The notes under the pieces were generated by a model that ran no database searches, was not told the DNA's origin, and worked only from the letters and a program-made list of their open reading frames with translations. A DNA stretch of 64,000 nucleotides from Kangiella geojedonensis (lineage in GTDB: Bacteria > Pseudomonadota > Gammaproteobacteria > Enterobacterales > Kangiellaceae), in assembly GCF_000981765.1 (NCBI RefSeq), contig NZ_CP010975.1, forward strand, positions 1,116,001-1,180,000, in the 5' to 3' direction. The position numbers and the translations under genes were made by a program. This document shows positions 1 to 64,000 of the stretch, piece after piece. Each line of letters starts with the position of its first letter. The first letter of the stretch is position 1.

Positions 1-1670
1 TTTTATGCCGTCGCCGTAAAAACAATCCCCTTTTGGTGGGTGATGCCGGGGTGGGTAAAACTGCTATCGCTGAAGGTTTGGCAAAAAGAATTGTGGACGG
101 TGAGGTACCTGATGTTATTGCCGATGCGGTGGTTCATTCCTTAGACTTGGGAGTACTGTTAGCGGGTACCAAGTATCGCGGCGACTTTGAGAAGCGTCTA
201 AAAGCTGTTTTAGCACAGCTAAAGAAAGAACCACACGCTATTCTGTTCATTGATGAAATCCATACTATTATCGGCGCAGGTGCGGCTTCCGGCGGTACCA
301 TGGACGCTTCTAACTTGATTAAGCCAGTTTTGGCTAATGGTGAATTACGCTGCATTGGCTCGACAACTTTCCAAGAATACCGAGGAATTTTTGAAAAAGA
401 CCATGCCTTGGCACGTCGCTTCCAAAAAGTCGATATTAATGAACCCACGATCTCTGAAACTGTCTCGATTTTGGAAGGTTTAAAGGATCGTTATGAGCAG
501 CACCATAATGTTAAATATACTAACTCAGCGTTGAAAACGGCTGCTGAGTTGTCAGCAAAATATATTAATGATCGCCAATTGCCAGATAAAGCCATTGATG
601 TGATTGATGAAGCCGGTGCAAGACAGCGGATTCAGCCGGAAGAGAATCGTAAAAGTATTATAGAGTCGACCGATATTGAGCATGTTATTGCTAAAATCGC
701 GCGCATCCCAGAAAAAACAGTCTCTTCCTCAGATAAGAAATTACTGAAGAACCTAGATCGAAACCTTAAAATGGTGGTGTTTGGGCAGGATAAAGCGATT
801 GATACGCTATCAGAAGCGATTAAGTTGTCTCGAGCTGGTTTAGGTCAAGAAAATCGACCTGTAGGCTCTTTCTTGTTTGCTGGTCCAACGGGTGTAGGTA
901 AAACTGAAGTCACTAAGCAGTTGGCCAAATCGATGGGCGTTGAGCTGATTCGTTTTGATATGTCTGAATACATGGAGCGTCATACTGTCTCAAGACTCAT
1001 CGGTGCGCCTCCAGGCTATGTCGGCTACGACAAAGGAGGCTTGCTCACTGAAGCCGTGAATAAAAGCCCTCATGCGGTCGTACTGTTAGACGAGATTGAG
1101 AAAGCGCACCCTGATGTCTTTAACCTGTTATTGCAAGTTATGGACCATGGTACTTTGACAGATAATAATGGTCGTAAAGCTGACTTCCGAAATGTCGTTT
1201 TGGTTATGACCAGTAATGCTGGAGCTCAGGATTTAGTAAAACAGTCTATTGGCTTCAAAGAGCAAGATATTTCACGTAACAGTGAAGAGGCAATTAACAA
1301 AACGTTTTCTCCTGAATTTAGGAACCGCCTTGACGCTACCGTATGGTTTAATTCGCTACCTCAGAAGGTTATCTTGTCTATCGTTGATAAGTTCTTAACG
1401 GAAGTACAAGGTCAGCTTGATGCAAAGCAAGTGAACTTGCATGTGGATGATGAAGCTAGAGAGTGGTTAGCTAAGCATGGTTATGATATCAATATGGGCG
1501 CGCGTCCTATGTCACGACTAATCAGCGACAAGGTTAGAAAGCCATTAGCTAACGAGGTCTTATTTGGAGAGTTGGTTGATGGTGGTGATGTGTATATTGG
1601 CCTTAAAAATGGTGAGCTTGATATGCGAGTGGAACCATTAAGAAAGCGTATTACTCAGAGCGAAACTTAA
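1..1670 (+). CDS. clpA: ATP-dependent Clp protease ATP-binding subunit ClpA (5' end outside window)
   Basis: This is the AAA+ unfoldase that feeds substrates, including N-degron proteins delivered by ClpS, into ClpP. The reading frame is open from base 3 ([11 protein letters not shown]), so the TTG at 33 is an internal Leu codon and not the start. About 556 C-terminal residues are visible against roughly 750 for the family. Module 1 has Walker A GDAGVGKT and Walker B LFIDEIH; module 2 has GPTGVGKTE and [11 protein letters not shown]. The C-terminal small domain contains the typical [11 protein letters not shown] segment. The missing part is the N-domain, which binds ClpS. The gene ends at a strong hairpin shared with the convergent infA. 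The neighbouring bpt and aat genes belong to the same degradation pathway. Identification is secure. Confidence 0.97.
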
Positions 1671-1700
1671 GTTGATACTTTAGAGTAAAATGGAAAAAGA

Positions 1701-1729
1701 AAAAGGCGATGGTTTACATCGCCTTTTTT
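1701..1729. terminator. Bidirectional intrinsic terminator between clpA and infA
   Basis: An 11-bp perfect stem, AAAAGGCGATG (1701-1711) with CATCGCCTTTT (1717-1727), encloses a 5-nt loop. It is followed by T on the plus strand and preceded by A, so it can end transcription from both directions. Confidence 0.85.
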
Positions 1730-1786
1730 GTGTCCTGTCGCTATTAGAGGTTAACCAGAAACACCAATATAGCGTTATCTTGTCAA

Positions 1787-2005
1787 TTAACGTGCACGGA
1801 AGGTAATTCTACCTTTTGATAAATCATAAGGACTGATTTCAACGGTCACTTTATCACCCGTCAAAATACGGATGTAGTTCTTGCGCATTTTGCCTGAAAT
1901 GTGTGCTGTAACGATATGACCATTCTCAAGCTCTACTCGAAACATAGTGTTCGGTAGGGTTTCAAGAACCTTACCTTCTAACTCAATTACGTCTTCTTTT
2001 GCCAT
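1787..2005 (-). CDS. infA: Translation initiation factor IF-1
   Basis: IF-1 binds the 30S A site and works with IF-2 and IF-3 in initiation. The product is 72 residues, the usual length. It opens [19 protein letters not shown] and carries the S1/OB-fold core with [17 protein letters not shown] and the terminal GRITFR. A good Shine-Dalgarno (AGGAGAG on the minus strand) precedes the ATG. It lies downstream of bpt on the same strand with a gap of about 100 nt and converges on clpA, an arrangement common in gammaproteobacteria. Confidence 0.97.
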
Positions 2006-2108
2006 TCGGCCTCTCTCTCCTGTACGGTTTAATTAACAAGATGTCTAAAAATTGGGCGTATAATGCACTATTTGGCGCATAATCGCAAAAAATTTTACCA
2101 TTTTTTGA

Positions 2109-2828
2109 TTAATCTAAGCTTAACCAACGCTTATTCCTAAAGACTTCAGCCGGGCGGTACTTTATCTTGTAATCCATCTTCTGACACCCTTGGACATAAT
2201 AGCCTAAATAACAATAAGGTAGCTGCATTTTCTGGCAGTATTCAATGGTTTTTAAAATGACAAAAACCCCTAGGCTTTTATAGTCAGGTGATGTGTCAAA
2301 AAATGAGTAAACCGCGGATAGACCATCATCAAGCACATCGAGGCATATAACAGCGATAAGTTTGCCGTTATCTCGGACTCTCAATAAAGCGGTATCACAC
2401 CACTCAGAAAACAAAAAATCGGAGTATTGTCGCTTGCTTGGAGGGTACATGTCGCCGTCTTTGTGGCGGGTGCTAATGTACTTTTCGTAAAGCTGGTAGT
2501 CTTCTTCAAAGCAATCTGCTGACTCTAACGATACTTCATAAGAGTTGTTATGGTTAAGTACTCGTCGCTGACTTCTGCTTGGTTTGAAGTCATCAACTAC
2601 AACACGATAAGCCCAACACGCTGAGCATCCAGTGCAGTGAGGACGATAAACGTGCTCGCCACTGCGTCGAAAACCTTGGCGACTTAACTCCGAGTACAAG
2701 TCGTTATTCAGCAAAAGACTTGGATCGGCGAATACAGAGACTGCAATTCGATCGTCTAAGTAACCGCAAGCATGCTCTGGCCCTTTGAAAAGGCGAATAT
2801 GCTGTGTAACTTTTTCTTTCTGACTCAT
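2109..2828 (-). CDS. bpt: Aspartate/glutamate leucyltransferase (Bpt/Ate family)
   Basis: This enzyme transfers leucine from Leu-tRNA to N-terminal Asp or Glu, creating a primary N-degron for ClpS/ClpAP. The 239-residue length fits bacterial Bpt. The N-terminal half carries the family cysteine signature: CGYLDDR, then YRPHCTGCSACWAYRV. The C-terminal GNAT-like half includes SVYSFFDTSPDYKSLGVF and YYVQGCQKMDYKIKYRP. It lies 37 nt downstream of aat on the same strand, so the two are probably cotranscribed. The eukaryotic-type arginyltransferase shares the fold, but bacterial members with this length and context are leucyltransferases. That substrate assignment is family knowledge, not visible here. 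Confidence 0.93.
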   Translation of the reverse strand: MSQKEKVTQHIRLFKGPEHACGYLDDRIAVSVFADPSLLLNNDLYSELSRQGFRRSGEHVYRPHCTGCSACWAYRVVVDDFKPSRSQRRVLNHNNSYEVSLESADCFEEDYQLYEKYISTRHKDGDMYPPSKRQYSDFLFSEWCDTALLRVRDNGKLIAVICLDVLDDGLSAVYSFFDTSPDYKSLGVFVILKTIEYCQKMQLPYCYLGYYVQGCQKMDYKIKYRPAEVFRNKRWLSLD

Positions 2829-2865
2829 AGGTTTAGGTTACTACCGTTAGAAATGGTTTGCTAGT

Positions 2866-3579
2866 TTAATCAGACCATCGGTCTAATGTTTTAGTCTGCC
2901 ATAAATAACTCGGCTGTTCCCAACTTATGTGCTCTTCAAGCAACAGCAAAAAGTCATCCCTGCTCATATCAACCGCGCCCATACTGTAAAGGTGAGGGTT
3001 GCCCACTTGGCTGTCGAGCAAAATAAAGTCATTTTTTTTAAGGTAATGAGTAAGGTAAATGAGAGCGAACTTTGATGCATTCCTGGCTCGACTGAACATG
3101 GATTCACCAAAGAAAAACCTACCAATGCTCACCCCATAAAGTCCGCCAACTAACTCTTGAGCATTCCAAACCTCTATGGAGTGGGCTATCCCTAGTTGAT
3201 GCAGTTTTAAATATGCCGTCTTCATTTCTGGCAAAATCCAAGTTTCAGCCTCTTTTGCTCGAGGAGCCGCACAGCCATCAATAACGTCTTTAAAAGCTCG
3301 GTTGATGGTGACTTGGTAAGTTGATTTTCTTAACTCTCGCTTCATAGAACGGGAAACGTGGACGCCATCAAGTAAAAATACACAACGTGGATCGGGGGAC
3401 CACCATAAAATAGGCTCGCCTTCACAGTACCACGGGAAAATGCCATTCCTATAAGCTTCTATTAACCGTGTTTCAGATAAGTCACCACCCACCGCTAACA
3501 AGCCATTTGGACTGTCTTGTGCCAAGCTGGCGTGAGGGAACTTTGGTGATTTATCCAATAAAAATATATCGTGACTCAT
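2866..3579 (-). CDS. aat: Leucyl/phenylalanyl-tRNA--protein transferase
   Basis: Aat transfers Leu or Phe from aminoacyl-tRNA to proteins with N-terminal Lys or Arg and so marks them for ClpS/ClpAP. The product is 237 residues, the normal family length. Signatures include FPHASLAQDSPNGLLAVGGD near the N-terminus, YRNGIFPWYCEGEPILWWSP (about 43-62), and VGGLYGVSIGRFFFGESMFS (about 143-162), which belongs to the catalytic GNAT-like core. It is first in an aat-bpt unit and sits close to clpA, so much of the N-degron route is encoded together. Confidence 0.97.
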   Translation of the reverse strand: MSHDIFLLDKSPKFPHASLAQDSPNGLLAVGGDLSETRLIEAYRNGIFPWYCEGEPILWWSPDPRCVFLLDGVHVSRSMKRELRKSTYQVTINRAFKDVIDGCAAPRAKEAETWILPEMKTAYLKLHQLGIAHSIEVWNAQELVGGLYGVSIGRFFFGESMFSRARNASKFALIYLTHYLKKNDFILLDSQVGNPHLYSMGAVDMSRDDFLLLLEEHISWEQPSYLWQTKTLDRWSD

Positions 3580-3747
3580 GAAGTCTGGTATTGGGTCTTT
3601 TCATTATCTTACTATAATAGCTGTAGAATAAAATACATTAGAGTGCCTGTTTGGAATATTTCCTTTCACTTTATACGCCACTTGTTATTGACCTATCGCC
3701 TGACTGTAGGATAATGAGTTTGATTAAAGGAACTTTAGAGTGTTTTA

Positions 3748-4584
3748 ATGAATATTATTCTTAAGTTGAGACAAAAAATATTTGGCCCAACTAAACTTCA
3801 GCCGTCAGAAAATCCTTATATTGAAGATGGCAAACTGTATTGTAATTACTTCGCAACAACCCCCAATTGGGGCGATAGTATCAATCTTTATTTGTTAAGT
3901 AAGCTATCAAAAAAAGAGGTTGTAGCATGCGCGCCGGAAGAGAGGCAGCACGTTCTTGCTGTCGGTAGTATTCTCAGGATGGCAAACCATAATAGTATCG
4001 TTTGGGGTTCAGGGTTTATTTCTAAAAAAGGTAATATTAAGTATAAGCCTTTGAAGGTTTGCGCGGTGCGTGGTCCTTTAACGAGAGAGCTACTATTGAA
4101 CCATAAAATCGAGACACCTGAGATCTATGGTGACCCAGCGCTTTTAATGCCAAGGTTTTATTTTCCGAAAGTTGATAAAAAGTATGCCTTAGGTATCGTC
4201 CCGCATTACAGAGATAAAAATAGCTTGCTGGTTAAAGAGCTTGCAGCAAACGGTGTGAAAGTTCTTGATATCGGTAAGGATGATGAAGCATTTATTGATG
4301 AGTTACTTGAGTGTGAGCATGTTATATCGTCATCTTTACATGGGTTAATCGCTTCTGATGCATATGGCATACCAAGTCACTGGATCACTTTATCCGATAA
4401 ATTGACTGGCGGCGGTTTTAAATTTCATGATTACTACAGTTCGATTAAGCACCCGATATATAAACCAACTTCAGAAAATAAGTTATCGACTATGAGTGTA
4501 GAGGATATCATTAGGCTGTGTACTCTGAAAAAAGTAGATCTTGATTTAGATGCGCTAGTATCTGCGTTTCCTTTTAAGAGTTAA
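3748..4584 (+). CDS. Polysaccharide pyruvyl transferase family protein
   Basis: The 278-residue protein resembles the PF04230 family, which adds pyruvate ketals to sugars of exopolysaccharide or cell wall. Visible marks are NWGDSINLYLLSKL near residue 35, VRGPLTRELL with a following GDPALLMP segment in the middle, and the SSLHGLIASDAYGIPS motif near residue 195, a glycosyltransferase-B-like signature of the family. No signal peptide or membrane segment is seen. No other capsule or polysaccharide gene is nearby, so the acceptor is unknown. The gene lies alone between divergent aat and convergent umuC, and its last 4 nt overlap the end of umuC. A-rich codons at the 5' end suggest it may have been acquired. 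Confidence 0.75.
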   Translation: MNIILKLRQKIFGPTKLQPSENPYIEDGKLYCNYFATTPNWGDSINLYLLSKLSKKEVVACAPEERQHVLAVGSILRMANHNSIVWGSGFISKKGNIKYKPLKVCAVRGPLTRELLLNHKIETPEIYGDPALLMPRFYFPKVDKKYALGIVPHYRDKNSLLVKELAANGVKVLDIGKDDEAFIDELLECEHVISSSLHGLIASDAYGIPSHWITLSDKLTGGGFKFHDYYSSIKHPIYKPTSENKLSTMSVEDIIRLCTLKKVDLDLDALVSAFPFKS

Positions 4585-5837
4585 GATACGCTTACTATAT
4601 CACCCCAACGACTGGTGTAATGAGGAGAGCGAGCGTTAGCACGCATTGCCCAGCGTTTGTCAAAGCCAAGACTGCCAAACTTGATAGCATCTTGTCCAAA
4701 CTTTGCGTTGATAGAGTCCAAGCTTTCCATTAACTCAGGGCGCTGACGTGTCTGGTCGAAAATATCGCTTTGATACCCTTTGCTTGGCTCAAGTCCTAAG
4801 AGCATGACACCAGCTTTTTTATAGGTTTGACTGGAGTCATAAACTCTTTTAAGTCCCAGCTCAATAGCTTGCAAAAAAAGACTCGTATCATCACTAGGCT
4901 CAGTTAGCGACAAAGTAACCTGAGGGTGATTTCCGTCACGAGTGTGCAAAAAGAATTGAATACTGTTCGCTAGCGACGATTGCTTACGTAGCTTTTCGCA
5001 GCATCTAGTTGCATGATATGACAGTGCTTCTTTAAGGTCTGAGCGGCTGGAAATTGCGGTGCCAAAGGAACGGGAGTTTAAGATCGACTGCTTGGGCTTC
5101 GGTTGCTCGTTGAAGCTAAGGCATGGCTGTCCGCGCAACTCGAGAATTGTGCGTTCCATATTGACAGAAAACATTCGCTGCAATGTTTTATAGTCACAAT
5201 TATGTAAGTCCCATGCCGTAAAAATCCCCTGCAACTTCAACTTTCGGGATAAACGACGTCCAACGCCCCATATGTTTTCTACGGCAAGGTTCTCTAAGGC
5301 CCACTGACGATTTCTGGTGCTGCATAGATTCACCACTCCGTGAGTAGACTGTTTATGCTTCTTGGCGTAATGGTTTGCTACCTTGGCTAGAGTTTTTGTC
5401 GGGCCTAAACCGACGCAAATAGGCAGTGACAACCACTCCCAGACCGTGTTTTTTAGCTTGAGGCAGTGCTCATCAAGATCGCCATTAAAGCCTTCAAACA
5501 AGAGGAAGGACTCATCGACAGAGTAGGGCGAAACCTTATCAGTGAATTGTTGTAGAACCCAGTTGAAGCGCTGTGAAATATCGCCATAAAGGCCATAGTT
5601 TGAAGAGAACCACTCAATGTTATGGCGCTTAAGGAGAGACTTTATTTCAAAATAAGGTGTTCCGATTTTTATACCTAGTGATTTTGAAAAGCTACACATT
5701 GCAATAGCGCAACCGTCATTATTACTGAGCACAACCACCGGCTTGTCTCGTAAATCAGGACGAAAAAGTCGCTCACAGGCAACGTAAAAGCTATTAACAT
5801 CGCATAGTGCGTAGACAGGGCCTTGATTCGTTGCCAT
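4581..5837 (-). CDS. umuC: DNA polymerase V catalytic subunit UmuC
   Basis: This Y-family translesion polymerase forms Pol V with processed UmuD. The start was set at the ATG at 5837, giving 418 residues beginning MATNQGPVYALCDVNSFYVA; the open frame continues 13 codons upstream, but this ATG overlaps the umuD stop as TAATG, a usual form of translational coupling. The catalytic region shows DVNSFYVACERLF and VVVLSNNDGCAIA at the N-terminus, YSVDESFL further on, then the helix-hairpin-helix IWGVGRRLSRKL. The C-terminal little-finger region and the UmuC-specific tail (FDQTRQRPELMESLDSIN) are intact. Length matches E. coli UmuC (about 422). Confidence 0.96.
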   Translation of the reverse strand: MATNQGPVYALCDVNSFYVACERLFRPDLRDKPVVVLSNNDGCAIAMCSFSKSLGIKIGTPYFEIKSLLKRHNIEWFSSNYGLYGDISQRFNWVLQQFTDKVSPYSVDESFLLFEGFNGDLDEHCLKLKNTVWEWLSLPICVGLGPTKTLAKVANHYAKKHKQSTHGVVNLCSTRNRQWALENLAVENIWGVGRRLSRKLKLQGIFTAWDLHNCDYKTLQRMFSVNMERTILELRGQPCLSFNEQPKPKQSILNSRSFGTAISSRSDLKEALSYHATRCCEKLRKQSSLANSIQFFLHTRDGNHPQVTLSLTEPSDDTSLFLQAIELGLKRVYDSSQTYKKAGVMLLGLEPSKGYQSDIFDQTRQRPELMESLDSINAKFGQDAIKFGSLGFDKRWAMRANARSPHYTSRWGDIVSVS

Positions 5838-6259
5838 TAACGAAGACTCCTCGCAAGTCCTGTAACCACTCCCCAAATAACCAGCTCATGCTCTCCCGTG
5901 ATCTCAATATCTGGATAATTAGCGTTTTCTGCTTTTAATTTCAGCGTGCCCTGAGATTTTAGTCGCTTTACGGTGAACTCATTGTCTAATAGGGCTACCA
6001 CAATATCATTATCTTTCGCAGAAACAGAGCGATCGACAACCAATATATCATTTTGGAATATGCCTGCCTCAATCATGGAGTCGCCTTCGACGCGAGCGAA
6101 AAATGTGGTGGCTGGGTGCTTTATAAGGAGTTGATCTAAGCTAAGGGTATCCTCCATGTGCTCATCAACCACACCAGGGAAACCTGCTGAAATACGCCCA
6201 GAATAAAGGGGGACCTCAGAATAACTGCCTTGTGGTTTAAGGATAGATACTTTGCTCAT
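5837..6259 (-). CDS. umuD: UmuD, LexA-like autoprotease subunit of Pol V
   Basis: UmuD is an S24-family protein that cleaves itself on RecA filaments to UmuD', the active Pol V subunit. The product is 140 residues (E. coli 139). The nucleophile is Ser61 in ARVEGDSMIEAG and the general base Lys98 in EFTVKRL. The cleavage position reads Ala25-Gly26 in ISAGFPG, where E. coli has Cys-Gly; Ala-Gly is the LexA-type bond. It leads a umuDC operon with a 1-nt overlap. I looked for a CTGT-N8-ACAG LexA box in the 220 nt upstream and found none, so control may use a diverged box or a distant promoter. Confidence 0.95.
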   Translation of the reverse strand: MSKVSILKPQGSYSEVPLYSGRISAGFPGVVDEHMEDTLSLDQLLIKHPATTFFARVEGDSMIEAGIFQNDILVVDRSVSAKDNDIVVALLDNEFTVKRLKSQGTLKLKAENANYPDIEITGEHELVIWGVVTGLARSLR

Positions 6260-6483
6260 GAAATTATGACGCTTTCTTAATAATAGGGTTAAGTTATAAA
6301 AGTTACGGTATTCAGGTTGTATTAAAGAGTACCAATAATCTAATTATAACAGACGAAAATGAGTTATTTATATTAAAATAATCTAAATTAAAGACTTCCA
6401 AACTGTTCGAATATGCATTAGTATTTCTTGGTCGGACACATAAGGGACGGCAAAATATATAATACACTGGGGAGACATTGACA

Positions 6484-9300
6484 ATGAGTAAGCATAATAT
6501 TATCGCGAAAGCGGTAAAGTTAGCACTTTTTGCCTCTGCTTCATTGGCTTTCACTACCACGGCTTATGCTGCGGAAGAGGGAAGTGAAGAGGAACAAGAG
6601 GAACAGGCGAAAACAGAAGTAGTAACTGTTGTTGGTTCACGCCTAAAGAGAAATCACGTAGAAGGTGCGTCACCGGTATTGATTATTACTGGCGACGACA
6701 TGAAAAAGCAAGGTCATACAACGGTATATGATGCACTGAATGACCTAACTATTAATACAGGTGTTCAAATTGAGGGGCCTGAGTTTTCGGGTGGCTTCAC
6801 TCCTGATATTCGCACCCTGAATATTCGAGGCTTTGGTGTTGGTAACTCTTTGACTTTAATTAATGGTCGTCGAGTAGCTAACTACCCAGCAGCATACCAA
6901 GGCAGTAGCTCTGCGGTAAACTTTGGTGCAATCCCACAAGCCGCAATCGAGCGTATCGAAGTTCTAAGCGGTGGTGGTTCATCAATTTATGGTTCTGACG
7001 CTGTTGCAGGTGTTGTAAATATCGTTTTAAAGCAAAATGTTGATGAAACAACTTTAAATGTTATTTATGGACGTCCAGTAGAGGCCGAAGGTAACGACTA
7101 CCGTGTCGACCTGACGACTGGTACAGTAACTGAAAATGGTAACTTCACTGTCGGTATTTCATACCGTCAAACAGACCCTATTAGTGCTGGTGATTATGAT
7201 AAGTATGACTCTAATGATGATTACCCTTATTCAGATATTGAGTCTCCAACGCTTAACTTTGATACTTATGTTTTAGACCGAAACTCATTCACGCTAGTTG
7301 ATCCAGGTAACCAGTGTGAGAACTTTGGTTCAGAACGATTTTTATTCTCAGAGTCACTAGGCTATCTATGTGGTCGAGATAATATCGCCTTAACTAACTT
7401 CCGTAACGAGCGTGAGCAGCTGTCTGTTTTTGCTAACGGTACTTATGACCTAGGCGACGTAGAGCTTTTTGGTGAGCTTTTATATAACTCGAGCGAATCA
7501 TCTGTAGACCGTTACAGCATCTTCATTCAAGAGCGTATTTTTAACGTAAATAATGGTGATTATTATACTGTCTTGAGAAGCTTCTACGAGTCAGATTTAC
7601 AGCGTTCTTTAGACTCAAAGTTTGAAGATAACTCTTATAATGCGTCTTTTGGTGCCCGCGGTTATTTTGGTGACCATGAGTGGGAAGCATCTGTTTATCG
7701 CAGTGAGTATGAGTTAGAAAGTAGTCGTGTTCGCTTTAAAGCACAAGAAGCTATTGACGTTTTCTTTGGTGACTTCTTAGGTTATGCCGGTGCTACACCA
7801 GTTTTCCAAGGTAACGGAACTTTCGGTTTGTTCGATAACTTGTTTGCTCAAGTTGATGATTCAAACCGTGGTTTAGTAAATAGTGCCCTTGGTACTCAAA
7901 CTTATGGTAATGAAACATCTTCAACTGGTGCGCAGTTTATGTTGCGTGGTGACCTTTGGGAGATGAGTGCTGGTCCTGTTTCTTATGCAGGTATTCTTGA
8001 GTTTGAAAAGCAAGAACTTAAGTTTGTACCAGATGAGTTAATTACTCAGCAACCTCCGTTCCCATACACGGCTGGCTCTGGTTGGCTTGGTTTGACGGGT
8101 TATGATGGTCAAGGTGATAGAACTCGTACTGCTGTTGGTATGGAGATGAATATCCCTCTACATGAAACGCTAGATATTAACGTAGCTGCTCGTGCTGATA
8201 AGTATGATAACGAATCATCGTCAATCGGAACTCGAGTTACACCATCTGTAAAGTTCGAGTGGCGTCCTTCGGATAGCTTCTTATTCCGTGGCGGTTACTC
8301 TGAGTCATTCCGCGCTCCTGATTTAGTTCAAGTGTATAGTCGCACTGGTTTCTATACCACAGTGACCGATTTATACTCTTGCTGGCAGGGACTTGGCGAG
8401 CCTGGTAGTTTCGATGCGATTGACGACTGTACGGGCACTCAAATTTTTGCTCGTCGTCTAGGTCCAGGTGAAGTGGGTAATGAGCCTCTGAAAGATGAGA
8501 CTGGTGATACTCGCTGGGCTGGTTTTGTTTATGACATTACCGATGACTTATCGTTCCAGCTTGATTGGCAGAAAGTGACTCTTGAAGACCGCGTAGCTCA
8601 ATTATCTTCAAGCTCATTATTGTTCCGTGAGTTTGACTGTTTGACTAATGGCACTGTAGAAGTCACTGGTTCTAGACCGTCACAAGACTTATCAGACATT
8701 AGCTGTGATCAAGTTTCTAACTTAATTACACGTGTCTATAACCCAGATGATGATGTTGATGAGATCAGCTCTTTTAACGTGACTCCTCGTAACATTTCAG
8801 AAGAGTCTGTGGAATCTGTTGATGCTCGTTTGATTTATGGGTTTGATATTGACTACGGTCGTTTAGACTTTGTTGTTAATTATTCACACCTATTAAGTCA
8901 TGAGTTTGATGGCGTTGAGTTACGTGATGACCCAATCTTAGGTGGGTGGGAGCCTCGCTCTAACATTAACGCAACTGCGGCTTACAGCTATGATGACTTT
9001 AGCGTAGCATTAACAATGCTTCGCCGTGGTTCTACAACTGTGTATGACCCAGGTCACCCTCTAGTTCAAGACGGCACGTTAAATGATCGAGTTCCTCCTC
9101 ACTTCCGTTATAACTTAACTACTAGTTATAACTGGAGTTCAGACTTCCGTACGCGTTTAACGATACGTGACTTGTTTGATAATGGAGCGCCTCGTGATAG
9201 AACTATCGGTGCTAACGCATTCCCATGGTACAACAACTTTGTATACGGTGGTGCAGGTATTGGTCGTGAGGTCTACCTAGAAGCAACATATGTATTCTAA
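6484..9300 (+). CDS. TonB-dependent outer membrane receptor
   Basis: A 938-residue outer-membrane receptor with an N-terminal plug and a C-terminal barrel. The ATG at 6484 was chosen over the in-frame TTG at 6478 because GGGGAG sits 9 nt upstream. A signal peptide ends near TTTAYA, followed by an acidic linker (EEGSEEEQEEQ) and a TonB-box-like EVVTVVGSRLKR. The plug has VLIITGDDMKKQGHTTVYDAL, LNIRGFGVGNSLTLINGRR and the SSIYGSDAVAGVVNIVLK segment. The barrel ends in ...LEATYVF with terminal Phe, as needed for Bam insertion. The substrate is not evident; such large alteromonad-type receptors often import peptides or carbohydrates, and the next gene is a secreted peptidase. No Fur-like box was seen. 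Confidence 0.92.
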   Translation: MSKHNIIAKAVKLALFASASLAFTTTAYAAEEGSEEEQEEQAKTEVVTVVGSRLKRNHVEGASPVLIITGDDMKKQGHTTVYDALNDLTINTGVQIEGPEFSGGFTPDIRTLNIRGFGVGNSLTLINGRRVANYPAAYQGSSSAVNFGAIPQAAIERIEVLSGGGSSIYGSDAVAGVVNIVLKQNVDETTLNVIYGRPVEAEGNDYRVDLTTGTVTENGNFTVGISYRQTDPISAGDYDKYDSNDDYPYSDIESPTLNFDTYVLDRNSFTLVDPGNQCENFGSERFLFSESLGYLCGRDNIALTNFRNEREQLSVFANGTYDLGDVELFGELLYNSSESSVDRYSIFIQERIFNVNNGDYYTVLRSFYESDLQRSLDSKFEDNSYNASFGARGYFGDHEWEASVYRSEYELESSRVRFKAQEAIDVFFGDFLGYAGATPVFQGNGTFGLFDNLFAQVDDSNRGLVNSALGTQTYGNETSSTGAQFMLRGDLWEMSAGPVSYAGILEFEKQELKFVPDELITQQPPFPYTAGSGWLGLTGYDGQGDRTRTAVGMEMNIPLHETLDINVAARADKYDNESSSIGTRVTPSVKFEWRPSDSFLFRGGYSESFRAPDLVQVYSRTGFYTTVTDLYSCWQGLGEPGSFDAIDDCTGTQIFARRLGPGEVGNEPLKDETGDTRWAGFVYDITDDLSFQLDWQKVTLEDRVAQLSSSSLLFREFDCLTNGTVEVTGSRPSQDLSDISCDQVSNLITRVYNPDDDVDEISSFNVTPRNISEESVESVDARLIYGFDIDYGRLDFVVNYSHLLSHEFDGVELRDDPILGGWEPRSNINATAAYSYDDFSVALTMLRRGSTTVYDPGHPLVQDGTLNDRVPPHFRYNLTTSYNWSSDFRTRLTIRDLFDNGAPRDRTIGANAFPWYNNFVYGGAGIGREVYLEATYVF

Positions 9301-9322
9301 ACTATAACGTTTAGGTGCAAAT

Positions 9323-9349
9323 AAAGCCCTGCAAAAGCAGGGCTTTTTT
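9323..9349 (+). terminator. Intrinsic terminator after the TonB-dependent receptor
   Basis: A 10-bp perfect stem, AAAGCCCTGC (9323-9332) with GCAGGGCTTT (9337-9346), has an AAAA loop and is followed by further T. It separates the receptor from the S9 peptidase, which therefore probably has its own promoter or depends on read-through. Confidence 0.88.
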
Positions 9350-9393
9350 GACTATAACTATAAAAGCTACAAATTGATACAGTAGGATCTGTT

Positions 9394-11340
9394 ATGAAAA
9401 TATTAAAAGCCTTTGTTTTGTCGTTTTTACTACTTCCAATAACCAGCATTGCGCAGCTAACTGTTGAAGACTTCTTTAAATACAGCCAAGCAGATAGTCT
9501 TCGCTTATCTCCTGATGGGAAGTACTTAGCTGTACGAGGGGAGGCCACTGGCAAGAAAGAAGTCTACATACTAGACAGAGAAACAAAAGAGATTAAACAG
9601 AGATTTTTCTTTCCACAGGACTTTGAGGCTGGAAGTTTTTTTTGGGCTTCGGATAAAAGATTGGTCGTTAGTCAGAATAAGAAAGTTGGTCCCCTAGATC
9701 TACCTGCAAGAACAGGCTATTACTTTGCTGGCGATGTAGATGGAACAAAAAAATACCAAATATGGCCACCTAGAAATAAAGCCGGAGCAGGCACATCTTT
9801 ACCAAGAGGCTTTAGGGTAGTGGATACTTTGGATAGTGATGAAGACAAAGTCTTAGCTATTATGTACGAAAGGAACTATCCAGCATTATTTGAGTTTGAC
9901 ATTTATTCAAGCAGATATAAAAAACTCGAAACGGGAGCCGTTAAAAACGGAAACCTGTTAATCGGTTCAGACAAAAAGGCTTATGTTAGTATCGGCTTAG
10001 CGGATGAGGATGATGATTTAATCGTTTTGTATCTAAAAAATTCATCTGGTGAATGGGAAAAATTTGAAGAGTTTAAGCGTGAAAATGGGATGATTAACCC
10101 AATCCAAGTTTACGATAATGATTCAAAGTTAATGGTCTTTTCTGACAGGAATGAACAAGGCTCAGGGATTTACTCCATTGACTTAAGCACTAAGGAAATG
10201 AGCTTGGTACACAAGCTTGAGGGCGATGCTGATGTTGAAGGGTATATTTATGATTATCAGTATGACAACCCTCAAGTGGTCGGCGTAGAGAGACTTCCAA
10301 ACTACCCAGAGACCAGTTTCTTTAACACCGAAAATAGAGCGTATAAAATTCAGTCTAGCTTAGAAGCGGCATTCCCAGATAAAGTCGTCGATATTGGTCA
10401 GCCTACTAGAGATAACCGCTTTTCTATTGTCAAAGTATCTAATGATCAAGATGCTGGCACTTTTTATCTCTATGATGCAAAAAATAATAAGCTGTCTTTT
10501 GAGATGAAGGCGTTGCCTTGGATTAAAACTGAAGAACTTGGGCTTAGGCATCCAATTTCATTCAAAGCAAGGGATGGGTTAGAAATTAGAGGATACCTAA
10601 CGTTGCCAAAAGGAAAAGAAAAAAATCTTCCAATGGTTGTGTTAGTTCATGGTGGGCCATACGGTCCTTATGACCGTTGGAATTATGATCCAGAAGCACA
10701 TTATTACGCATACAATGGCTACGCGGTTTTACAAGTCAATTATCGTGGTTCAGGCGGAAGAGGGCGAAGCTTCCAGTATGATCACTATAAAAAAATGGGC
10801 CGTGAGATGCAGGATGACTTAACTGATGCGACGCTTTGGGCTGTAGAGAAAGGCATCGCGGATAAAGATCGTATCTGTATCGCGGGCGCAAGTTATGGTG
10901 CCTATGCTGCACTAATGGGGGTGGTTAAAGAGCCGGATTTATATCAGTGCGCAATTGGTTATGCCGGGGCGTATGATATTAAAGTCTTTAAATACTCTGA
11001 TATTTATGAGCGTGAAACTGGTCGTGAGTTTTTAAACGAAGCCTGGGGTTATGATAACGAAGAGTTTGCTTACGAACGTTCACCTGTAAATTTTGTGGAT
11101 AAAATTAAGGCAAATCTTTTAATAGTGCACGGTACTGGTGATAGAAGAACGCCTATCGAGCATTATGAGGTGTTAACAGAGAAGCTTGATGAAGCGAATA
11201 TACCTTACCAATCACTAGTGAAGCCGAATGAAGGGCATGGGTTTGCTGATGAAGAAAATCGAATAGAAGCATATACTAAAATGCTCAACTTTCTAAATCA
11301 AAATCTAAAAACCAAAGTGACAACTAGTAGGGTTGATTAA
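9394..11340 (+). CDS. Secreted S9 family (prolyl oligopeptidase-type) peptidase
   Basis: A 648-residue serine peptidase of the DPP/acylaminoacyl-peptidase type. An N-terminal signal peptide (LKAFVLSFLLLPITSIAQ) points to periplasmic or outer export. The first 380 residues form a beta-propeller-like region (SADSLRLSPDGKYLAV-type repeats). The C-terminal alpha/beta hydrolase domain holds VVLVHGGPYGPYDRW, the nucleophile in GASYGAYAA, Asp in HGTGDRRTP and His in NEGHGFADEENR, so the triad is complete. AGGAT precedes the ATG by 7 nt. The gene uses AGA and AGG codons heavily, unlike the CGT/CGC-rich receptor beside it, which hints at separate origin. It may process peptides linked to the neighbouring receptor; that is inference. 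Confidence 0.9.
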   Translation: MKILKAFVLSFLLLPITSIAQLTVEDFFKYSQADSLRLSPDGKYLAVRGEATGKKEVYILDRETKEIKQRFFFPQDFEAGSFFWASDKRLVVSQNKKVGPLDLPARTGYYFAGDVDGTKKYQIWPPRNKAGAGTSLPRGFRVVDTLDSDEDKVLAIMYERNYPALFEFDIYSSRYKKLETGAVKNGNLLIGSDKKAYVSIGLADEDDDLIVLYLKNSSGEWEKFEEFKRENGMINPIQVYDNDSKLMVFSDRNEQGSGIYSIDLSTKEMSLVHKLEGDADVEGYIYDYQYDNPQVVGVERLPNYPETSFFNTENRAYKIQSSLEAAFPDKVVDIGQPTRDNRFSIVKVSNDQDAGTFYLYDAKNNKLSFEMKALPWIKTEELGLRHPISFKARDGLEIRGYLTLPKGKEKNLPMVVLVHGGPYGPYDRWNYDPEAHYYAYNGYAVLQVNYRGSGGRGRSFQYDHYKKMGREMQDDLTDATLWAVEKGIADKDRICIAGASYGAYAALMGVVKEPDLYQCAIGYAGAYDIKVFKYSDIYERETGREFLNEAWGYDNEEFAYERSPVNFVDKIKANLLIVHGTGDRRTPIEHYEVLTEKLDEANIPYQSLVKPNEGHGFADEENRIEAYTKMLNFLNQNLKTKVTTSRVD

Positions 11341-11344
11341 CAAG

Positions 11345-11372
11345 AAAAGCCGCTTTAAAGCGGCTTTTTTTT
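11345..11372. terminator. Bidirectional terminator between S9 peptidase and fghA
   Basis: The palindrome AAAAGCCGCTTTAAAGCGGC with its following T-run (11345-11372) is flanked by A on one side and T on the other, and lies between two convergent genes. Confidence 0.85.
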
Positions 11373-11380
11373 ACCTTCTA

Positions 11381-12217
11381 TTATTTCAAATTTTCCTTGT
11401 GAAACTTAAGATGATCTTCGATAAAACTACTAATAAAGTAGTAGCTGTGGTCGTAGCCTTCATGCTCTCTATAAGTTAAAGGGAAAGCTTTATCCGTGGC
11501 GAGGGTCACAAAGTTCTGTGGTTTTAATTGTTCAGCAAGGAAATTATCAGACAAACCTTGGTCTATCAATGTTGGTATCTCAACAGAGCTTTTGCGGAGC
11601 AATTCTGTTGAGTCGTATTCACGCCAATCGGCTTTATCATCGCCAAGATAGGCTGTGAAGGCCTTTTCTCCCCAGGGGCAGTTAACAGGATTAACAATTG
11701 GGCTGAACGCCGATACGGATGAGTATTTTTGTGGGTTGCGTAATGCCATCATCAGCGCTCCATGACCACCCATAGAGTGTCCAGAAATTGCCCATTTGTC
11801 GGTGACCGGAAAGGTTTCTTTAATAAGTTTAGGGAGTTCATCGTTGATGTAGTCGTACATCTGGTAGTGCTTACCCCAGGGGTTTTGGGTGGCATTAATA
11901 TAAAAGCCTGCGCCTTGGCCTAAGTCATAAGAATCATCGTTGGCCACGTCATCGCCTCGTGGACTGGTGTCTGGTGCGACAATGGCGATGCCAAGCTCGG
12001 CTGCGATGCGCTGAGCACCTGCTTTCTGCATGAAGTTTTCATCAGTGCAGGTAAGCCCTGAAAGCCAGTAAATTACTGGCACAGGAGTCGATTGGGTCGC
12101 TTGAGGCGGTAAGTAAATAGCAAACTGCATATTACAGTTGAGTGATTTTGATTCATGTTGGTACTGCTTGTGCCATCCACCAAACGATTTGTTTGAGCTT
12201 AAGTTTTCTATAGTCAT
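11381..12217 (-). CDS. fghA: S-formylglutathione hydrolase
   Basis: It hydrolyses S-formylglutathione to formate and glutathione, the second step of glutathione-dependent formaldehyde oxidation. The 278-residue length is typical of the esterase D family. The nucleophile is Ser148 in [27 protein letters not shown] forms the oxyanion-hole region (about 50-62), and the C-terminal His is in [12 protein letters not shown]. It lies 34 nt downstream of the formaldehyde dehydrogenase gene frmA on the same strand, so the two form an operon. Confidence 0.96.
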
Positions 12218-12251
12218 ATTCTATACCTTAGTCTTAAAGCCTAATCTTTCT

Positions 12252-13391
<1,140 letters not shown>

Positions 13392-13487
13392 CTAATTGAT
13401 GGTCTTATTATATTTGTTTACTAAATAATGATAATATCTATTTTATTAAATAACTATTACACAGCAGTAACAATAAAAGGTAGTAAT

Positions 13488-14354
13488 ATGAAGTGGCAGG
13501 GAATTTCAGAGTTTGTCGCCGTTGCGGAAGAAGGGAGCTTTACATCGGCAGCTCACAAGCTGGATATATCCACTGCGCAGGTGAGCCGACAGATTAGTCA
13601 GCTCGAGGCGCGGCTTAATGTGAAGTTGTTGTACCGCACCACAAGAACCGTAACCATAACCCAGGAAGGCAGTGTTTATTACCAGCACTGCAGAGCCGTT
13701 TTGGATGGTTTGCAACATGCGGAAGATGAGTTACTAAATTTACAGAGTAAACCTCAAGGAAAAATTAAGTTAACCGCAACGGTAACTTATGGTGAGCAGG
13801 TCATCTTGCCTTTGATTAATGACTTTCAGACTTTGTATCCAGAAGTTGATGTAGAAGCTTACCTAACCAATAAGCGCGTTGATATTGTTGAAGACGGCTA
13901 TGATTTAGCCATAAGAATTGGCGATCTAAAGGACTCTACGTTGATGGCTAGGAAGCTGAGCCAGCGTTCGAATTTTGTATGCGCATCGCCAGAGTATTTA
14001 GATAAGTATGGCACACCACACACCATTTCAGAGTTATCCCGACATAACTGTTTATTAGGCACTCTGGATTATTGGCGATTTCATGTGGATGGTCGTGAGA
14101 AGAGTGTTAGAGTTAGCGGGAGCTTGCGATACAACAGTGGTTTTGGCTTAACGCAGGCAGCATTGCAAGGTATCGGCATCGTTCAACTGCCAGACTATTA
14201 CACCAAACAGTATTTGTCTGAGGGGCGCTTAGTGCCACTGCTGGAAGCTTATCGGATGGCGGAGGAGGGTATTTGGGCCGTTTACCCGCAGAACCGTTTT
14301 ATGTCGCCAAAACTTAGAGTGCTTATTGACCACTTGGTCAAAAACATTGAATGA
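13488..14354 (+). CDS. LysR-family transcriptional regulator
   Basis: A 288-residue regulator. The start was moved to the ATG at 13488 (MKWQGISEFVAVAEEGSFTS) because homologues begin there and AAAGG lies upstream; the longer open frame adds 20 unlikely residues. The N-terminal winged helix has GSFTSAAHKLDISTAQVSRQ and the typical RLNVKLLYRTTRTVTITQEG. The rest is a periplasmic-binding-protein-like effector domain (from about residue 90, GKIKLTATVTYGEQVILPLI). It is divergent from frmA-fghA, so it probably regulates formaldehyde detoxification; the effector is unknown. Confidence 0.92.
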   Translation: MKWQGISEFVAVAEEGSFTSAAHKLDISTAQVSRQISQLEARLNVKLLYRTTRTVTITQEGSVYYQHCRAVLDGLQHAEDELLNLQSKPQGKIKLTATVTYGEQVILPLINDFQTLYPEVDVEAYLTNKRVDIVEDGYDLAIRIGDLKDSTLMARKLSQRSNFVCASPEYLDKYGTPHTISELSRHNCLLGTLDYWRFHVDGREKSVRVSGSLRYNSGFGLTQAALQGIGIVQLPDYYTKQYLSEGRLVPLLEAYRMAEEGIWAVYPQNRFMSPKLRVLIDHLVKNIE

Positions 14355-14381
14355 TGTCATTTAAAATTTCCCCGTAATGTC

Positions 14382-14387
14382 TATAAT
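14382..14387 (+). promoter_or_regulatory. Putative -10 element of the tRNA-Arg promoter
   Basis: A perfect TATAAT lies 30 nt before the mature tRNA 5' end, just beyond the LysR stop codon. The -35 region (around 14359-14365, ATTTAAA) is weak, so the call rests mainly on the -10 and its position. Confidence 0.5.
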
Positions 14388-14416
14388 ACCGTTGATTTTT
14401 ATATCATTTCTTCTGC

Positions 14417-14492
14417 GTCCCCATCGATTAACTGGATAAATCATGGGCCTCCTAAGCCTAAGCTCCAGGTTCGAGTCCTGGTGGGGACGCCA
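14417..14492 (+). tRNA. tRNA-Arg, anticodon CCT
   Basis: A full 76-nt cloverleaf can be drawn. Acceptor GTCCCCA (14417-14423) pairs with TGGGGAC (14482-14488); the discriminator is G and CCA is encoded (14490-14492). The D stem is GATT/AATC, the anticodon stem TGGGC/GCCTA with loop CTCCTAA (anticodon 14451-14453), and the T stem CCAGG/CCTGG with loop TTCGAGT. It closely resembles E. coli argW, reads the rare codon AGG, and in enterobacteria is a phage attachment site; no integrase is present here. Confidence 0.95.
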
Positions 14493-14558
14493 TTCCTTGC
14501 TTTTTAGTCCTTCTATGACAACAATGCAGTTATTGTTTTTTATAAAAGGAGTAACGCC

Positions 14559-15260
14559 ATGAGTTTGAAGCGTTTATTAATTGTAGTGATCGCCTTTGTG
14601 ACCTTAGGCTGCCGTGCTGATAGTTTGGATGAGGAGCAGCCTGAGCACCCAGGTTCCAATTCAGAATTACCAAGAGACTTCACTTTAACCGCTGGTGAGA
14701 AAGTGTTATTCAATAATGTGGAGTTTGAATTTGAACGAATAAAGGAAGACTCTCGTTGTCCCAAAGGAACTCAATGCATACATCAAGGTAGTGCCAGCCT
14801 TGTGGTTAATTACACTTTGGAAGAAACGCCTATACAAAAAGTGATGACCATCGGCGGAGCTGATGAAGATTCACGCTTAAAAATTAATGATATGACGGTA
14901 CAACTAGGTTATCTAAAGCCGTACCCAGCCACGAACATTAGAATAGACCCTGCTAATTATAAGGCTCATTTCATTGTAATGGACGACAAAACTCTTAATG
15001 ATGCTGTGGTCTTGGACGTTCGCACTCAGCAGGAGTTTGATAGTGGCCATTATCCTCAAGCGGACCATATTCCTTATGATGAGATTTCTGAGCGTGCTAC
15101 AGAGCTTGATTTTGCTAAAGATGAACGAGTAGTAGTTTACTGTCGAAGTGGCAACCGTGCCGGTAAAGCAACGGCGACATTAAATCAGCTGGGTTATACC
15201 AACGTGATTAATGGCGTGGATCAGGACACAGTAGAGAAGCTGATGGGTAGCGAGGAATAA
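14559..15260 (+). CDS. Lipoprotein with C-terminal rhodanese domain
   Basis: A 233-residue predicted lipoprotein. The signal peptide ends in the lipobox VTLGC (Cys at about residue 18), preceded by AAAAGGAG. Residues about 40-135 form a beta-rich region with SRCPKGTQCIHQGSASLVV, a Cys-containing motif seen in small uncharacterised lipoproteins. Residues about 140-233 are a rhodanese domain: VVLDVRTQQEFDSGHYPQA and the active-site loop VVYCRSGNRAGKA with catalytic Cys present. The domain probably acts on periplasmic sulfur compounds or thiols; this is inference. It overlaps nothing and lies 3 nt before the glyoxalase-fold gene, with which it is probably cotranscribed. The domain combination is unusual. 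Confidence 0.82.
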   Translation: MSLKRLLIVVIAFVTLGCRADSLDEEQPEHPGSNSELPRDFTLTAGEKVLFNNVEFEFERIKEDSRCPKGTQCIHQGSASLVVNYTLEETPIQKVMTIGGADEDSRLKINDMTVQLGYLKPYPATNIRIDPANYKAHFIVMDDKTLNDAVVLDVRTQQEFDSGHYPQADHIPYDEISERATELDFAKDERVVVYCRSGNRAGKATATLNQLGYTNVINGVDQDTVEKLMGSEE

Positions 15261-15263
15261 GCA

Positions 15264-15635
15264 ATGGGAAAAGTTGTTGGGGTTGGAGGAATATTTTTTA
15301 AATCCAAAGATAGGGATGCTTTAGGTAAGTGGTACCACAACACTCTTGGATTCAGTATTGATCCGAGTTATGGCGGTTCACACTTTTTACAAAAAGATGC
15401 GCCGGAAAAATCTTGTACCGTTTGGGGGCCTTTTAAAGAAGATACGGACTATTTTGAGCCTTCGGAAAAAGCCTTTATGTTGAACTTTATTGTGGATGAT
15501 ATTCATGAATGTTTGAAGCAAGTTGAGCAAGCGGGAGGGAAGTTAGTCGGAGAACCTTGTGAAGATGAGATGGGGATTTTTGCGTGGTTTATGGATCCCG
15601 AGGGCAATAAGATCGAACTGTGGCAGGTAAAATAA
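15264..15635 (+). CDS. Glyoxalase/bleomycin-resistance (VOC) fold protein
   Basis: A 123-residue single-domain VOC protein. It begins GKVVGVGGIFFKSKDRDALG, followed by WYHNTLGFSID, and ends with the typical FMDPEGNKIELWQVK containing the C-terminal metal-binding Glu. The central part (AFMLNFIVDDIHECLKQVEQ, then GGKLVGEPCEDEMG) matches the second beta-alpha-beta module. The substrate cannot be told. It follows the rhodanese lipoprotein by 3 nt. Confidence 0.85.
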   Translation: MGKVVGVGGIFFKSKDRDALGKWYHNTLGFSIDPSYGGSHFLQKDAPEKSCTVWGPFKEDTDYFEPSEKAFMLNFIVDDIHECLKQVEQAGGKLVGEPCEDEMGIFAWFMDPEGNKIELWQVK

Positions 15636-15658
15636 AAAAGCCTCTAGGAGAGGCTTTT
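15636..15658. terminator. Bidirectional terminator between the VOC gene and aguB
   Basis: AAAAGCCTCT (15636-15645) pairs with AGAGGCTTTT (15649-15658) across a 3-nt loop; A and T tracts on either side suit both convergent transcripts. Confidence 0.85.
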
Positions 15659-15674
15659 CTGTTTAACAGCTTAC

Positions 15675-16535
15675 TTATAACGACGTTATCCTTTGATAAT
15701 GCTCTGGGCGACGATCCCTGAATAAGCCCCAACTGGCTCGCTGTTTCGCTAATAAGTCTAGGTCGAACTCATGAGTAATCACACCTTGAGTCGTCTTATC
15801 CATCTCCTTAACTTTTTCGCCAAAATTATCCGTAATAAATGATGAGCCGTAGAAAGTGATATCGCAGCTGTCACCTTTTTCCGTACCGATACGATTCGAC
15901 GCAATGACTGGTACCATGTTCGCGCCACTATGACCCTGCATTACGCGTTGCCAATGCCGGCGCGAATCCCAGTTGGGATCTTGGGGCTCGCTACCAATAG
16001 CCGTTGGATAGAAAATGGCTTCTGCACCTTTTAGGGCTAAAACTCTAGCTGTTTCTGGAAACCATTGATCCCAGCAAATGGCAGCGCCTAAGCGACCAAA
16101 TTTCGTATCCCAAACTTTAAAGCCCGTGTCGCCAGGACTAAAATAAAATTTTTCCTGGTAGCCGGGGCCATCGGGAATATGGGTTTTACGATAGTTGTCT
16201 AAGATGGTGCCATCCGCATCAATCATAGCGAGCGAATTGAAGTGCGCATTGCCGGACTTCTCAAAATAACTAACCGGGAGCACTACGCCGAGCTCTTTTG
16301 CTAGCGCTGAAAAATGCTTCAGGACTTTACTCGTATCGTAAGGTTCGGCCCAATCAAAATATTTTGGGTCTTGGTCTTTGCACCAATAAAAGCCCGCGAA
16401 AAGTTCTTGCAGTAAAATAGCCTCAGCACCTTGAGCGGCTGCTTTACGCACTAGCGATTCGCCTAGCTCTAAATTTTGATCAAAACTATCGGTTACAGCA
16501 AACTGTGTAGCAGCAAAAGTAACGTTTCTCATCAT
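15675..16535 (-). CDS. aguB: N-carbamoylputrescine amidase
   Basis: It cleaves N-carbamoylputrescine to putrescine, CO2 and ammonia, the last step of the agmatine route. The 286-residue nitrilase-superfamily protein has the complete triad: Glu44 (LLQELFAG), Lys117 (YRKTHIPDGPGY) and Cys154 (AAICWDQWFPE). Motifs such as WDSRRHWQRVMQGHS are diagnostic of AguB rather than general nitrilases. Two ATGs stand at the start (MMRN); either is possible. It is 11 nt downstream of aguA and third in speA-aguA-aguB. Confidence 0.96.
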   Translation of the reverse strand: MMRNVTFAATQFAVTDSFDQNLELGESLVRKAAAQGAEAILLQELFAGFYWCKDQDPKYFDWAEPYDTSKVLKHFSALAKELGVVLPVSYFEKSGNAHFNSLAMIDADGTILDNYRKTHIPDGPGYQEKFYFSPGDTGFKVWDTKFGRLGAAICWDQWFPETARVLALKGAEAIFYPTAIGSEPQDPNWDSRRHWQRVMQGHSGANMVPVIASNRIGTEKGDSCDITFYGSSFITDNFGEKVKEMDKTTQGVITHEFDLDLLAKQRASWGLFRDRRPEHYQRITSL

Positions 16536-16546
16536 CTTATCTCACG

Positions 16547-17557
16547 TTAAGCACTTTGAATTAGCGGTTGTTGCATGGTGATACAGTGGATACCACCACC
16601 ACCTATCAAGATTTCGTTAGCATCAATCTGCTTGATATCACGCTTAGGATACAAGTCTTTTAACATTGATAAAGCGGCTTGATCTTGCTTGCATCCAAAA
16701 GCGGGCAGAACCACCAAGTCATTGGCAATATAATAATTAATGTAGGATAGAGGCTCGCGCTCACCATCACGATATCGAGCCTCTGGTTCAGGAATTTCAA
16801 CTAAGCTCATTCCTGCGTCATGAATGATTTCGCGGTTCTCATGATAAATACTAAAGTTTTCGCTGGCGCGATCACTAGTGCTTTGAGTAAGAATTGTTTT
16901 GTCATCCACAAAGCAAGCGATATTATCAATGTGACCGTCAGTATCAACGTCACCGAACACGCCTTTATTAAGCCATATGACATCTTTGGCGCCAAAGGTC
17001 TTAAGCAAGAAGGACTCGATATCATCTTGAGTTAGCTGTGGATTACGGTTCGGGTTTAACAGACACTCTTTGGTCGTGAGTATAGTTCCTTGACCATTAC
17101 CATGGATAGAGCCGCCTTCTAGCACAACGTCATGTGACTCAACTTTCGACTGAACGATTTGGGTTATATGTTCAGCAACTTTAGCGTCGTGAGCATAAGG
17201 TTCAAACTTATTACCCCAAGCGTTAAAGATAAACTTTAACGCCAGAGAATGCTTAGAACCATCTAACTGTTCTTCGACCCACAGCGGAGAAATATCACGA
17301 GCCCAACTGTCGTCGAGTTCAAAGAAGTGGATCTCAATGTCTGAGTTCAGAAGTTTTTGCGCAGAAGGCGCGTCTTCCGCACGCACAATCATATTAACGG
17401 GCTCATACTCAGAAATGGTATTGGCTATCTTTGCAAAAGCGTGACGAGCTTTTTCTAGGCCATTGCTCCAAATTTCTTTGCGGCAAGGCCAAGCCATCCA
17501 AGTGGCTTGGTGCTTTTCCCACTCTGCTGGCCAGCGACGTTTCGTTAATTGACTCAT
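16547..17557 (-). CDS. aguA: Agmatine deiminase
   Basis: It converts agmatine to N-carbamoylputrescine plus ammonia. The 336-residue protein belongs to the guanidino-group modifying (Porphyromonas-type PAD) family. It starts with RRWPAEWEKHQATWMAWPC; ARDISPLWV holds a substrate-binding Asp; VLEGGSIHGNGQGTILTT, DTDGHIDN (catalytic His region) and the nucleophile Cys325 in GGGGIHCITMQQP are all present. It lies between speA (22 nt upstream) and aguB (11 nt downstream), so one mRNA encodes arginine-to-putrescine conversion. Confidence 0.96.
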   Translation of the reverse strand: MSQLTKRRWPAEWEKHQATWMAWPCRKEIWSNGLEKARHAFAKIANTISEYEPVNMIVRAEDAPSAQKLLNSDIEIHFFELDDSWARDISPLWVEEQLDGSKHSLALKFIFNAWGNKFEPYAHDAKVAEHITQIVQSKVESHDVVLEGGSIHGNGQGTILTTKECLLNPNRNPQLTQDDIESFLLKTFGAKDVIWLNKGVFGDVDTDGHIDNIACFVDDKTILTQSTSDRASENFSIYHENREIIHDAGMSLVEIPEPEARYRDGEREPLSYINYYIANDLVVLPAFGCKQDQAALSMLKDLYPKRDIKQIDANEILIGGGGIHCITMQQPLIQSA

Positions 17558-17579
17558 GTCTTTCCTTAATCTGATAAAG

Positions 17580-19505
17580 CTAGTCTTCTAAATAACTGTA
17601 GCCATAAATACCTTCGCGCAGTTCGGCGAGGTATTGGCGTTGCTGAGAAAGTTCTAAACCACTGGCTTTTAACTGGCGACGATAAGATTCTAATAAAGAT
17701 TTCGCATCAAAATCGACATAATCTAAAAGCTCATCAACGCCTGAACCATAGTCAGTATTGTAGATTTCTAGCTCACCGTTATCAGCGACACGCAAATCAA
17801 TAGTGTGTGTATCACCAAATAGATTGTGCATATCCCCTAAAATTTCCTGATAAGCGCCCACTAGGAAAAAGCCTAGTAAATACTCTTCGCCGTGTTGGTA
17901 TTCTGGCAACTGTATAGTCGAAGTAATACCATGATTATTGACGTACTGTTCTAGCAAACCATCACTATCGCAGGTGATGTCTTGGATGATGGCGCTTTCA
18001 GTTGGCTCTTGGTCTAACCCTTGCAGTGGCATCACTGGGAATATTTGATCGATAGCCCAAGCATCCGGCAGTGATTGGAAAATCGAAAAATTAACAAAGA
18101 ACTTGCTCGCTAACTGCTCATTCAGGCTCGCTAAAATACTTTCCTGCTCCAGCGTTTCAGGTACCAGTCGTTGCCTAATCTTCAGCAACACTAGTCGGTG
18201 AAGTCGCTCGGCAACTGCGCGATCAGCAAGACTTAAAACTTGATGACTAAACATCCCTTGAGCCTCGTTGAGATAATAGCCTGCGTCATGGTGCGCTTGA
18301 ATCAGGCGGTTGTTATCGCCGCTTAACACTTCTTGGTACGTTGTCCAAAGGTGTTGTAATACGGTTGGAGCGTCCTTACGAGGCTCTTCTACATCAAATT
18401 TAATTGGCGACTCTGAGTCAATCACGTTGGCAATTAACACCGCATGGTGCGCAGTCAGGGCGCGACCTGACTCCGTAATAATATTCGGATGCGGTAATTG
18501 GTGCTCATCAGCAACTTCAAAGAAGCCATTCACTACATGGTACGCATATTCTTCAAGCGTATAGTTCATCGAGCAGTGACTTTGGCTGCGGGTACCTTCA
18601 TAGTCGACACCTAAGCCGCCACCCACATCAACCGTTGTGATCGGGGCGCCTAAGGTGTGCAGTTCGGCATAGAAACGTGCACATTCTTTTAAGGCGTTAC
18701 GAATATCGTGAATCGACGTGATTTGTGACCCAAGGTGGAAGTGAAGTAGCTGGAAAATATCCAACTGTTCACGTTCCTGTAGCGTCTCTACCAAGCGCAA
18801 AATCTGGCTCGCGGATAGGCCAAATTTTGAATGGTCGCCGCCGGATGTTTGCCACTTGGATTCGCCCTTAGACGCTAAGCGAGCGCGCACGCCAATGGTT
18901 GGCTTGATGCCCATACTTTCAGCTTCCTCTAAGAGCAAATGAAGCTCTGACAGCTTTTCAATGACAATATAAACTTTATGGCCAAGTTCGGAGCCAATTA
19001 ATGCTGCGCGTAAATATTCACGATCTTTGTAACCGTTGCAGACAATGGTTGAATTGGTGTTTTCAGACATTGCTAACACAGCCATTAACTCAGGTTTGCT
19101 ACCAGCCTCAAGACCGATCTGTTTAGCGTCTTTGCTGATACCATCTTGGCTTTTTACAATTTCCTCAACCACTCGTCGCTGTTGGTTCACTTTGATCGGA
19201 TAACAAACCGTATATTTGCCCTGATACTCAAGTTCACCAATAGCTTGGTTAAAGGCGTGACATAAGCTGTTGACGCGATTATGCACAATATCGCCGAAAC
19301 GAAGTAGGGAAGGCATCTGAAAGCCGCGACCCTGTAACTCCTTACATACAGAAGATAAGGAAAAGGTGAGCTCAGGGCGGCTCTTATCGGGCGAGACAGT
19401 AAGTTCGCCAGCATCATTCAGATCAAAGTAACCATCACTCCAATAAGGAAGGTTATAAAAAGAACGTGCTTGCTCAATTGACCAGTCGTTTGTTGTAACA
19501 GTCAT
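17580..19505 (-). CDS. speA: Biosynthetic arginine decarboxylase
   Basis: A PLP-dependent alanine-racemase-fold decarboxylase giving agmatine from arginine. The 641-residue length fits the SpeA family. The PLP lysine is in YTVCYPIKVNQQRRVVEEI; VDVGGGLGVDYEGTRS supplies the phosphate-binding loop; ITESGRALTAHHAV and the C-terminal LFGDTHTI are typical. It opens the speA-aguA-aguB operon. A terminator just upstream (19634-19662) separates it from speDE, so its promoter should lie in the roughly 130 nt between. Confidence 0.97.
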   Translation of the reverse strand: MTVTTNDWSIEQARSFYNLPYWSDGYFDLNDAGELTVSPDKSRPELTFSLSSVCKELQGRGFQMPSLLRFGDIVHNRVNSLCHAFNQAIGELEYQGKYTVCYPIKVNQQRRVVEEIVKSQDGISKDAKQIGLEAGSKPELMAVLAMSENTNSTIVCNGYKDREYLRAALIGSELGHKVYIVIEKLSELHLLLEEAESMGIKPTIGVRARLASKGESKWQTSGGDHSKFGLSASQILRLVETLQEREQLDIFQLLHFHLGSQITSIHDIRNALKECARFYAELHTLGAPITTVDVGGGLGVDYEGTRSQSHCSMNYTLEEYAYHVVNGFFEVADEHQLPHPNIITESGRALTAHHAVLIANVIDSESPIKFDVEEPRKDAPTVLQHLWTTYQEVLSGDNNRLIQAHHDAGYYLNEAQGMFSHQVLSLADRAVAERLHRLVLLKIRQRLVPETLEQESILASLNEQLASKFFVNFSIFQSLPDAWAIDQIFPVMPLQGLDQEPTESAIIQDITCDSDGLLEQYVNNHGITSTIQLPEYQHGEEYLLGFFLVGAYQEILGDMHNLFGDTHTIDLRVADNGELEIYNTDYGSGVDELLDYVDFDAKSLLESYRRQLKASGLELSQQRQYLAELREGIYGYSYLED

Positions 19506-19633
19506 TCGCTGTTGTGCTCCGTTAAACTTAGCCTGCTGTTTTGGACAGTATAAAGGCTAACGTATTGATAAAGTAGGGTAAACCCAGTGTCGTGTTAACT
19601 ATTACTTCTTATTAGAGGTAAAAAGTACAGGCA

Positions 19634-19662
19634 CAAAAAAGGCGGTGCTAGTAGCCCGCCTT
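19634..19662 (-). terminator. Intrinsic terminator after speE
   Basis: On the minus strand AAGGCGG pairs with CCGCCTT (plus-strand arms 19639-19645 and 19656-19662) and is followed by a run of T (plus-strand A at 19635-19640). It ends speD-speE before speA. Confidence 0.75.
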
Positions 19663-19682
19663 GTTTGACCTTTGTCGTGGTA

Positions 19683-20531
19683 TTACTTAAGAACATCGAC
19701 GACATATTGGGGTAAAGCAAAACTGGCGACATGAAGCTCCGGCGTATAGTACCGGGTCTTGATGTTGCTCTGTGTAAATCGTTCGCGTATTTCTTCTACC
19801 GACTGCTGACGTAAAGCCTCGTTATCCGTGCCCCAAGCTAAGGTCATAATGCCACCGATATAGGTTGGTACAGGTGCAGCGTAGAACCAGCGGTCGGTAA
19901 ATAATCCTTCAAAACGGTTAAAAGTTGTCTTCACTTCATCAATTTGCATGAAGCTAACACCGTTTTGCGTCGCTAAAATGCCACCCTCAGTTAAGCTCTC
20001 TTTACAGCCTTTGTAAAAACGCGAACTAAACAGCACTTCGCCAGGACCTTCAGGATCGGTAGAGTCTGAAATAATAACGTCGTAAAGCTCTGTGTTGTTA
20101 ACAATAAAGTCAACACCATCATCAATCACTAAGTTCACGCGCGGGTCATCAAAAGCGCCATCTGAGTGCTTAGGGAAGTACTGCTTACACATATCAACCA
20201 CAGCCTGATCTATCTCAACCATGGTCACGTGCTCGACTTCAGGGTGACGTAATACTTCACGTAATATACCGCCATCGCCACCGCCAATGATTAATACGCG
20301 CTTAGCGTTGCCGTGAGCAAATAAGGGAACGTGAGTGAGCATCTCATGGTAGATGAACTCATCTTTCTCTGTGGTTTGAATCACACCGTCCAAAGCCATG
20401 ACTCGGCCAAACTGTTCATTATTAAAAATGATCAGGTGCTGGTGGTCAGTTTTACTCTCGAACAGTATTTCATCGACAATAAAACTTTGCCCGTAGGTTT
20501 TGTAAAGCGTTTCAATAAAACGTTTGCTCAT
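19683..20531 (-). CDS. speE: Spermidine synthase (polyamine aminopropyltransferase)
   Basis: It transfers the aminopropyl group of decarboxylated AdoMet to putrescine. The 282-residue protein is of usual length. Motifs: [20 protein letters not shown] in the N-terminal beta domain, the AdoMet-binding [37 protein letters not shown], and the catalytic Asp region [19 protein letters not shown]. It follows speD by 40 nt on the same strand. Confidence 0.97.
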
Positions 20532-20571
20532 ATCGGCACTTATCCGTTACTCAGAATGAGTTCAATATTGA

Positions 20572-21045
20572 TTAGTTATGAACTTCGCCACGCAAGATCT
20601 CTTTTACCGAAACTTCAGACGGTAAGAAAGCTTTGCGTAGGATTTCAGTTGCTTTATGAGGCTCAGCGTCGCCACACATAAAGACGTCGAACGCAGCGTA
20701 ATCGCGCTCAGGCCATGTGTGAACACTGATGTGTGATTCTGCAAGCACAGCAACACCTGAAATACCGCCGTTTGGGGTGAAGTGATGCATGTGAATATGA
20801 AGCAGGGTAGCGCCACATTCGATCACAGCTTCACGAAAGGCTTGCTCCATGACTTGTAAATTATCAAGTCTAGAAGCGCCCCATAAGTCAATGATCAGGT
20901 GCGTACCAGCAAACTGCTTGCCATCACGTTGTATGAAATGATCGTTTCGCTCATCGTTCTCATTAACGTTCTTAAAAGAAGGCCACTGAGTGTCTGTTGC
21001 GCCAGTAGGATCAATCTCTTGGTTATAGTCGAAGTCTTTATACAC
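20572..21045 (-). CDS. speD: S-adenosylmethionine decarboxylase proenzyme, short class
   Basis: It makes decarboxylated AdoMet for SpeE. The 157-residue chain matches the short prokaryotic class rather than the 264-residue E. coli type. The self-processing site is visible in AVLAESHISVHTWPE: cleavage between Glu and Ser would create the pyruvoyl group; FDVFMCGDAEPHKA carries the conserved Cys. The N-terminal 35 residues (DYNQEIDPTGATDTQWPSF) are an extension without recognised function. AGAGGAG precedes the ATG. First gene of speD-speE. Confidence 0.94.
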   Translation of the reverse strand: MYKDFDYNQEIDPTGATDTQWPSFKNVNENDERNDHFIQRDGKQFAGTHLIIDLWGASRLDNLQVMEQAFREAVIECGATLLHIHMHHFTPNGGISGVAVLAESHISVHTWPERDYAAFDVFMCGDAEPHKATEILRKAFLPSEVSVKEILRGEVHN

Positions 21046-21625
21046 TTCTTTAATCTCCTCTCATGGGGAAGCCATAAACAAGCTTTATAAATGTATTTTC
21101 TGGGGGCGTAACGATAGAAACTTCCCAGACCTACTGAGCAGGCTAAATGTTGATGTAATTCAATAGGTTATCAACGTTGATGCTCAAACGTAACGAGCTT
21201 TGTTTTGAGCAACATTAACCAGCACAATTTAGACTGTGCTTTATACGCTTTTTTGCTGGAAATGCAATACTTTTTACAATAAAACTGTTTAAAAAGTAAT
21301 CATGGTGGAGCCTTTATAGTTTATGTTAGAAACATTGCAAAAAGAATTTGATTGCACTAGCAAGAAACCATTGATTGAGATATATTGGCCTGTCTAATTT
21401 TTGTGTCAGTATTCTTTACACCTTTTGAAGGGGATATACAGTTTCGGCAGTATTAAACCTTACTATTTTAGAGGCTTAGAAGGCTAACCTCAGGTGTTTT
21501 CACATTTAACTGTACTGAGATATAAACATTTACATTTCAGGTAAAAAAAATGTGAGGTAAATCATGGATTGTGCAATAATAAGTGTGTTGATGCATATTT
21601 GCTTTAATCTTTAGTGGAGAAAACC
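21046..21625. other. Non-coding region between divergent speD and the unknown gene
   Basis: About 580 nt without a supported gene. Near the speD side two inverted repeats occur: GCTCAAA/TTTGAGC (21182-21188 and 21204-21210) and AGCACA/TGTGCT (21221-21226 and 21235-21240). They could be leader hairpins of speD mRNA, for which regulation by polyamines would be plausible, but no known riboswitch consensus was recognised. The remainder is AT-rich and probably holds both promoters. Confidence 0.4.
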
Positions 21626-22855
21626 GTGAGTAAGACTTTATCTCGTAAGGAACTATCCCTTATTGGGCGTGAAGGAGAACGCATTAAAAATGGTTTAGCG
21701 AACCTTGTAGAAGATTTTCCTAACCATGCCAAAACGATAACAGGCATGTCGAAATGGTTGAACGCTAACAAATCAACCTGTCAAAGAATGGTTGAGACGA
21801 TTAATAAAGCAGTAGACGGGTTGGAGGTTGTTAATTCATTGCCTGGCCCAGCAGGATTAAAAGGCTTTATCGACTTGGCGGAAGAGAAAAGCATCAATCC
21901 TAAGTTAGTGGATGAGGCGAGAGCGGTTGTTCAACGCTTTGAAAACTTGATCTATGAATACTCGCGCAGTCACTCTGCATTGAAAAAGCTGATTAATGAT
22001 TCAAACTCCAGCTCAACTGAACGTACAGGCTCTAAACGTGATGGTCGTGCGGCTCTTTATGAAGCCGCGAAGCTGGTTACAGGTGAGTCAATGGAAAGCT
22101 CATTTTTTGCATGCATCATCAAAGAGAATGACCATGACTCAAAGTATCTTCAACAGTTTACGTTAAGCTATTATGAAGGCTGTCGTGCTTCTGAAAACTC
22201 TCGACCTGTCATGGTTCCAGTGGTGCCGGGAGAAAATACTCTAGACTTCGAAAAACCTGATATTATTTCTCAGGGTGAGCAAAAAGGTGATGACTTAAGT
22301 CACGTTTCTCTAATTCGAGAGCTGACGAGCCCCTCCATTATTGACCACATCAAAGATTTTACTCATGGTGAAAACTGGATGATTGTACCGACTGAAACGG
22401 ACAAAAACTCAGAAACTAATATTGGGGTTATCAAAAATTATCCAAAAGAACAGTTGGGGCCTTTCCATGGTGGTAAAAAAGCCAGCTGTGTAGGAGCTCA
22501 TACGCGCTACCCAACAAAGAATTTGTATGTGATGTGTTTCCTTGATAAGAAATACGCCATGCGTAGCGTTGCCAATGCCGGTATCTATTCGAGTGGCTCT
22601 CAGTTGATTAATATTATCAATAGCCCAGACTCTTTGTGGTTTGATCGATTCCATGACGAAGCAGATCTTGGTCTTTCAGGCCCAAATGATGACTTCAGCC
22701 AAAAGCTTGGTTACCCCATGGCTAATGAGTTGGTGGACGAGTTATTCTCGATGTCTAAATGTAACCGTGATGACTATACCTGCTTCTTGATGCAAGTCGA
22801 GTTCCCTATTTGGTCAACGGCTTACCGTATGTACTTCCAGTATGCGATAGATTAA
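21626..22855 (+). CDS. Uncharacterised protein, 409 residues
   Basis: I do not recognise the family. The GTG at 21626 (MSKTLSRKELSLIG) was chosen because GGAG lies 6 nt upstream; a GTG four codons earlier is possible but would absorb that site. The N-terminal 70 residues are helical, and TGMSKWLNANKSTCQRMVET looks like a helix-turn-helix, followed by more helices to about residue 120. The C-terminal two thirds is mixed and rich in Ser, Asn, Trp and Tyr, ending IWSTAYRMYFQYAID. No signal peptide, membrane segment or catalytic motif was seen. A strong terminator follows. It stands alone, divergent from speD, so context gives no function; a DNA-binding regulator with a large ligand domain is one possibility. 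Confidence 0.8.
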   Translation: MSKTLSRKELSLIGREGERIKNGLANLVEDFPNHAKTITGMSKWLNANKSTCQRMVETINKAVDGLEVVNSLPGPAGLKGFIDLAEEKSINPKLVDEARAVVQRFENLIYEYSRSHSALKKLINDSNSSSTERTGSKRDGRAALYEAAKLVTGESMESSFFACIIKENDHDSKYLQQFTLSYYEGCRASENSRPVMVPVVPGENTLDFEKPDIISQGEQKGDDLSHVSLIRELTSPSIIDHIKDFTHGENWMIVPTETDKNSETNIGVIKNYPKEQLGPFHGGKKASCVGAHTRYPTKNLYVMCFLDKKYAMRSVANAGIYSSGSQLINIINSPDSLWFDRFHDEADLGLSGPNDDFSQKLGYPMANELVDELFSMSKCNRDDYTCFLMQVEFPIWSTAYRMYFQYAID

Positions 22856-22881
22856 ATCGACTTTAGAATGGTTTTAGCATA

Positions 22882-22911
22882 AAAAAAGCGAGCTCATTAG
22901 CTCGCTTTTTT
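22882..22911. terminator. Bidirectional terminator between the unknown gene and ldh
   Basis: A 13-bp perfect stem, AAAAAAGCGAGCT (22882-22894) with AGCTCGCTTTTTT (22899-22911), has a CATT loop. A and T tracts serve both convergent genes. Confidence 0.9.
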
Positions 22912-22932
22912 GTAAGAAGTGAACGGCTAGGC

Positions 22933-23970
22933 TTACACTTTCTTAGCATCCGCTACACGTTGACGCGCGATTTCATCTGCAATCACGTTAGTCGGACGAC
23001 CTGATGATTTCGATGCATCGAACACTTCAGTCAAAGTGCCATAGATCTCATCAACTTTCTTCAGAGCAGCCGCTTGATCATAGCTTTCTTCGAAGGAAAC
23101 ATTGATGATACCACCTGCGTTAATCACGTAGTCAGGCGCATACAAGATGCCTTTTTGCATCAAAATATCACCATGACGATCTTCAGCAAGCTGGTTGTTT
23201 GCTGCGCCAGCAATAACCGAAGCCTGAATCTTAGGAAGCGTATTATCGTTAATAGTAGCGCCTAGTGCACAAGGTGCGTAAACGTCGACTTCTTGGTGAT
23301 AGATATCATCAGTATCTACCGCGGTAGCACCAAATTCATCAACCACACGGTCAACGCTTTCTTTATTGATGTCAGTAACCACAAGCTTGGCGCCTTGCTC
23401 ATGCAAATGACGACACAGGTAGTAACCAACGTGACCTAAACCTTGAACAGATACTTTCAAGCCATCAAGGTCATCGCGCCCCAAACGGTGATTAACTGCA
23501 GCTTTAAGACCAGTGAATACGCCGTAGGCTGTAACAGGAGATGGATCACCTGATTTGCCCTCAAGCCCTAGCACATGATTAGTTTCTTTATTCACTACAG
23601 CCATATCTTGTGGGTTGATGCCCACATCTTCAGCAGTGATGTATTTACCGCTTAGCTTGTCGACAAAACGTCCGAAAGCACGGAATAACTCTTCAGACTT
23701 CATGGTCTTAGAGTTACCAATAATTACTGATTTGCCGCCGCCCATGTTGAGGCCAGCCATAGCATTTTTATACGTCATGCCTCGCGAAAGGCGAAGTGCG
23801 TCGATCAATGCGCCTTCATCAGAATTATAATCCCACATACGACAACCACCGACCGCTGGGCCAAGGTTAGTATTGTGGACACAAATAATTGCTTTAAGCC
23901 CTGACTCTACGTCACGACAAAATACGATTTGTTCGTGATCGTCATAGGCGCGAAGGTTAAAAACCGCCAT
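22933..23970 (-). CDS. ldh: Leucine dehydrogenase (Glu/Leu/Phe/Val dehydrogenase family)
   Basis: It deaminates branched-chain amino acids to 2-keto acids with NAD. The 345-residue size is that of leucine dehydrogenases (glutamate dehydrogenases are about 100 residues longer). [20 protein letters not shown] and [19 protein letters not shown] carry the substrate and catalytic Lys residues; the Rossmann segment is [38 protein letters not shown] is typical of the subfamily. It lies upstream of no obvious partner: a terminator (23992-24022) cuts it off from the ALDH gene. Valine or phenylalanine preference is not excluded. Confidence 0.9.
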
Positions 23971-23991
23971 AAAAAACTCCTATCAAAAGGA

Positions 23992-24022
23992 AAAAACAAA
24001 AGCCACAACTTAAGTGTGTGGC
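23992..24022 (-). terminator. Intrinsic terminator after the ALDH7-type gene
   Basis: GCCACA (24002-24007) pairs with TGTGGC (24017-24022); on the minus strand the hairpin is followed by TTTTGTTTTTT. It ends the aldehyde dehydrogenase transcript just before ldh. Confidence 0.75.
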
Positions 24023-24036
24023 ATCAAAAGAAATCG

Positions 24037-25557
24037 TTAGCCCAAGTCGAATTTTATGCCTTGAGCGAGTACTGGAGTCTCTCCCCAGAAAATCGTGTTG
24101 GTCTGACGACGCATGTAAGCTTTCCAGGCATCAGAGCCGGCTTCACGTCCGCCACCAGTCTCTTTTTCACCGCCGAAAGCACCGCCAATTTCTGCACCTG
24201 AAGTACCGATATTAACGTTGGCAATACCACAGTCAGAACCTATTGCTGATAAGAAGCGTTCAGCGTTCTTAATATCGCGGGTAAAGATGGCTGAAGAAAG
24301 TCCAGCTTTAGAGTGATTCTGCATCGCTAAAGCTTCATCAATAGTGTCGTATGTCATAACATACAAAATTGGAGCAAAAGTTTCTGTTTGAACAATGTCC
24401 CAATGATTTTCAGCACGTATGAATGTAGGCTCAACAAAGTGGCCTTTACCGTCGATTCTTTTACCACCCGCTAATACTTCGCCACCAGCTTCTTTGGCTT
24501 TAGCTACCGTGTTCTCAAAGTTTTTAACCGCCTGTTCATCAATCAGCGGGCCCATTAACGTATCCGAGTCTAATGGGTTGCCGATTTTAACTTGCTGGTA
24601 AGCATTGGCTATGGTTGGGATGACTTCATCGGCAATGCTTTTATGCACGATTAAACGACGCGTCGATGTACAGCGTTGTCCTGCTGTGCCGACAGCGCCA
24701 AAAACGACCGCTGGAACAGCTAAATCAAGATCGGCCGTTTCATCAAGAATCAAGGCGTTATTGCCTGATAACTCAAGAAGCGATTTACACATACGTTCAG
24801 CAACTTTCATGCCAACCATACGACCAACTTCGCTAGAGCCGGTGAACGACATTTTCTTAACGCGTGGGTCTTCTATAAATTTTTGTGACAGCTTGTTTTC
24901 TTCGCCGTCAATAAATAAGCAGAAGATGCCCTTATAACCGTTCTTTTCGAGCACCTTGTTACAAATGTTTTGTACAGCAACACCCGTTAATGGGGTTTTC
25001 GGTGATGGTTTCCAGACCACAGTGTTACCGCAAACAGCAGCTACAAAGGCATTCCAAGACCAGACTGCTACAGGGAAGTTGAAGGCAGAAATAACACCTG
25101 TCACACCAAGAGGGTGCCACTGTTCGTACATGCGATGCTCAGGGCGCTCAGAGTGCATGGTTTTGCCGTAGAGCATACGTGACTGACCAACAGCAAAATC
25201 TGCCATGTCGATCATTTCTTGAACTTCGCCATCACCTTCGGCTTTAATTTTGCCCATTTCGGCGCTAACTAGGCTACCTAAGGCATCTTTATGCACACGC
25301 AAAGCGTCAGCCATTTGGCGCACTAATTCGCCACGAACAGGGGCTGGAACCATGCGCCACTCAGCGAAAGCTTGCTCAGCGTGCTGCATAACTTTGTCGT
25401 AATCTTTTTCTGACGTAACGTTGACCTTCGCAATTAACTCGCCCGTAGCGGGGTTAATTGATTCGATAACGCCAGCATCTTGAGTGTCAGTATAGCCATC
25501 ACCCCAACTTGCAGATTGGTTGATATCTTGAATACCTAACTCGCTCAAAAAATTCAT
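24037..25557 (-). CDS. ALDH7-family aldehyde dehydrogenase (likely 2-aminoadipate 6-semialdehyde dehydrogenase)
   Basis: A 506-residue NAD(P)-dependent aldehyde dehydrogenase. Catalytic Glu is in [12 protein letters not shown] and Cys in [32 protein letters not shown] and [15 protein letters not shown] form the cofactor site. The C-terminal signature [20 protein letters not shown], with [16 protein letters not shown] before it, is characteristic of ALDH7 (antiquitin, alpha-aminoadipic semialdehyde dehydrogenase). Since a lysine 6-dehydrogenase-like gene lies about 0.6 kb upstream, oxidation of the lysine-derived semialdehyde to 2-aminoadipate is the best guess. A betaine or other semialdehyde substrate cannot be ruled out. 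Confidence 0.88.
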
Positions 25558-25876
25558 ACAAACCCCTAATTCGGTTAATACGTGGATGCATTAAAAATAA
25601 TCATTCTCGTATCTCAATTTTGCGCAGCAACCTTACCACCAGAGCCGTGTTTTCGCCAGTATATTTTGGCTGTGTTGGTTAAAGATTAATCAATACGGCT
25701 TCTGGTCGGACAAGTTTTTCAAGCAAACTCTATGGAAGTTGTATTTCTAATAAGAAAAATTCATGCTTGGTTAAACTGTGAGCAGTTTGAGAGATATAAA
25801 GTTGAGGAAAGATAAGAGGGCGATGAACCCTCTCTAACGAAAATGATTAGAGAGGATGCATTAGATTTTGTGAGGG
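25558..25876. other. Non-coding region between the ALDH and EF-hand genes
   Basis: About 320 nt with no supported gene. Near the EF-hand stop are two overlapping hairpins: AGAGGG/CCCTCT (25815-25820, 25828-25833) and TCTCTAA/TTAGAGA (25831-25837, 25847-25853). They share bases and so exclude each other. They may be a weak terminator of the EF-hand transcript. The rest is AT-rich and should hold the ALDH promoter. Confidence 0.4.
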
Positions 25877-26116
25877 TTAAAATTCCCACCAGCAGGTTTT
25901 CCACCACGTTAGAAATTCTTCGAACTCGATGTAACCACTGCCATCAGTATCGATCAAAGAAAAGCCTTCATGAATTTGCTCAGTGCCTGAGTCTGGAGAG
26001 AGGACCTGAAGTAACTCTCCAAATTCATCAACGTCAATTCGTCCGTTATCATCGCGATCAAAGAACTTGAAATGCTCTTTAATTTGTTCAACGCGTTCTT
26101 CGCTAAGTGGTTTCAT
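25877..26116 (-). CDS. Small EF-hand calcium-binding protein
   Basis: A 79-residue soluble protein with two complete EF-hands. Loop 1 is DRDDNGRIDVDE and loop 2 DTDGSGYIEFEE; both have acidic or Asn ligands at positions 1, 3, 5 and 9 and Glu at 12, so both should bind calcium. There is no signal peptide, so it should act in the cytoplasm. It follows the lysine 6-dehydrogenase-like gene by 27 nt on the same strand and is probably cotranscribed with it. Cytoplasmic calcium sensors of this size are not common in gammaproteobacteria; the partner is unknown. Confidence 0.9.
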   Translation of the reverse strand: MKPLSEERVEQIKEHFKFFDRDDNGRIDVDEFGELLQVLSPDSGTEQIHEGFSLIDTDGSGYIEFEEFLTWWKTCWWEF

Positions 26117-26143
26117 AAAACTCCTTAATTCTGGAAGCTTGGC

Positions 26144-27283
26144 TTAATCCAAGCTATTCACTTCTAGGCGATACCGTACTTTACGTTCTTCCATGTAGTC
26201 AATCACCGTTTTGCAACAATCTGTGTGCCCGCCGATATGCTCAGGTGCATAAACCCCAACTTTGTTAAATTTGTCCTTCAATATTAGGTTGGCGACAGCA
26301 TTCGCGGTGAAACCGGTGGTTCTTGCCATGGAGGTTTCTTGCTTAATGTTGTCATACTCATCATACAAGTCATAGATATATTCTTTGCGTTTTCCGCTTT
26401 CAATACCGCGGATATTAACGCGCATAATAGTGAATTCTTCTTCTTTGCGTTTAAGTTTCCACTCGTTAATAAGAACCTTCGATGTAAATTCTAATGGACT
26501 AATCTCCATGCCATTGACTGTAACCGGCTCTTGGTCAAAAAATCCGCTGTGTTTTAGTGTACGAATAGCCTCTACATGCCCAGGGTAACGTAGCGTTTTT
26601 TCCTTCATGTTTGGGATGTGACTCATGGTGTAAATCAAACTGCGCAGGCCATCCGTATTAAAAGCTTCCAATGTGCCGATTCGGTCAAACTCAACCAGTT
26701 CACGATCCGTTAGCGGCTCTTTGACTAGCTCGCGACCATTTTCGAAGTAATGTACCGGGCGAACATATTCAGCGATAACGTCTAACGGTGAGAATGGTGC
26801 TTTGTATTCAAACGGCTTGCTACGAGTTTTGGGTAAACCACCGACAAAACACTCGAAATCAGTAACTTCGATTTTGGTGTTAAGAAAGCCTAGGAGAAGG
26901 TTATCCATGCCAGGAGCAACCCCGCAATCGATAACCGCAGTGACGTTATTCTGTTTAGCTAAATAATCGAGTTCGAGGCAGTTTTCTTCAGCAAACGAAA
27001 TATCCACCACGTTTTTTCCGGCTTCAATAACATTTTTTAAGACTTTAAAGCCCAAATTGCCGGGAACTGCACAAATCACGATATCGAACGGTTTTAATAG
27101 GTTTTTTAACGCTTCTGCATCCAGTGCGTTGACTTCTTCAGTGTTGATAGAAGGAAGCCGTTTTTTGAGTAGCTTTAATGTTTGCGGTTCAATGTCGGCA
27201 ATAGTGACGTCATGTTTTTCAGAAAGGTCTCTAGCGATGACACTTCCTACCATACCAGCACCTAACACAATAATGTTACTCAT
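26144..27283 (-). CDS. Saccharopine dehydrogenase-family protein, probable lysine 6-dehydrogenase
   Basis: A 379-residue oxidoreductase with N-terminal Rossmann motif IIVLGAGMVGSVIARDL and the family segments FDIVICAVPGNLGF and VIDCGVAPGMDNLL. Lysine 6-dehydrogenases of this length oxidise the lysine epsilon-amino group to 2-aminoadipate 6-semialdehyde, which matches the ALDH7-type gene nearby. Saccharopine or carboxynorspermidine dehydrogenase are alternatives; the latter deserves thought because polyamine genes lie about 5 kb away, but the partner decarboxylase is not present here. It is preceded by csiV (32 nt) and followed by the EF-hand gene (27 nt) on the same strand. Confidence 0.78.
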   Translation of the reverse strand: MSNIIVLGAGMVGSVIARDLSEKHDVTIADIEPQTLKLLKKRLPSINTEEVNALDAEALKNLLKPFDIVICAVPGNLGFKVLKNVIEAGKNVVDISFAEENCLELDYLAKQNNVTAVIDCGVAPGMDNLLLGFLNTKIEVTDFECFVGGLPKTRSKPFEYKAPFSPLDVIAEYVRPVHYFENGRELVKEPLTDRELVEFDRIGTLEAFNTDGLRSLIYTMSHIPNMKEKTLRYPGHVEAIRTLKHSGFFDQEPVTVNGMEISPLEFTSKVLINEWKLKRKEEEFTIMRVNIRGIESGKRKEYIYDLYDEYDNIKQETSMARTTGFTANAVANLILKDKFNKVGVYAPEHIGGHTDCCKTVIDYMEERKVRYRLEVNSLD

Positions 27284-27315
27284 AAAGTATCCTTTTGGTT
27301 TGATGTTGTTTGGGG

Positions 27316-28152
27316 TTAATTTAAAGCTTTCTGTTCTTCAAGACTGGCTTGATAGGGCGTAACTTTAATTAGTAATCCCATGGTCGGGTGATCGATGTAA
27401 TACAGTTTGCCCAGTTTGACCTTAATTGTCTCTGACATTTCAAAGAAACCGCTTAGCTCGTCAGGAATTTGCATATCATCTTCAAAATCATTGCTATCTG
27501 ACTGGACATTGGTAACACCTTCGTTCTCTAGAGGCTCAAGGTTTTCCTCGTTGCTGGTGTTACCAGTAGTATTGTTCTCTGAGTTGTTGTTTTGATGAGC
27601 GTCTTGATTACTGAATGGGAGTTCCAGATCTGGCTCTTGCGATTCTGGATCATTATTTAGCGACAAGTCTTCAGTTAATGGCATCGTCGGTTCTTTGTAA
27701 CCAACAATTTGGCTCTCTAAAACAAGTCCTTGGTTTCGACTTAAGCGGATAATGCCATTAAAGCCTTCTAATCCTTCTTGATCTGGCGCGTCGTTAAGAT
27801 TAAAGCTTAACCAAGGCGTATCGGCTTTGTCTTGAAGCTCTTGGCGCCATCCAAGATGAAGCAATGGACGCATGCTAGGGCTAGAGCGTAAACGGTTGAA
27901 GACGCCTTCAAGTTGCTGTTCGTTGCGAGCAAGAATACGGTAACCTTCAGGTAGTAACGCATTACTCTCTGAAAGCAGGAACTCAACCTCGTCGCTCTCG
28001 AGTGGAATCGGTTCTGGCTGTCCCTGCATATGTAGCTGGTCTAGGCGTTTGAAGAATACGAACTCGACATCAAAAATCGTTTGTGCCGTTAAGTTAAAAG
28101 AGGCAAGCAGCAAAGACAAGCCTATGAAATATTTAGGAAATTTATAGTTCAT
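27316..28152 (-). CDS. csiV: CsiV family periplasmic protein
   Basis: A 278-residue secreted protein. A signal peptide (YFIGLSLLLASFNLTAQ) precedes FDVEFVFFKRLDQL and LLHLGWRQEL, the typical CsiV core. A low-complexity Asn/Glu/Ser-rich stretch (about 175-235) separates it from the C-terminal strand region KLGKLYYIDHPTMGLLIKVT. Family members bind peptidoglycan-related structures and were described in cell-shape transition under D-amino acids. Adjacency to mfd is the usual setting for this family. Lys 6-dehydrogenase follows by 32 nt. Confidence 0.82.
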   Translation of the reverse strand: MNYKFPKYFIGLSLLLASFNLTAQTIFDVEFVFFKRLDQLHMQGQPEPIPLESDEVEFLLSESNALLPEGYRILARNEQQLEGVFNRLRSSPSMRPLLHLGWRQELQDKADTPWLSFNLNDAPDQEGLEGFNGIIRLSRNQGLVLESQIVGYKEPTMPLTEDLSLNNDPESQEPDLELPFSNQDAHQNNNSENNTTGNTSNEENLEPLENEGVTNVQSDSNDFEDDMQIPDELSGFFEMSETIKVKLGKLYYIDHPTMGLLIKVTPYQASLEEQKALN

Positions 28153-28234
28153 CTCTATTTATAATATTGGTTGTTAACCCCAGAGTGTGACATGAGTTTA
28201 ACACGATTTTTGTCATTGCCCAGCGCAAATTGTG

Positions 28235-31200
28235 TTATTGAAGCTTCTCAAAGACCAATCGGATGGCTTTGAGTAAAGGCTTCAATTCTTCTTCTTCGGT
28301 CAGAATTTTAAGAATAACGTTTTGCTCAAAGCGATACAGTGCAGGATTCATTTGAATCATTTTGATCAGCTTTGTTGGATCGATTGAGCTGTCCTGATTA
28401 AAGCGAATACGGACACCAGAATGAACTAAGTCAATTTTACTGATTCCTAAGGGCTGAGCTTCAAGGATTAATTCATTGATAGCAAATAGGTTCTTTAACT
28501 CTTCTGGTAAGAGTCCAAAACGATCAATAAATTCGACTTGAAGACCATCTAGCTCATCTTTAGATTTTGCGCTAGCGATACGTTTGTATAACGACAAGCG
28601 GGTTGCGACATCGCCGATATAGTTATCAGGAATAATGGCCGAAACTCCAAGCTCAACTTCAGTCTTTTGATTGAGGCTCTGTTGTAAGCTCGGCTCTTTT
28701 CCTTCCTTAATATCTTTAATGGCTTGTTCAAGCATGTCCATGAAGAGGGTAAAGCCAACAGCTTGCATTTGCCCTGATTGTTCTTCGCCCAATAGCTCCC
28801 CAGCACCACGAATTTCAAGGTCATGGGTGGCTAGCGTAAATCCAGCGCCTAAGTCTTCTAATGACGCGATGGCATCCAAACGCTTCTCAGCATCTTTAGT
28901 GATTTTTCTTTCTGCAGGAGTCAAGAGGTAAGCATAAGCTTGGTGATGCGAACGTCCAACACGCCCACGTAGTTGATGCAGCTGGGCAAGACCAAACTTG
29001 TCTGCACGATCGATAATCATGGTATTGGCATTAGGATTATCGATCCCAGTTTCAACAATAGTGGTACATACCAATAGGTTAAAGCGCTGGTGATAAAAGT
29101 CCCGCATGACTTGCTCAAGCTCGCGCTCCCGCATTTGTCCGTGAGCATAATTGATGCGCGCTTCTGGTAGTAATTCTTCAAGCTCGCGGACGGTGCGCTC
29201 AATGCTTTCGACGCTATTGTGTAGGAAGTAGACCTGGCCACCGCGTAGAATTTCACGCAATACAGCTTCGCGGATCAATGGTTTATTGTGTTCTCTGACA
29301 AAGGTTTTTACTGACAGGCGCTTAGCCGGTGGCGTGGCGATGATTGATAAATCACGCATCCCTGACATCGACATGTTAAGGGTTCTAGGGATAGGCGTCG
29401 CCGTTAGCGTCAAGATATCGACTTCAGCTCGGAATTTTTTAAGTTGCTCTTTTTGGCGCACTCCAAAACGGTGTTCCTCATCAATAATCAGTAAGCCAAG
29501 TCGCTTAAACTTTACGTCTTGTTGAATAATTTTATGGGTTCCGATCACGATGTCGACAGTACCGTTTTCGAGTCCTGCTAATGTTTCTTTAATTTCTTTA
29601 GCCGTGGCAAATCGTGATAAAGCGGCAATTTTAATCGGCCAGTCAGCAAAGCGATCTCTAAAGGTTTCAAAATGCTGTTGGGCGAGTAGGGTCGTGGGGA
29701 CCAACACTGCGACTTGTTTGCCCGCGTGTGCTGCAATAAATGCGGCTCGCAGCGCAACCTCGGTTTTACCAAAGCCAACATCACCGCAGACTAAGCGGTC
29801 CATCGGTTGTGGTGCCGTCATATCTCGAATAAGTGAGTTAATGGCGGTTACCTGATCGGGAGTCTCATCAAAGCGGAACTCACTACTAAAGCGGTTATAC
29901 TCAGCCTCATCCAAGGTATAAGGGTAGCCTTCTTTGGCTTCGCGTCTAGCGTAGACATCTAACAATTCAGCAGCGACATCACGAGCTTTTTCGGCCGCTT
30001 TGGTTTTAGCTTTGTCCCAGGTTTCGGTGCCAAGCTTATGCCATGGCGCAAGTTCAGGGTTCGTACCAGAGTAACGACTGATGAGGTGTAACGATTGTAC
30101 CGGGATATAGAGTTTGTCGCCGCCAGAGTACTCAATCATTAAGTATTCGGCTTCCAAGTCACCGCTGGCAAGCTTTTCAAGACCGCGGTAACGTCCAATG
30201 CCTTGCTCAACGTGAACCACGGGGTCGCCTTCCTTCAACTCAGCGAGATTTCGTATGACGTCTTCAGCTTGAACCGATGGCTTTTGATCGCGTTCAGCGC
30301 TACGTCGCTGTATCGCTTGCTCACCAAACAGCTCCATCTCGGTGACTACGGCAAGCTTATCGACCACAAAGCCTTGAGTCAGTGGCGCTACGCCAATTTC
30401 TACGACACCGCTTTTTAGGGCGCTTGCAGACTCTTTCCAGCTGGGAGAGACGTTAGTGTGTATGTCATGACGCTCTAATAAGTCTTTTAATGCTTCGCGT
30501 CGTCCTGGCGACTCGGTGGCAATGAGAGTCTGACCCTGCCAGTGACTTAAGAAGTTTCGCAAATGGTGAGCCGGATCGGTCGCCTTGTGTTCAATTGGCA
30601 TCATCGGTACAGGAGCCGTAACCTGCTTTTTGTCAGGCGACGAGGGCTCGAGCCGCACTCTAACCGTCTCTTTAAGCAATGTATTTAATTCATCTTCCAC
30701 TAAATACAACTGCTTAGGTTCTAAAATCGGGCGCTCGACATCATGGCGGCGCTGTTCATAACGTTCGGTGATTTCAGCCCAATAATCCGTAATAGCCTGC
30801 TCATGCTGGCCTAATGAGCACAAAATACTTTGTTCAGGTAGATAGTTAAATAAAGTATCTACCTCGTTGAAAAATAAGGGAAGATAATACTCAATGCCCG
30901 CTGGGGCATTACCATTACTCACTTCTTGATAGAGCCAGACTTTCTGTAAGTTCACATCAAAGGTGCGACGAAAGTTCTGGCGGAAGGCTTCGATACCATC
31001 TTTGTCTAAGGGAAACTCTTTAGCGGGTAATAGTTCAAAATTATTAAGCGTATCTTCTGAGAGCTGGCTCTCAGGATCGAAGTAGCGAATGGTATCAATT
31101 TCATCATCGAAGAAATCAATTCGTAGCGGCTTGTCAGATCCCATGGGGAAAACATCTAAAATCGAACCGCGAACAGCAAATTCGCCATGAGAATAAACTT

Positions 31201-31690
31201 GGTTCACGGCGTTGTAGCCGTGTTGTTCGAATAGGCTCCGCACATCATGCATATCGAGCTCTTGCCCCGTGTGCATGATCAGGCTGTTTTGCTCGATGTA
31301 TTCTCGTGGCGGCAGCTTAAGCAGTAGGGTGCTGACGCTAATTAAAACGATGCCCTGCTTAAGCCTTGGGAGCTGGTATAAGGTCAGCAAGCGCTGTGAA
31401 ACGATGTCTTGATGTGGGCTGAAATTATCGTAAGGCAAGGTTTCCCAATCAGGAAAGCTAAAGACCGGTAGCTCGGGCGACTCATCCGAGTGGTTTTTAT
31501 CTAAAAAGTACTCAATCTCTTGCTGTAAATGCCAAACCTGAGGCGCATCGTTACAAATGACGATTATAGGCTGGTCAGCCTGTTTGGCTTGTTCAGCAAT
31601 GGCCAAGGCACGGCTGGATCCGGCAAAGCCTTGCCAATGGTTGATGAAGTTCGACTTTTGCTTTAATTCAGGTAACTTTATTAGCATCAC
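28235..31690 (-). CDS. mfd: Transcription-repair coupling factor Mfd
   Basis: Mfd removes stalled RNA polymerase and recruits UvrA. The 1151-residue length is normal. In order: UvrB-like N-terminal modules (VFSFPDWETLPYD, GEFAVRGSILDVFP), the RNA-polymerase-interacting domain (HVEQGIGRYRGLEKL), the RecG-like helicase core with CGDVGFGKTEVALRAAF (Walker A), LIIDEEHRFGVRQKEQLKKF (Walker B), LTATPIPRTLNMSMSG and QLRGRVGRSHHQAYAYLL, and the C-terminal TRCF domain. Intact and unexceptional. Confidence 0.97.
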   Translation of the reverse strand: MMLIKLPELKQKSNFINHWQGFAGSSRALAIAEQAKQADQPIIVICNDAPQVWHLQQEIEYFLDKNHSDESPELPVFSFPDWETLPYDNFSPHQDIVSQRLLTLYQLPRLKQGIVLISVSTLLLKLPPREYIEQNSLIMHTGQELDMHDVRSLFEQHGYNAVNQVYSHGEFAVRGSILDVFPMGSDKPLRIDFFDDEIDTIRYFDPESQLSEDTLNNFELLPAKEFPLDKDGIEAFRQNFRRTFDVNLQKVWLYQEVSNGNAPAGIEYYLPLFFNEVDTLFNYLPEQSILCSLGQHEQAITDYWAEITERYEQRRHDVERPILEPKQLYLVEDELNTLLKETVRVRLEPSSPDKKQVTAPVPMMPIEHKATDPAHHLRNFLSHWQGQTLIATESPGRREALKDLLERHDIHTNVSPSWKESASALKSGVVEIGVAPLTQGFVVDKLAVVTEMELFGEQAIQRRSAERDQKPSVQAEDVIRNLAELKEGDPVVHVEQGIGRYRGLEKLASGDLEAEYLMIEYSGGDKLYIPVQSLHLISRYSGTNPELAPWHKLGTETWDKAKTKAAEKARDVAAELLDVYARREAKEGYPYTLDEAEYNRFSSEFRFDETPDQVTAINSLIRDMTAPQPMDRLVCGDVGFGKTEVALRAAFIAAHAGKQVAVLVPTTLLAQQHFETFRDRFADWPIKIAALSRFATAKEIKETLAGLENGTVDIVIGTHKIIQQDVKFKRLGLLIIDEEHRFGVRQKEQLKKFRAEVDILTLTATPIPRTLNMSMSGMRDLSIIATPPAKRLSVKTFVREHNKPLIREAVLREILRGGQVYFLHNSVESIERTVRELEELLPEARINYAHGQMRERELEQVMRDFYHQRFNLLVCTTIVETGIDNPNANTMIIDRADKFGLAQLHQLRGRVGRSHHQAYAYLLTPAERKITKDAEKRLDAIASLEDLGAGFTLATHDLEIRGAGELLGEEQSGQMQAVGFTLFMDMLEQAIKDIKEGKEPSLQQSLNQKTEVELGVSAIIPDNYIGDVATRLSLYKRIASAKSKDELDGLQVEFIDRFGLLPEELKNLFAINELILEAQPLGISKIDLVHSGVRIRFNQDSSIDPTKLIKMIQMNPALYRFEQNVILKILTEEEELKPLLKAIRLVFEKLQ

Positions 31691-31888
31691 AACTCTTTAA
31701 CGTCAGTACTTTCTTTTGCATCACGATGCATTATCAACCAGTAGGGTTTATAAGCTATCGTCAGGCTTTGGGCGAGAATTATAGCGAGCTTGGCTAGTTC
31801 TTAATAGTATTTGCACAAGTATTTGCACAGAACAATGATTCTGGATAAGGTATGATAATCAATCGTAAAAGCAATCACTTAGGTCTGT

Positions 31889-33226
31889 ATGAACATCAGT
31901 TTTGAACACGCCGATGACTTTTCTATCACTCCCACCATGTTTATCGCAGGTTGGAAGGTTTGGTTTAAGCGCTTTTCAGAACATCCGCAACAATGGAAGT
32001 TCTGGAAAATGCCTATGGGCACAAGCTCAGACACATTAAGTGAGCTTATTCGCCAGCAGAAGCGTTTTAGCCTTGAGGTTTTAGCCCGAATGATGGTGCC
32101 TTGGGCTTATCGCAACACATCGCAAGTTAGCACTGATTTAGTCGAGCATTATTCAAAGTGGTTAGAGTTAACCAGTTTGAGTGACGACGACGGGAAAGAA
32201 GTACCGGCGGTATGTTTAACCGAGCATGCTGTGAAGTACTGGGACAGCCTTGCTTTTGCCGTGCAGGACGATTTTATGAATTATGCTGAGGCGCGTGTGC
32301 AGGCAGATATTGAAGCGCCATCAAGCGATCCTGTGGTATTAGATGATCAGGGTATCGAACTCATAGGTGAAGATACTTATCCGCCGTACGTGCCGAGTGC
32401 TGATGCAAGCGATGAAGAATTCCTTAAAGCGTTAGTGCAATGGATTGATGACGCACCTCACCAGCCCATATATTTGAAACAGCCGGTAGGCGATGCTGTG
32501 GCTGGCTGGCAGGATCGATTGGTCAGTTTCTTTTGGCCGAAACCTCGTATCGGTTATGCTTTATACCATGCTGCGATTGACCCTTTGTATTACCGAGCTA
32601 CTGAGCTGGCTAAGTCAGTTGACTCGGGCTCGAATATTACTAGTGGTTCTTTGCCGTGGGACAAAGAGTGGCGCGATATGGCGGTGAAAACAGCAGTTGA
32701 ACTGTTTGACGTTAGTGGAACACCGCAAAGCGGGGTAACGCTAGATAACGTTCATAAAGTGATGCAGGCTGCATTGAGTGAAGATTTTGACTCGAAAGCT
32801 AAAATGAATAGCGGTTGGTCGTTCTTGGCTTCAGCGGCAACCTCTTATTTAAACGAACAAGAAGGCCGCTTGCCCATGGTTTGGTGGTGTAGTCGCGTAG
32901 CCAGCTCGATTATTTCACGACTGGACTTCTTGCTTGCTGAAGCTGGTGTAACTGAGCTTGGGCAACGTTTTCAGAATATTGGTACGGTTCCTGGGTATGG
33001 TGGCACTCGCCCAAGGCAGTATACACTTGACTGGCCTGAAGGTTATCGTTCATGGAAGTCGCAGATCGCCGCTAGTCAGTTGGTCCAACAAATGGTGACC
33101 ATTTTAAACACCGAAACTGATAACCAAGGAAAACGTCGATACAAGCTAATGCCTGAATCCAATGGTGGCCGAGGAGATTGGACGGTTCAAGGCGTTCAAA
33201 CGGTGCTTTTTTCAGATGGTTATTAA
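31889..33226 (+). CDS. Uncharacterised protein, 445 residues
   Basis: I do not recognise this protein. It begins MNISFEHADDFSITPTMFIA without a signal peptide, and is rich in Trp (for example FIAGWKVWFKRF, WKFWKMP, WDKEW) with Pro and acidic residues. It has no clear membrane segment or nucleotide-binding motif. A stretch with QSGVTLDNVHKVMQAALSED could be a helical segment, and RLPMVWWCSRVASSIISRLD may be amphipathic. The gene stands alone between divergent mfd and a convergent antiporter gene and ends before a strong hairpin. The codon pattern is like that of its neighbours, so it is probably an old resident. Confidence 0.75.
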   Translation: MNISFEHADDFSITPTMFIAGWKVWFKRFSEHPQQWKFWKMPMGTSSDTLSELIRQQKRFSLEVLARMMVPWAYRNTSQVSTDLVEHYSKWLELTSLSDDDGKEVPAVCLTEHAVKYWDSLAFAVQDDFMNYAEARVQADIEAPSSDPVVLDDQGIELIGEDTYPPYVPSADASDEEFLKALVQWIDDAPHQPIYLKQPVGDAVAGWQDRLVSFFWPKPRIGYALYHAAIDPLYYRATELAKSVDSGSNITSGSLPWDKEWRDMAVKTAVELFDVSGTPQSGVTLDNVHKVMQAALSEDFDSKAKMNSGWSFLASAATSYLNEQEGRLPMVWWCSRVASSIISRLDFLLAEAGVTELGQRFQNIGTVPGYGGTRPRQYTLDWPEGYRSWKSQIAASQLVQQMVTILNTETDNQGKRRYKLMPESNGGRGDWTVQGVQTVLFSDGY

Positions 33227-33247
33227 GGGCTGTTAATTAATCCAATG

Positions 33248-33270
33248 CTCTGGGGCCCAAAGCCCCAGAG
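33248..33270. terminator. GC-rich hairpin between convergent genes
   Basis: A 9-bp perfect stem, CTCTGGGGC (33248-33256) with GCCCCAGAG (33262-33270), has a 5-nt loop. No T-run follows on either strand, so it may be a pause or 3'-end-stabilising structure rather than a canonical terminator. Confidence 0.5.
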
Positions 33271-33278
33271 TTGTGAAT

Positions 33279-35159
33279 CTAATCGTCAATCTTCTTTTCT
33301 TTATCGGCTAACGTTTTCAGTTTCTTTTGCCCTTTGTTAGCAGGGTTGTCATTCGGAATATTCTTTTTATTTTCAGGGTCATGAACCAACGCGATGATCT
33401 TAGTACCGCTTGGAATATTTTCACCCGTTTCAGATGAGAACACTTTTAAAGAGCCGTTTTTATCGATCATATAAAGCGCAATATAGTTTTTATTGTCCTC
33501 ACGATACTGCTCGTAGCTATAGTTATCCGTAATGTTGGTGATCTTAATTTTGGCATTGTTAGCAATCATACTGGCTAACTTGCCATAGTTAATGCCTTCA
33601 CCGAACAACCACGCCGATTGCCAGTAGTCATTGCGTTCTTGGCGCTCATTCTTCTTACTATTATCGTCGTTATAGCGTAAGCGGTATATGTTCTTTTTAC
33701 CAAAAGCGTGGCGGTAGTTAATTTCGCATAAAGTATTAAGCTCACGATCCATGCTCATGGCAAATAAGTGACCGAAGCCAATCAAGTCCAGATTGCGATC
33801 AGCATGATCTGATACGGGGTTGCCGAAATAGGTTTTTACACCTTCCATTCGTGCGCGTGAGATGTTGGTGTAGTTATTGTGGGCCATCACCACATCAAAT
33901 CCCGAATCTCTTAATGACTGGGCAATTTTCAGAGCGACAGGGTTGCTGCCGATAATAAGAACGCCATTGTCAGAGGCTTCACGAACCTTAAGTAAGTTGC
34001 CGATCGGCTTTGCACCAAGGCTTTGGATGAGGACGGTTCCAATGATAATAACGAACACTAAAGGAACCAGGTATTCAGTACCCGCTAAGTCGTATTCAGC
34101 TAATTTGATGGCAAATAAGGATGAAATGGCCGCTGCGACAATGCCTCGTGGTCCAATCCAGCTGAGCATCAGCTTTTCATTAAACTTAAGCTTAGAGCCG
34201 ACACTAGAAGCCCACACAGAAGCGGGGCGCGCAACAAACATCACAACCGCCAGAAGGATTAAGCTTGGAATACCGATACTCAATAAGCTGTCGAGATTCA
34301 AGCGAGCTGCTAATACAATGAATAGAACTGAAATCAGTAGCAGTGATAGCGACTCTTTAAAGTCGAGTAGATCGTCTTTCTCAAATTTAGGCCAGTTGGC
34401 AAGGGCAACACCGAGAATGGTAACGGTTAATAAGCCAGACTCGTGCTCAATATGGTTAGAGATAGAAAACAGCAACAGTACATAGGCTAAGGCGAAGACG
34501 TTGCGAAGATACTCAGGAATTAAGTGACGCTTGAATAGCTGGGCTAAGAGGTAAGCTCCAATCATGCCAATCAAGATACTGACCAGTAGAATCTTACCGA
34601 ATACTAGCAGGGCATGATCACCAGAGCCACCAGAGATAATGTATTCATAGACTAAAACTACTGCGATGGCACCGATAGGATCGATAATAATGCCTTCCCA
34701 TCGAAGGATGTTGCTGATGTTCTTATTGGGGCGAACGCTTCGCAAAATCGGTACGATAACGGTAGGGCCGGTAACACAAACCAAGGCGCCGAATAATATC
34801 GCGATTTTGGGGTCCATCTCGAATAAGAAGTACGCCGCTATCGAAACAATCGTGATCGTGACCAGAACACCGACGGAAACCAGCATCTGGACAACTCGAC
34901 CGTGACTTTTAACCTCATGAAACTCTAGGGTTAAAGAGCCTTCAAACAGAATGACGGCTACACCTAAAGATATAAACGGGAATAATAAGTCTCCCATGGT
35001 TTCATCTGGGTTAAAAAAGCCCAAAATGGGGCCAATCAAGATCCCAATTAATAACAAAAATAGGATTGAAGGCTGTTTCAAATACCAGGCGAGCCATTGC
35101 GCGCCAATACCTAAAGCAAGAATTCCAGATAAAATAAGGGCTAGGTCAAGTGTTAGCAT
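33279..35159 (-). CDS. Cation:proton antiporter (CPA family) with TrkA-N domain
   Basis: A 626-residue membrane antiporter. About 12 membrane helices occupy residues 1-390, beginning LTLDLALILSGILALGIG, with ALVCVTGPTVIVPILRSVRP and KLMLSWIGPRGIVAAAISSL typical of NhaP/Kef-like exchangers. The rest is cytoplasmic: a TrkA-N-like region starting VLIIGSNPVALKIAQSL, in which the usual Gly-rich loop is reduced (G-S-N-P), and a C-terminal regulatory part ending with a Lys-rich tail. Likely role: Na+ or K+/H+ exchange for pH and ion balance, suitable for a marine cell; the ion is inferred only. Confidence 0.88.
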   Translation of the reverse strand: MLTLDLALILSGILALGIGAQWLAWYLKQPSILFLLLIGILIGPILGFFNPDETMGDLLFPFISLGVAVILFEGSLTLEFHEVKSHGRVVQMLVSVGVLVTITIVSIAAYFLFEMDPKIAILFGALVCVTGPTVIVPILRSVRPNKNISNILRWEGIIIDPIGAIAVVLVYEYIISGGSGDHALLVFGKILLVSILIGMIGAYLLAQLFKRHLIPEYLRNVFALAYVLLLFSISNHIEHESGLLTVTILGVALANWPKFEKDDLLDFKESLSLLLISVLFIVLAARLNLDSLLSIGIPSLILLAVVMFVARPASVWASSVGSKLKFNEKLMLSWIGPRGIVAAAISSLFAIKLAEYDLAGTEYLVPLVFVIIIGTVLIQSLGAKPIGNLLKVREASDNGVLIIGSNPVALKIAQSLRDSGFDVVMAHNNYTNISRARMEGVKTYFGNPVSDHADRNLDLIGFGHLFAMSMDRELNTLCEINYRHAFGKKNIYRLRYNDDNSKKNERQERNDYWQSAWLFGEGINYGKLASMIANNAKIKITNITDNYSYEQYREDNKNYIALYMIDKNGSLKVFSSETGENIPSGTKIIALVHDPENKKNIPNDNPANKGQKKLKTLADKEKKIDD

Positions 35160-35301
35160 AATGTTGAGTTGGGTAGTCCGTTATGGATGGTTTTAGTCAA
35201 CGAATGATATGTTTTTTAATGGGTTATATGATGATAGAGAGGGGGCTCGCTGTCCAGTAAAAGCTGAAATTTTACAAATTTATTGGATTAGCACTCTTGG
35301 G

Positions 35302-36507
35302 CTAGCATTGATGCGTTGTTTGTATATATTGACGCATGTCGAAGCCCATTGAGCCGTCGGGCATAGATGCTGTAATTTTGTAAGCATTACCACTAGGGTC
35401 TTTGGGGTTCTTCTTTAAATCAATGATAACTGAGCGTTTTAGTCGTCCATGTCGGTCTTGAACGAGCTCTACTTTGGGTAAGAGCTTATGCTTCTTATCG
35501 GTTGATATCACAATGCCAACTTCGCCATTCGACATACGAACCAAGCTACCAGGTGGGTAAATCCCCATCATTTGAATAAACTTTCCGACAAGCTTGCCGT
35601 CGAATTGCTTATCCCGTTGATCAAATAGGATTTTTAATGCTTCGCGAGGCGATTTGCTTAATTTATACGGGCTTTCACTGGTTATAGCATCATAAGCATC
35701 AATGATACTGATCATGCGGCAAATTTGACTTGGGGCCACTTCCGCAGGATTTTTAGGGTAACCTTTACCGTCAAAATGAATATGGTGATTTAGAATAACC
35801 TCTTTGACCGCTGAACTGATCTCATTATCGTGTATTACCAGTTCATGACCGAGTAGGGTATGCTTTTGCATCACTCGATATTCTGCTTCATTCAATGGAC
35901 CAGCTTTATTAACAATATCCTCAGGTAGCTGTGTTTGCCCTAAATCATGTAACAGACCGCATAAACCTAATAACTCAAGCTGTTTACGGTCAAAACCCAA
36001 ATACTTACCAAATGCGATAGCTAGAATAGCAACCCGCAAGCTGTGTTCGGCAGTATAGTGGTTGCGATCTTTAATCCGGGTTAGCCAAAACAATGCGTTG
36101 GCATTGGATAGGATACTGGTAATACAGTTGTTGATGACCTGTTTGCTATGTTCTAAATCAAGCTCTAACCCAAGCTTCGTCGTCTCAAAGAGCTCGATCG
36201 TGAACTCTTTCGCTGACTGGTATGTGCTAGAAGCTCGCGGTAGCTCGTGGTGAATTGGGGTGTTTTCAGGCAAGGTACTTGTTGAGGTATGCTTGCTAAG
36301 TTCTTGTTTTTTCTTTTCCCAGAGAAAGGCATCAATCTCAATGTGAACGTACTTGCAATATTCACTGAGGACTTTAAGTTCCCGCTCTGTGGTGATTTCA
36401 AACTTCTGAAAAGGTACGGGCACATCGATCCACGGTCTGTCGAGTTCAACGACAAACATACCAATATCAATAGAATCGGTCGGCACTTTGACCTTTATCA
36501 ATGCCAT
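35302..36507 (-). CDS. HD-GYP domain protein with N-terminal DUF3391
   Basis: A 401-residue predicted cyclic-di-GMP phosphodiesterase. The N-terminal 125 residues (IKVKVPTDSIDIGMFVVELD, PWIDVPVPFQKFEI) match DUF3391. The HD-GYP domain (about 140-330) has HYTAEHSLRVAILAIAFG, CGLLHDLGQTQLPEDIV, HTLLGHELV and HHIHFDGKGYP. The HD pair, the two His of the GYP motif and GYP itself are kept; the usual Glu after HH is Ile. It probably hydrolyses c-di-GMP, opposing the two GGDEF proteins in this window. It is monocistronic as far as seen. Confidence 0.92.
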   Translation of the reverse strand: MALIKVKVPTDSIDIGMFVVELDRPWIDVPVPFQKFEITTERELKVLSEYCKYVHIEIDAFLWEKKKQELSKHTSTSTLPENTPIHHELPRASSTYQSAKEFTIELFETTKLGLELDLEHSKQVINNCITSILSNANALFWLTRIKDRNHYTAEHSLRVAILAIAFGKYLGFDRKQLELLGLCGLLHDLGQTQLPEDIVNKAGPLNEAEYRVMQKHTLLGHELVIHDNEISSAVKEVILNHHIHFDGKGYPKNPAEVAPSQICRMISIIDAYDAITSESPYKLSKSPREALKILFDQRDKQFDGKLVGKFIQMMGIYPPGSLVRMSNGEVGIVISTDKKHKLLPKVELVQDRHGRLKRSVIIDLKKNPKDPSGNAYKITASMPDGSMGFDMRQYIQTTHQC

Positions 36508-36736
36508 ATAAAACCTATGTAGTGGAAGACCCCAGTGTCGTAATCATTACAACTCTAACTGTTAACTATATCACATAGCTACTGTGAAGCAATAGATGTC
36601 GTCTGTTGCTAACGTTCTGAAGTATAAGGATATTTTCTAATTTTAAAATGGTAGGCTGATGTGGCGTGTTAGGAACTGGTAAAATCAGTTGAAATTCTGC
36701 ATAATTGCGACAACTTTTAAAGACATTTTCCCTGTT

Positions 36737-37057
36737 ATGGACTTTTCTCAACTCATCAAAACTCTAACCCCTGACATGATCGAGCGCTTCACGGTAGCGG
36801 TCGAAACGGGTAAATGGCCTGATGGTGCCGTTCTTACCGAACAGCAAAAAGAAACCTGTATCCAAGCTATCATGTTATATAAAGCACGTCATAGCGAAGA
36901 CGATAGCGAGCCATTCACAGTGACTAAAACTGGGGATTTAGTGACGGGTAAGAAAGTGCGGGACGAGTTTCCAGGAAAGTCTGCTAACGAGAGTGAATCT
37001 AAAGATACCTTCATTGTCGATCCATCAATGATAATTCCTGGCAAGGATACGCATTAG
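36737..37057 (+). CDS. yeaC: YeaC-like DUF1315 protein
   Basis: A 106-residue protein resembling E. coli YeaC: MDFSQLIKTLTPDMIERF, then VAVETGKWPDGAVLTEQQKE and QAIMLYKARHSE. The start at 36737 was taken from homology to YeaC; the open frame runs 16 codons further upstream. The function of the family is unknown. The Ser/Asp-rich tail beyond residue 65 is extra. It lies immediately before the OsmC-family gene and probably shares its mRNA. Confidence 0.82.
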   Translation: MDFSQLIKTLTPDMIERFTVAVETGKWPDGAVLTEQQKETCIQAIMLYKARHSEDDSEPFTVTKTGDLVTGKKVRDEFPGKSANESESKDTFIVDPSMIIPGKDTH

Positions 37058-37064
37058 GCTTAGT

Positions 37065-37535
37065 ATTTCGCAACACTATGCTCGTATCAGTTGGTCTCGC
37101 GGTGACCAAGCATTCCTAGATAACCAATACAGCCGCGGTCATCAGTGGTCGTTTGATGGTGGCGCAATCGTTGAGGCATCTTCATCCCCGCACATTGTTC
37201 CTTTGCCGTATTCTGTGGAAGCTAATGTTGATCCTGAAGAAGCTTTTGTGGCTTCGTTATCCAGCTGCCATATGTTGTTCTTTTTGTCGATTGCCGCTAA
37301 AAAACGTCTGTTAGTAGACAGCTATCAAGATCAGGCTGTTGGAATCATGGGTAAGGACGAACAAGGAAAGGCATTTGTCGAAACTGTCACTTTAAAACCA
37401 AAAGTCGTGTTTTCAGGCGAGAAAATACCCAGCCGAGCAGTGCTTGAGAAAATGCATCACCAAGCACACGAGCTATGCTTTATCGCTAACTCGGTAAAAA
37501 CAAAGGTCATCACGGAAATTGTTGAGAGCGATTAA
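37065..37535 (+). CDS. OsmC/Ohr-family peroxiredoxin-like protein with probable ATT start
   Basis: The domain clearly extends upstream of the first conventional start (TTG, 37203). Translating the open frame back gives I-S-Q-H-Y-A-R-I-S-W-S-R-G-D-Q-A-F-L-D-N and then SSPHIVPLPYSVEANVDPEEAFVASLSSCHMLFF, the normal N-terminal part of this OsmC subfamily. No ATG, GTG or TTG exists in the frame between its upstream stop (37032-37034) and 37203. ATT at 37065, with AGG 6 nt before it, gives 156 residues starting like known members; ATT at 37053, inside the yeaC stop region and 5 nt after AAGGA, is the alternative. Both family cysteines are present (SSCHMLFF and HELCFIANS). The protein reduces organic hydroperoxides, by family knowledge. 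It overlaps the ansA 3' end by 4 nt. Confidence 0.78.
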   Translation: MSQHYARISWSRGDQAFLDNQYSRGHQWSFDGGAIVEASSSPHIVPLPYSVEANVDPEEAFVASLSSCHMLFFLSIAAKKRLLVDSYQDQAVGIMGKDEQGKAFVETVTLKPKVVFSGEKIPSRAVLEKMHHQAHELCFIANSVKTKVITEIVESD

Positions 37536-38545
37536 TTAGTCAGCTCACCGCGTAAGCTAATCACCATATTCTCACGAATCGTTTTAGCATCAAGGCCACG
37601 ACTGAATAGATAATAAAGCTTGGCCAAGGCAGCCTCGGTGGTCATATCAAAGCCGGAAGTGACGCCAGCATCCATCAATACTTTACCGGTTTCATAGGTG
37701 CTCATATTAACTGAGCCTTTCAAGCACTGGGTGCAGTTAACAATAACTTTTCCCTGGCTTGTTGCGTCTTTTATCGCCTGCATCAGTGGCTTGTTGTTGA
37801 CTGGAGCATTACCCGCGCCAAAGCTTTGTAACACCACACCGTCCAAATCTTGGGCAAGAAAATCACGGACCAAATCATCGGAGATACCGGGGAATAAGGT
37901 TAAAATCGCAATCTTAGGCGAGCTAAAACGGCGAACGGTTAGCTCCTTGTGTTTACGCTGCCAGATTAAATGTTCACGAACTTTAATGGTGCTACCGATA
38001 CTTGCGAGAGGCGGCATATTGGGCGAACTAAAAGCAGCAAAACCATCAGCATCTGTTTTAATGGTGCGATTGCCGCGATGTAAATGATCATGGAAAAACA
38101 AACTGACTTCAGGAATGGGGTAGTTGGCTGCAAGATAAACCGCATTAATTAAGTTATCGCGCGCGTCGGTTCTGAGCTGCGTTAACGGAATTTGTGAACC
38201 CGTGAAAATAACCGGCTTTTGTAACCCCTCAAGCATAAAAGACAAAGCTGAAGCCGTATAAGCCATGGTGTCAGTGCCGTGTAGCACCACAAAACCATCG
38301 TAATCTTCATAGTTACGCTCAATGTCTTCAGCGATCTGGTGCCAGTCTTCTGGTGACATATTGGCAGAGTCAATCGGCTCAGCATAATCATGAATCGTGA
38401 TTTCCGGCATATCAGGATGCTGGAACTCAGGAAAGCTCTGTAAGGTTGCGCCGAGAAAGCCTTTTTGTGGCACAAAACCTTGGTCACTGGGCTTCATCCC
38501 AATGGTGCCGCCAGTGTATGCGATGTAGACTTTCTTCTTTGCCAT
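37532..38545 (-). CDS. ansA: L-asparaginase type I (cytoplasmic)
   Basis: It hydrolyses asparagine to aspartate and ammonia. The 337 residues match the cytoplasmic AnsA. The first catalytic Thr lies in YIAYTGGTIGMKPSDQG and the second in VVLHGTDTMAYTASALSFML; VIFTGSQIPLTQLRTDARDN and GVVLQSFGAGNAP are typical. No signal peptide is present, which excludes the periplasmic type II enzyme. It converges on the OsmC-family gene with a 4-nt overlap, leaving no room for a separate terminator. Confidence 0.96.
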   Translation of the reverse strand: MAKKKVYIAYTGGTIGMKPSDQGFVPQKGFLGATLQSFPEFQHPDMPEITIHDYAEPIDSANMSPEDWHQIAEDIERNYEDYDGFVVLHGTDTMAYTASALSFMLEGLQKPVIFTGSQIPLTQLRTDARDNLINAVYLAANYPIPEVSLFFHDHLHRGNRTIKTDADGFAAFSSPNMPPLASIGSTIKVREHLIWQRKHKELTVRRFSSPKIAILTLFPGISDDLVRDFLAQDLDGVVLQSFGAGNAPVNNKPLMQAIKDATSQGKVIVNCTQCLKGSVNMSTYETGKVLMDAGVTSGFDMTTEAALAKLYYLFSRGLDAKTIRENMVISLRGELTN

Positions 38546-38656
38546 AATAGTTGTAGTTGGTTACAGTTAGCTAAGTCAGGAGTATATATATTTGTGACCA
38601 GATAAAAAAGTATCAATCTTCTATACAACACCAAACCATATGTGAGAGCTCCACTA

Positions 38657-39265
38657 ATGAAAACCTTCTTTCTGTTATTGTTAACATTCCTAGCTCTATT
38701 ATCGTCAAAATCGACTATATCTCGATCTACTCCAGCTATTTGGGAAAGTTTTATTAGCAGCTCGGAATTAATTGTCGATGGGAAAGTGATTAAAGCTGAA
38801 TATGGCCAATCAAGATTTGATGAGGTTGAATCAGTAAAGCTTTGGTTACAAGTTTCAGAGATATATACTTCAAATGAACAATATTCTAGCCTAAAAACTA
38901 TTGAGGTTATTACTGATTGGAGCGTCAACCAAGCCGAAGTAGGGGCTAGAGGATTGTTCTTTCTTAGAAAAAAAGACGAAGTGTTTTATATATTTGATCC
39001 AGATGTTGGTTATTGGGAGGAGCAATTTAGGCTTATACAGGATGGGGCTAGCCAGTTTTGTGATTTAGACAAATTCGATAGAGCAAGAGTCTATAACGTT
39101 CCGATGCTATACCTAGCAGGCATCCCTGATGAATACTGGGAGCCTGGTTACTTTGCGGACTACACCTGTGCAAATGTAGAAAAAGGAACTCCTCTTGGGG
39201 TATTTAAGAAGCAAATTATTTTGAAAGCTGAAAATGTAAAGCCTCAGCTAAAAAGTATATTTTAA
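38657..39265 (+). CDS. Uncharacterised secreted protein, 202 residues
   Basis: I do not recognise it. The ATG at 38657 gives a signal peptide (MKTFFLLLLTFLALLSSKST); the GTG five codons upstream is less likely. The rest is beta-rich with ISSSELIVDGKVIKAEYGQS and LQVSEIYTSNEQYSSLKTIE, reminiscent of small secreted proteins of unknown function, and has one Cys pair (SQFCDLDK and YTCANVEK). AGA/AGG arginine codons prevail and A/T content is high, so it may be acquired. It stands alone between divergent ansA and convergent peptidase. Confidence 0.75.
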   Translation: MKTFFLLLLTFLALLSSKSTISRSTPAIWESFISSSELIVDGKVIKAEYGQSRFDEVESVKLWLQVSEIYTSNEQYSSLKTIEVITDWSVNQAEVGARGLFFLRKKDEVFYIFDPDVGYWEEQFRLIQDGASQFCDLDKFDRARVYNVPMLYLAGIPDEYWEPGYFADYTCANVEKGTPLGVFKKQIILKAENVKPQLKSIF

Positions 39266-39292
39266 TACTTAATTAACTGAAGCTTTTAGAAT

Positions 39293-40633
39293 TTACTTTT
39301 TATGAGCATTCATATAATCAACCGCTAAACGCGATAACGCTTTCACGCCAAGCTTCATACCCGACTCATCAATATAAAAATCTGGCGTATGGTGTGGAGC
39401 CGCTTCTGAAGCAGGCAATCCTTTTGGTTTGCCACCGAGGAAAAAGAATACGCCTGGAACTTCGCGTGCATAGAAAGAAAAGTCTTCTGCACCAGTAATT
39501 GGATTAATGGTGATAACGTTTTCTGCACCAGCGACCGCCTCAAGTGTGGGCATCATTTCATCAGTCAGAGCTGGGTCATTATAAGTCACTGGATAAGCCG
39601 AAGAGTAGGGAAGTTCAACGGTTACCTTTGCGCCCATGCTTTCGCCAATCAAAGTCGCTTTCGTGCGCACTAACTCATGGATACGTTTACGATCAATCTC
39701 GCTCAAGGTTCGTATCGTTCCCAACATCTCGACTTTCTCGGGAATGATGTTTGAGCGAACGCCACCATGAATCGAGCCGACGGTTACCACGGAGGCTTGT
39801 TGCGTTAGGGGCATGTGACGACTGACGATAGTTTGTAAACTGGTAACAATTTGCGACGCTGTAACGATAGGATCAATAGAATCCCAAGGTGTAGAACCAT
39901 GCGCCTGTTTGCCATCAATGGTAATCTTAAAGTCGTCAGAGCTGGCCATGATGCCTTTTTTACGGATATTGATTTTACCAACGTCCGTACCCGCTGAAAT
40001 ATGCAGACCAAAGACAACGTCTACGTCAGGGTTTTTCAAGACACCTTGTTTCACCATCAATTCAGCGCCACCTTCTTCACCGGGAGGCGGGCCTTCTTCG
40101 GCAGGCTGGAAGATAAACTTTACCGTGCCAGGAAGCTCAGCTTGCATACCAGATAACAGTTCCGCCACGCCCATCAATATCGCTACGTGAGTATCATGAC
40201 CACAGGCATGCATCACAGGAACTTCTTTGCCCATGTATTCGCCAGTGGCTTTTGAAGCAAATGGCAAGTCCACACGTTCTTTTACTGGAAGGGCGTCCAT
40301 ATCCGCTCGTAGCGCGACTACAGGCCCTGGTTTGCCACCTTTAAGCACGGCGACTACGCCGGTGTGAGCGACTTCTGTTTTAACGTCTAACCCCAAGGCC
40401 TTGAGGTGAGTAGCAATGTATTTGCTGGTTTCAAATTCACGATTACCCAGTTCAGGGTTTTGATGTAAATGGCGGCGCCAGTCGATAACTTTGCGTTCTA
40501 AAGCGTCAGCACCTTGTTCAATTTGCTGCTTACTATTGGTGTGCGTCTCGGCATAACTCGCTGGTTGCAGAAAAGCAGTGGTTAGCAAGCCTAGTAATGC
40601 TGTTTTAAAAACAGGTCTCATCATAGGTTTCAT
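39293..40633 (-). CDS. Secreted M20 family amidohydrolase (N-acyl amino acid hydrolase-like)
   Basis: A 446-residue metal-dependent amidohydrolase exported by a signal peptide (RPVFKTALLGLLTTAFLQPA). The start at 40633 is preferred because GGGGAA lies 5 nt upstream; an ATG four codons earlier overlaps that site. Metal ligands are in VPVMHACGHDTHVAILMG, and the catalytic Glu pair in FQPAEEGPPPGEEGGAELM. The dimerisation domain and C-terminal GAEDFSFYAREVPGVFFFLG with HHTPDF are complete. Members cleave N-acyl amino acids or indole conjugates; the real substrate is unknown. Confidence 0.9.
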   Translation of the reverse strand: MKPMMRPVFKTALLGLLTTAFLQPASYAETHTNSKQQIEQGADALERKVIDWRRHLHQNPELGNREFETSKYIATHLKALGLDVKTEVAHTGVVAVLKGGKPGPVVALRADMDALPVKERVDLPFASKATGEYMGKEVPVMHACGHDTHVAILMGVAELLSGMQAELPGTVKFIFQPAEEGPPPGEEGGAELMVKQGVLKNPDVDVVFGLHISAGTDVGKINIRKKGIMASSDDFKITIDGKQAHGSTPWDSIDPIVTASQIVTSLQTIVSRHMPLTQQASVVTVGSIHGGVRSNIIPEKVEMLGTIRTLSEIDRKRIHELVRTKATLIGESMGAKVTVELPYSSAYPVTYNDPALTDEMMPTLEAVAGAENVITINPITGAEDFSFYAREVPGVFFFLGGKPKGLPASEAAPHHTPDFYIDESGMKLGVKALSRLAVDYMNAHKK

Positions 40634-40755
40634 AATATTCCCCATATTTTTTTATTACTTTTACAGCCTTTGCCACCATAATGCAAACTGGTTCACACTT
40701 GTAAAACCACTGAAAAGACCATAAATTAGCGCTATCGATTCTAAAGAGATTCATC

Positions 40756-41400
40756 ATGCTTCCACTTTTATACAATGGGCAGTACGCTATTTTTGCTATT
40801 GTCCTGTTCGTCATTATATTTTCATTGACGTTGCATGAGTTTGGTCATGCCTATTCGGCAAAGCTTCTCGGCGACGATACTGCTGAGAAAATGGGGCGCT
40901 TAAACTTGAACCCCATGAATCATATTGATCCCATGGGGTTATTGTTTGTGGTCATGATCGGGTTTGGCTACGCTAAACCCGTTCCCGTAACGCACCGTAA
41001 GCTGAAAACCACTTGGGCTGGGGCTGCTGTCGCCGCCGCAGGGCCACTGATGAATTTTTTGATTGCCTTGATCGCGGTAAATCTACAAGCAGCAGCCTAT
41101 GTATTTGATATTGCCGCGCTGCAATCTGACGTTGCCCAAACATCGCTCACGTTTTTAGCGCTGATTAACATTCTATTGATGTTGTTTAACCTATTACCCA
41201 TAGGCCCGTTAGACGGGCACTATGTCATGGAATGGTTGTTACCAAAGTCGCTGAAATATAAGTATCACCAATGGAATGGTAAATACGGTACTTTTTTCTT
41301 CCTAGCGTTGGTGGTACTGAGTATTTTAGGGGTTCCGGTGTTTCGATTCTTATGGAATGCTGCCCAGACTATGTCGGGGTGGATTAACTTTTTTGTTTGA
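40756..41400 (+). CDS. Site-2 protease family (M50) membrane metalloprotease
   Basis: A 214-residue membrane protein. The zinc motif HEFGHAYSAKLLGDDTAEK follows the first helix, and the second ligand motif is NLLPIGPLDGHYVM. Between them are MNHIDPMGLLFVVMIGFGYA and GAAVAAAGPLMNFLIALIAV, typical of M50B peptidases that cut within the membrane. Its length fits the short subgroup without PDZ domain. Function and substrate unknown. It is divergent from the M20 gene. Confidence 0.88.
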   Translation: MLPLLYNGQYAIFAIVLFVIIFSLTLHEFGHAYSAKLLGDDTAEKMGRLNLNPMNHIDPMGLLFVVMIGFGYAKPVPVTHRKLKTTWAGAAVAAAGPLMNFLIALIAVNLQAAAYVFDIAALQSDVAQTSLTFLALINILLMLFNLLPIGPLDGHYVMEWLLPKSLKYKYHQWNGKYGTFFFLALVVLSILGVPVFRFLWNAAQTMSGWINFFV

Positions 41401-41419
41401 TTACTACTTGGATTAGTTA

Positions 41420-42163
41420 ATGTATGGAATAAATGACATCGAAGATATTAATAAGGCAGGTAAGTATTTAGCATTCCTTTCAGTTATTGGAGCTATATAT
41501 TTGCTGCTCGATATAAACTTTAAAGACTTTATTGGTATTAGTCTCATTAATATAAATGAAAGAAGCGGGGTTTATGAAGCAATTTTTTCTTGTTTGATAG
41601 TTTGGTTTTTCATTAGATATGCCTTTATCTACAGGGTGAAGTGGGAAGAACATTTAAACGAATATATTAATTTTAGCCAGATAGATTTAAAGGAAAGTAC
41701 TTTGATTAAGGAAATCATTAGACTTGAAGGCTGCTCTTATCCTTGGTTAATTTATATTAAACTAAGGAGTATTCATGGTCATTATTTTGTGAATTTTGCA
41801 TCAGATCGAGAGCTGTCTTCTTACACACAATTACAAAAAGACTATAAGTTAAATAAAATAACTCGAGACTCGACCCTTAGCTGGATAGAGGCCAGCGGCA
41901 AGAGAATTCTTTCGGCAATAGATAACAAGGTGGGTAAAGATATAGAAAGCTTACTTCAGGAAGTTATTGATACAAATAGGCTTGAGTCTAACGACCATTT
42001 ACATGGATATAGATTGAGTATAACCGGAAGCAAAGGGGGAAGGAACTTCAAGAGAGAAATTTATAATCAAGCCTTTTACAGTATAAAAGGAATTAATGAC
42101 TCTATACCTTTGTTATTATTTGCTTTCTTTATAGGGGCTTTTATAGGTCAGTGCTTTAATTAA
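41420..42163 (+). CDS. Uncharacterised membrane protein, 247 residues
   Basis: No family recognised. Two hydrophobic segments lie near the N-terminus (YLAFLSVIGAIYLLLDI and IFSCLIVWFFIRYAFIY), then about 130 charged residues, then a final helix (LLLFAFFIGAFIGQCF). Ten of twelve arginine codons are AGA or AGG and base content is A/T-rich, unlike the flanking fadE and M50 genes, which points to transfer. It begins 19 nt after the M50 gene and may be read from the same mRNA. Confidence 0.72.
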   Translation: MYGINDIEDINKAGKYLAFLSVIGAIYLLLDINFKDFIGISLININERSGVYEAIFSCLIVWFFIRYAFIYRVKWEEHLNEYINFSQIDLKESTLIKEIIRLEGCSYPWLIYIKLRSIHGHYFVNFASDRELSSYTQLQKDYKLNKITRDSTLSWIEASGKRILSAIDNKVGKDIESLLQEVIDTNRLESNDHLHGYRLSITGSKGGRNFKREIYNQAFYSIKGINDSIPLLLFAFFIGAFIGQCFN

Positions 42164-42164
42164 G

Positions 42165-42199
42165 CAAAAAAATGCCGCTTACTTTTCAGCAAGCGGCAT
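42165..42199 (-). terminator. Intrinsic terminator after fadE
   Basis: ATGCCGCTT (42172-42180) pairs with AAGCGGCAT (42191-42199); on the minus strand the stem is followed by seven T. It lies 54 nt past the fadE stop. Confidence 0.85.
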
Positions 42200-42252
42200 C
42201 AAGGGTAACACTAAGGGTAAGTAGGGTGGGCTCAGCCACCGTTTGTATTACT

Positions 42253-44667
42253 TTAGTTCTCTGATAAGTGATGCTTCATTTCTTCAGGAGCGAAGTCGTC
42301 GACATTAATCACTTCGAGTCGAGCTTCTTCTGCATCTAACACCAGCTGGTATTCGTCTTGGGTAATGTGTCCTGCGTCGAGCGCTTCTTTGGCGAATGGC
42401 ACGACTTGGTGATTACCGGCACGTTTACCGAGGGCTTGTGAGAACTTTTTGACGATCGGTTCCATTTCAAGCTGTAGGCGCAGCGCTTTGTCGACTTTGT
42501 ACAAGTTGCTGGCTTCGGATTCAGACTTGAAAGCACCGTGAGTCAGTTCTTCGCGCATGGCTTGTGGCTCTTGTAGCTGGCGAGCAAGCTTACGGCTTAG
42601 TTTGTCCGACGGTGGCGATAACCGTAAACCTAGTGGGAATACAACCAAACGTAATAGTTTGCCCATCCAGCCAATAGGGAAGTTCTTTAAGACGCCATCA
42701 GCCGCCATTTGTGTTTCGTATAGACAATGCTCTAGTGCCCACTGAACAATTTCTTTGTCGTGCTCAGGGCGACCTTTGTCGTGGTACATTTTTAGGACTG
42801 ACGATGCGATGTAGAGATTACTCAGCATGTCGCCTAAGCGGCCTGAGATCATTTCGCGACGCTTAAGTTCACCGCCTAACACGCCCATAACAACGTCTGA
42901 CAAGAAAGCCAGTGCGCTTGAGAAGCGAGTAATGCGCTGGTAATAACGACCCGTAAAGTCTGACTGTGGCTTTTTGACCAACAAGCTGCCAGTTAATCCT
43001 AACCAGAAGGTACGGATTTTATTGCTCATAGCGAAACCGACGTGGCTGAACAGCGCCTTGTCGAAGTCTTTAATCGCTTCTTTACGGTTTTCGTTTTGCG
43101 TTGCTTGAATTTCTTTTAACACGTAAGGATGGCAACGAATCGAACCCTGGCCATAAATAATCAAGCTACGGGTTAAGATGTTCGCGCCTTCGACCGTAAT
43201 CGAAATTGGAGCGCCTTGGTAAGCACGAGCCATGTAGTTTTTCGGCCCCATCATTACAGCCTTACCACCATGAACATCCATGCCATCGCAAGCAACGTCG
43301 CGGGCGAGGGCAGTGGTGTGGCATTTTACGATAGCCGATGCGACCGATGGCTTTTCGCCACTGTCGATACCCGACGCGGTAAAGGTTAACATCGAGTCAA
43401 CCATGTAGCTTTTACCGGCTATACGAGCGAGAGCTTCCATAACGCCTTCCATGTAGCCTACTGGCACATTGAACTGACGGCGGATACGGGCATAAGCTCC
43501 TGTGGTGTAAGAGGCCATTTTGACCCCACCATTGGCGCTCGATGGCAATGAAATAGCTCGACCAGCAGATAGACAGTCGACCAACATTCTCCAGCCCTTA
43601 CCAGCGTTTTTCGGACCACCGATAATATAATCGAGAGGTACAAAAACGTCTTTGCCCGAAGTTGGGCCGTTTTGGAACGGAGTGCTTAGTGGGTAGTGAC
43701 GACGACCGACTTCTACGCCATCAGTATCCATCGGGATTAGGGCACAAGTAATGCCTAAGTCTTCTTCTTCACCAAGCAATCCTTCTGGATCGTACAATTT
43801 AAACGCTAAACCTAAAATCGAGGCGACGGGTGCTAGCGTGATGTAGCGCTTGTCCCATGTTAGCTTCATACCGACAACTTCTTCGCCGTTCCACTGACCT
43901 TTACAGATAACACCTTTATCAGGAATACCGCCAGCGTCCGAGCCTGCTTCAATCGCCGTTAAAGCGAAACAAGGCACTTCTTGGCCTTTGGCTAAGCGAG
44001 GTAAGTAGTGATCGCGCTGCTCTTGTGTGCCGTAGTGCATTAAGAGTTCAGCAGGGCCCAGTGAGTTGGGTACTGAGACGATACTGCCTGCTGTAGCGCT
44101 TAATGAATTGATTTTGGTTAATACACGAGATTGGGCGTAAGAGGAAAAGCCTAAGCCACCGTATTCTTTGGGGATGATAAAGCTGAAGAAGCCTTTCTCT
44201 TTAATGAAGTTCCACACTTCAGGCGGTAAATCACGATCGATGTGCGTGATCTGCCAGTCGTTGATCATGCTGCAAAGTTCTTCAAGAGGACCGTCAATAA
44301 ATTCTTGCTCTTCTTGACTGAGCTTTGCCTTTTCAAATTTATGAAAGCGCTTCCAGTTTGGCTTACCGCCGAACACTTCAGCTTCCCACCAAACCGTACC
44401 GGCATCCAGCGCTTCTTGCTCTGTATCAGAGATTCGCGGCATTATGCCCTTGAACACGTCCAACAGCTTTGCAGAAAGCTTACGGCGTATAAAAGTTAAG
44501 TTTAGGGGTAGGAAAATCACTAGGAATAGTACCCAGTGTACGTATGGGATGCCTTCATAGGCGCTCCAAGCCACTAAAATCGCCGCTAATGCAATAGTAG
44601 TGATTTTGAGGCTTACTCGATGATAAAGCGCTACCATCAAGCCGAGAAGTAATATTATTGTTAACAT
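42253..44667 (-). CDS. fadE: Acyl-CoA dehydrogenase FadE
   Basis: It carries out the first step of fatty-acid beta-oxidation. The 804-residue length and order are those of gammaproteobacterial FadE, longer than the 380-residue mitochondrial type. Two membrane segments (LTIILLLGLMVALYH and YVHWVLFLVIFLPLNL) lead to the FAD domain with KEYGGLGFSSYAQSRVLTKI, CFALTAIEAGSDAGG, the substrate region GGPKNAGKGWRMLVDCL and the catalytic region MDVHGGKAVMMGPKNY, ending in a helical extension. AAGAGG precedes the ATG by 5 nt. A FadR-like palindrome lies 40 bp upstream. Confidence 0.95.
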   Translation of the reverse strand: MLTIILLLGLMVALYHRVSLKITTIALAAILVAWSAYEGIPYVHWVLFLVIFLPLNLTFIRRKLSAKLLDVFKGIMPRISDTEQEALDAGTVWWEAEVFGGKPNWKRFHKFEKAKLSQEEQEFIDGPLEELCSMINDWQITHIDRDLPPEVWNFIKEKGFFSFIIPKEYGGLGFSSYAQSRVLTKINSLSATAGSIVSVPNSLGPAELLMHYGTQEQRDHYLPRLAKGQEVPCFALTAIEAGSDAGGIPDKGVICKGQWNGEEVVGMKLTWDKRYITLAPVASILGLAFKLYDPEGLLGEEEDLGITCALIPMDTDGVEVGRRHYPLSTPFQNGPTSGKDVFVPLDYIIGGPKNAGKGWRMLVDCLSAGRAISLPSSANGGVKMASYTTGAYARIRRQFNVPVGYMEGVMEALARIAGKSYMVDSMLTFTASGIDSGEKPSVASAIVKCHTTALARDVACDGMDVHGGKAVMMGPKNYMARAYQGAPISITVEGANILTRSLIIYGQGSIRCHPYVLKEIQATQNENRKEAIKDFDKALFSHVGFAMSNKIRTFWLGLTGSLLVKKPQSDFTGRYYQRITRFSSALAFLSDVVMGVLGGELKRREMISGRLGDMLSNLYIASSVLKMYHDKGRPEHDKEIVQWALEHCLYETQMAADGVLKNFPIGWMGKLLRLVVFPLGLRLSPPSDKLSRKLARQLQEPQAMREELTHGAFKSESEASNLYKVDKALRLQLEMEPIVKKFSQALGKRAGNHQVVPFAKEALDAGHITQDEYQLVLDAEEARLEVINVDDFAPEEMKHHLSEN

Positions 44668-44706
44668 AGCAACCTCTTTGATATTTAACTTTTATCAGTC
44701 TAACAC

Positions 44707-44723
44707 AACTGCTCGTACCAGTT
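44707..44723. promoter_or_regulatory. Putative FadR-like operator of fadE
   Basis: On the minus strand the 17-bp site reads AACTGGTACGAGCAGTT, an AACTG/CAGTT inverted repeat. It differs in one core base from the E. coli fadB-type operator core CTGGTACGACCAG. It lies 40-56 bp before the fadE start, as expected for repression. A FadR gene is not in view, and PsrA-type regulation is an alternative in related genera. Confidence 0.55.
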
Positions 44724-44869
44724 GAAGCAAATTATTCTTGATGGTTTGGATTGCCACAAATGTGCTGTAAAGACTTGATGTAGCTTAGCTTTTGTTAGAG
44801 TATGTCACAGTTTTGTGACGGTTTATGGGGCAGGTCTATGAGATACCGAGTTCATGAGGTAATTAGCGA

Positions 44870-45727
44870 ATGAAGCGTTTGGCAGTGGCAATAATCCATG
44901 GAATTGGGTCTGAGGATAAACATTATTCTACGGAATTTAAGCACCGTGTAGTCGAGCGCTATTTAAAAGGCGATAGCAAAAATCGCCGAGAAGATGATTT
45001 ATTATTTCATGAAATCTACTGGGGCGACTTGTTGCAGCAAATTAATGACGATTTGTTGCAGAAGCTGGATTACCGCAATGAATTAACCTATACCTCGGTC
45101 CGTCAGCTTTTTATCGATTATATGAACTTAGGCTTAGCTTATGATCGGGACTCTGAAAGTGGCCTGTATCAAGCCATCCATAACCGAATCGCAGAAAGTA
45201 TGAAGAAATTGGCGACTCATCGCCATGTTGACCCAGACGCTACACCAGTGGTGCTGTTAGCGCATTCTTTTGGTTCAGTGATCATGTCCCACTATATCCA
45301 AGACATTAATTTAGCCAAAGAGTCTGATAAGCTAAGTCAGTTAAGCCATGTCGAGAGCTTCAAAACGCTAGCTGGCGTAATTACTTGTGGCAGCCCTTTG
45401 GCGATTTATGACAGCTTGACCGAACGCTTGCCCAGCCCAATCGATAAGGTTGGTGCTGAGTTAGAGCCGTCGCTGGTGGAGCATGTCAAATGGCTCAACT
45501 TTTATGATAAAGATGATGTGGTGGCGTATCCCATGAAAAACATCAGCGATGCTTATAAACAGGTCGTAACCGATGACTATGAAATTAATGTAGGGAGCGC
45601 GGCGACATCGTGGAACCCAGCGTGTCATACTGGATACTGGGAAGACAAAGACTTTTATCGACCTGTTGCCGATTACTTAGGGCAATTAAGAGCTGTTGAG
45701 ACCTTTTGGGACTCAGCGACTAACTAA
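44870..45727 (+). CDS. Alpha/beta hydrolase-like protein, 285 residues
   Basis: The start has the hydrolase strand-loop AVAIIHGIGSEDKHYS, and the nucleophile elbow is LLAHSFGSVIMSHY (Ser in HSFGS). A candidate Asp is in NFYDKDDVVAYPM and a candidate His in WNPACHTGYWED, so the triad could be complete. There is no signal peptide. Such proteins are often annotated as lipase-like without known substrate. The gene precedes hrpA by 31 nt on the same strand and may be cotranscribed; it is divergent from fadE, and a lipid-related role is conceivable but unproven. A GTCACA/TGTGAC hairpin or operator lies upstream (44804-44819). Confidence 0.75.
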   Translation: MKRLAVAIIHGIGSEDKHYSTEFKHRVVERYLKGDSKNRREDDLLFHEIYWGDLLQQINDDLLQKLDYRNELTYTSVRQLFIDYMNLGLAYDRDSESGLYQAIHNRIAESMKKLATHRHVDPDATPVVLLAHSFGSVIMSHYIQDINLAKESDKLSQLSHVESFKTLAGVITCGSPLAIYDSLTERLPSPIDKVGAELEPSLVEHVKWLNFYDKDDVVAYPMKNISDAYKQVVTDDYEINVGSAATSWNPACHTGYWEDKDFYRPVADYLGQLRAVETFWDSATN

Positions 45728-45758
45728 GACCATAGACTTATAAACGACACCTCACTTT

Positions 45759-48700
45759 ATGTCTCAACCGAATTCGGCTATAGATCTGAAGGATTGCTTA
45801 TTAAGCGATCATTCTAATATTCATAATCTTCAGCAAGCCATTAAAAAGCGCTTACAACAAAAGCTTCCAGCGACCAAGCTCGAAGGCAAACTGGAGCGCC
45901 TGCTACAAGACTCTTCTAAAGTCGTCAGCCAGCGTAAGGCGATTATTCCCGACGTTATTGAATACGATGACGCTTTACCTGTATCCCAATCTCGTGAAAA
46001 AGTCGCGCAACTGATAAAGGACCATCAGGTTGTGGTTATTGCCGGTGAAACGGGCTCTGGTAAAACGACTCAGTTGCCTAAGATTTGCTTAGAACTTGGG
46101 TTAGGAAGACTAGGTCGAATCGGACACACCCAGCCCCGTCGTGTCGCTGCCACCAGTGTGTCTCGTCGTATTGCCGAAGAGCTAAAGACAGAGATTGGCC
46201 AAGTGATTGGTTATAACATTCGCTTTAATGATCAAACGAATGCTGTAACGCCAGTTAAAGTCATGACTGACGGTGTTCTTTTGAATGAAATCATTCATGA
46301 TCCGTTGTTGATGCAATATGATGCCATCATCATTGATGAGGCTCACGAGCGCAGTCTTAACATCGATTTTCTTTTGGGCTACTTGAAACGGTTAGTCGCA
46401 AAGCGCTCAGATTTAAAAATCATTATTACCTCAGCGACGATTGATGTTCAGCGATTTGCAGAACACTTCAAGCTTGATGGGAAGCCTGCACCAGTTCTTG
46501 AAATTAGTGGCAGAACCTACCCGGTTGACGTTTGGTATCGGCCAAATGATGAAGAAAACCCGCTACCGCAAACTGACCATATTGGACATGCGGTACAAGA
46601 AATCATGGCGCATGGTCCTGGCGATATACTGATCTTCCTACCGGGGGAGGCGGACATTCGGGATGCCGCTAAACACCTTAGGCGCGAAGCCTATCAAAAC
46701 TGTGAGGTATTGCCGTTATATGCACGACTATCAATGTCAGAGCAGGAAAAGATATTTAAACCATCAGGTGGTAGGCGAAGAATCGTTCTGGCAACAAACG
46801 TTGCTGAAACTTCGATAACAGTACCGGGCATTCGTTACGTTATCGATCCTGGTTTAGCACGAATGAGTCGTTACTCGGTTCGAAGTAAAATTCAGCGCTT
46901 GCCAATTGAAAAAATTTCTCAGGCCAGTGCCAATCAACGAAAAGGGCGTTGTGGCCGTGTTGCTGAAGGTATATGCATTCGTTTATACAGCGAAGACGAT
47001 TTTAATGATCGTCAAGAATTTACTGATGCTGAGATTTTAAGGACTAATCTAGCCGCTGTAATTTTACAGATGAAGCAGCTTAAACTGGGTGATATTGATG
47101 CTTTTCCGTTTATCGATCCTCCTGCGGATAGACAGATTAGCGATGGCTTAACCTTACTCAATGAACTACAAGCGATTGGAGCCGATAAAGAGTTGACGCA
47201 TATTGGCCGTCAGATGGCACGCCTCCCTATAGAACCTCGATTGGCACGTATTTTGTTGGCTGGTCAGGAAAAGCAGTTTTTAAGTTATGCGCTGGTTTTA
47301 GCGGCATTCTTGTCGGTCAAAGATCCTCGGGAATGGCCGTTCGATAAAAAAGAGTTGTCGCAGCAAAAGCATGCCAAATACAAACATAAAACCTCTGACT
47401 TTATCGCCATCATAAATCTATGGAATCATTTGCATGAGCAACAAGCAGAGTTAAGTAACAGTCAATTTAGGCGTTACTGCGGTGAAGAGTTAATTAACTT
47501 CAACGCTTATCGCGAGTGGAAAAGTACCTACCGTCAGTTGAAAAGCTTGATGCAACAGTCCCAAAAAGGTAATCAAAAATTAAATCCCAAAGACTGGCAA
47601 ACTGCTGAGTTTGATCAAGAAGACCCTGTGTTTTATCAGAACTTGCACCAAGTTTTACTGACCGGGTTACTGAGTTTTATCGGCCAGAAAGATATTGAGA
47701 AAGGCTACCAAGGCACCCGCCAAAGTAAGTTTATGGTGCATCCTCAATCCACCAATTTTAAGAAACAGCCACCGTGGCTGATGACGTTTGAAATTGTTGA
47801 AACGACGCAGCCATATGCTCGAATGACCTCGGCGATTGAGCCTAACTGGTTAGAGCACTTAGCTAGTCATTTGATCAAAACCCATTACTATGATCCGCAC
47901 TGGAGCAAGAATCGAGGGGCCGTTGTTGCTGAAATGCAGCAAACTCTTTTGGGCCTGAAGATTGTAACCAATAGAACGGTTAACTATAGCGCCATTGAGC
48001 CTGAGCTTTGCCGTGAGTTATTTATCTTGAACGCACTAGTGCGACAAGATCTAGACTCCAGACATCCTTTCCATAAGCATAATGTACAAGTAAAAAAAGA
48101 GGTGGAGCAGGAAATCGCAAAAGCCCGTCAGGCTGATTTATGGGCTGATGAGCATGTTATTGCGCAATGGTTTGAACGGAAGTTACCTGAACATATCAAT
48201 AGCGTTAAAACGTTAAATAACTGGCTTAAGAAAGATCCCCAAAAGCATAATGCTTTGTTCAGTATCAGTGCTGACGTGTTATTGCCGCAAGAGCAAGAGG
48301 ATAAAGGGCTGTATCCTGAGTCGATTCATATTAAAGGCGTAGAGTTACCGCTTAAGTATCACTTTGAGCCTGGTCATGAAAAGGATGGGGTGACTATTCG
48401 TTTACCTCAATCACTGGTTGGGCAGTTCACCGATGGAGACTTCGAGCGCTTAGTACCGGGTATACTTGAAGAAAAAATTGAGTTTTTAATTCGATCGTTA
48501 CCGAAGCGCTTTCGAAAGAATTTTGTACCGGTTCCAACTTTTGCTAAAGCCTGTTATGAAAAAGTGTTAGAAACAAAAGGACGCTTGATTGATATTATAA
48601 GCCAGCATTTATTTACCATGACCGGTGTGATTTTGCCGATGGAAGCTTGGTCTGAGCTAAACCTGCCTGAGCATTTTCTGATGCGCTTTGAGGTGGTTAA

Positions 48701-49646
48701 TGATGATGGCAAGGTGCTTTACAGTTCCAGAAGTTTAGAAGAAAAGCCGAAAAAGGTCGCGAAGACCTCTGCAAAGCCTGCTAAAAAAGTGAAAAATATT
48801 ACTTATACAGAGTGGCCCAGTGAATATGTCAAAGAAGGCTCAATGCAAGAAGCTGGAACTGATATCCCTGTGTTTCATGCGATTGAAGACGCTAAAGATA
48901 AGGTCAGAATTATTCCTATCGTTAATCAACGCCAAGCAGAAAAAACGCATATTCGCGGGGTATGTCGTTTAATCGCACTATCGGAAAGTAAAACGTTTAG
49001 CTATTTACAGAAAAAATACCACAACCGCCAGCAGCTAATGCTGGCTTGTGCATCGCTATATTCTCCTGGGGACTTGATTAATGATGTCATGATGTCGGTG
49101 GTTAAAGACGTTGTCTCGGAGTCTGTGCCCTATAGTAAGAGCGATTATGAAGAAGTGTTGGAGACGGTGAAAGAAACTATCGTGCCAAACTCCAATCGAG
49201 TTCTCGACCAATTAGTCACGATCTTAAAGCAACGTAACTCATGTCTCGCTGAGGCAAAGGCTCTAGGTAAGAACTTTAAAGCAGCTTATGATGATATCAA
49301 GCATCAGCTCGATTATTTGTTCCAGGAAGGATTTTGTTACCGCTTTGGTGCTGAGCATGTTCGTGATTACTCGCGCTACTTAAAAGCTATTGAATTGCGT
49401 CTCGATAGAATTAAGCACAACCCGCTTAAGGATATGCAGTTGATGCAGCAGTACCAGCCTTGGTTGAATGAAATGGAGACGTTAGAGGACAACCAAAAAA
49501 TCCCACAATTTGAAGTGGATGATTATGGCTGGATGTTACAGGAATACCGCATTTCTCTATTTGCGCAGGGGCAGAAAACACGTTTCCCGATATCCCACAA
49601 GCGACTACAAAAGTTTATTGATAACTTGAACAGAGAGTATATTTAA
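45759..49646 (+). CDS. hrpA: ATP-dependent RNA helicase HrpA
   Basis: A DEAH-box helicase of 1295 residues, matching E. coli HrpA (about 1300). Motif I is AGETGSGKTTQLPKIC, motif II IIDEAHERSLN, motif III TSATID, motif V ATNVAETSITVPG and motif VI QRKGRCGRVAEG. The helicase-associated and OB-fold regions follow (SVKDPREWP, ATQPYARM-type segment) with the long DUF3418 C-terminal half. In E. coli it helps resolve stalled ribosomes; here it stands in the same direction as the hydrolase-like gene. Complete, no frameshift. Confidence 0.96.
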   Translation: MSQPNSAIDLKDCLLSDHSNIHNLQQAIKKRLQQKLPATKLEGKLERLLQDSSKVVSQRKAIIPDVIEYDDALPVSQSREKVAQLIKDHQVVVIAGETGSGKTTQLPKICLELGLGRLGRIGHTQPRRVAATSVSRRIAEELKTEIGQVIGYNIRFNDQTNAVTPVKVMTDGVLLNEIIHDPLLMQYDAIIIDEAHERSLNIDFLLGYLKRLVAKRSDLKIIITSATIDVQRFAEHFKLDGKPAPVLEISGRTYPVDVWYRPNDEENPLPQTDHIGHAVQEIMAHGPGDILIFLPGEADIRDAAKHLRREAYQNCEVLPLYARLSMSEQEKIFKPSGGRRRIVLATNVAETSITVPGIRYVIDPGLARMSRYSVRSKIQRLPIEKISQASANQRKGRCGRVAEGICIRLYSEDDFNDRQEFTDAEILRTNLAAVILQMKQLKLGDIDAFPFIDPPADRQISDGLTLLNELQAIGADKELTHIGRQMARLPIEPRLARILLAGQEKQFLSYALVLAAFLSVKDPREWPFDKKELSQQKHAKYKHKTSDFIAIINLWNHLHEQQAELSNSQFRRYCGEELINFNAYREWKSTYRQLKSLMQQSQKGNQKLNPKDWQTAEFDQEDPVFYQNLHQVLLTGLLSFIGQKDIEKGYQGTRQSKFMVHPQSTNFKKQPPWLMTFEIVETTQPYARMTSAIEPNWLEHLASHLIKTHYYDPHWSKNRGAVVAEMQQTLLGLKIVTNRTVNYSAIEPELCRELFILNALVRQDLDSRHPFHKHNVQVKKEVEQEIAKARQADLWADEHVIAQWFERKLPEHINSVKTLNNWLKKDPQKHNALFSISADVLLPQEQEDKGLYPESIHIKGVELPLKYHFEPGHEKDGVTIRLPQSLVGQFTDGDFERLVPGILEEKIEFLIRSLPKRFRKNFVPVPTFAKACYEKVLETKGRLIDIISQHLFTMTGVILPMEAWSELNLPEHFLMRFEVVNDDGKVLYSSRSLEEKPKKVAKTSAKPAKKVKNITYTEWPSEYVKEGSMQEAGTDIPVFHAIEDAKDKVRIIPIVNQRQAEKTHIRGVCRLIALSESKTFSYLQKKYHNRQQLMLACASLYSPGDLINDVMMSVVKDVVSESVPYSKSDYEEVLETVKETIVPNSNRVLDQLVTILKQRNSCLAEAKALGKNFKAAYDDIKHQLDYLFQEGFCYRFGAEHVRDYSRYLKAIELRLDRIKHNPLKDMQLMQQYQPWLNEMETLEDNQKIPQFEVDDYGWMLQEYRISLFAQGQKTRFPISHKRLQKFIDNLNREYI

Positions 49647-49679
49647 TCGGTGTTTAGCGACTTTGTCATTGAGCAACTA

Positions 49680-50954
49680 CTATAATGCTTCAATAAGTTT
49701 AGAGTGATGGATGACACGGTTACGGCCAGTTTCTTTTGCCTGATATAAGCTTTTGTCAGCCGCTTCAATCATGTTATTTAGGTCATGCTCTATTTTAGAG
49801 CATAGCCCAATACTGACGGTGACTCTTAACGAATGCTCTTCTGCTCGAATAATCGCATCACTAATTTTCTGGCGTAATTTGTCGAAATAGTCGCCTGCGT
49901 GGTCTTCAGACATGCCTGTCATGTACATACAAAACTCTTCGCCACCAAATCGCGCCACAACATCAGATTTGCGAACCGATGATTTGATCAATTGAGCTAC
50001 TTCGCGTAACACTGCATCTCCAACAGAGTGGCCATACTTATCGTTTACGGACTTAAACTTGTCGATATCAATCATGGCGCAAGTGACTGGCGTACCATGT
50101 CTCAGCGCTGATTCATGCATCGCTTCAACAACTTCAAAGAAGTGGCGTCGATTCGGTACGTTAGTTAAGAAGTCATAGCTAGCGGCAGTGGCTAACTCTT
50201 GGTAAGTGTTCAAGCTGTCCAAGTAGGAGTTAATGCGCAAATAAAACTCTTCAGCTAGAAAAGACTGCTTAATAATGAAATCATCGGCGCCATGTTTCAG
50301 GAAGTTGGCGGCCATGATGGTTTGACCGGCGCCTGACATGCCGAGAATCGCTAGTTCTTGCTTGCTATAGATACGGCGTAATCGACGGGTTAGCTCACAA
50401 CCATCCATTCCGGGCATATTATAGTCAGTAATCACCATTTTTACGTCTTGATGGTATTTGACGTAATCTAGGGCTTCTTTGGGGTCATTAAAGTGCATGA
50501 CATCGTATTGATGCACATCGAGAAGAATTTGCAGCATTTTTGCTGAAGTTCGAGAGTCTTCAACAATAACGATCTTATTGTTCGGGTTTCTCTCTAGCCG
50601 AGCAAGAGTATGGATGATCTCATTAATGACGTACTTGTCGTGCTTGATAACATAGTCGACCACCCGAAGTTGCCAAAATTTATTACGAAGTGTAGCCGTA
50701 ATATCGCTAATAAGAACTATGGTGGGAATATCTCTAGAGCGGAAAAGCTCAATCGATTCCCCATCGGTTGCGTCTCTCAATCGATAACTGACTAAACAGG
50801 CGTGAATGGTTTCCCTTTCTAATCTAGCGAGGATAACGTTGGCCTCTTCTAAGCCATTGCAGGTAATAACACCGTAGGGAGTCTGTTCGATGATTTGCTT
50901 TTCTACTAAGGCACAAAAAAACTTGCTGTCATCAACTATGATTATTTTTTTCAC
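49680..50954 (-). CDS. Response regulator with two REC domains and GGDEF output
   Basis: A 424-residue PleD-like diguanylate cyclase. REC1 (1-120) lacks the phosphoacceptor: HACLVSYRLRD has Ser56 where Asp is expected. REC2 (about 127-245) keeps it, Asp177 in MVITDYNMPGMDG. The GGDEF domain (about 255-424) has ASYDFLTNVPNRRHFF, the active site ARFGGEEF (337-341) and an inhibitory-site RxxD (RKSD, 328-331) at the correct spacing of five. It should make c-di-GMP when phosphorylated at REC2 and be product-inhibited. The order REC-REC-GGDEF matches Caulobacter PleD, but there REC1 is the receiver. It is divergent from the collagen-like gene. Confidence 0.93.
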   Translation of the reverse strand: MKKIIIVDDSKFFCALVEKQIIEQTPYGVITCNGLEEANVILARLERETIHACLVSYRLRDATDGESIELFRSRDIPTIVLISDITATLRNKFWQLRVVDYVIKHDKYVINEIIHTLARLERNPNNKIVIVEDSRTSAKMLQILLDVHQYDVMHFNDPKEALDYVKYHQDVKMVITDYNMPGMDGCELTRRLRRIYSKQELAILGMSGAGQTIMAANFLKHGADDFIIKQSFLAEEFYLRINSYLDSLNTYQELATAASYDFLTNVPNRRHFFEVVEAMHESALRHGTPVTCAMIDIDKFKSVNDKYGHSVGDAVLREVAQLIKSSVRKSDVVARFGGEEFCMYMTGMSEDHAGDYFDKLRQKISDAIIRAEEHSLRVTVSIGLCSKIEHDLNNMIEAADKSLYQAKETGRNRVIHHSKLIEAL

Positions 50955-51334
50955 AAAAGGCTATCCTTATAACTCCCGTAAAAGAGCACTGTAACTTTCC
51001 GACACACTGCAAGAAATGATTGAGTATGGAGCGATTTTAATTGTTTTATCCATAAAAAAACCAAAAATGAGCCACTTTTAACAAAAAAAAGAGCAACGTG
51101 ATAAAAAATTGGCGATAAAACACAACTGATACGACCAATTATTTGTACATTTTATTGACACTCTACACCGGGATGCAAACCCAAAGTTGTAAATAAATAA
51201 TTTTCGTAGACCGAATAGACATTTTTACTGTAAAGCACCGCTAATTGAAGTCGTTATAAGTTGTTGAAAGTCACGCTTGCGATTCATATTTGCATTTTCC
51301 GGTGTGCTTTTTTCGCTGAGGCTTTGTGACTTTT

Positions 51335-51368
51335 TTTCATGTAAAAAAGTCTATCGTTTTACATGAAA
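51335..51368. repeat. Perfect 12-bp inverted repeat upstream of the collagen-like gene
   Basis: TTTCATGTAAAA (51335-51346) and TTTTACATGAAA (51357-51368) are exact reverse complements with a 10-nt spacer. It lies 52 bp upstream of the predicted -35, which suits an activator or silencer site; it would also form a hairpin if transcribed. Confidence 0.7.
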
Positions 51369-51419
51369 TCAGGTGATTACTGGGTGTTTTCGTGGTTTTT
51401 TTGTCTAAAAAACAGACAG

Positions 51420-51448
51420 TAGACAAGGTGCAGGACTAGGAATATATT
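51420..51448 (+). promoter_or_regulatory. Predicted sigma-70 promoter of the collagen-like gene
   Basis: TAGACA (51420-51425) and TATATT (51443-51448) each match the consensus at five of six bases and are 17 nt apart. The start of transcription would be near 51455, giving a leader of about 118 nt before the ATG at 51573. Confidence 0.5.
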
Positions 51449-51572
51449 TATAAATTCGTACAAAAGTAATGCATTTATGCATTGCAAAAGGGTGGTAAAG
51501 GATTACCAAAAGGTGATGTTTTATTGTGTTTACCAAAAAGCATTTTTACAGGTTTCAGTGGAGGGAGTTCTT

Positions 51573-53876
51573 ATGAACCGACCAACATTATCCCTAGCTC
51601 AGTCTAGTCTAGCTATTGGACTACTGCTAGCCTCACAAATAGGCGCAACTGCGCCTAAGATTCACGAAGTTCAACCATACCCGTCGGATTCGCCGACCAA
51701 TTTAGTTATTTGGGGCGTTGGGTTTGATAGTCCCAGTATTTATTTTGGAACGCACACGGACCCACTTGCTATCAGCGCTGATCAGTCAGCGTGTGTCGAT
51801 ATGGAGTTCAATCCAGCTCCGCCATTAGATCCCACCGACTTTCAGTGTGTGGTTGTTGATTTGCCGTATGTAACCAATGGTACTCCCGCTGTTCCTTCCG
51901 GAGATTACCTGTTAAAGATTGTCGTCGAAGGGGAAATTAATATATGTGGTGACACAAAGCCCACATCGATAACGTTTCTTTATGAGCCCTCGAATTGCTC
52001 TGGAGTAAATTATCAAAGTAATGCTAGTTGCTCAGGTGACATGACAGGAGCAATCGGTGGTACCGATATTTCAGTATTTGGAAAGGATGCTGATAAATGG
52101 TACTTCCCTCCAGTAATTTTCCCTGGTGAACATATAAGTTTTGGTCCAGATCCATCGTCTTATAACGATAACGGTAGGATTTGGGGTAATCAGTTAAACA
52201 TTGAGTTCAGTGAAAACGGTTTAAATCAAACTATAGGCTTACATACCTCTTGTTCAGAACCATTAAATATTGGTGATACCTTCGGTAGCTTCGTACTTGT
52301 CGATTTTGAAGGAAGTGCTGGAGAACCTACTGATCAAATTGACTTATACGATTTAACTATTGGCGCTACTGGCCCAGCAGGTCCAGAAGGCCCTCAAGGC
52401 CCGCAAGGTAAAAAAGGTGATGCTGGTGATCAAGGCCCTACAGGCCCTCAGGGTGATCAAGGTCCACAAGGTAAATTAGGTCCAGCAGGTGCTGATGGTG
52501 AAGATGGTCAAGATGGTGCTCAAGGCCCACAAGGTAAAGTCGGCGCTAAAGGTGATACCGGTGACCAAGGTCCACAAGGTAAAGTCGGCGCTAAAGGGGA
52601 TACCGGTGACCAAGGTCCACAAGGTAAAGTCGGCGCTAAAGGTGATACCGGTGACCAAGGTCCACAAGGTAAAGTCGGCGCTAAAGGGGATACCGGTGAC
52701 CAAGGTCCACAAGGTAAAGTCGGCGCTAAAGGTGATACCGGTGACCAAGGTCCACAAGGTAAAGTCGGCGCTAAAGGGGATACCGGTGACCAAGGTCCAC
52801 AAGGTAAAGTCGGCGCTAAAGGTGATACCGGTGACCAAGGTCCACAAGGTAAAGTCGGCGCTAAAGGTGATACCGGTGACCAAGGTCCACAAGGTAAAGT
52901 CGGCGCTAAAGGGGATACCGGTGACCAAGGTCCACAAGGTAAAGTTGGTGCTAAAGGTGATACCGGTGACCAAGGTCCACAAGGTAAAGTCGGCGCTAAA
53001 GGGGATACCGGTGACCAAGGTCCACAAGGTAAAGTCGGCGCTAAAGGTGATACCGGTGACCAAGGTCCACAAGGTAAAGTCGGCGCTAAAGGGGATACCG
53101 GTGACCAAGGTCCACAAGGTAAAGTTGGTCCAGCGGGTGTTGACGGTCAAGATGGTGCACAGGGGCCACAAGGTAAAATGGGTCTAAAAGGTGACACTGG
53201 AGACCAGGGCCCACAAGGTAAAATTGGTCCAGCTGGTGCTGATGGTCAAGATGGTGCTCAGGGTCCACAAGGTAAAATGGGTCTAAAAGGTGACACTGGT
53301 GATCAAGGTCCTCAGGGCAAAATTGGCCCTCAAGGTAACCAAGGTCCACAAGGTAAAGCTGGTGCTAAAGGCGATACCGGTGATCAAGGTCCTCAAGGTA
53401 AAGTTGGTCCTAAAGGTGACAAAGGGGATAAAGGGGATGCCGGAGATGATGGTATCGGCTCTAACCTAATGTGTTTCAGTACTGACCAAACCATTGGCAC
53501 TCAAGGTAAGTTCATGGGACTCGGTCAACAAGCTGGTGATCATGACAGCGTTGGTGTTATCAGTCCATTTGCCGCTGGTGCAGAAGTCTTAACGCTGGTA
53601 GTGAAAGCTGCTCAAGGTAATAACGCTAACTCTGGTGTCGCGGTCTTGTATCATGATGCCTCAGGGGGCGCGCAAGGCGGTGAACCAGTAGGAACTGCAC
53701 CGAATAATCAGTGTGTTCTTAGTGATACTCCTGTGAAAAGCGTTTGTAAAATCACTTTCAGTACCAATAATGCGCTTGAGTTGTTCGATAGTTTGAGTGT
53801 GTTTATCCAAACTGATGGAGGTAGTTTCGAAGGTGGCTCAGCTTGTATCTTAATCGACCCTGATGGTACTGATTAA
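51573..53876 (+). CDS. Secreted collagen-like repeat protein with IPT/TIG-like N-terminus
   Basis: A 767-residue exported protein. The ATG at 51573 was chosen because GGAGG lies 8 nt upstream and a signal peptide follows (LSLAQSSLAIGLLLASQIGA); the open frame runs 32 codons further up. Residues about 25-80 (KIHEVQPYPSDSPTNLVIWG, VGFDSPSIYFG) resemble an IPT/TIG domain. After a Cys-containing stretch comes a G-X-Y region of about 365 residues (52.36-53.46 kb), mainly the unit GKVGAKGDTGDQGPQ. KGD triplets are known to stabilise bacterial collagen triple helices. A 135-residue C-terminal domain with four Cys follows (SNLMCFSTDQ to CILIDPDGTD) and may trimerise. Probable role is an extracellular fibre or adhesin; no anchor was seen. 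Followed by a terminator. Confidence 0.9.
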   Translation: MNRPTLSLAQSSLAIGLLLASQIGATAPKIHEVQPYPSDSPTNLVIWGVGFDSPSIYFGTHTDPLAISADQSACVDMEFNPAPPLDPTDFQCVVVDLPYVTNGTPAVPSGDYLLKIVVEGEINICGDTKPTSITFLYEPSNCSGVNYQSNASCSGDMTGAIGGTDISVFGKDADKWYFPPVIFPGEHISFGPDPSSYNDNGRIWGNQLNIEFSENGLNQTIGLHTSCSEPLNIGDTFGSFVLVDFEGSAGEPTDQIDLYDLTIGATGPAGPEGPQGPQGKKGDAGDQGPTGPQGDQGPQGKLGPAGADGEDGQDGAQGPQGKVGAKGDTGDQGPQGKVGAKGDTGDQGPQGKVGAKGDTGDQGPQGKVGAKGDTGDQGPQGKVGAKGDTGDQGPQGKVGAKGDTGDQGPQGKVGAKGDTGDQGPQGKVGAKGDTGDQGPQGKVGAKGDTGDQGPQGKVGAKGDTGDQGPQGKVGAKGDTGDQGPQGKVGAKGDTGDQGPQGKVGAKGDTGDQGPQGKVGPAGVDGQDGAQGPQGKMGLKGDTGDQGPQGKIGPAGADGQDGAQGPQGKMGLKGDTGDQGPQGKIGPQGNQGPQGKAGAKGDTGDQGPQGKVGPKGDKGDKGDAGDDGIGSNLMCFSTDQTIGTQGKFMGLGQQAGDHDSVGVISPFAAGAEVLTLVVKAAQGNNANSGVAVLYHDASGGAQGGEPVGTAPNNQCVLSDTPVKSVCKITFSTNNALELFDSLSVFIQTDGGSFEGGSACILIDPDGTD
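52533..53117 (+). repeat. Thirteen tandem 45-bp repeats encoding collagen-like units
   Basis: Thirteen in-frame copies of a 45-bp unit encode GKVGAKGDTGDQGPQ. Copies differ mainly at one synonymous site (GGT or GGG before GATACC), in the order T G T G T G T T G T G T G; the tenth copy also has GTTGGT for GTCGGC. More diverged units flank the array up to about 53460. Confidence 0.95.
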
Positions 53877-53890
53877 TATACAACGAGGAT

Positions 53891-53924
53891 GTAGAAAAGC
53901 CTGGCTTAGCCGGGCTTTTTCTAC
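53891..53924 (+). terminator. Intrinsic terminator after the collagen-like gene
   Basis: A long stem GTAGAAAAGCC.GGC with GCC.GGCTTTTTCTAC surrounds a TTA-type loop and carries T in its 3' arm. It separates the collagen-like gene from the LVIVD gene. Confidence 0.75.
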
Positions 53925-53959
53925 GATTAGTGGTGATGTTTAAGATAGGTGGTATGCAA

Positions 53960-55879
53960 ATGAAGGATTTATTTGTATTTAAAATATTCAAACTTGCGGT
54001 TTTATATTGTGTGCTTGTGGTGACGTGTTGCTATGGTCGATTGGTACTAGCTAACCCATCAGAAGTGCGAGTAAGCGATAACGCTATTAATAACGCCGTC
54101 GAAATGACGGGGCGCTGGAATCAAGGACCTGTATATGCCAGCGTTACCAGTGGTAACTATCTCTACTTCGGTTCCTCAGGAACGGTCAGGGTGGTTGCTG
54201 TTGAAAAGGATGGTGCCGGTAATGCTATCGCATGGGAAGAGGTAGCTTCGATAGAAACAGATGGTGTCGTCAGAGATATGATCATTCGTGACAACTATCT
54301 TTATATCGCTGATGGGTCAGGCTGGTTACGCCTGGTCAATGTTAAGAGTCCAAGTAAACCCAAGCTTAGTGGAGCACTTGAGCTGAACAGTGAAATCAAA
54401 GCCATACATTTTGAAGGTGAGCGTGTGTATATTGCTGCTGGCTGGGATGGGATCCATGTTATCGACGTTTCAAAACCAAATAAGCCCGAGCTTATCAACA
54501 GCGCTCCATCGAAAGGGTACTCATTAGATGTTGTAGTGAAAGACTCTATCGCATATGTGGCAGCAGGCCATGATGCTGGATTACAAATTTCAGACTTGTC
54601 CGAGCCTAATAAGCCGAAAGCCCTAGGCTCGCACCCCATTGCAGGAAGTGCCTCTGGTATTGATACTGATGGTCGTCACGTCTTTGTGGTTAATATGGAC
54701 GATCATGCGCCTAGCCTGAGTATTTTCGATGTTTCCAATAAGGAAAGTCCGACGCAAGTTGCGGCAGAGCCCTTAGAGTATGGCGCTGAAAGAGTTAGGG
54801 TAGAAGGTGATTTAGCCTATGTCGCTGGTGTCGCCAACGATGCTGGATTAATTGTGATAGACGTTTCAGATCCTACAAATCCTAAAAAGTTAGGCGCATG
54901 GTGGGATTCAACATGTTCCGAGTCGGTGACCATTGATAATCAAATTGCTTACTTGGCTCATGGTGATCAGGGCCTCGAAGTATTAGACGTTCGTAAACCT
55001 GATGCACCGACTGTGATTAAACACTTTTCGGCGGCTGGGCACGTTAGAGGGATTGATACTCAAGGAGCTTACGCCTATGTGGCAAACGGTTATCGTGGCT
55101 TGAAAATCGTTGATGTCACTGACAGTGCAAATCCCAAAGATGTTTCCGAGCTTAAAACCTATCGGGCACTGGATGTTGATGTGGCGGGGCCATTTGTTCA
55201 TGTCGCCGATGACTGGGCTGGCTATAAACTGATTGATATCTCAGATCCACAGAACCCAGTTGAAATAGCGGCTCTTGATACGCCTGGTTATGCTGAAGGC
55301 ATCCAAGTGATAGGGCACTACGCCTATATTGCTGATGGTGAAGGCGGACTGCGAATCTTGAATGTGTCTAATCCAGAGCAGCCCGTTGAAGTCGCAGCCG
55401 TGGACTTGGGCGGTTATGCCTATGAAGTCAGTGTGCACAATGACATCGCTTATGTGGCCGCTGGCAAAGCAGGCTTGGTAGCAATTAATGTCAGTATGCC
55501 CACCAGCCCTATCATACTGGATAAATACAAGTTTAATGAGAGAAAATTTGAGGCCAGGGGCGTCGAGCTTAAAGGCAGTCATGCTTATCTTGCTGCAGGT
55601 TACATGGGAATGCTTGTGGTAGATATCACGAGCCCGAACGACTTGAAAAGTGCCGGTATATTCGAGAGTAAAAGGCGCGCTAATAACGTCAGTTTATTTG
55701 GGAATAAAGCTTATTTGATCGACTCTGCATCAGTTAAGGTTCTTGATATCCGCAATCCTGAGGCGCCAGTCTATATTGGCGAACGCGAGTTACCGGCCAA
55801 TGGTGCCCGAATACATGCCAGTGACAACGGCGTGTACGTGGCTGGCATGGAGTCGGGGCTATTAATTTTTGAGCAATAA
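53960..55879 (+). CDS. Secreted LVIVD-repeat beta-propeller protein
   Basis: A 639-residue protein. The ATG at 53960 is preferred because AGGTGG lies 7 nt upstream. A signal peptide (FKLAVLYCVLVVTCCYGRLV) leads to about a dozen repeats of roughly 43 residues such as VYIAAGWDGIHVIDVSKPNK, AYVANGYRGLKIVDVTDSAN and AYIADGEGGLRILNVSNPEQ, which match the LVIVD family and should fold into one or two beta-propellers. No catalytic motif or anchor is seen. It lies directly behind the collagen-like gene, same strand, so a joint extracellular role is possible though a terminator intervenes. Confidence 0.9.
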   Translation: MKDLFVFKIFKLAVLYCVLVVTCCYGRLVLANPSEVRVSDNAINNAVEMTGRWNQGPVYASVTSGNYLYFGSSGTVRVVAVEKDGAGNAIAWEEVASIETDGVVRDMIIRDNYLYIADGSGWLRLVNVKSPSKPKLSGALELNSEIKAIHFEGERVYIAAGWDGIHVIDVSKPNKPELINSAPSKGYSLDVVVKDSIAYVAAGHDAGLQISDLSEPNKPKALGSHPIAGSASGIDTDGRHVFVVNMDDHAPSLSIFDVSNKESPTQVAAEPLEYGAERVRVEGDLAYVAGVANDAGLIVIDVSDPTNPKKLGAWWDSTCSESVTIDNQIAYLAHGDQGLEVLDVRKPDAPTVIKHFSAAGHVRGIDTQGAYAYVANGYRGLKIVDVTDSANPKDVSELKTYRALDVDVAGPFVHVADDWAGYKLIDISDPQNPVEIAALDTPGYAEGIQVIGHYAYIADGEGGLRILNVSNPEQPVEVAAVDLGGYAYEVSVHNDIAYVAAGKAGLVAINVSMPTSPIILDKYKFNERKFEARGVELKGSHAYLAAGYMGMLVVDITSPNDLKSAGIFESKRRANNVSLFGNKAYLIDSASVKVLDIRNPEAPVYIGERELPANGARIHASDNGVYVAGMESGLLIFEQ

Positions 55880-55894
55880 CTTGAGTCCAGTTTG

Positions 55895-55920
55895 GTAAAA
55901 AGCGTGCAAGGTGCACGCTT
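55895..55920 (-). terminator. Hairpin at the cysZ 3' end
   Basis: AAGCGTGC (55900-55907) pairs with GCACGCTT (55913-55920). On the minus strand a short T-run follows, so it can end cysZ transcription; it may also serve the convergent LVIVD gene. Confidence 0.65.
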
Positions 55921-55927
55921 GTTGCTA

Positions 55928-56725
55928 TTACTGTTTAGATAACTGTTTCGATAAGTGCTTATCACGGTAGTTTTCATACCAAAGTTGCGTTGCTCCACAA
56001 ACTGCAGCAGGCATAACTAATAAATTGAGAACGGGTACCATAGTGCATAACATCACTAAGCTCCCGAAGCCCAAGGTGCCGCTTCGAGTTGTTTGCAGGG
56101 TTGATAGCATATCATCAAACGGAATCTTGTGATTATCCATCGGATAGTCGATGTACTGAACCGACATCATCCAAGCATTAAACACGAACCAGATGATAGG
56201 GAAGGCGATAGCACCGATAAGAGGCACAAGCAGCACTAACAGGCAAAGAATGGCTCTAGGGATGTAATATTTAAGTTTTGTCCACTCACGCTTTAGCAAA
56301 CGCGGGGTATCTTTGATTAAGTCTTTAAAACCTTGATCTTCAATGGGGCCATCAGAATGACCGCTTTCAGCGTGTAATTTGCGCTCTACTGCCTCAGCCA
56401 AGAGTCCATTAAATGGTGCCGCAATCCAATTCGCCAACATGGAGAAGAAGAAGAATATAAATAAAACGGCACCAACGATAACAATTGGCCAAACCAGCCA
56501 AGCAAGCGCTGTACCAAGCCATTCCCAAGTGCCCCAGCTGGTGATCGTCTGTTCAATCCAAGCTGCCCAAGATGAAATTTGATTTATTAGGTAAATCAAT
56601 GCAATAGTTAGCAAAGTTAAATTGATGCCTAAAGGGATAAAAACATACCGTTTGATGCCTTTTTGGAGCAACATCCTAAAGCCACTGGCTAAATAATGAG
56701 CACCTTCAAAACTATTTTGTGCCAT
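55928..56725 (-). CDS. cysZ: Sulfate transporter CysZ
   Basis: CysZ takes up sulfate for cysteine synthesis. The 265-residue protein begins with GAHYLASGFRMLLQKGIKRY, typical of the family, and has four long hydrophobic segments (for example YVFIPLGINLTLLTIALIYL and LAWLVWPIVIVGAVLFIFFF), with ANWIAAPFNGLLAEAVE between them. Length agrees with E. coli CysZ (253). In E. coli cysZ is next to zipA-ligA; here smc is inserted between, as in pseudomonads. It is divergent from smc. Confidence 0.93.
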   Translation of the reverse strand: MAQNSFEGAHYLASGFRMLLQKGIKRYVFIPLGINLTLLTIALIYLINQISSWAAWIEQTITSWGTWEWLGTALAWLVWPIVIVGAVLFIFFFFSMLANWIAAPFNGLLAEAVERKLHAESGHSDGPIEDQGFKDLIKDTPRLLKREWTKLKYYIPRAILCLLVLLVPLIGAIAFPIIWFVFNAWMMSVQYIDYPMDNHKIPFDDMLSTLQTTRSGTLGFGSLVMLCTMVPVLNLLVMPAAVCGATQLWYENYRDKHLSKQLSKQ

Positions 56726-56869
56726 ACAATGATTTTTTACAGTTACTATGTGCTAAATGATGCAAAATAATTTACACTTAAACGCTTTAGATTATAACCC
56801 TAAAATTGTTACAGAGCCTTTCAGGCACCTCTTTAGTGAGAGCTTGCAAGAGAATACGTAAGAGAATAA

Positions 56870-59800
56870 ATGCGATTAAAACAAATAAAATTAGCAGGAT
56901 TTAAATCATTCGTTGATCCAACGACCGTATCTTTCCCAAGTAATATGACTGCTGTAGTCGGCCCGAACGGCTGCGGTAAATCAAACTTGATTGATGCTGT
57001 ACGCTGGGTGATGGGGGAGTCATCGGCAAAAAACCTTCGTGGTGACGCCATGACTGACGTGATATTCAACGGTTCGACGGGACGAAAGCCCGTTGGGCAA
57101 GCCAGTATTGAACTGGTTTTCGACAATTCTGATGGCACTGTTAAAGGCGAATATGCCAGCTTTAACGAAATCTCGGTTCGTCGTATGGTTAATCGTGAAG
57201 CCCAATCGAGTTATTTCCTTAACGGCACTCGCTGTCGCCGTAAAGATATTACCGATATTTTCTTAGGAACCGGTCTTGGCCCTCGCAGCTATGCGATTAT
57301 TGAGCAGGGTATGATTTCGAAACTTATCGAGTCAAAGCCCCACGAGCTACGTATTTTCTTAGAAGAAGCCGCTGGTATCTCAAAATATAAAGAGCGTCGT
57401 CGTGAGACCGAGAATCGTATTCGCCATACGCGTGACAACCTTGACCGTTTGAACGATCTTCGAGAAGAGTTAGGCAAACAGTTGTCGCATCTAAAGCGAC
57501 AAGCTACGTCTGCTGAACGTTATAAAGAATATAAAGCCGAAGAGCGTGAGTTAAAGGCTCAATTAGCCGCTATTCGCTGGCAACAATACAACGCTAAAAT
57601 TGAGGCGCTGGACGAAGCTATCCTCAAAATGGAAACGGAAGTTGAGGCCAAAGTGGCCGACCAGCGTCACTCTGATAGTGAAATTGAAAAATCACGTGAG
57701 CTGCACGTTGAACTGACGGATGTTCATAACGAGGTTCAAGGTCGTTTCTATGGTATTGCTGCTGACATTGCTCGTTTGGAGCAAGCGATTGAGCACGCAC
57801 GCCAACAAAAATCACAGCTTCTTGAAGATAAAACTCAGGTTGAGTCGTCGCTTGATAAATTACGTGATCAGTTAAAGTTCGATGAATCAAAGCTTGAAGA
57901 AATGATGACGGAGTTGCTGCAAGCTGAGCCAGAGCTTGAGATGAACTCTGAGCAAGTGGAAGAGCAACAACAACAGTTAAACGATTTAGAAGAAGATATG
58001 CGCATTTGGCAACAAGATTGGGATGCTTTTAACCAACAAGCCAGTGCTAATGCTCAGAAAGCTGAAGTCGAGAAAACACGTATTCAGCATCTTGAATCAC
58101 ACCTATCTCGTCATCAAAAGCGTATCGAGGAAATTAAGGAAGAGAGTGGTCAGCAACAATCCGGCCCTATGGAAGCCGAGCTAATGAAAGCCGCTCAGGA
58201 ATTGAGCATTGCTGAAGAGCAAGCTGAAAAACTCGAAGAAGAGGTCCAGGACGCTGTAGAGAAAATCAATCAATCTCGACAAGAACAACGACAGCACAAC
58301 CAAAAGCTAGAAGAGACCCGTAAAGAATTACGCGGGTTAGAGTCGCGAAAAGTGTCTCTAGAAGCTCTGCAAAGCGCGGCCTTGGGTTCAGACAATGAGC
58401 AGGCGGTTAAATGGTTGGAGTCAAACAATCTGACTGAGCAAACTCGTTTAGCGCAGAACTTGAGAGTTGATAGTGGTTGGGAAATTGCTGCGGAAACCGT
58501 ATTAGGACAGTATCTTGAAGCGGTTGTCGTGGATTCGCCTAACCAATATGCTGATAGCTTATCCGAATTGGCTTCAGGCTCAATATTACTCGTTGAAGGT
58601 CAATCGTCGAGCAGTGCTGAGTCAGGTCGTTTATCCGACAAAGTGAAAGGCGCTTCAGCGCTTAATGGCACTCTAAATAATGTTTTGGTTGCTGATGATT
58701 TAGCAGAGGCGCTGAGCAAACGTTCTAACCTATCCGAGCAAGAGTCTATTATCACTAAAGATGGTGTTTGGCTCGGTAAAGATTGGTTGCGCGTTACTCG
58801 TGCTAGCGATAGTGAATCAGGCATCTTAGAGCGAGAAGCAGAATTAAGTGAGATCTACCAAAAGATAGAACAACAAGAAGCGATTTTAGACGAGCTTGAA
58901 GAAACCAAAGAGCAGTTATCTGAACAGTTAAGTCAGTTCGAAGAAACCTGGCAGACAAAGCAGTCACAGTTGGCACAAGCTAATAAAAAACACAGCGAAC
59001 TTCGTGCTAGCGTAGGTACTCAACAAGCGAAGCTTGAGCAAGCACAAGGCCGTCTAGAGCGATTGAAGCGTGAGCAGCAAAACATTATCGAGCAAGTGCA
59101 TGATGATGAAGCCGCGCTTGCAAAAAGTCGTCAGCTGATTGAGCAGTTGCTCGATTCTATGGAACAAGATAGCGACAAGCGTGAAAAGTTAATGGCCGAG
59201 CGTGAAGAGCGTCGTGTCCAATTAGAAACGCGCAGAACGCAAGCACGCGAAGCAAAAGAGGCTGAGCAAAAGCTTGCTATTCGTGTCAGCGCTTTGAAAG
59301 CCGAAGTTAACTCAACCCGCTCCGGCTTTGAGCGTGTTAACTCTCAGATTGGTGAGTTAACTTCACGCAAAGTAGAGTTGGAAAATCGTTTGAGCAGCGA
59401 CCGTGACCCTTCTGAAGAGTATAAAATTGAACTGGAAGAGGCTTTAGAAAAGCGTCTTGTGGTTGAAGAAGAGATGAAGCAGGCTCGTAATAAACTCAGT
59501 GAAATTGATGAAAAAATGCGTAAGCTTGAGCGTTTACGACATGAAGCTGAGCAAGGTGCACAAGGCGTACGTTCGCGTTTAGAAAAACTTCGGATGGATT
59601 GGCAGGAAGCTAAAACACGTCAGAACACTCAGTCTGAAATATTGAAAGAAGCGAAGCAAGATGTCGAAGAAGTCCTCCAGTCATTGCCTGAGAACGCTAC
59701 TGAAAATGACTGGTTAGAGCATATTGAACAGGTAACAGGTCGTATCCAGCGTCTCGGTGCGATTAACCTTGCTGCGATTGAAGAGTTTAAAGCCGCAGAA

Positions 59801-60367
59801 GAGCGGAAAGTGTATCTTGATGCTCAAAATGATGACTTGGAAGAAGCGCTTGAAACCTTAGAAAGTGCTATACGCAAAATTGACCATGAAACTCGTACGC
59901 GATTCAAAGAGACCTTCGACAAGGTGAACAAAGGCGTGCAGGAGCTATTCCCGAAGGTTTTTGGTGGCGGACATGCTTATCTTGAACTAACCGGGGAAAA
60001 TCTTTTGGATACAGGCGTGGCAGTTATGGCCCGCCCACCAGGTAAGCGTAACTCAACCATTCACTTGCTATCTGGCGGTGAGAAGGCGTTAACAGCAATT
60101 TCGTTGGTTTTCTCCATCTTTCAACTGAATCCAGCTCCATTCTGTATGCTTGATGAGGTTGATGCGCCGCTGGATGATGCAAACGTTGGGCGTTATGCGA
60201 ATTTGGTTAAAGAGATGAGCCAGCAGTTGCAATTTATTGCGATTACGCACAATAAAATTGCAATGGAAATGGCGGATACATTATTGGGCGTTACTATGAG
60301 TGAACCTGGTGTGTCTCGTGTGGTCTCAGTTGATGTCGATGAAGCCGCAGCATTAGCAGCTTCTTAG
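56870..60367 (+). CDS. smc: Chromosome segregation protein SMC
   Basis: A 1165-residue SMC ATPase that acts with ScpA and ScpB in chromosome organisation. The N-terminal half-head starts MRLKQIKLAGFKSFVDPT and has Walker A GPNGCGKSNLIDAVRWVMGE. Two long coiled coils, rich in Glu, Gln, Lys and Leu, surround a hinge (about 495-660). The C-terminal half-head has the signature LLSGGEKALTAISLVFSIF and Walker B PFCMLDEVDAPLDDANVGRY. Enterobacteria use MukB instead, so this gene argues against an enterobacterial source. It leads smc-zipA-ligA. Confidence 0.97.
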   Translation: MRLKQIKLAGFKSFVDPTTVSFPSNMTAVVGPNGCGKSNLIDAVRWVMGESSAKNLRGDAMTDVIFNGSTGRKPVGQASIELVFDNSDGTVKGEYASFNEISVRRMVNREAQSSYFLNGTRCRRKDITDIFLGTGLGPRSYAIIEQGMISKLIESKPHELRIFLEEAAGISKYKERRRETENRIRHTRDNLDRLNDLREELGKQLSHLKRQATSAERYKEYKAEERELKAQLAAIRWQQYNAKIEALDEAILKMETEVEAKVADQRHSDSEIEKSRELHVELTDVHNEVQGRFYGIAADIARLEQAIEHARQQKSQLLEDKTQVESSLDKLRDQLKFDESKLEEMMTELLQAEPELEMNSEQVEEQQQQLNDLEEDMRIWQQDWDAFNQQASANAQKAEVEKTRIQHLESHLSRHQKRIEEIKEESGQQQSGPMEAELMKAAQELSIAEEQAEKLEEEVQDAVEKINQSRQEQRQHNQKLEETRKELRGLESRKVSLEALQSAALGSDNEQAVKWLESNNLTEQTRLAQNLRVDSGWEIAAETVLGQYLEAVVVDSPNQYADSLSELASGSILLVEGQSSSSAESGRLSDKVKGASALNGTLNNVLVADDLAEALSKRSNLSEQESIITKDGVWLGKDWLRVTRASDSESGILEREAELSEIYQKIEQQEAILDELEETKEQLSEQLSQFEETWQTKQSQLAQANKKHSELRASVGTQQAKLEQAQGRLERLKREQQNIIEQVHDDEAALAKSRQLIEQLLDSMEQDSDKREKLMAEREERRVQLETRRTQAREAKEAEQKLAIRVSALKAEVNSTRSGFERVNSQIGELTSRKVELENRLSSDRDPSEEYKIELEEALEKRLVVEEEMKQARNKLSEIDEKMRKLERLRHEAEQGAQGVRSRLEKLRMDWQEAKTRQNTQSEILKEAKQDVEEVLQSLPENATENDWLEHIEQVTGRIQRLGAINLAAIEEFKAAEERKVYLDAQNDDLEEALETLESAIRKIDHETRTRFKETFDKVNKGVQELFPKVFGGGHAYLELTGENLLDTGVAVMARPPGKRNSTIHLLSGGEKALTAISLVFSIFQLNPAPFCMLDEVDAPLDDANVGRYANLVKEMSQQLQFIAITHNKIAMEMADTLLGVTMSEPGVSRVVSVDVDEAAALAAS

Positions 60368-60395
60368 TACGGTAAATCTAGTTAAGGGTGATGTA

Positions 60396-61397
60396 ATGGA
60401 GTGGCAACTCGCAATATTGCTGGCTTTGGTAAGCCTTGTCATTATTGGCTTTATTTATTTCGATGCAAAGCGTCGTTCTAGAGTGCGAAAAGAGCGCGTT
60501 GAACGCGAGCTTTATCAAGAGCGGTTAGAGAAAAGCCGTGATAAAACAGGGTTTGATGATGACGGGATCGGCCAGGTTCGAGTTGTTGGCGAAGAAGGTG
60601 AGTCTAATGACGCCATCAATAACGAGCCATTACCTGAGCATGACCCTATAGTATCTGAGCCAAAGTTTGAATCCCCAGAGCCCGTTGAAGTGAATACAGC
60701 TGAGCCAGCTCAAGAAGACATTGTTAGTGCAAAGCCACCAGAAGAGTCTATCGTTACTCAGCAGCAAGAAGCGAAAGAACCAGTTGAGCCGACTATTTCA
60801 GAAAGTGACATTCCTGTTTTAGACGATGCTCTTTTTGAATTTACCAAGGAAAGCCTTAAAAAAGATCAGACTAAGCTAGAAGAAGCAAAAACAGAACCTA
60901 CTGTTGAACAACCTCAACAAACATCTTTGTTTGACGAGCCAGAAGACGAGCCAACGATTGAAGCTGAACCTGAGCTAATTTTCTCTTTGTTTGTTGTTGC
61001 TGGCCAAGATTCTCCATTTAAAGGCCCCGAGCTTGTTCAGTCATTGGTCGAGCAAGGGATGCGTCACGGTGAGATGGATATTTTCCACCGTCATGCTCAA
61101 GCGAATGGTCGTGGTGCAGTCCAGTTCAGTTTAGCCAATGCTTTTGAGCCGGGTGTTTTTGATCTTAAGAAAATTGATGATCTCGAAACCCGTGGTCTAG
61201 CATTATTTATGACACTACCCGGACCACAGAAGCCAATGAAAGCTTATGATTTGATGGTGAAAACGGCAAAAGGCATCACTAAAGAGTTAGGCGGTTACGT
61301 ACTAGATGCCACTAAAAGTAATTTCAGCAAGCAAATTGAATCACACCATCGTGAGCAAATTGTAGAGTTCGAACGTAAGCAACTCCTTCAAAAATAA
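60396..61397 (+). CDS. zipA: Cell division protein ZipA
   Basis: ZipA anchors FtsZ to the membrane. The 333-residue protein has the family's type Ib layout: an N-terminal membrane helix (WQLAILLALVSLVIIGFIYF), a basic patch (DAKRRSRVRKERVE), a Pro/Glu/Gln-rich linker to about residue 195, and the C-terminal FtsZ-binding domain (EPELIFSLFVVAGQDSPFKG, then GMRHGEMDIFHRHAQANGRG and GLALFMTLPGPQKPMKAYDL). It lies 28 nt after smc and 9 nt before ligA. Confidence 0.96.
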   Translation: MEWQLAILLALVSLVIIGFIYFDAKRRSRVRKERVERELYQERLEKSRDKTGFDDDGIGQVRVVGEEGESNDAINNEPLPEHDPIVSEPKFESPEPVEVNTAEPAQEDIVSAKPPEESIVTQQQEAKEPVEPTISESDIPVLDDALFEFTKESLKKDQTKLEEAKTEPTVEQPQQTSLFDEPEDEPTIEAEPELIFSLFVVAGQDSPFKGPELVQSLVEQGMRHGEMDIFHRHAQANGRGAVQFSLANAFEPGVFDLKKIDDLETRGLALFMTLPGPQKPMKAYDLMVKTAKGITKELGGYVLDATKSNFSKQIESHHREQIVEFERKQLLQK

Positions 61398-63422
<2,025 letters not shown>

Positions 63423-63455
63423 TCAGAACTTGTTTGGTCGAGGAGTGGATTAAGG

Positions 63456-64000
63456 TTAATGGGCTAAGTTAATTTGGTTTTTGCCCTGATCCTTGGAAGC
63501 GTATAGTGCTTTATCCGCTTCTCTAATTAGTTGCAGCCTATCTTTTGTGTCTGGTTTTAATTCAGAAACCCCGATGCTGATGGTGTATTCGCACCTTTGA
63601 TTCTCTACCACCATTGGGATGATTCTATCACTGACTATGGTTAGAAAGTGCTTTGCTTCAAGCTTGTTAATTTTTGGCAGTATGACTAAAAACTCATCAC
63701 CTCCATAACGTCCGATAAGACTGTTCTTAGGGAGTTCATCAATGAGTAATTGAGCAAGGTTCTTCAAGCATCTATCACCTGTTTCGTGCCCAAACCTATC
63801 GTTAACACTTTTAAAGTTATCAACATCAACAAAAGCAATGGACAGATCATCTTTATTGCGTTGGGCCCTTACTAAGTTTAATTCTAACCTCTCAAGAATA
63901 GCTCCACGGTTAAGTAAGCGCGTTAGATCATCGGTCTCGGCTTTCGTCTTAATTAATCTCAAGCTTTCAATGTTGAGCAGGCAACGAGTTAACTCTGTGG
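63456..64000 (-). CDS. GGDEF domain protein (5' end outside window)
   Basis: The frame is open to the window edge, so the TTG at 63962 is internal. The visible 181 residues are a short helical linker (TRCLLNIESLRLIKTKAETD) and a complete GGDEF domain: DDLTRLLNRGAILERLE, AFVDVDNFKSVNDRFGHETG and the active site IGRYGGDEFLVILP. The RxxD inhibitory site is missing (PKNS at that position), so product inhibition by that site is unlikely. The sensor part lies outside. Converges on ligA. Confidence 0.93.
   Translation of the reverse strand, partial: TELTRCLLNIESLRLIKTKAETDDLTRLLNRGAILERLELNLVRAQRNKDDLSIAFVDVDNFKSVNDRFGHETGDRCLKNLAQLLIDELPKNSLIGRYGGDEFLVILPKINKLEAKHFLTIVSDRIIPMVVENQRCEYTISIGVSELKPDTKDRLQLIREADKALYASKDQGKNQINLAH

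Follow-up and report, generated by a model that had tools for sequence, protein, structure and literature searches.

The OsmC reading frame and its surroundings

The DNA analysed here, called the window throughout, is a stretch of 64,000 nucleotides from the genome of the marine bacterium Kangiella geojedonensis, which is available as one contig of 2,495,242 bases and is 100% complete by the figure of the tool used. It contains a stress-protein reading frame of the OsmC family, here called osmC, lying directly behind a yeaC-like gene and facing a convergent gene that we assume to be asparaginase-like. The features of this locus were as follows.

36737–37057, + strand: yeaC-like gene (DUF1315), with the stop TAG at 37055–37057, 7 nt ahead of ATT 37065
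37035–37535, + strand: OsmC-family open frame, from stop to stop, with PF02566 and 2d7v matches and no conventional start before 37203
37043–37047, + strand: AAGGA, Shine–Dalgarno-like, 5 nt upstream of ATT 37053
37053–37055, + strand: alternative in-frame ATT of osmC, having one base in common with the yeaC stop
37065–37067, + strand: ATT at the family's start-codon position of osmC, from comparison with orthologs at 106 other loci
37203–37205, + strand: TTG, the first conventional in-frame start of osmC, unlikely to be the real one
37532–38545, − strand: convergent asparaginase-like gene, the neighbour serving as synteny marker

The osmC frame is preceded by an in-frame TAA at 37032–37034, its own stop ends at 37535, and its translation opens FLARIRIRLS-ISQHYARISW...; an AGG is furthermore found at 37056–37058. 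The first in-frame ATG, GTG or TTG is the TTG at 37203, located 46 conserved codons past the expected start. The first-pass annotation had reported 46 codons of OsmC sequence without any ordinary start ahead of this TTG, which was confirmed at exactly those positions, and its warning that annotation demanding ATG, GTG or TTG would yield a truncated protein also held, as no such codon occurs before 37203.

With regard to identity, the translated frame matched the Pfam OsmC family (PF02566) at 50 bits, with a cut-off of 27.5, and PDB entry 2d7v (VCA0330, OsmC family) could be aligned over residues 10–163 with an E value of 2e-64. Scores for two NCBIfam subfamilies stayed far below their cut-offs (Ohr, 20.7 vs 88.85; SACOL1771, 24.6 vs 166.15). 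Cys78 and Cys148 were invariant in an alignment of 46 rows, comprising the window protein and 45 orthologs, and we take these to be the two conserved cysteines of the OsmC family (PF02566). The structure predicted using 46 sequences (mean pLDDT 80.5) showed low confidence for residues 1–10 and a first strand at residues 13–21, and a predicted fold beginning just past residue 11, encoded by ATT 37065, is as expected if that residue is the start. That the protein should instead truly begin at TTG 37203, the first conventional start in frame, is hardly credible, because this site has no Shine–Dalgarno sequence (+1.5 kcal/mol) and its use would delete the predicted strands 13–21, 36–40 and 45–47 together with conserved codons (dN 0.012). 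Many of the residues encoded upstream of this TTG are invariant among the window protein and the 45 orthologs.

Start codons and constraint in osmC orthologs

Reading the codon aligned with ATT 37065 at 106 other loci, taken in part from the best 80 of 222 of one search, we found ATG in 99, GTG in five, TTG in two and ATT in none. This total combined loci L003–L032 from the genus and order searches, having ATG in 30 of 30, with the best 80 of 222 confirmed loci from the contig search (ATG 73, GTG 5, TTG 2), after dropping L033, L034, L035 and L048 as present in both sets and keeping further repeats between the sets. The order search matched 52 of 197 genomes, and its weaker places without a locus were left out of the start-codon reading. 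On the question raised in the first-pass annotation, whether related strains have ATG at 37065, all five Kangiella orthologs found have ATG at the start position, and of the two ATT codons that it had offered as candidates, homology at the 106 loci identifies 37065 as the start position of the family. As judged from the aligned sequences, the ATT is thus private to this genome among the loci read, the species being covered by one genome.

The assignment of the position was also supported by the codons that follow. Residues 12–18 matched the profile of the 106 orthologs to a degree equalled by only 1e-5 of 200,000 random 21-mers from the window, a set that contains stretches with stops, which score low, and in-register homology of the first osmC codons to a single relative had P values from 2.5e-5 (G016) to 4.0e-3 (G017). 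Among viral contigs, 46 stretches matched a pattern and none of them encodes a relative. The sequences show that 37065 is the position of the family's start codon and that the frame is otherwise undamaged and under constraint. Comparison with the closest relative, G017 (92% identical), gave dN 0.038 and dS 0.545 for the gene and dN 0.012 and dS 0.345 for codons 10–46 ahead of the TTG, with less similarity in codons 2–9, where 12 of 24 bases differ. No stops or frameshifts were found in the osmC frame, and dN/dS against G017 gave no sign of relaxed constraint; loss of the start codon, as expected of a pseudogene, was however found, with ATT in place of ATG, GTG or TTG. An intact and constrained frame implies that the change to ATT happened recently, that residual AUU initiation makes it tolerable, or that it is a base error, and with no decay to be seen the death of the gene, if it is dead, must have been recent.

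An error in the single genome record is an unlikely but sensible explanation, as one substitution would suffice and the remaining gene shows no decay. The record is, however, one complete contig, codons 2–7 also differ strongly from G017, so that more than a single base of the region is out of the ordinary, and the starts of the other comparable genes in the window are kept. For the latter control, 46 non-overlapping frames of at least 80 codons were taken from the window. An alignment with a relative was possible for 45 of these, and 42 had a conventional start in common with it within 30 codons of the beginning of the frame, which means that the window does not suffer from start loss in general. 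The three exceptions were osmC, an antisense frame at 137–490, and 51423–53873, the last of which does have an ATG in common with G003 according to a separate scan. Frames 14508–15257 and 38606–39262 each have a conventional start of their own. In the long frame at 51423–53873, collagen-like repeats accompany a DUF7467 domain; it is immediately followed by a predicted beta-propeller protein with LVIVD repeats at 53873–55876.

A second way of losing the ATG would be a local rearrangement, in which 37057–37074 derives from the ancestral osmC codons 1–7 displaced by 10 nt, with the frame restored by an insertion at the same time or afterwards. This segment does resemble codons 1–7 of osmC in three of the five Kangiella relatives when shifted by 10 nt, matching G017 at 16 of 18 positions (the largest value among 500 random pairs being 14 of 18), with exact runs of 11 (G017), 12 (G006) and 10 (G019), compared to at most 9 in 5,565 other ortholog pairs, which are not independent; the test was moreover picked after the match had been seen. 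The runs with G003 and G016 were only 4 and 5, and the in-register reading fits the family profile and several relatives. When four gap costs were tried, G019 and G003 aligned in register at all four, whereas G017 went out of register at two, namely with cheap gap extension. We consider such a rearrangement improbable.

The gene is patchily distributed. A match to osmC was obtained in six of 20 genomes of the genus, or six of the 18 near-complete ones, with none found in the other 14 of the 20. In two close relatives, G018 and G005 (loci L117 and L119), the asparaginase gene comes next after yeaC without osmC in between, which suggests, from gene order, that osmC was lost in this clade. The genus Kangiella is described as having reduced genomes in a passage of PMC6000758.

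Initiation sites and the probable fate of the allele

The predicted Shine–Dalgarno energy at ATT 37065 was −2.4 kcal/mol, a value equalled by 36% of random window positions, and that at ATT 37053 was −5.2 kcal/mol, equalled by 7%, to be compared with −5.8 kcal/mol for infC and a median of −6.1 kcal/mol for osmC of the orthologs. The AAGGA at 37043–37047 has no counterpart at that place in G017, G019 or G003. CTG 37038 was considered as start and rejected, having no Shine–Dalgarno sequence (+0.6 kcal/mol), and a YeaC–OsmC frameshift fusion, conceivable as the frames overlap at 37035–37057, was likewise discarded, with no sign of it noticed in relatives. RNA structure at the osmC start was not significant in three stretches of the window (z −0.37, −1.42 and 0.30). 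G019 (Kangiella taiwanensis) has its osmC ATG 7 nt past the yeaC stop, with a site of −1.5 kcal/mol; a weak site by itself does therefore not mean loss, as this relative has an equally weak one together with ATG, and the same 7-nt spacing makes translational coupling of osmC to yeaC plausible on the basis of the gene layout.

The simplest account of the start change in osmC is a private substitution of ATT for ATG in a dispensable gene, and we give a probability of roughly 0.55 to such a substitution having produced a low-expression or dying allele. Initiation would then have fallen to a low level, with ribosomes that end yeaC at 37055–37057 perhaps re-initiating weakly at AUU 37065, or with ribosomes possibly starting at AUU 37053 behind AAGGA, and the outcome would be a weak or dying osmC in a genus where the gene is patchy. 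The start codons of the 106 loci, the in-register homology, the beginning of the predicted fold, the patchiness and the weak site at 37065 argue for this explanation; the lack of decay, the AUU-type infC starts of the genus and the equally weak site of G019 argue against it.

It is possible, though a good deal less probable, that AUU at 37065 or 37053 is a working start giving useful levels of protein, perhaps tuned by IF3 and coupled to yeaC. The frame is intact and constrained, the gap to the yeaC stop is 7 nt as in G019, the site at 37053 has AAGGA at 5 nt and approaches infC in energy, and infC of the same genome has ATT. However, such an AUU is conserved at no other locus read and the site at 37065 is weak, whereas the proven AUU start of Staphylococcus aureus cvfC1 is described in an excerpt of PMC13009471 as lying behind a very strong, extended and conserved Shine–Dalgarno sequence. 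The change from AUG to AUU was one of 61,358 reconstructed start switches, where annotation may hide others (PMC5622118, in excerpt). Non-canonical starts gave about 10% of AUG reporter expression (PMC13009471, same excerpt), and extra IF3 in E. coli reduces re-initiation at AUG without Shine–Dalgarno sequence, as stated in part of PMC2268962. Taken together, these points speak for residual translation at a weak level rather than for a regulatory start that has evolved. A relocation in progress, with the start moved 12 nt upstream to a yeaC-coupled and IF3-sensitive AUU 37053 after loss of the ATG, seems very unlikely.

At this locus, a gene that is conserved elsewhere has had its start codon changed to ATT in one genome, the frame being intact apart from that. 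If the AUU is used, osmC would join the small number of genes outside infC that begin with AUU and would allow the tolerance of, or compensation for, a weak start to be studied in a natural case; if it is not used, the locus would show an early step of gene loss. No paper joining Kangiella, OsmC and start codon turned up among those searched.

Comparison with infC and other non-standard starts

The first-pass annotation had drawn a parallel with infC, where AUU starts are regulatory. The infC start of this genome was located as follows.

L137, about 1451–1467 (C1, near 818,130): infC start, ATT AAA AAA GGT, 8 nt after AGAGGA

ATT or ATC was found near the expected infC start in all 19 Kangiella loci read, and in 18 of them the stretch from the upstream stop to the IF3 motif contains no ATG, GTG or TTG; the remaining locus, that of G016, has a frame that is open further upstream with some conventional starts inside. 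By sequence, the genus Kangiella thus uses AUU-type starts in infC, but in osmC the ATT is private to this genome. An evolved, infC-like regulatory start in osmC found no support in this comparison, since infC has ATT or ATC throughout the genus while the 106 other osmC loci yielded not a single ATT, and since 37065 is without a good Shine–Dalgarno sequence, that at 37053 being fair; a conserved regulatory role for the osmC ATT is accordingly not supported by the sequences compared.

Like infC of E. coli and Kangiella, osmC of the window has AUU where the start codon belongs, and infC of the same genome also has ATT. The unusual start of infC is, however, genus-wide and placed behind AGAGGA, in contrast to the private ATT 37065 of osmC with its weak site. 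It resembles cvfC1 of S. aureus in being a candidate AUU start outside infC, although the AUU of cvfC1 and its strong Shine–Dalgarno sequence are both conserved among staphylococci (PMC13009471, in the part cited), neither of which is true of osmC. For Streptomyces sigR, with a GTC start repressed by IF3, a non-standard start outside infC has likewise been proposed, and that start was tested by experiment (PMC5472188, in excerpt), while the osmC start is a prediction from sequence. As an OsmC protein, finally, the product is like VCA0330 (2d7v), the start codon being the one unusual feature of the gene in the window.

Follow-up and report, generated by a model that had tools for sequence, protein, structure and literature searches.

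Collagen-like stalk proteins built on a 45-bp repeat are an already known kind of bacterial protein, and the one described here from Kangiella geojedonensis is a new member. Functionally closest to it is Lcl of Legionella pneumophila (lpg2644, VNTR Lpms31), with which it shares a signal sequence, a collagen stalk of 15-residue (45-bp) units and a C-terminal trimeric head, the first and the last of these predicted in Kangiella. Lcl varies in repeat number, with 11 to 19 units reported, and both its binding, which is stronger with more repeats, and biofilm correlate with that number (PMC2639597, PMC6460258, PMC11162425); in PMC6460258 the correlation covers 11-18 units. The N-terminus of Lcl is a 30-residue helix, whereas that of the Kangiella protein carries DUF7467, and the C-terminal domain of Lcl has a DUF1566, which Pfam does not find in the Kangiella C-domain. 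The Kangiella stalk matches the NCBIfam Lcl model NF046116 (5.6e-73), with the best stretch inside the stalk, at 245.9 bits against a cut-off of 500; because of this score and the absence of a DUF1566-type C-domain, the protein falls outside Lcl.

A long Gly-X-Y stalk is also common to the streptococcal proteins Scl1 and SclB, the models of which match over the Kangiella stalk, with their best matches confined there and both below cut-off (199.6 against 400 and 198.4 against 325 bits). These proteins are LPXTG-anchored, whereas the Kangiella protein lacks LPXTG, ends in ILIDPDGTD and belongs to a Gram-negative host. Bacillus BclA pairs a collagen stalk with a C-terminal jelly-roll, as the Kangiella protein is predicted to do (9h38; 18% identity over 108 residues at Z 8.3), but no sequence-level relation between the two was found and the Kangiella protein is not a spore protein. 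The periscope proteins SasG, Rib and Sgo_0707 are likewise surface stalks of near-identical repeats, the number of which changes often (PMC8201768), but theirs are folded domains; the Kangiella stalk is collagen, and its length differs between species. Viewed beside these systems, the Kangiella protein is best read as an exported collagen-like stalk, most likely acting as an adhesin at the surface or in the matrix, with a young array that grew by in-register copying of several units at a time, a reading given a probability of about 0.8.

The collagen-like gene and its neighbourhood

Within the window, meaning the whole 64-kb stretch of K. geojedonensis DNA analysed, the gene bounds and the collagen-like identity given in the original prediction are both upheld (Table 1). 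The start at 51573 is preceded by a Shine-Dalgarno-like GGAGGGAG and opens a probable signal peptide, both recognized by eye, and an alternative in-frame ATG lies upstream at 51477. The protein passes the curated cut-off of the Pfam Collagen family (PF01391; 191.7 bits against 27.2), its Gly-X-Y triplets are unbroken, and its DUF7467 match spans residues 129-245. By motif count the stalk carries 20 KGD motifs, of the type that stabilizes bacterial triple helices. Two ORFs of 231 and 232 aa that overlap the array were dismissed as by-products of the stop-free 45-bp period.

Table 1. Features of the collagen-like locus of K. geojedonensis, in positions of the window.
Feature	Position	Strand	Extent or content	Basis
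Collagen-like protein gene	51573..53876	+	767 aa	ORF; Pfam Collagen 1.5e-57, DUF7467 1.9e-26
Probable signal peptide	51573..51650	+	MNRPTLSLAQSSLAIGLLLASQIGAT	By-eye reading of the sequence
N-terminal beta-rich region	51651..52361	+	DUF7467 over about 51957-52307	Pfam; kept in 13 Kangiella genomes
Collagen stalk	52362..53459	+	122 uninterrupted Gly-X-Y triplets	
Array of thirteen 45-bp units	52524..53108	+	Identical protein, GGT/GGG alternation	Unit reading; Tandem Repeats Finder
Unit 10 of the array	52929..52973	+	T-class; two further silent changes, giving GTTGGT	Changes also in the non-array unit at 53109
C-terminal domain	53460..53873	+	Predicted jelly-roll, probable trimeric head	AlphaFold2 pLDDT 79, pTM 0.78; TNF/BclA-like jelly-roll matches at Z about 8
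Neighbouring LVIVD beta-propeller protein gene	53954..55879	+		Linked to the collagen gene in 7/13 genomes

The predicted triple helix, about 105 nm long if fully folded, would separate the N-terminal DUF7467 part from the probably trimeric C-domain, a predicted jelly-roll of 138 residues. The AlphaFold2 model of the latter, in which residues 29-39 fall under a pLDDT of 50, matches many jelly-rolls at Z 7.4-9.0, among them 4-1BBL and the C-domains of Pgp3 and Bacillus F-BclA (Z 8.3-8.6), values near 8 being common for that fold. By sequence, the C-domain has no match in the PDB, where neither end domain has a credible relative, and when scanned alone against Pfam it gives no match at E 0.1. 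Viral collagen-type proteins were rejected as jelly-roll relatives, the similarity being at the level of the fold only, and the model of the N-terminal part was set aside for its low confidence (pTM 0.53), at which structure matches are meaningless. The role of the protein in adhesion is proposed by analogy with the described stalk proteins.

Directly 3' of the collagen gene stop, at 53895-53919, lies a near-perfect stem-loop (AAAAGCCTGGC-TTA-GCCGGGCTTTT), by eye a likely terminator, which is missing from the terminator scan output. The divergent neighbour of the gene is a response regulator bearing two receiver domains and a GGDEF domain (49680-50954), with a best NCBIfam match, CbrR, that is below cut-off; a c-di-GMP link between this regulator and the possible biofilm adhesin is conceivable.

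The array, its silent marker and its growth

The array consists of thirteen consecutive 45-bp units, each translating to GPQGKVGAKGDTGDQ, and this identity, which the original prediction had claimed, is borne out by unit-by-unit reading and by Tandem Repeats Finder (score 1147 for 13.4 copies of period 45 with 97% matches). The collagen-like gene contains every one of the four tandem-repeat rows in the window. The units take four DNA forms in total. At unit position 30, in a glycine codon that is either GGT or GGG, the array reads T G T G T G T T G T G T G, in agreement with the alternation predicted over most of its length (11 of 12 steps) and with two T-type copies in succession at units 7 and 8. 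The first codon of unit 1 is GGC, and unit 10 has GTT GGT in place of GTC GGC, by which its first 21 bases equal those of the next non-array unit at 53109; unit 10 may have acquired this difference by a short conversion tract or through two point changes at a later time. The alternation is non-random: of the 1716 possible orders of seven T and six G units, only 13 alternate in 11 or more of the 12 steps (p=0.0076), and permuting the unit order to compare the difference at lag 2 with that at lag 1 gives p=0.0079.

AAAGGT stands in every equivalent KGD-type unit of G001 and G005, two sister species; GGT is therefore the ancestral and GGG the derived state, which places the spread of GGG after the split from these species. 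Except for the changes noted above in units 1 and 10, units of the same class are identical, and the synonymous difference within the array amounts to 0.09, falling to 0.04 when the marker site is left out. Set against a dS of 0.5-1.2 between the flanking genes and those of the nearest species (G014), this near-identity supports the recent expansion originally proposed; one recent expansion and continuous homogenization would look the same in the sequence.

Growth of the array would have begun with a single silent GGT-to-GGG change in one 45-bp unit, followed by the copying of multi-unit blocks, even-numbered ones among them, through misaligned recombination or replication slippage in the 45-bp register; the T-T break would stem from a later gain or loss of an odd number of units. 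Because 45 bp encode 15 residues, each copying event keeps the Gly-X-Y frame and alters stalk length only, and this length may also vary within species. Simulations of growth were started from a T-G pair and scored for at least 11 alternations and for the exact observed pattern. Pure single-unit growth is excluded, having yielded the observed alternation 0 times in 200,000 simulations, and hence multi-unit blocks were copied. This upholds one part of the earlier suggestion that a 90-bp pair was the fixed duplication unit and the T-T break a later single-unit event, namely that more than one unit was copied at a time. The other part, 90 bp as the unit, is possible but doubtful: mostly two-unit copying accounts well for the 11 of 12 alternations, giving at least that many in 64% of runs, and a dimer order is found also in G005 and G019, but copying of blocks of any size gives strong alternation (at least 11) in 22% of runs and reproduces the observed pattern exactly at almost the same frequency (0.035 against 0.042, a ratio of about 1.2), and the order varies among species, with a three-unit order in G009. 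With geometrically short blocks, the shares of runs fall to 6.8% for at least 11 alternations and to 0.6% for the exact pattern. The array sequence hardly separates a fixed 90-bp unit from mixed block sizes.

Two further explanations would place the cause of the pattern outside the copying process. The reads behind the assembly could have been near-identical enough for the unit order to be a consensus path through them and for the real copy number to differ; units do differ by single bases, related arrays break contigs in four Kangiella genomes (G003, G007, G015 and G017, with contig ends inside the stalk) and in the distant records L112, L113, L117 and L119, and an array of 585 bp could be miscounted. 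Such an artefact is nevertheless improbable, as the genome assembled into a single closed contig, comparable stalks occur in relatives with one to three contigs, and simple collapse shortens an array and does not generate alternation. Far less probable still is selection on the alternation itself, for example as periodic slow codons pacing triple-helix folding: GGG is a minority glycine codon (15% in neighbouring genes, 5-9% in the collagen-like gene), but it is not especially rare, the alternation is absent from the stalks of relatives, and copying accounts for the pattern without selection. In-register copying of multi-unit blocks is the preferred reading.

The locus across Kangiella

Among 20 Kangiella genomes, this one included and each from a different species, the collagen-like gene is present in 13 (12 of the 19 others), at a locus common to the carriers between the response-regulator/GGDEF gene or HrpA and CysZ-SMC. 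The closest relative, G014 (SMC 98%), and G008 are without the collagen and LVIVD genes, and about 80-100 bp lie between their neighbouring gene matches at this locus. The LVIVD beta-propeller gene, where linked, stands 3' of the collagen gene, and the joint absence of both from G014 and G008 hints at a functional pair.

The complete stalks of K. geojedonensis and eight relatives comprise 73-135 triplets, all of unbroken Gly-X-Y, and the predicted frame-keeping length change is thereby confirmed between species, all nine stalks differing by whole triplets. The 90-bp pattern, in turn, is not conserved across the Kangiella species compared, its higher-order organization being species-specific. 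Dimers of 90 bp are visible in the protein of G005 and G019 (two-unit order, p=0.0001 and p=0.0045, respectively), G009 displays a 144-bp three-unit order (a 45+54+45 trimer), and two-unit order is not significant in any of G001, G006, G013 and G018. By eye, the edges of the array are recognizably common among species and the centres are not. The stalk was rebuilt separately in each species. A further two-unit order comes from a distant MAG (L119:3-450), where GVQGKIGETGAQ and GTQGKIGETGAQ alternate over part of the collagen stalk. A search of viral contigs with the array unit gave no match.

The histories of the end domains seem to differ from those of neighbouring genes. In MAGs carrying labels such as Oleispira and Acidobacteriota, the C-domain, at 45-66% identity, likewise follows repeats of the collagen type, which suggests horizontal spread, with the proviso that MAG labels can be wrong. 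Domain reshuffling is exemplified by L114:25-984, in which a different N-terminal region precedes a short collagen stretch and this C-domain. A phage origin of the end domains was rejected, there being no PHROGs match.

End-domain identity tables are uneven across Kangiella, and about 30 divergence comparisons were made, to which the following p-values belong. Between G006 and G011, dN is 0.020 in SMC, 0.070 in the N-terminal part and 0.240 in the C-domain, with a fourfold divergence for the C-domain of 0.78 against 0.59 (p=0.009). The C-domains of G007, G009 and G015 are closer (dN 0.08-0.11) than their SMC (0.15-0.20), and the collagen-LVIVD stretch of G001 and G005 is less diverged than SMC and HrpA (fourfold 0.37-0.51 against 0.63, p=0.0002). 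In K. geojedonensis, the first half of the N-terminal part is 87-88% identical to that of G001 and G005, and the DUF7467 half is 56-57% identical to these and 61-64% to the distant clade of G006, G011, G013, G019 and G003. At all eight of the clade-separating alignment columns that it resolves (gap columns 122 and 174; substitutions 208, 209, 216, 225, 227 and 249; the trimmed N-terminus left out), K. geojedonensis sides with the distant clade, and at none with its own. Taken together, these values suggest exchange of end domains between lineages. This reading rests on the divergence comparisons, because trees of the short end domains, including AU tests on the C-domain alone, do not reject the species grouping.

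Perhaps, as a tentative extension, the locus acts as a recombining cassette, in which the array would serve both as a stalk of variable length and as a homologous stretch for swapping end domains between Kangiella lineages; if true, changes in stalk length and in head type would not follow the species tree. With the K. geojedonensis protein and its relatives, the bacteria whose collagen stalks are built from repeats now include a free-living marine genus. Thirteen species with one common locus form a natural series on the rebuilding of coding tandem arrays, in which two- and three-unit orders arise separately while array edges and end domains stay recognizable, and the silent marker in units of identical protein makes the copying traceable free of protein selection.
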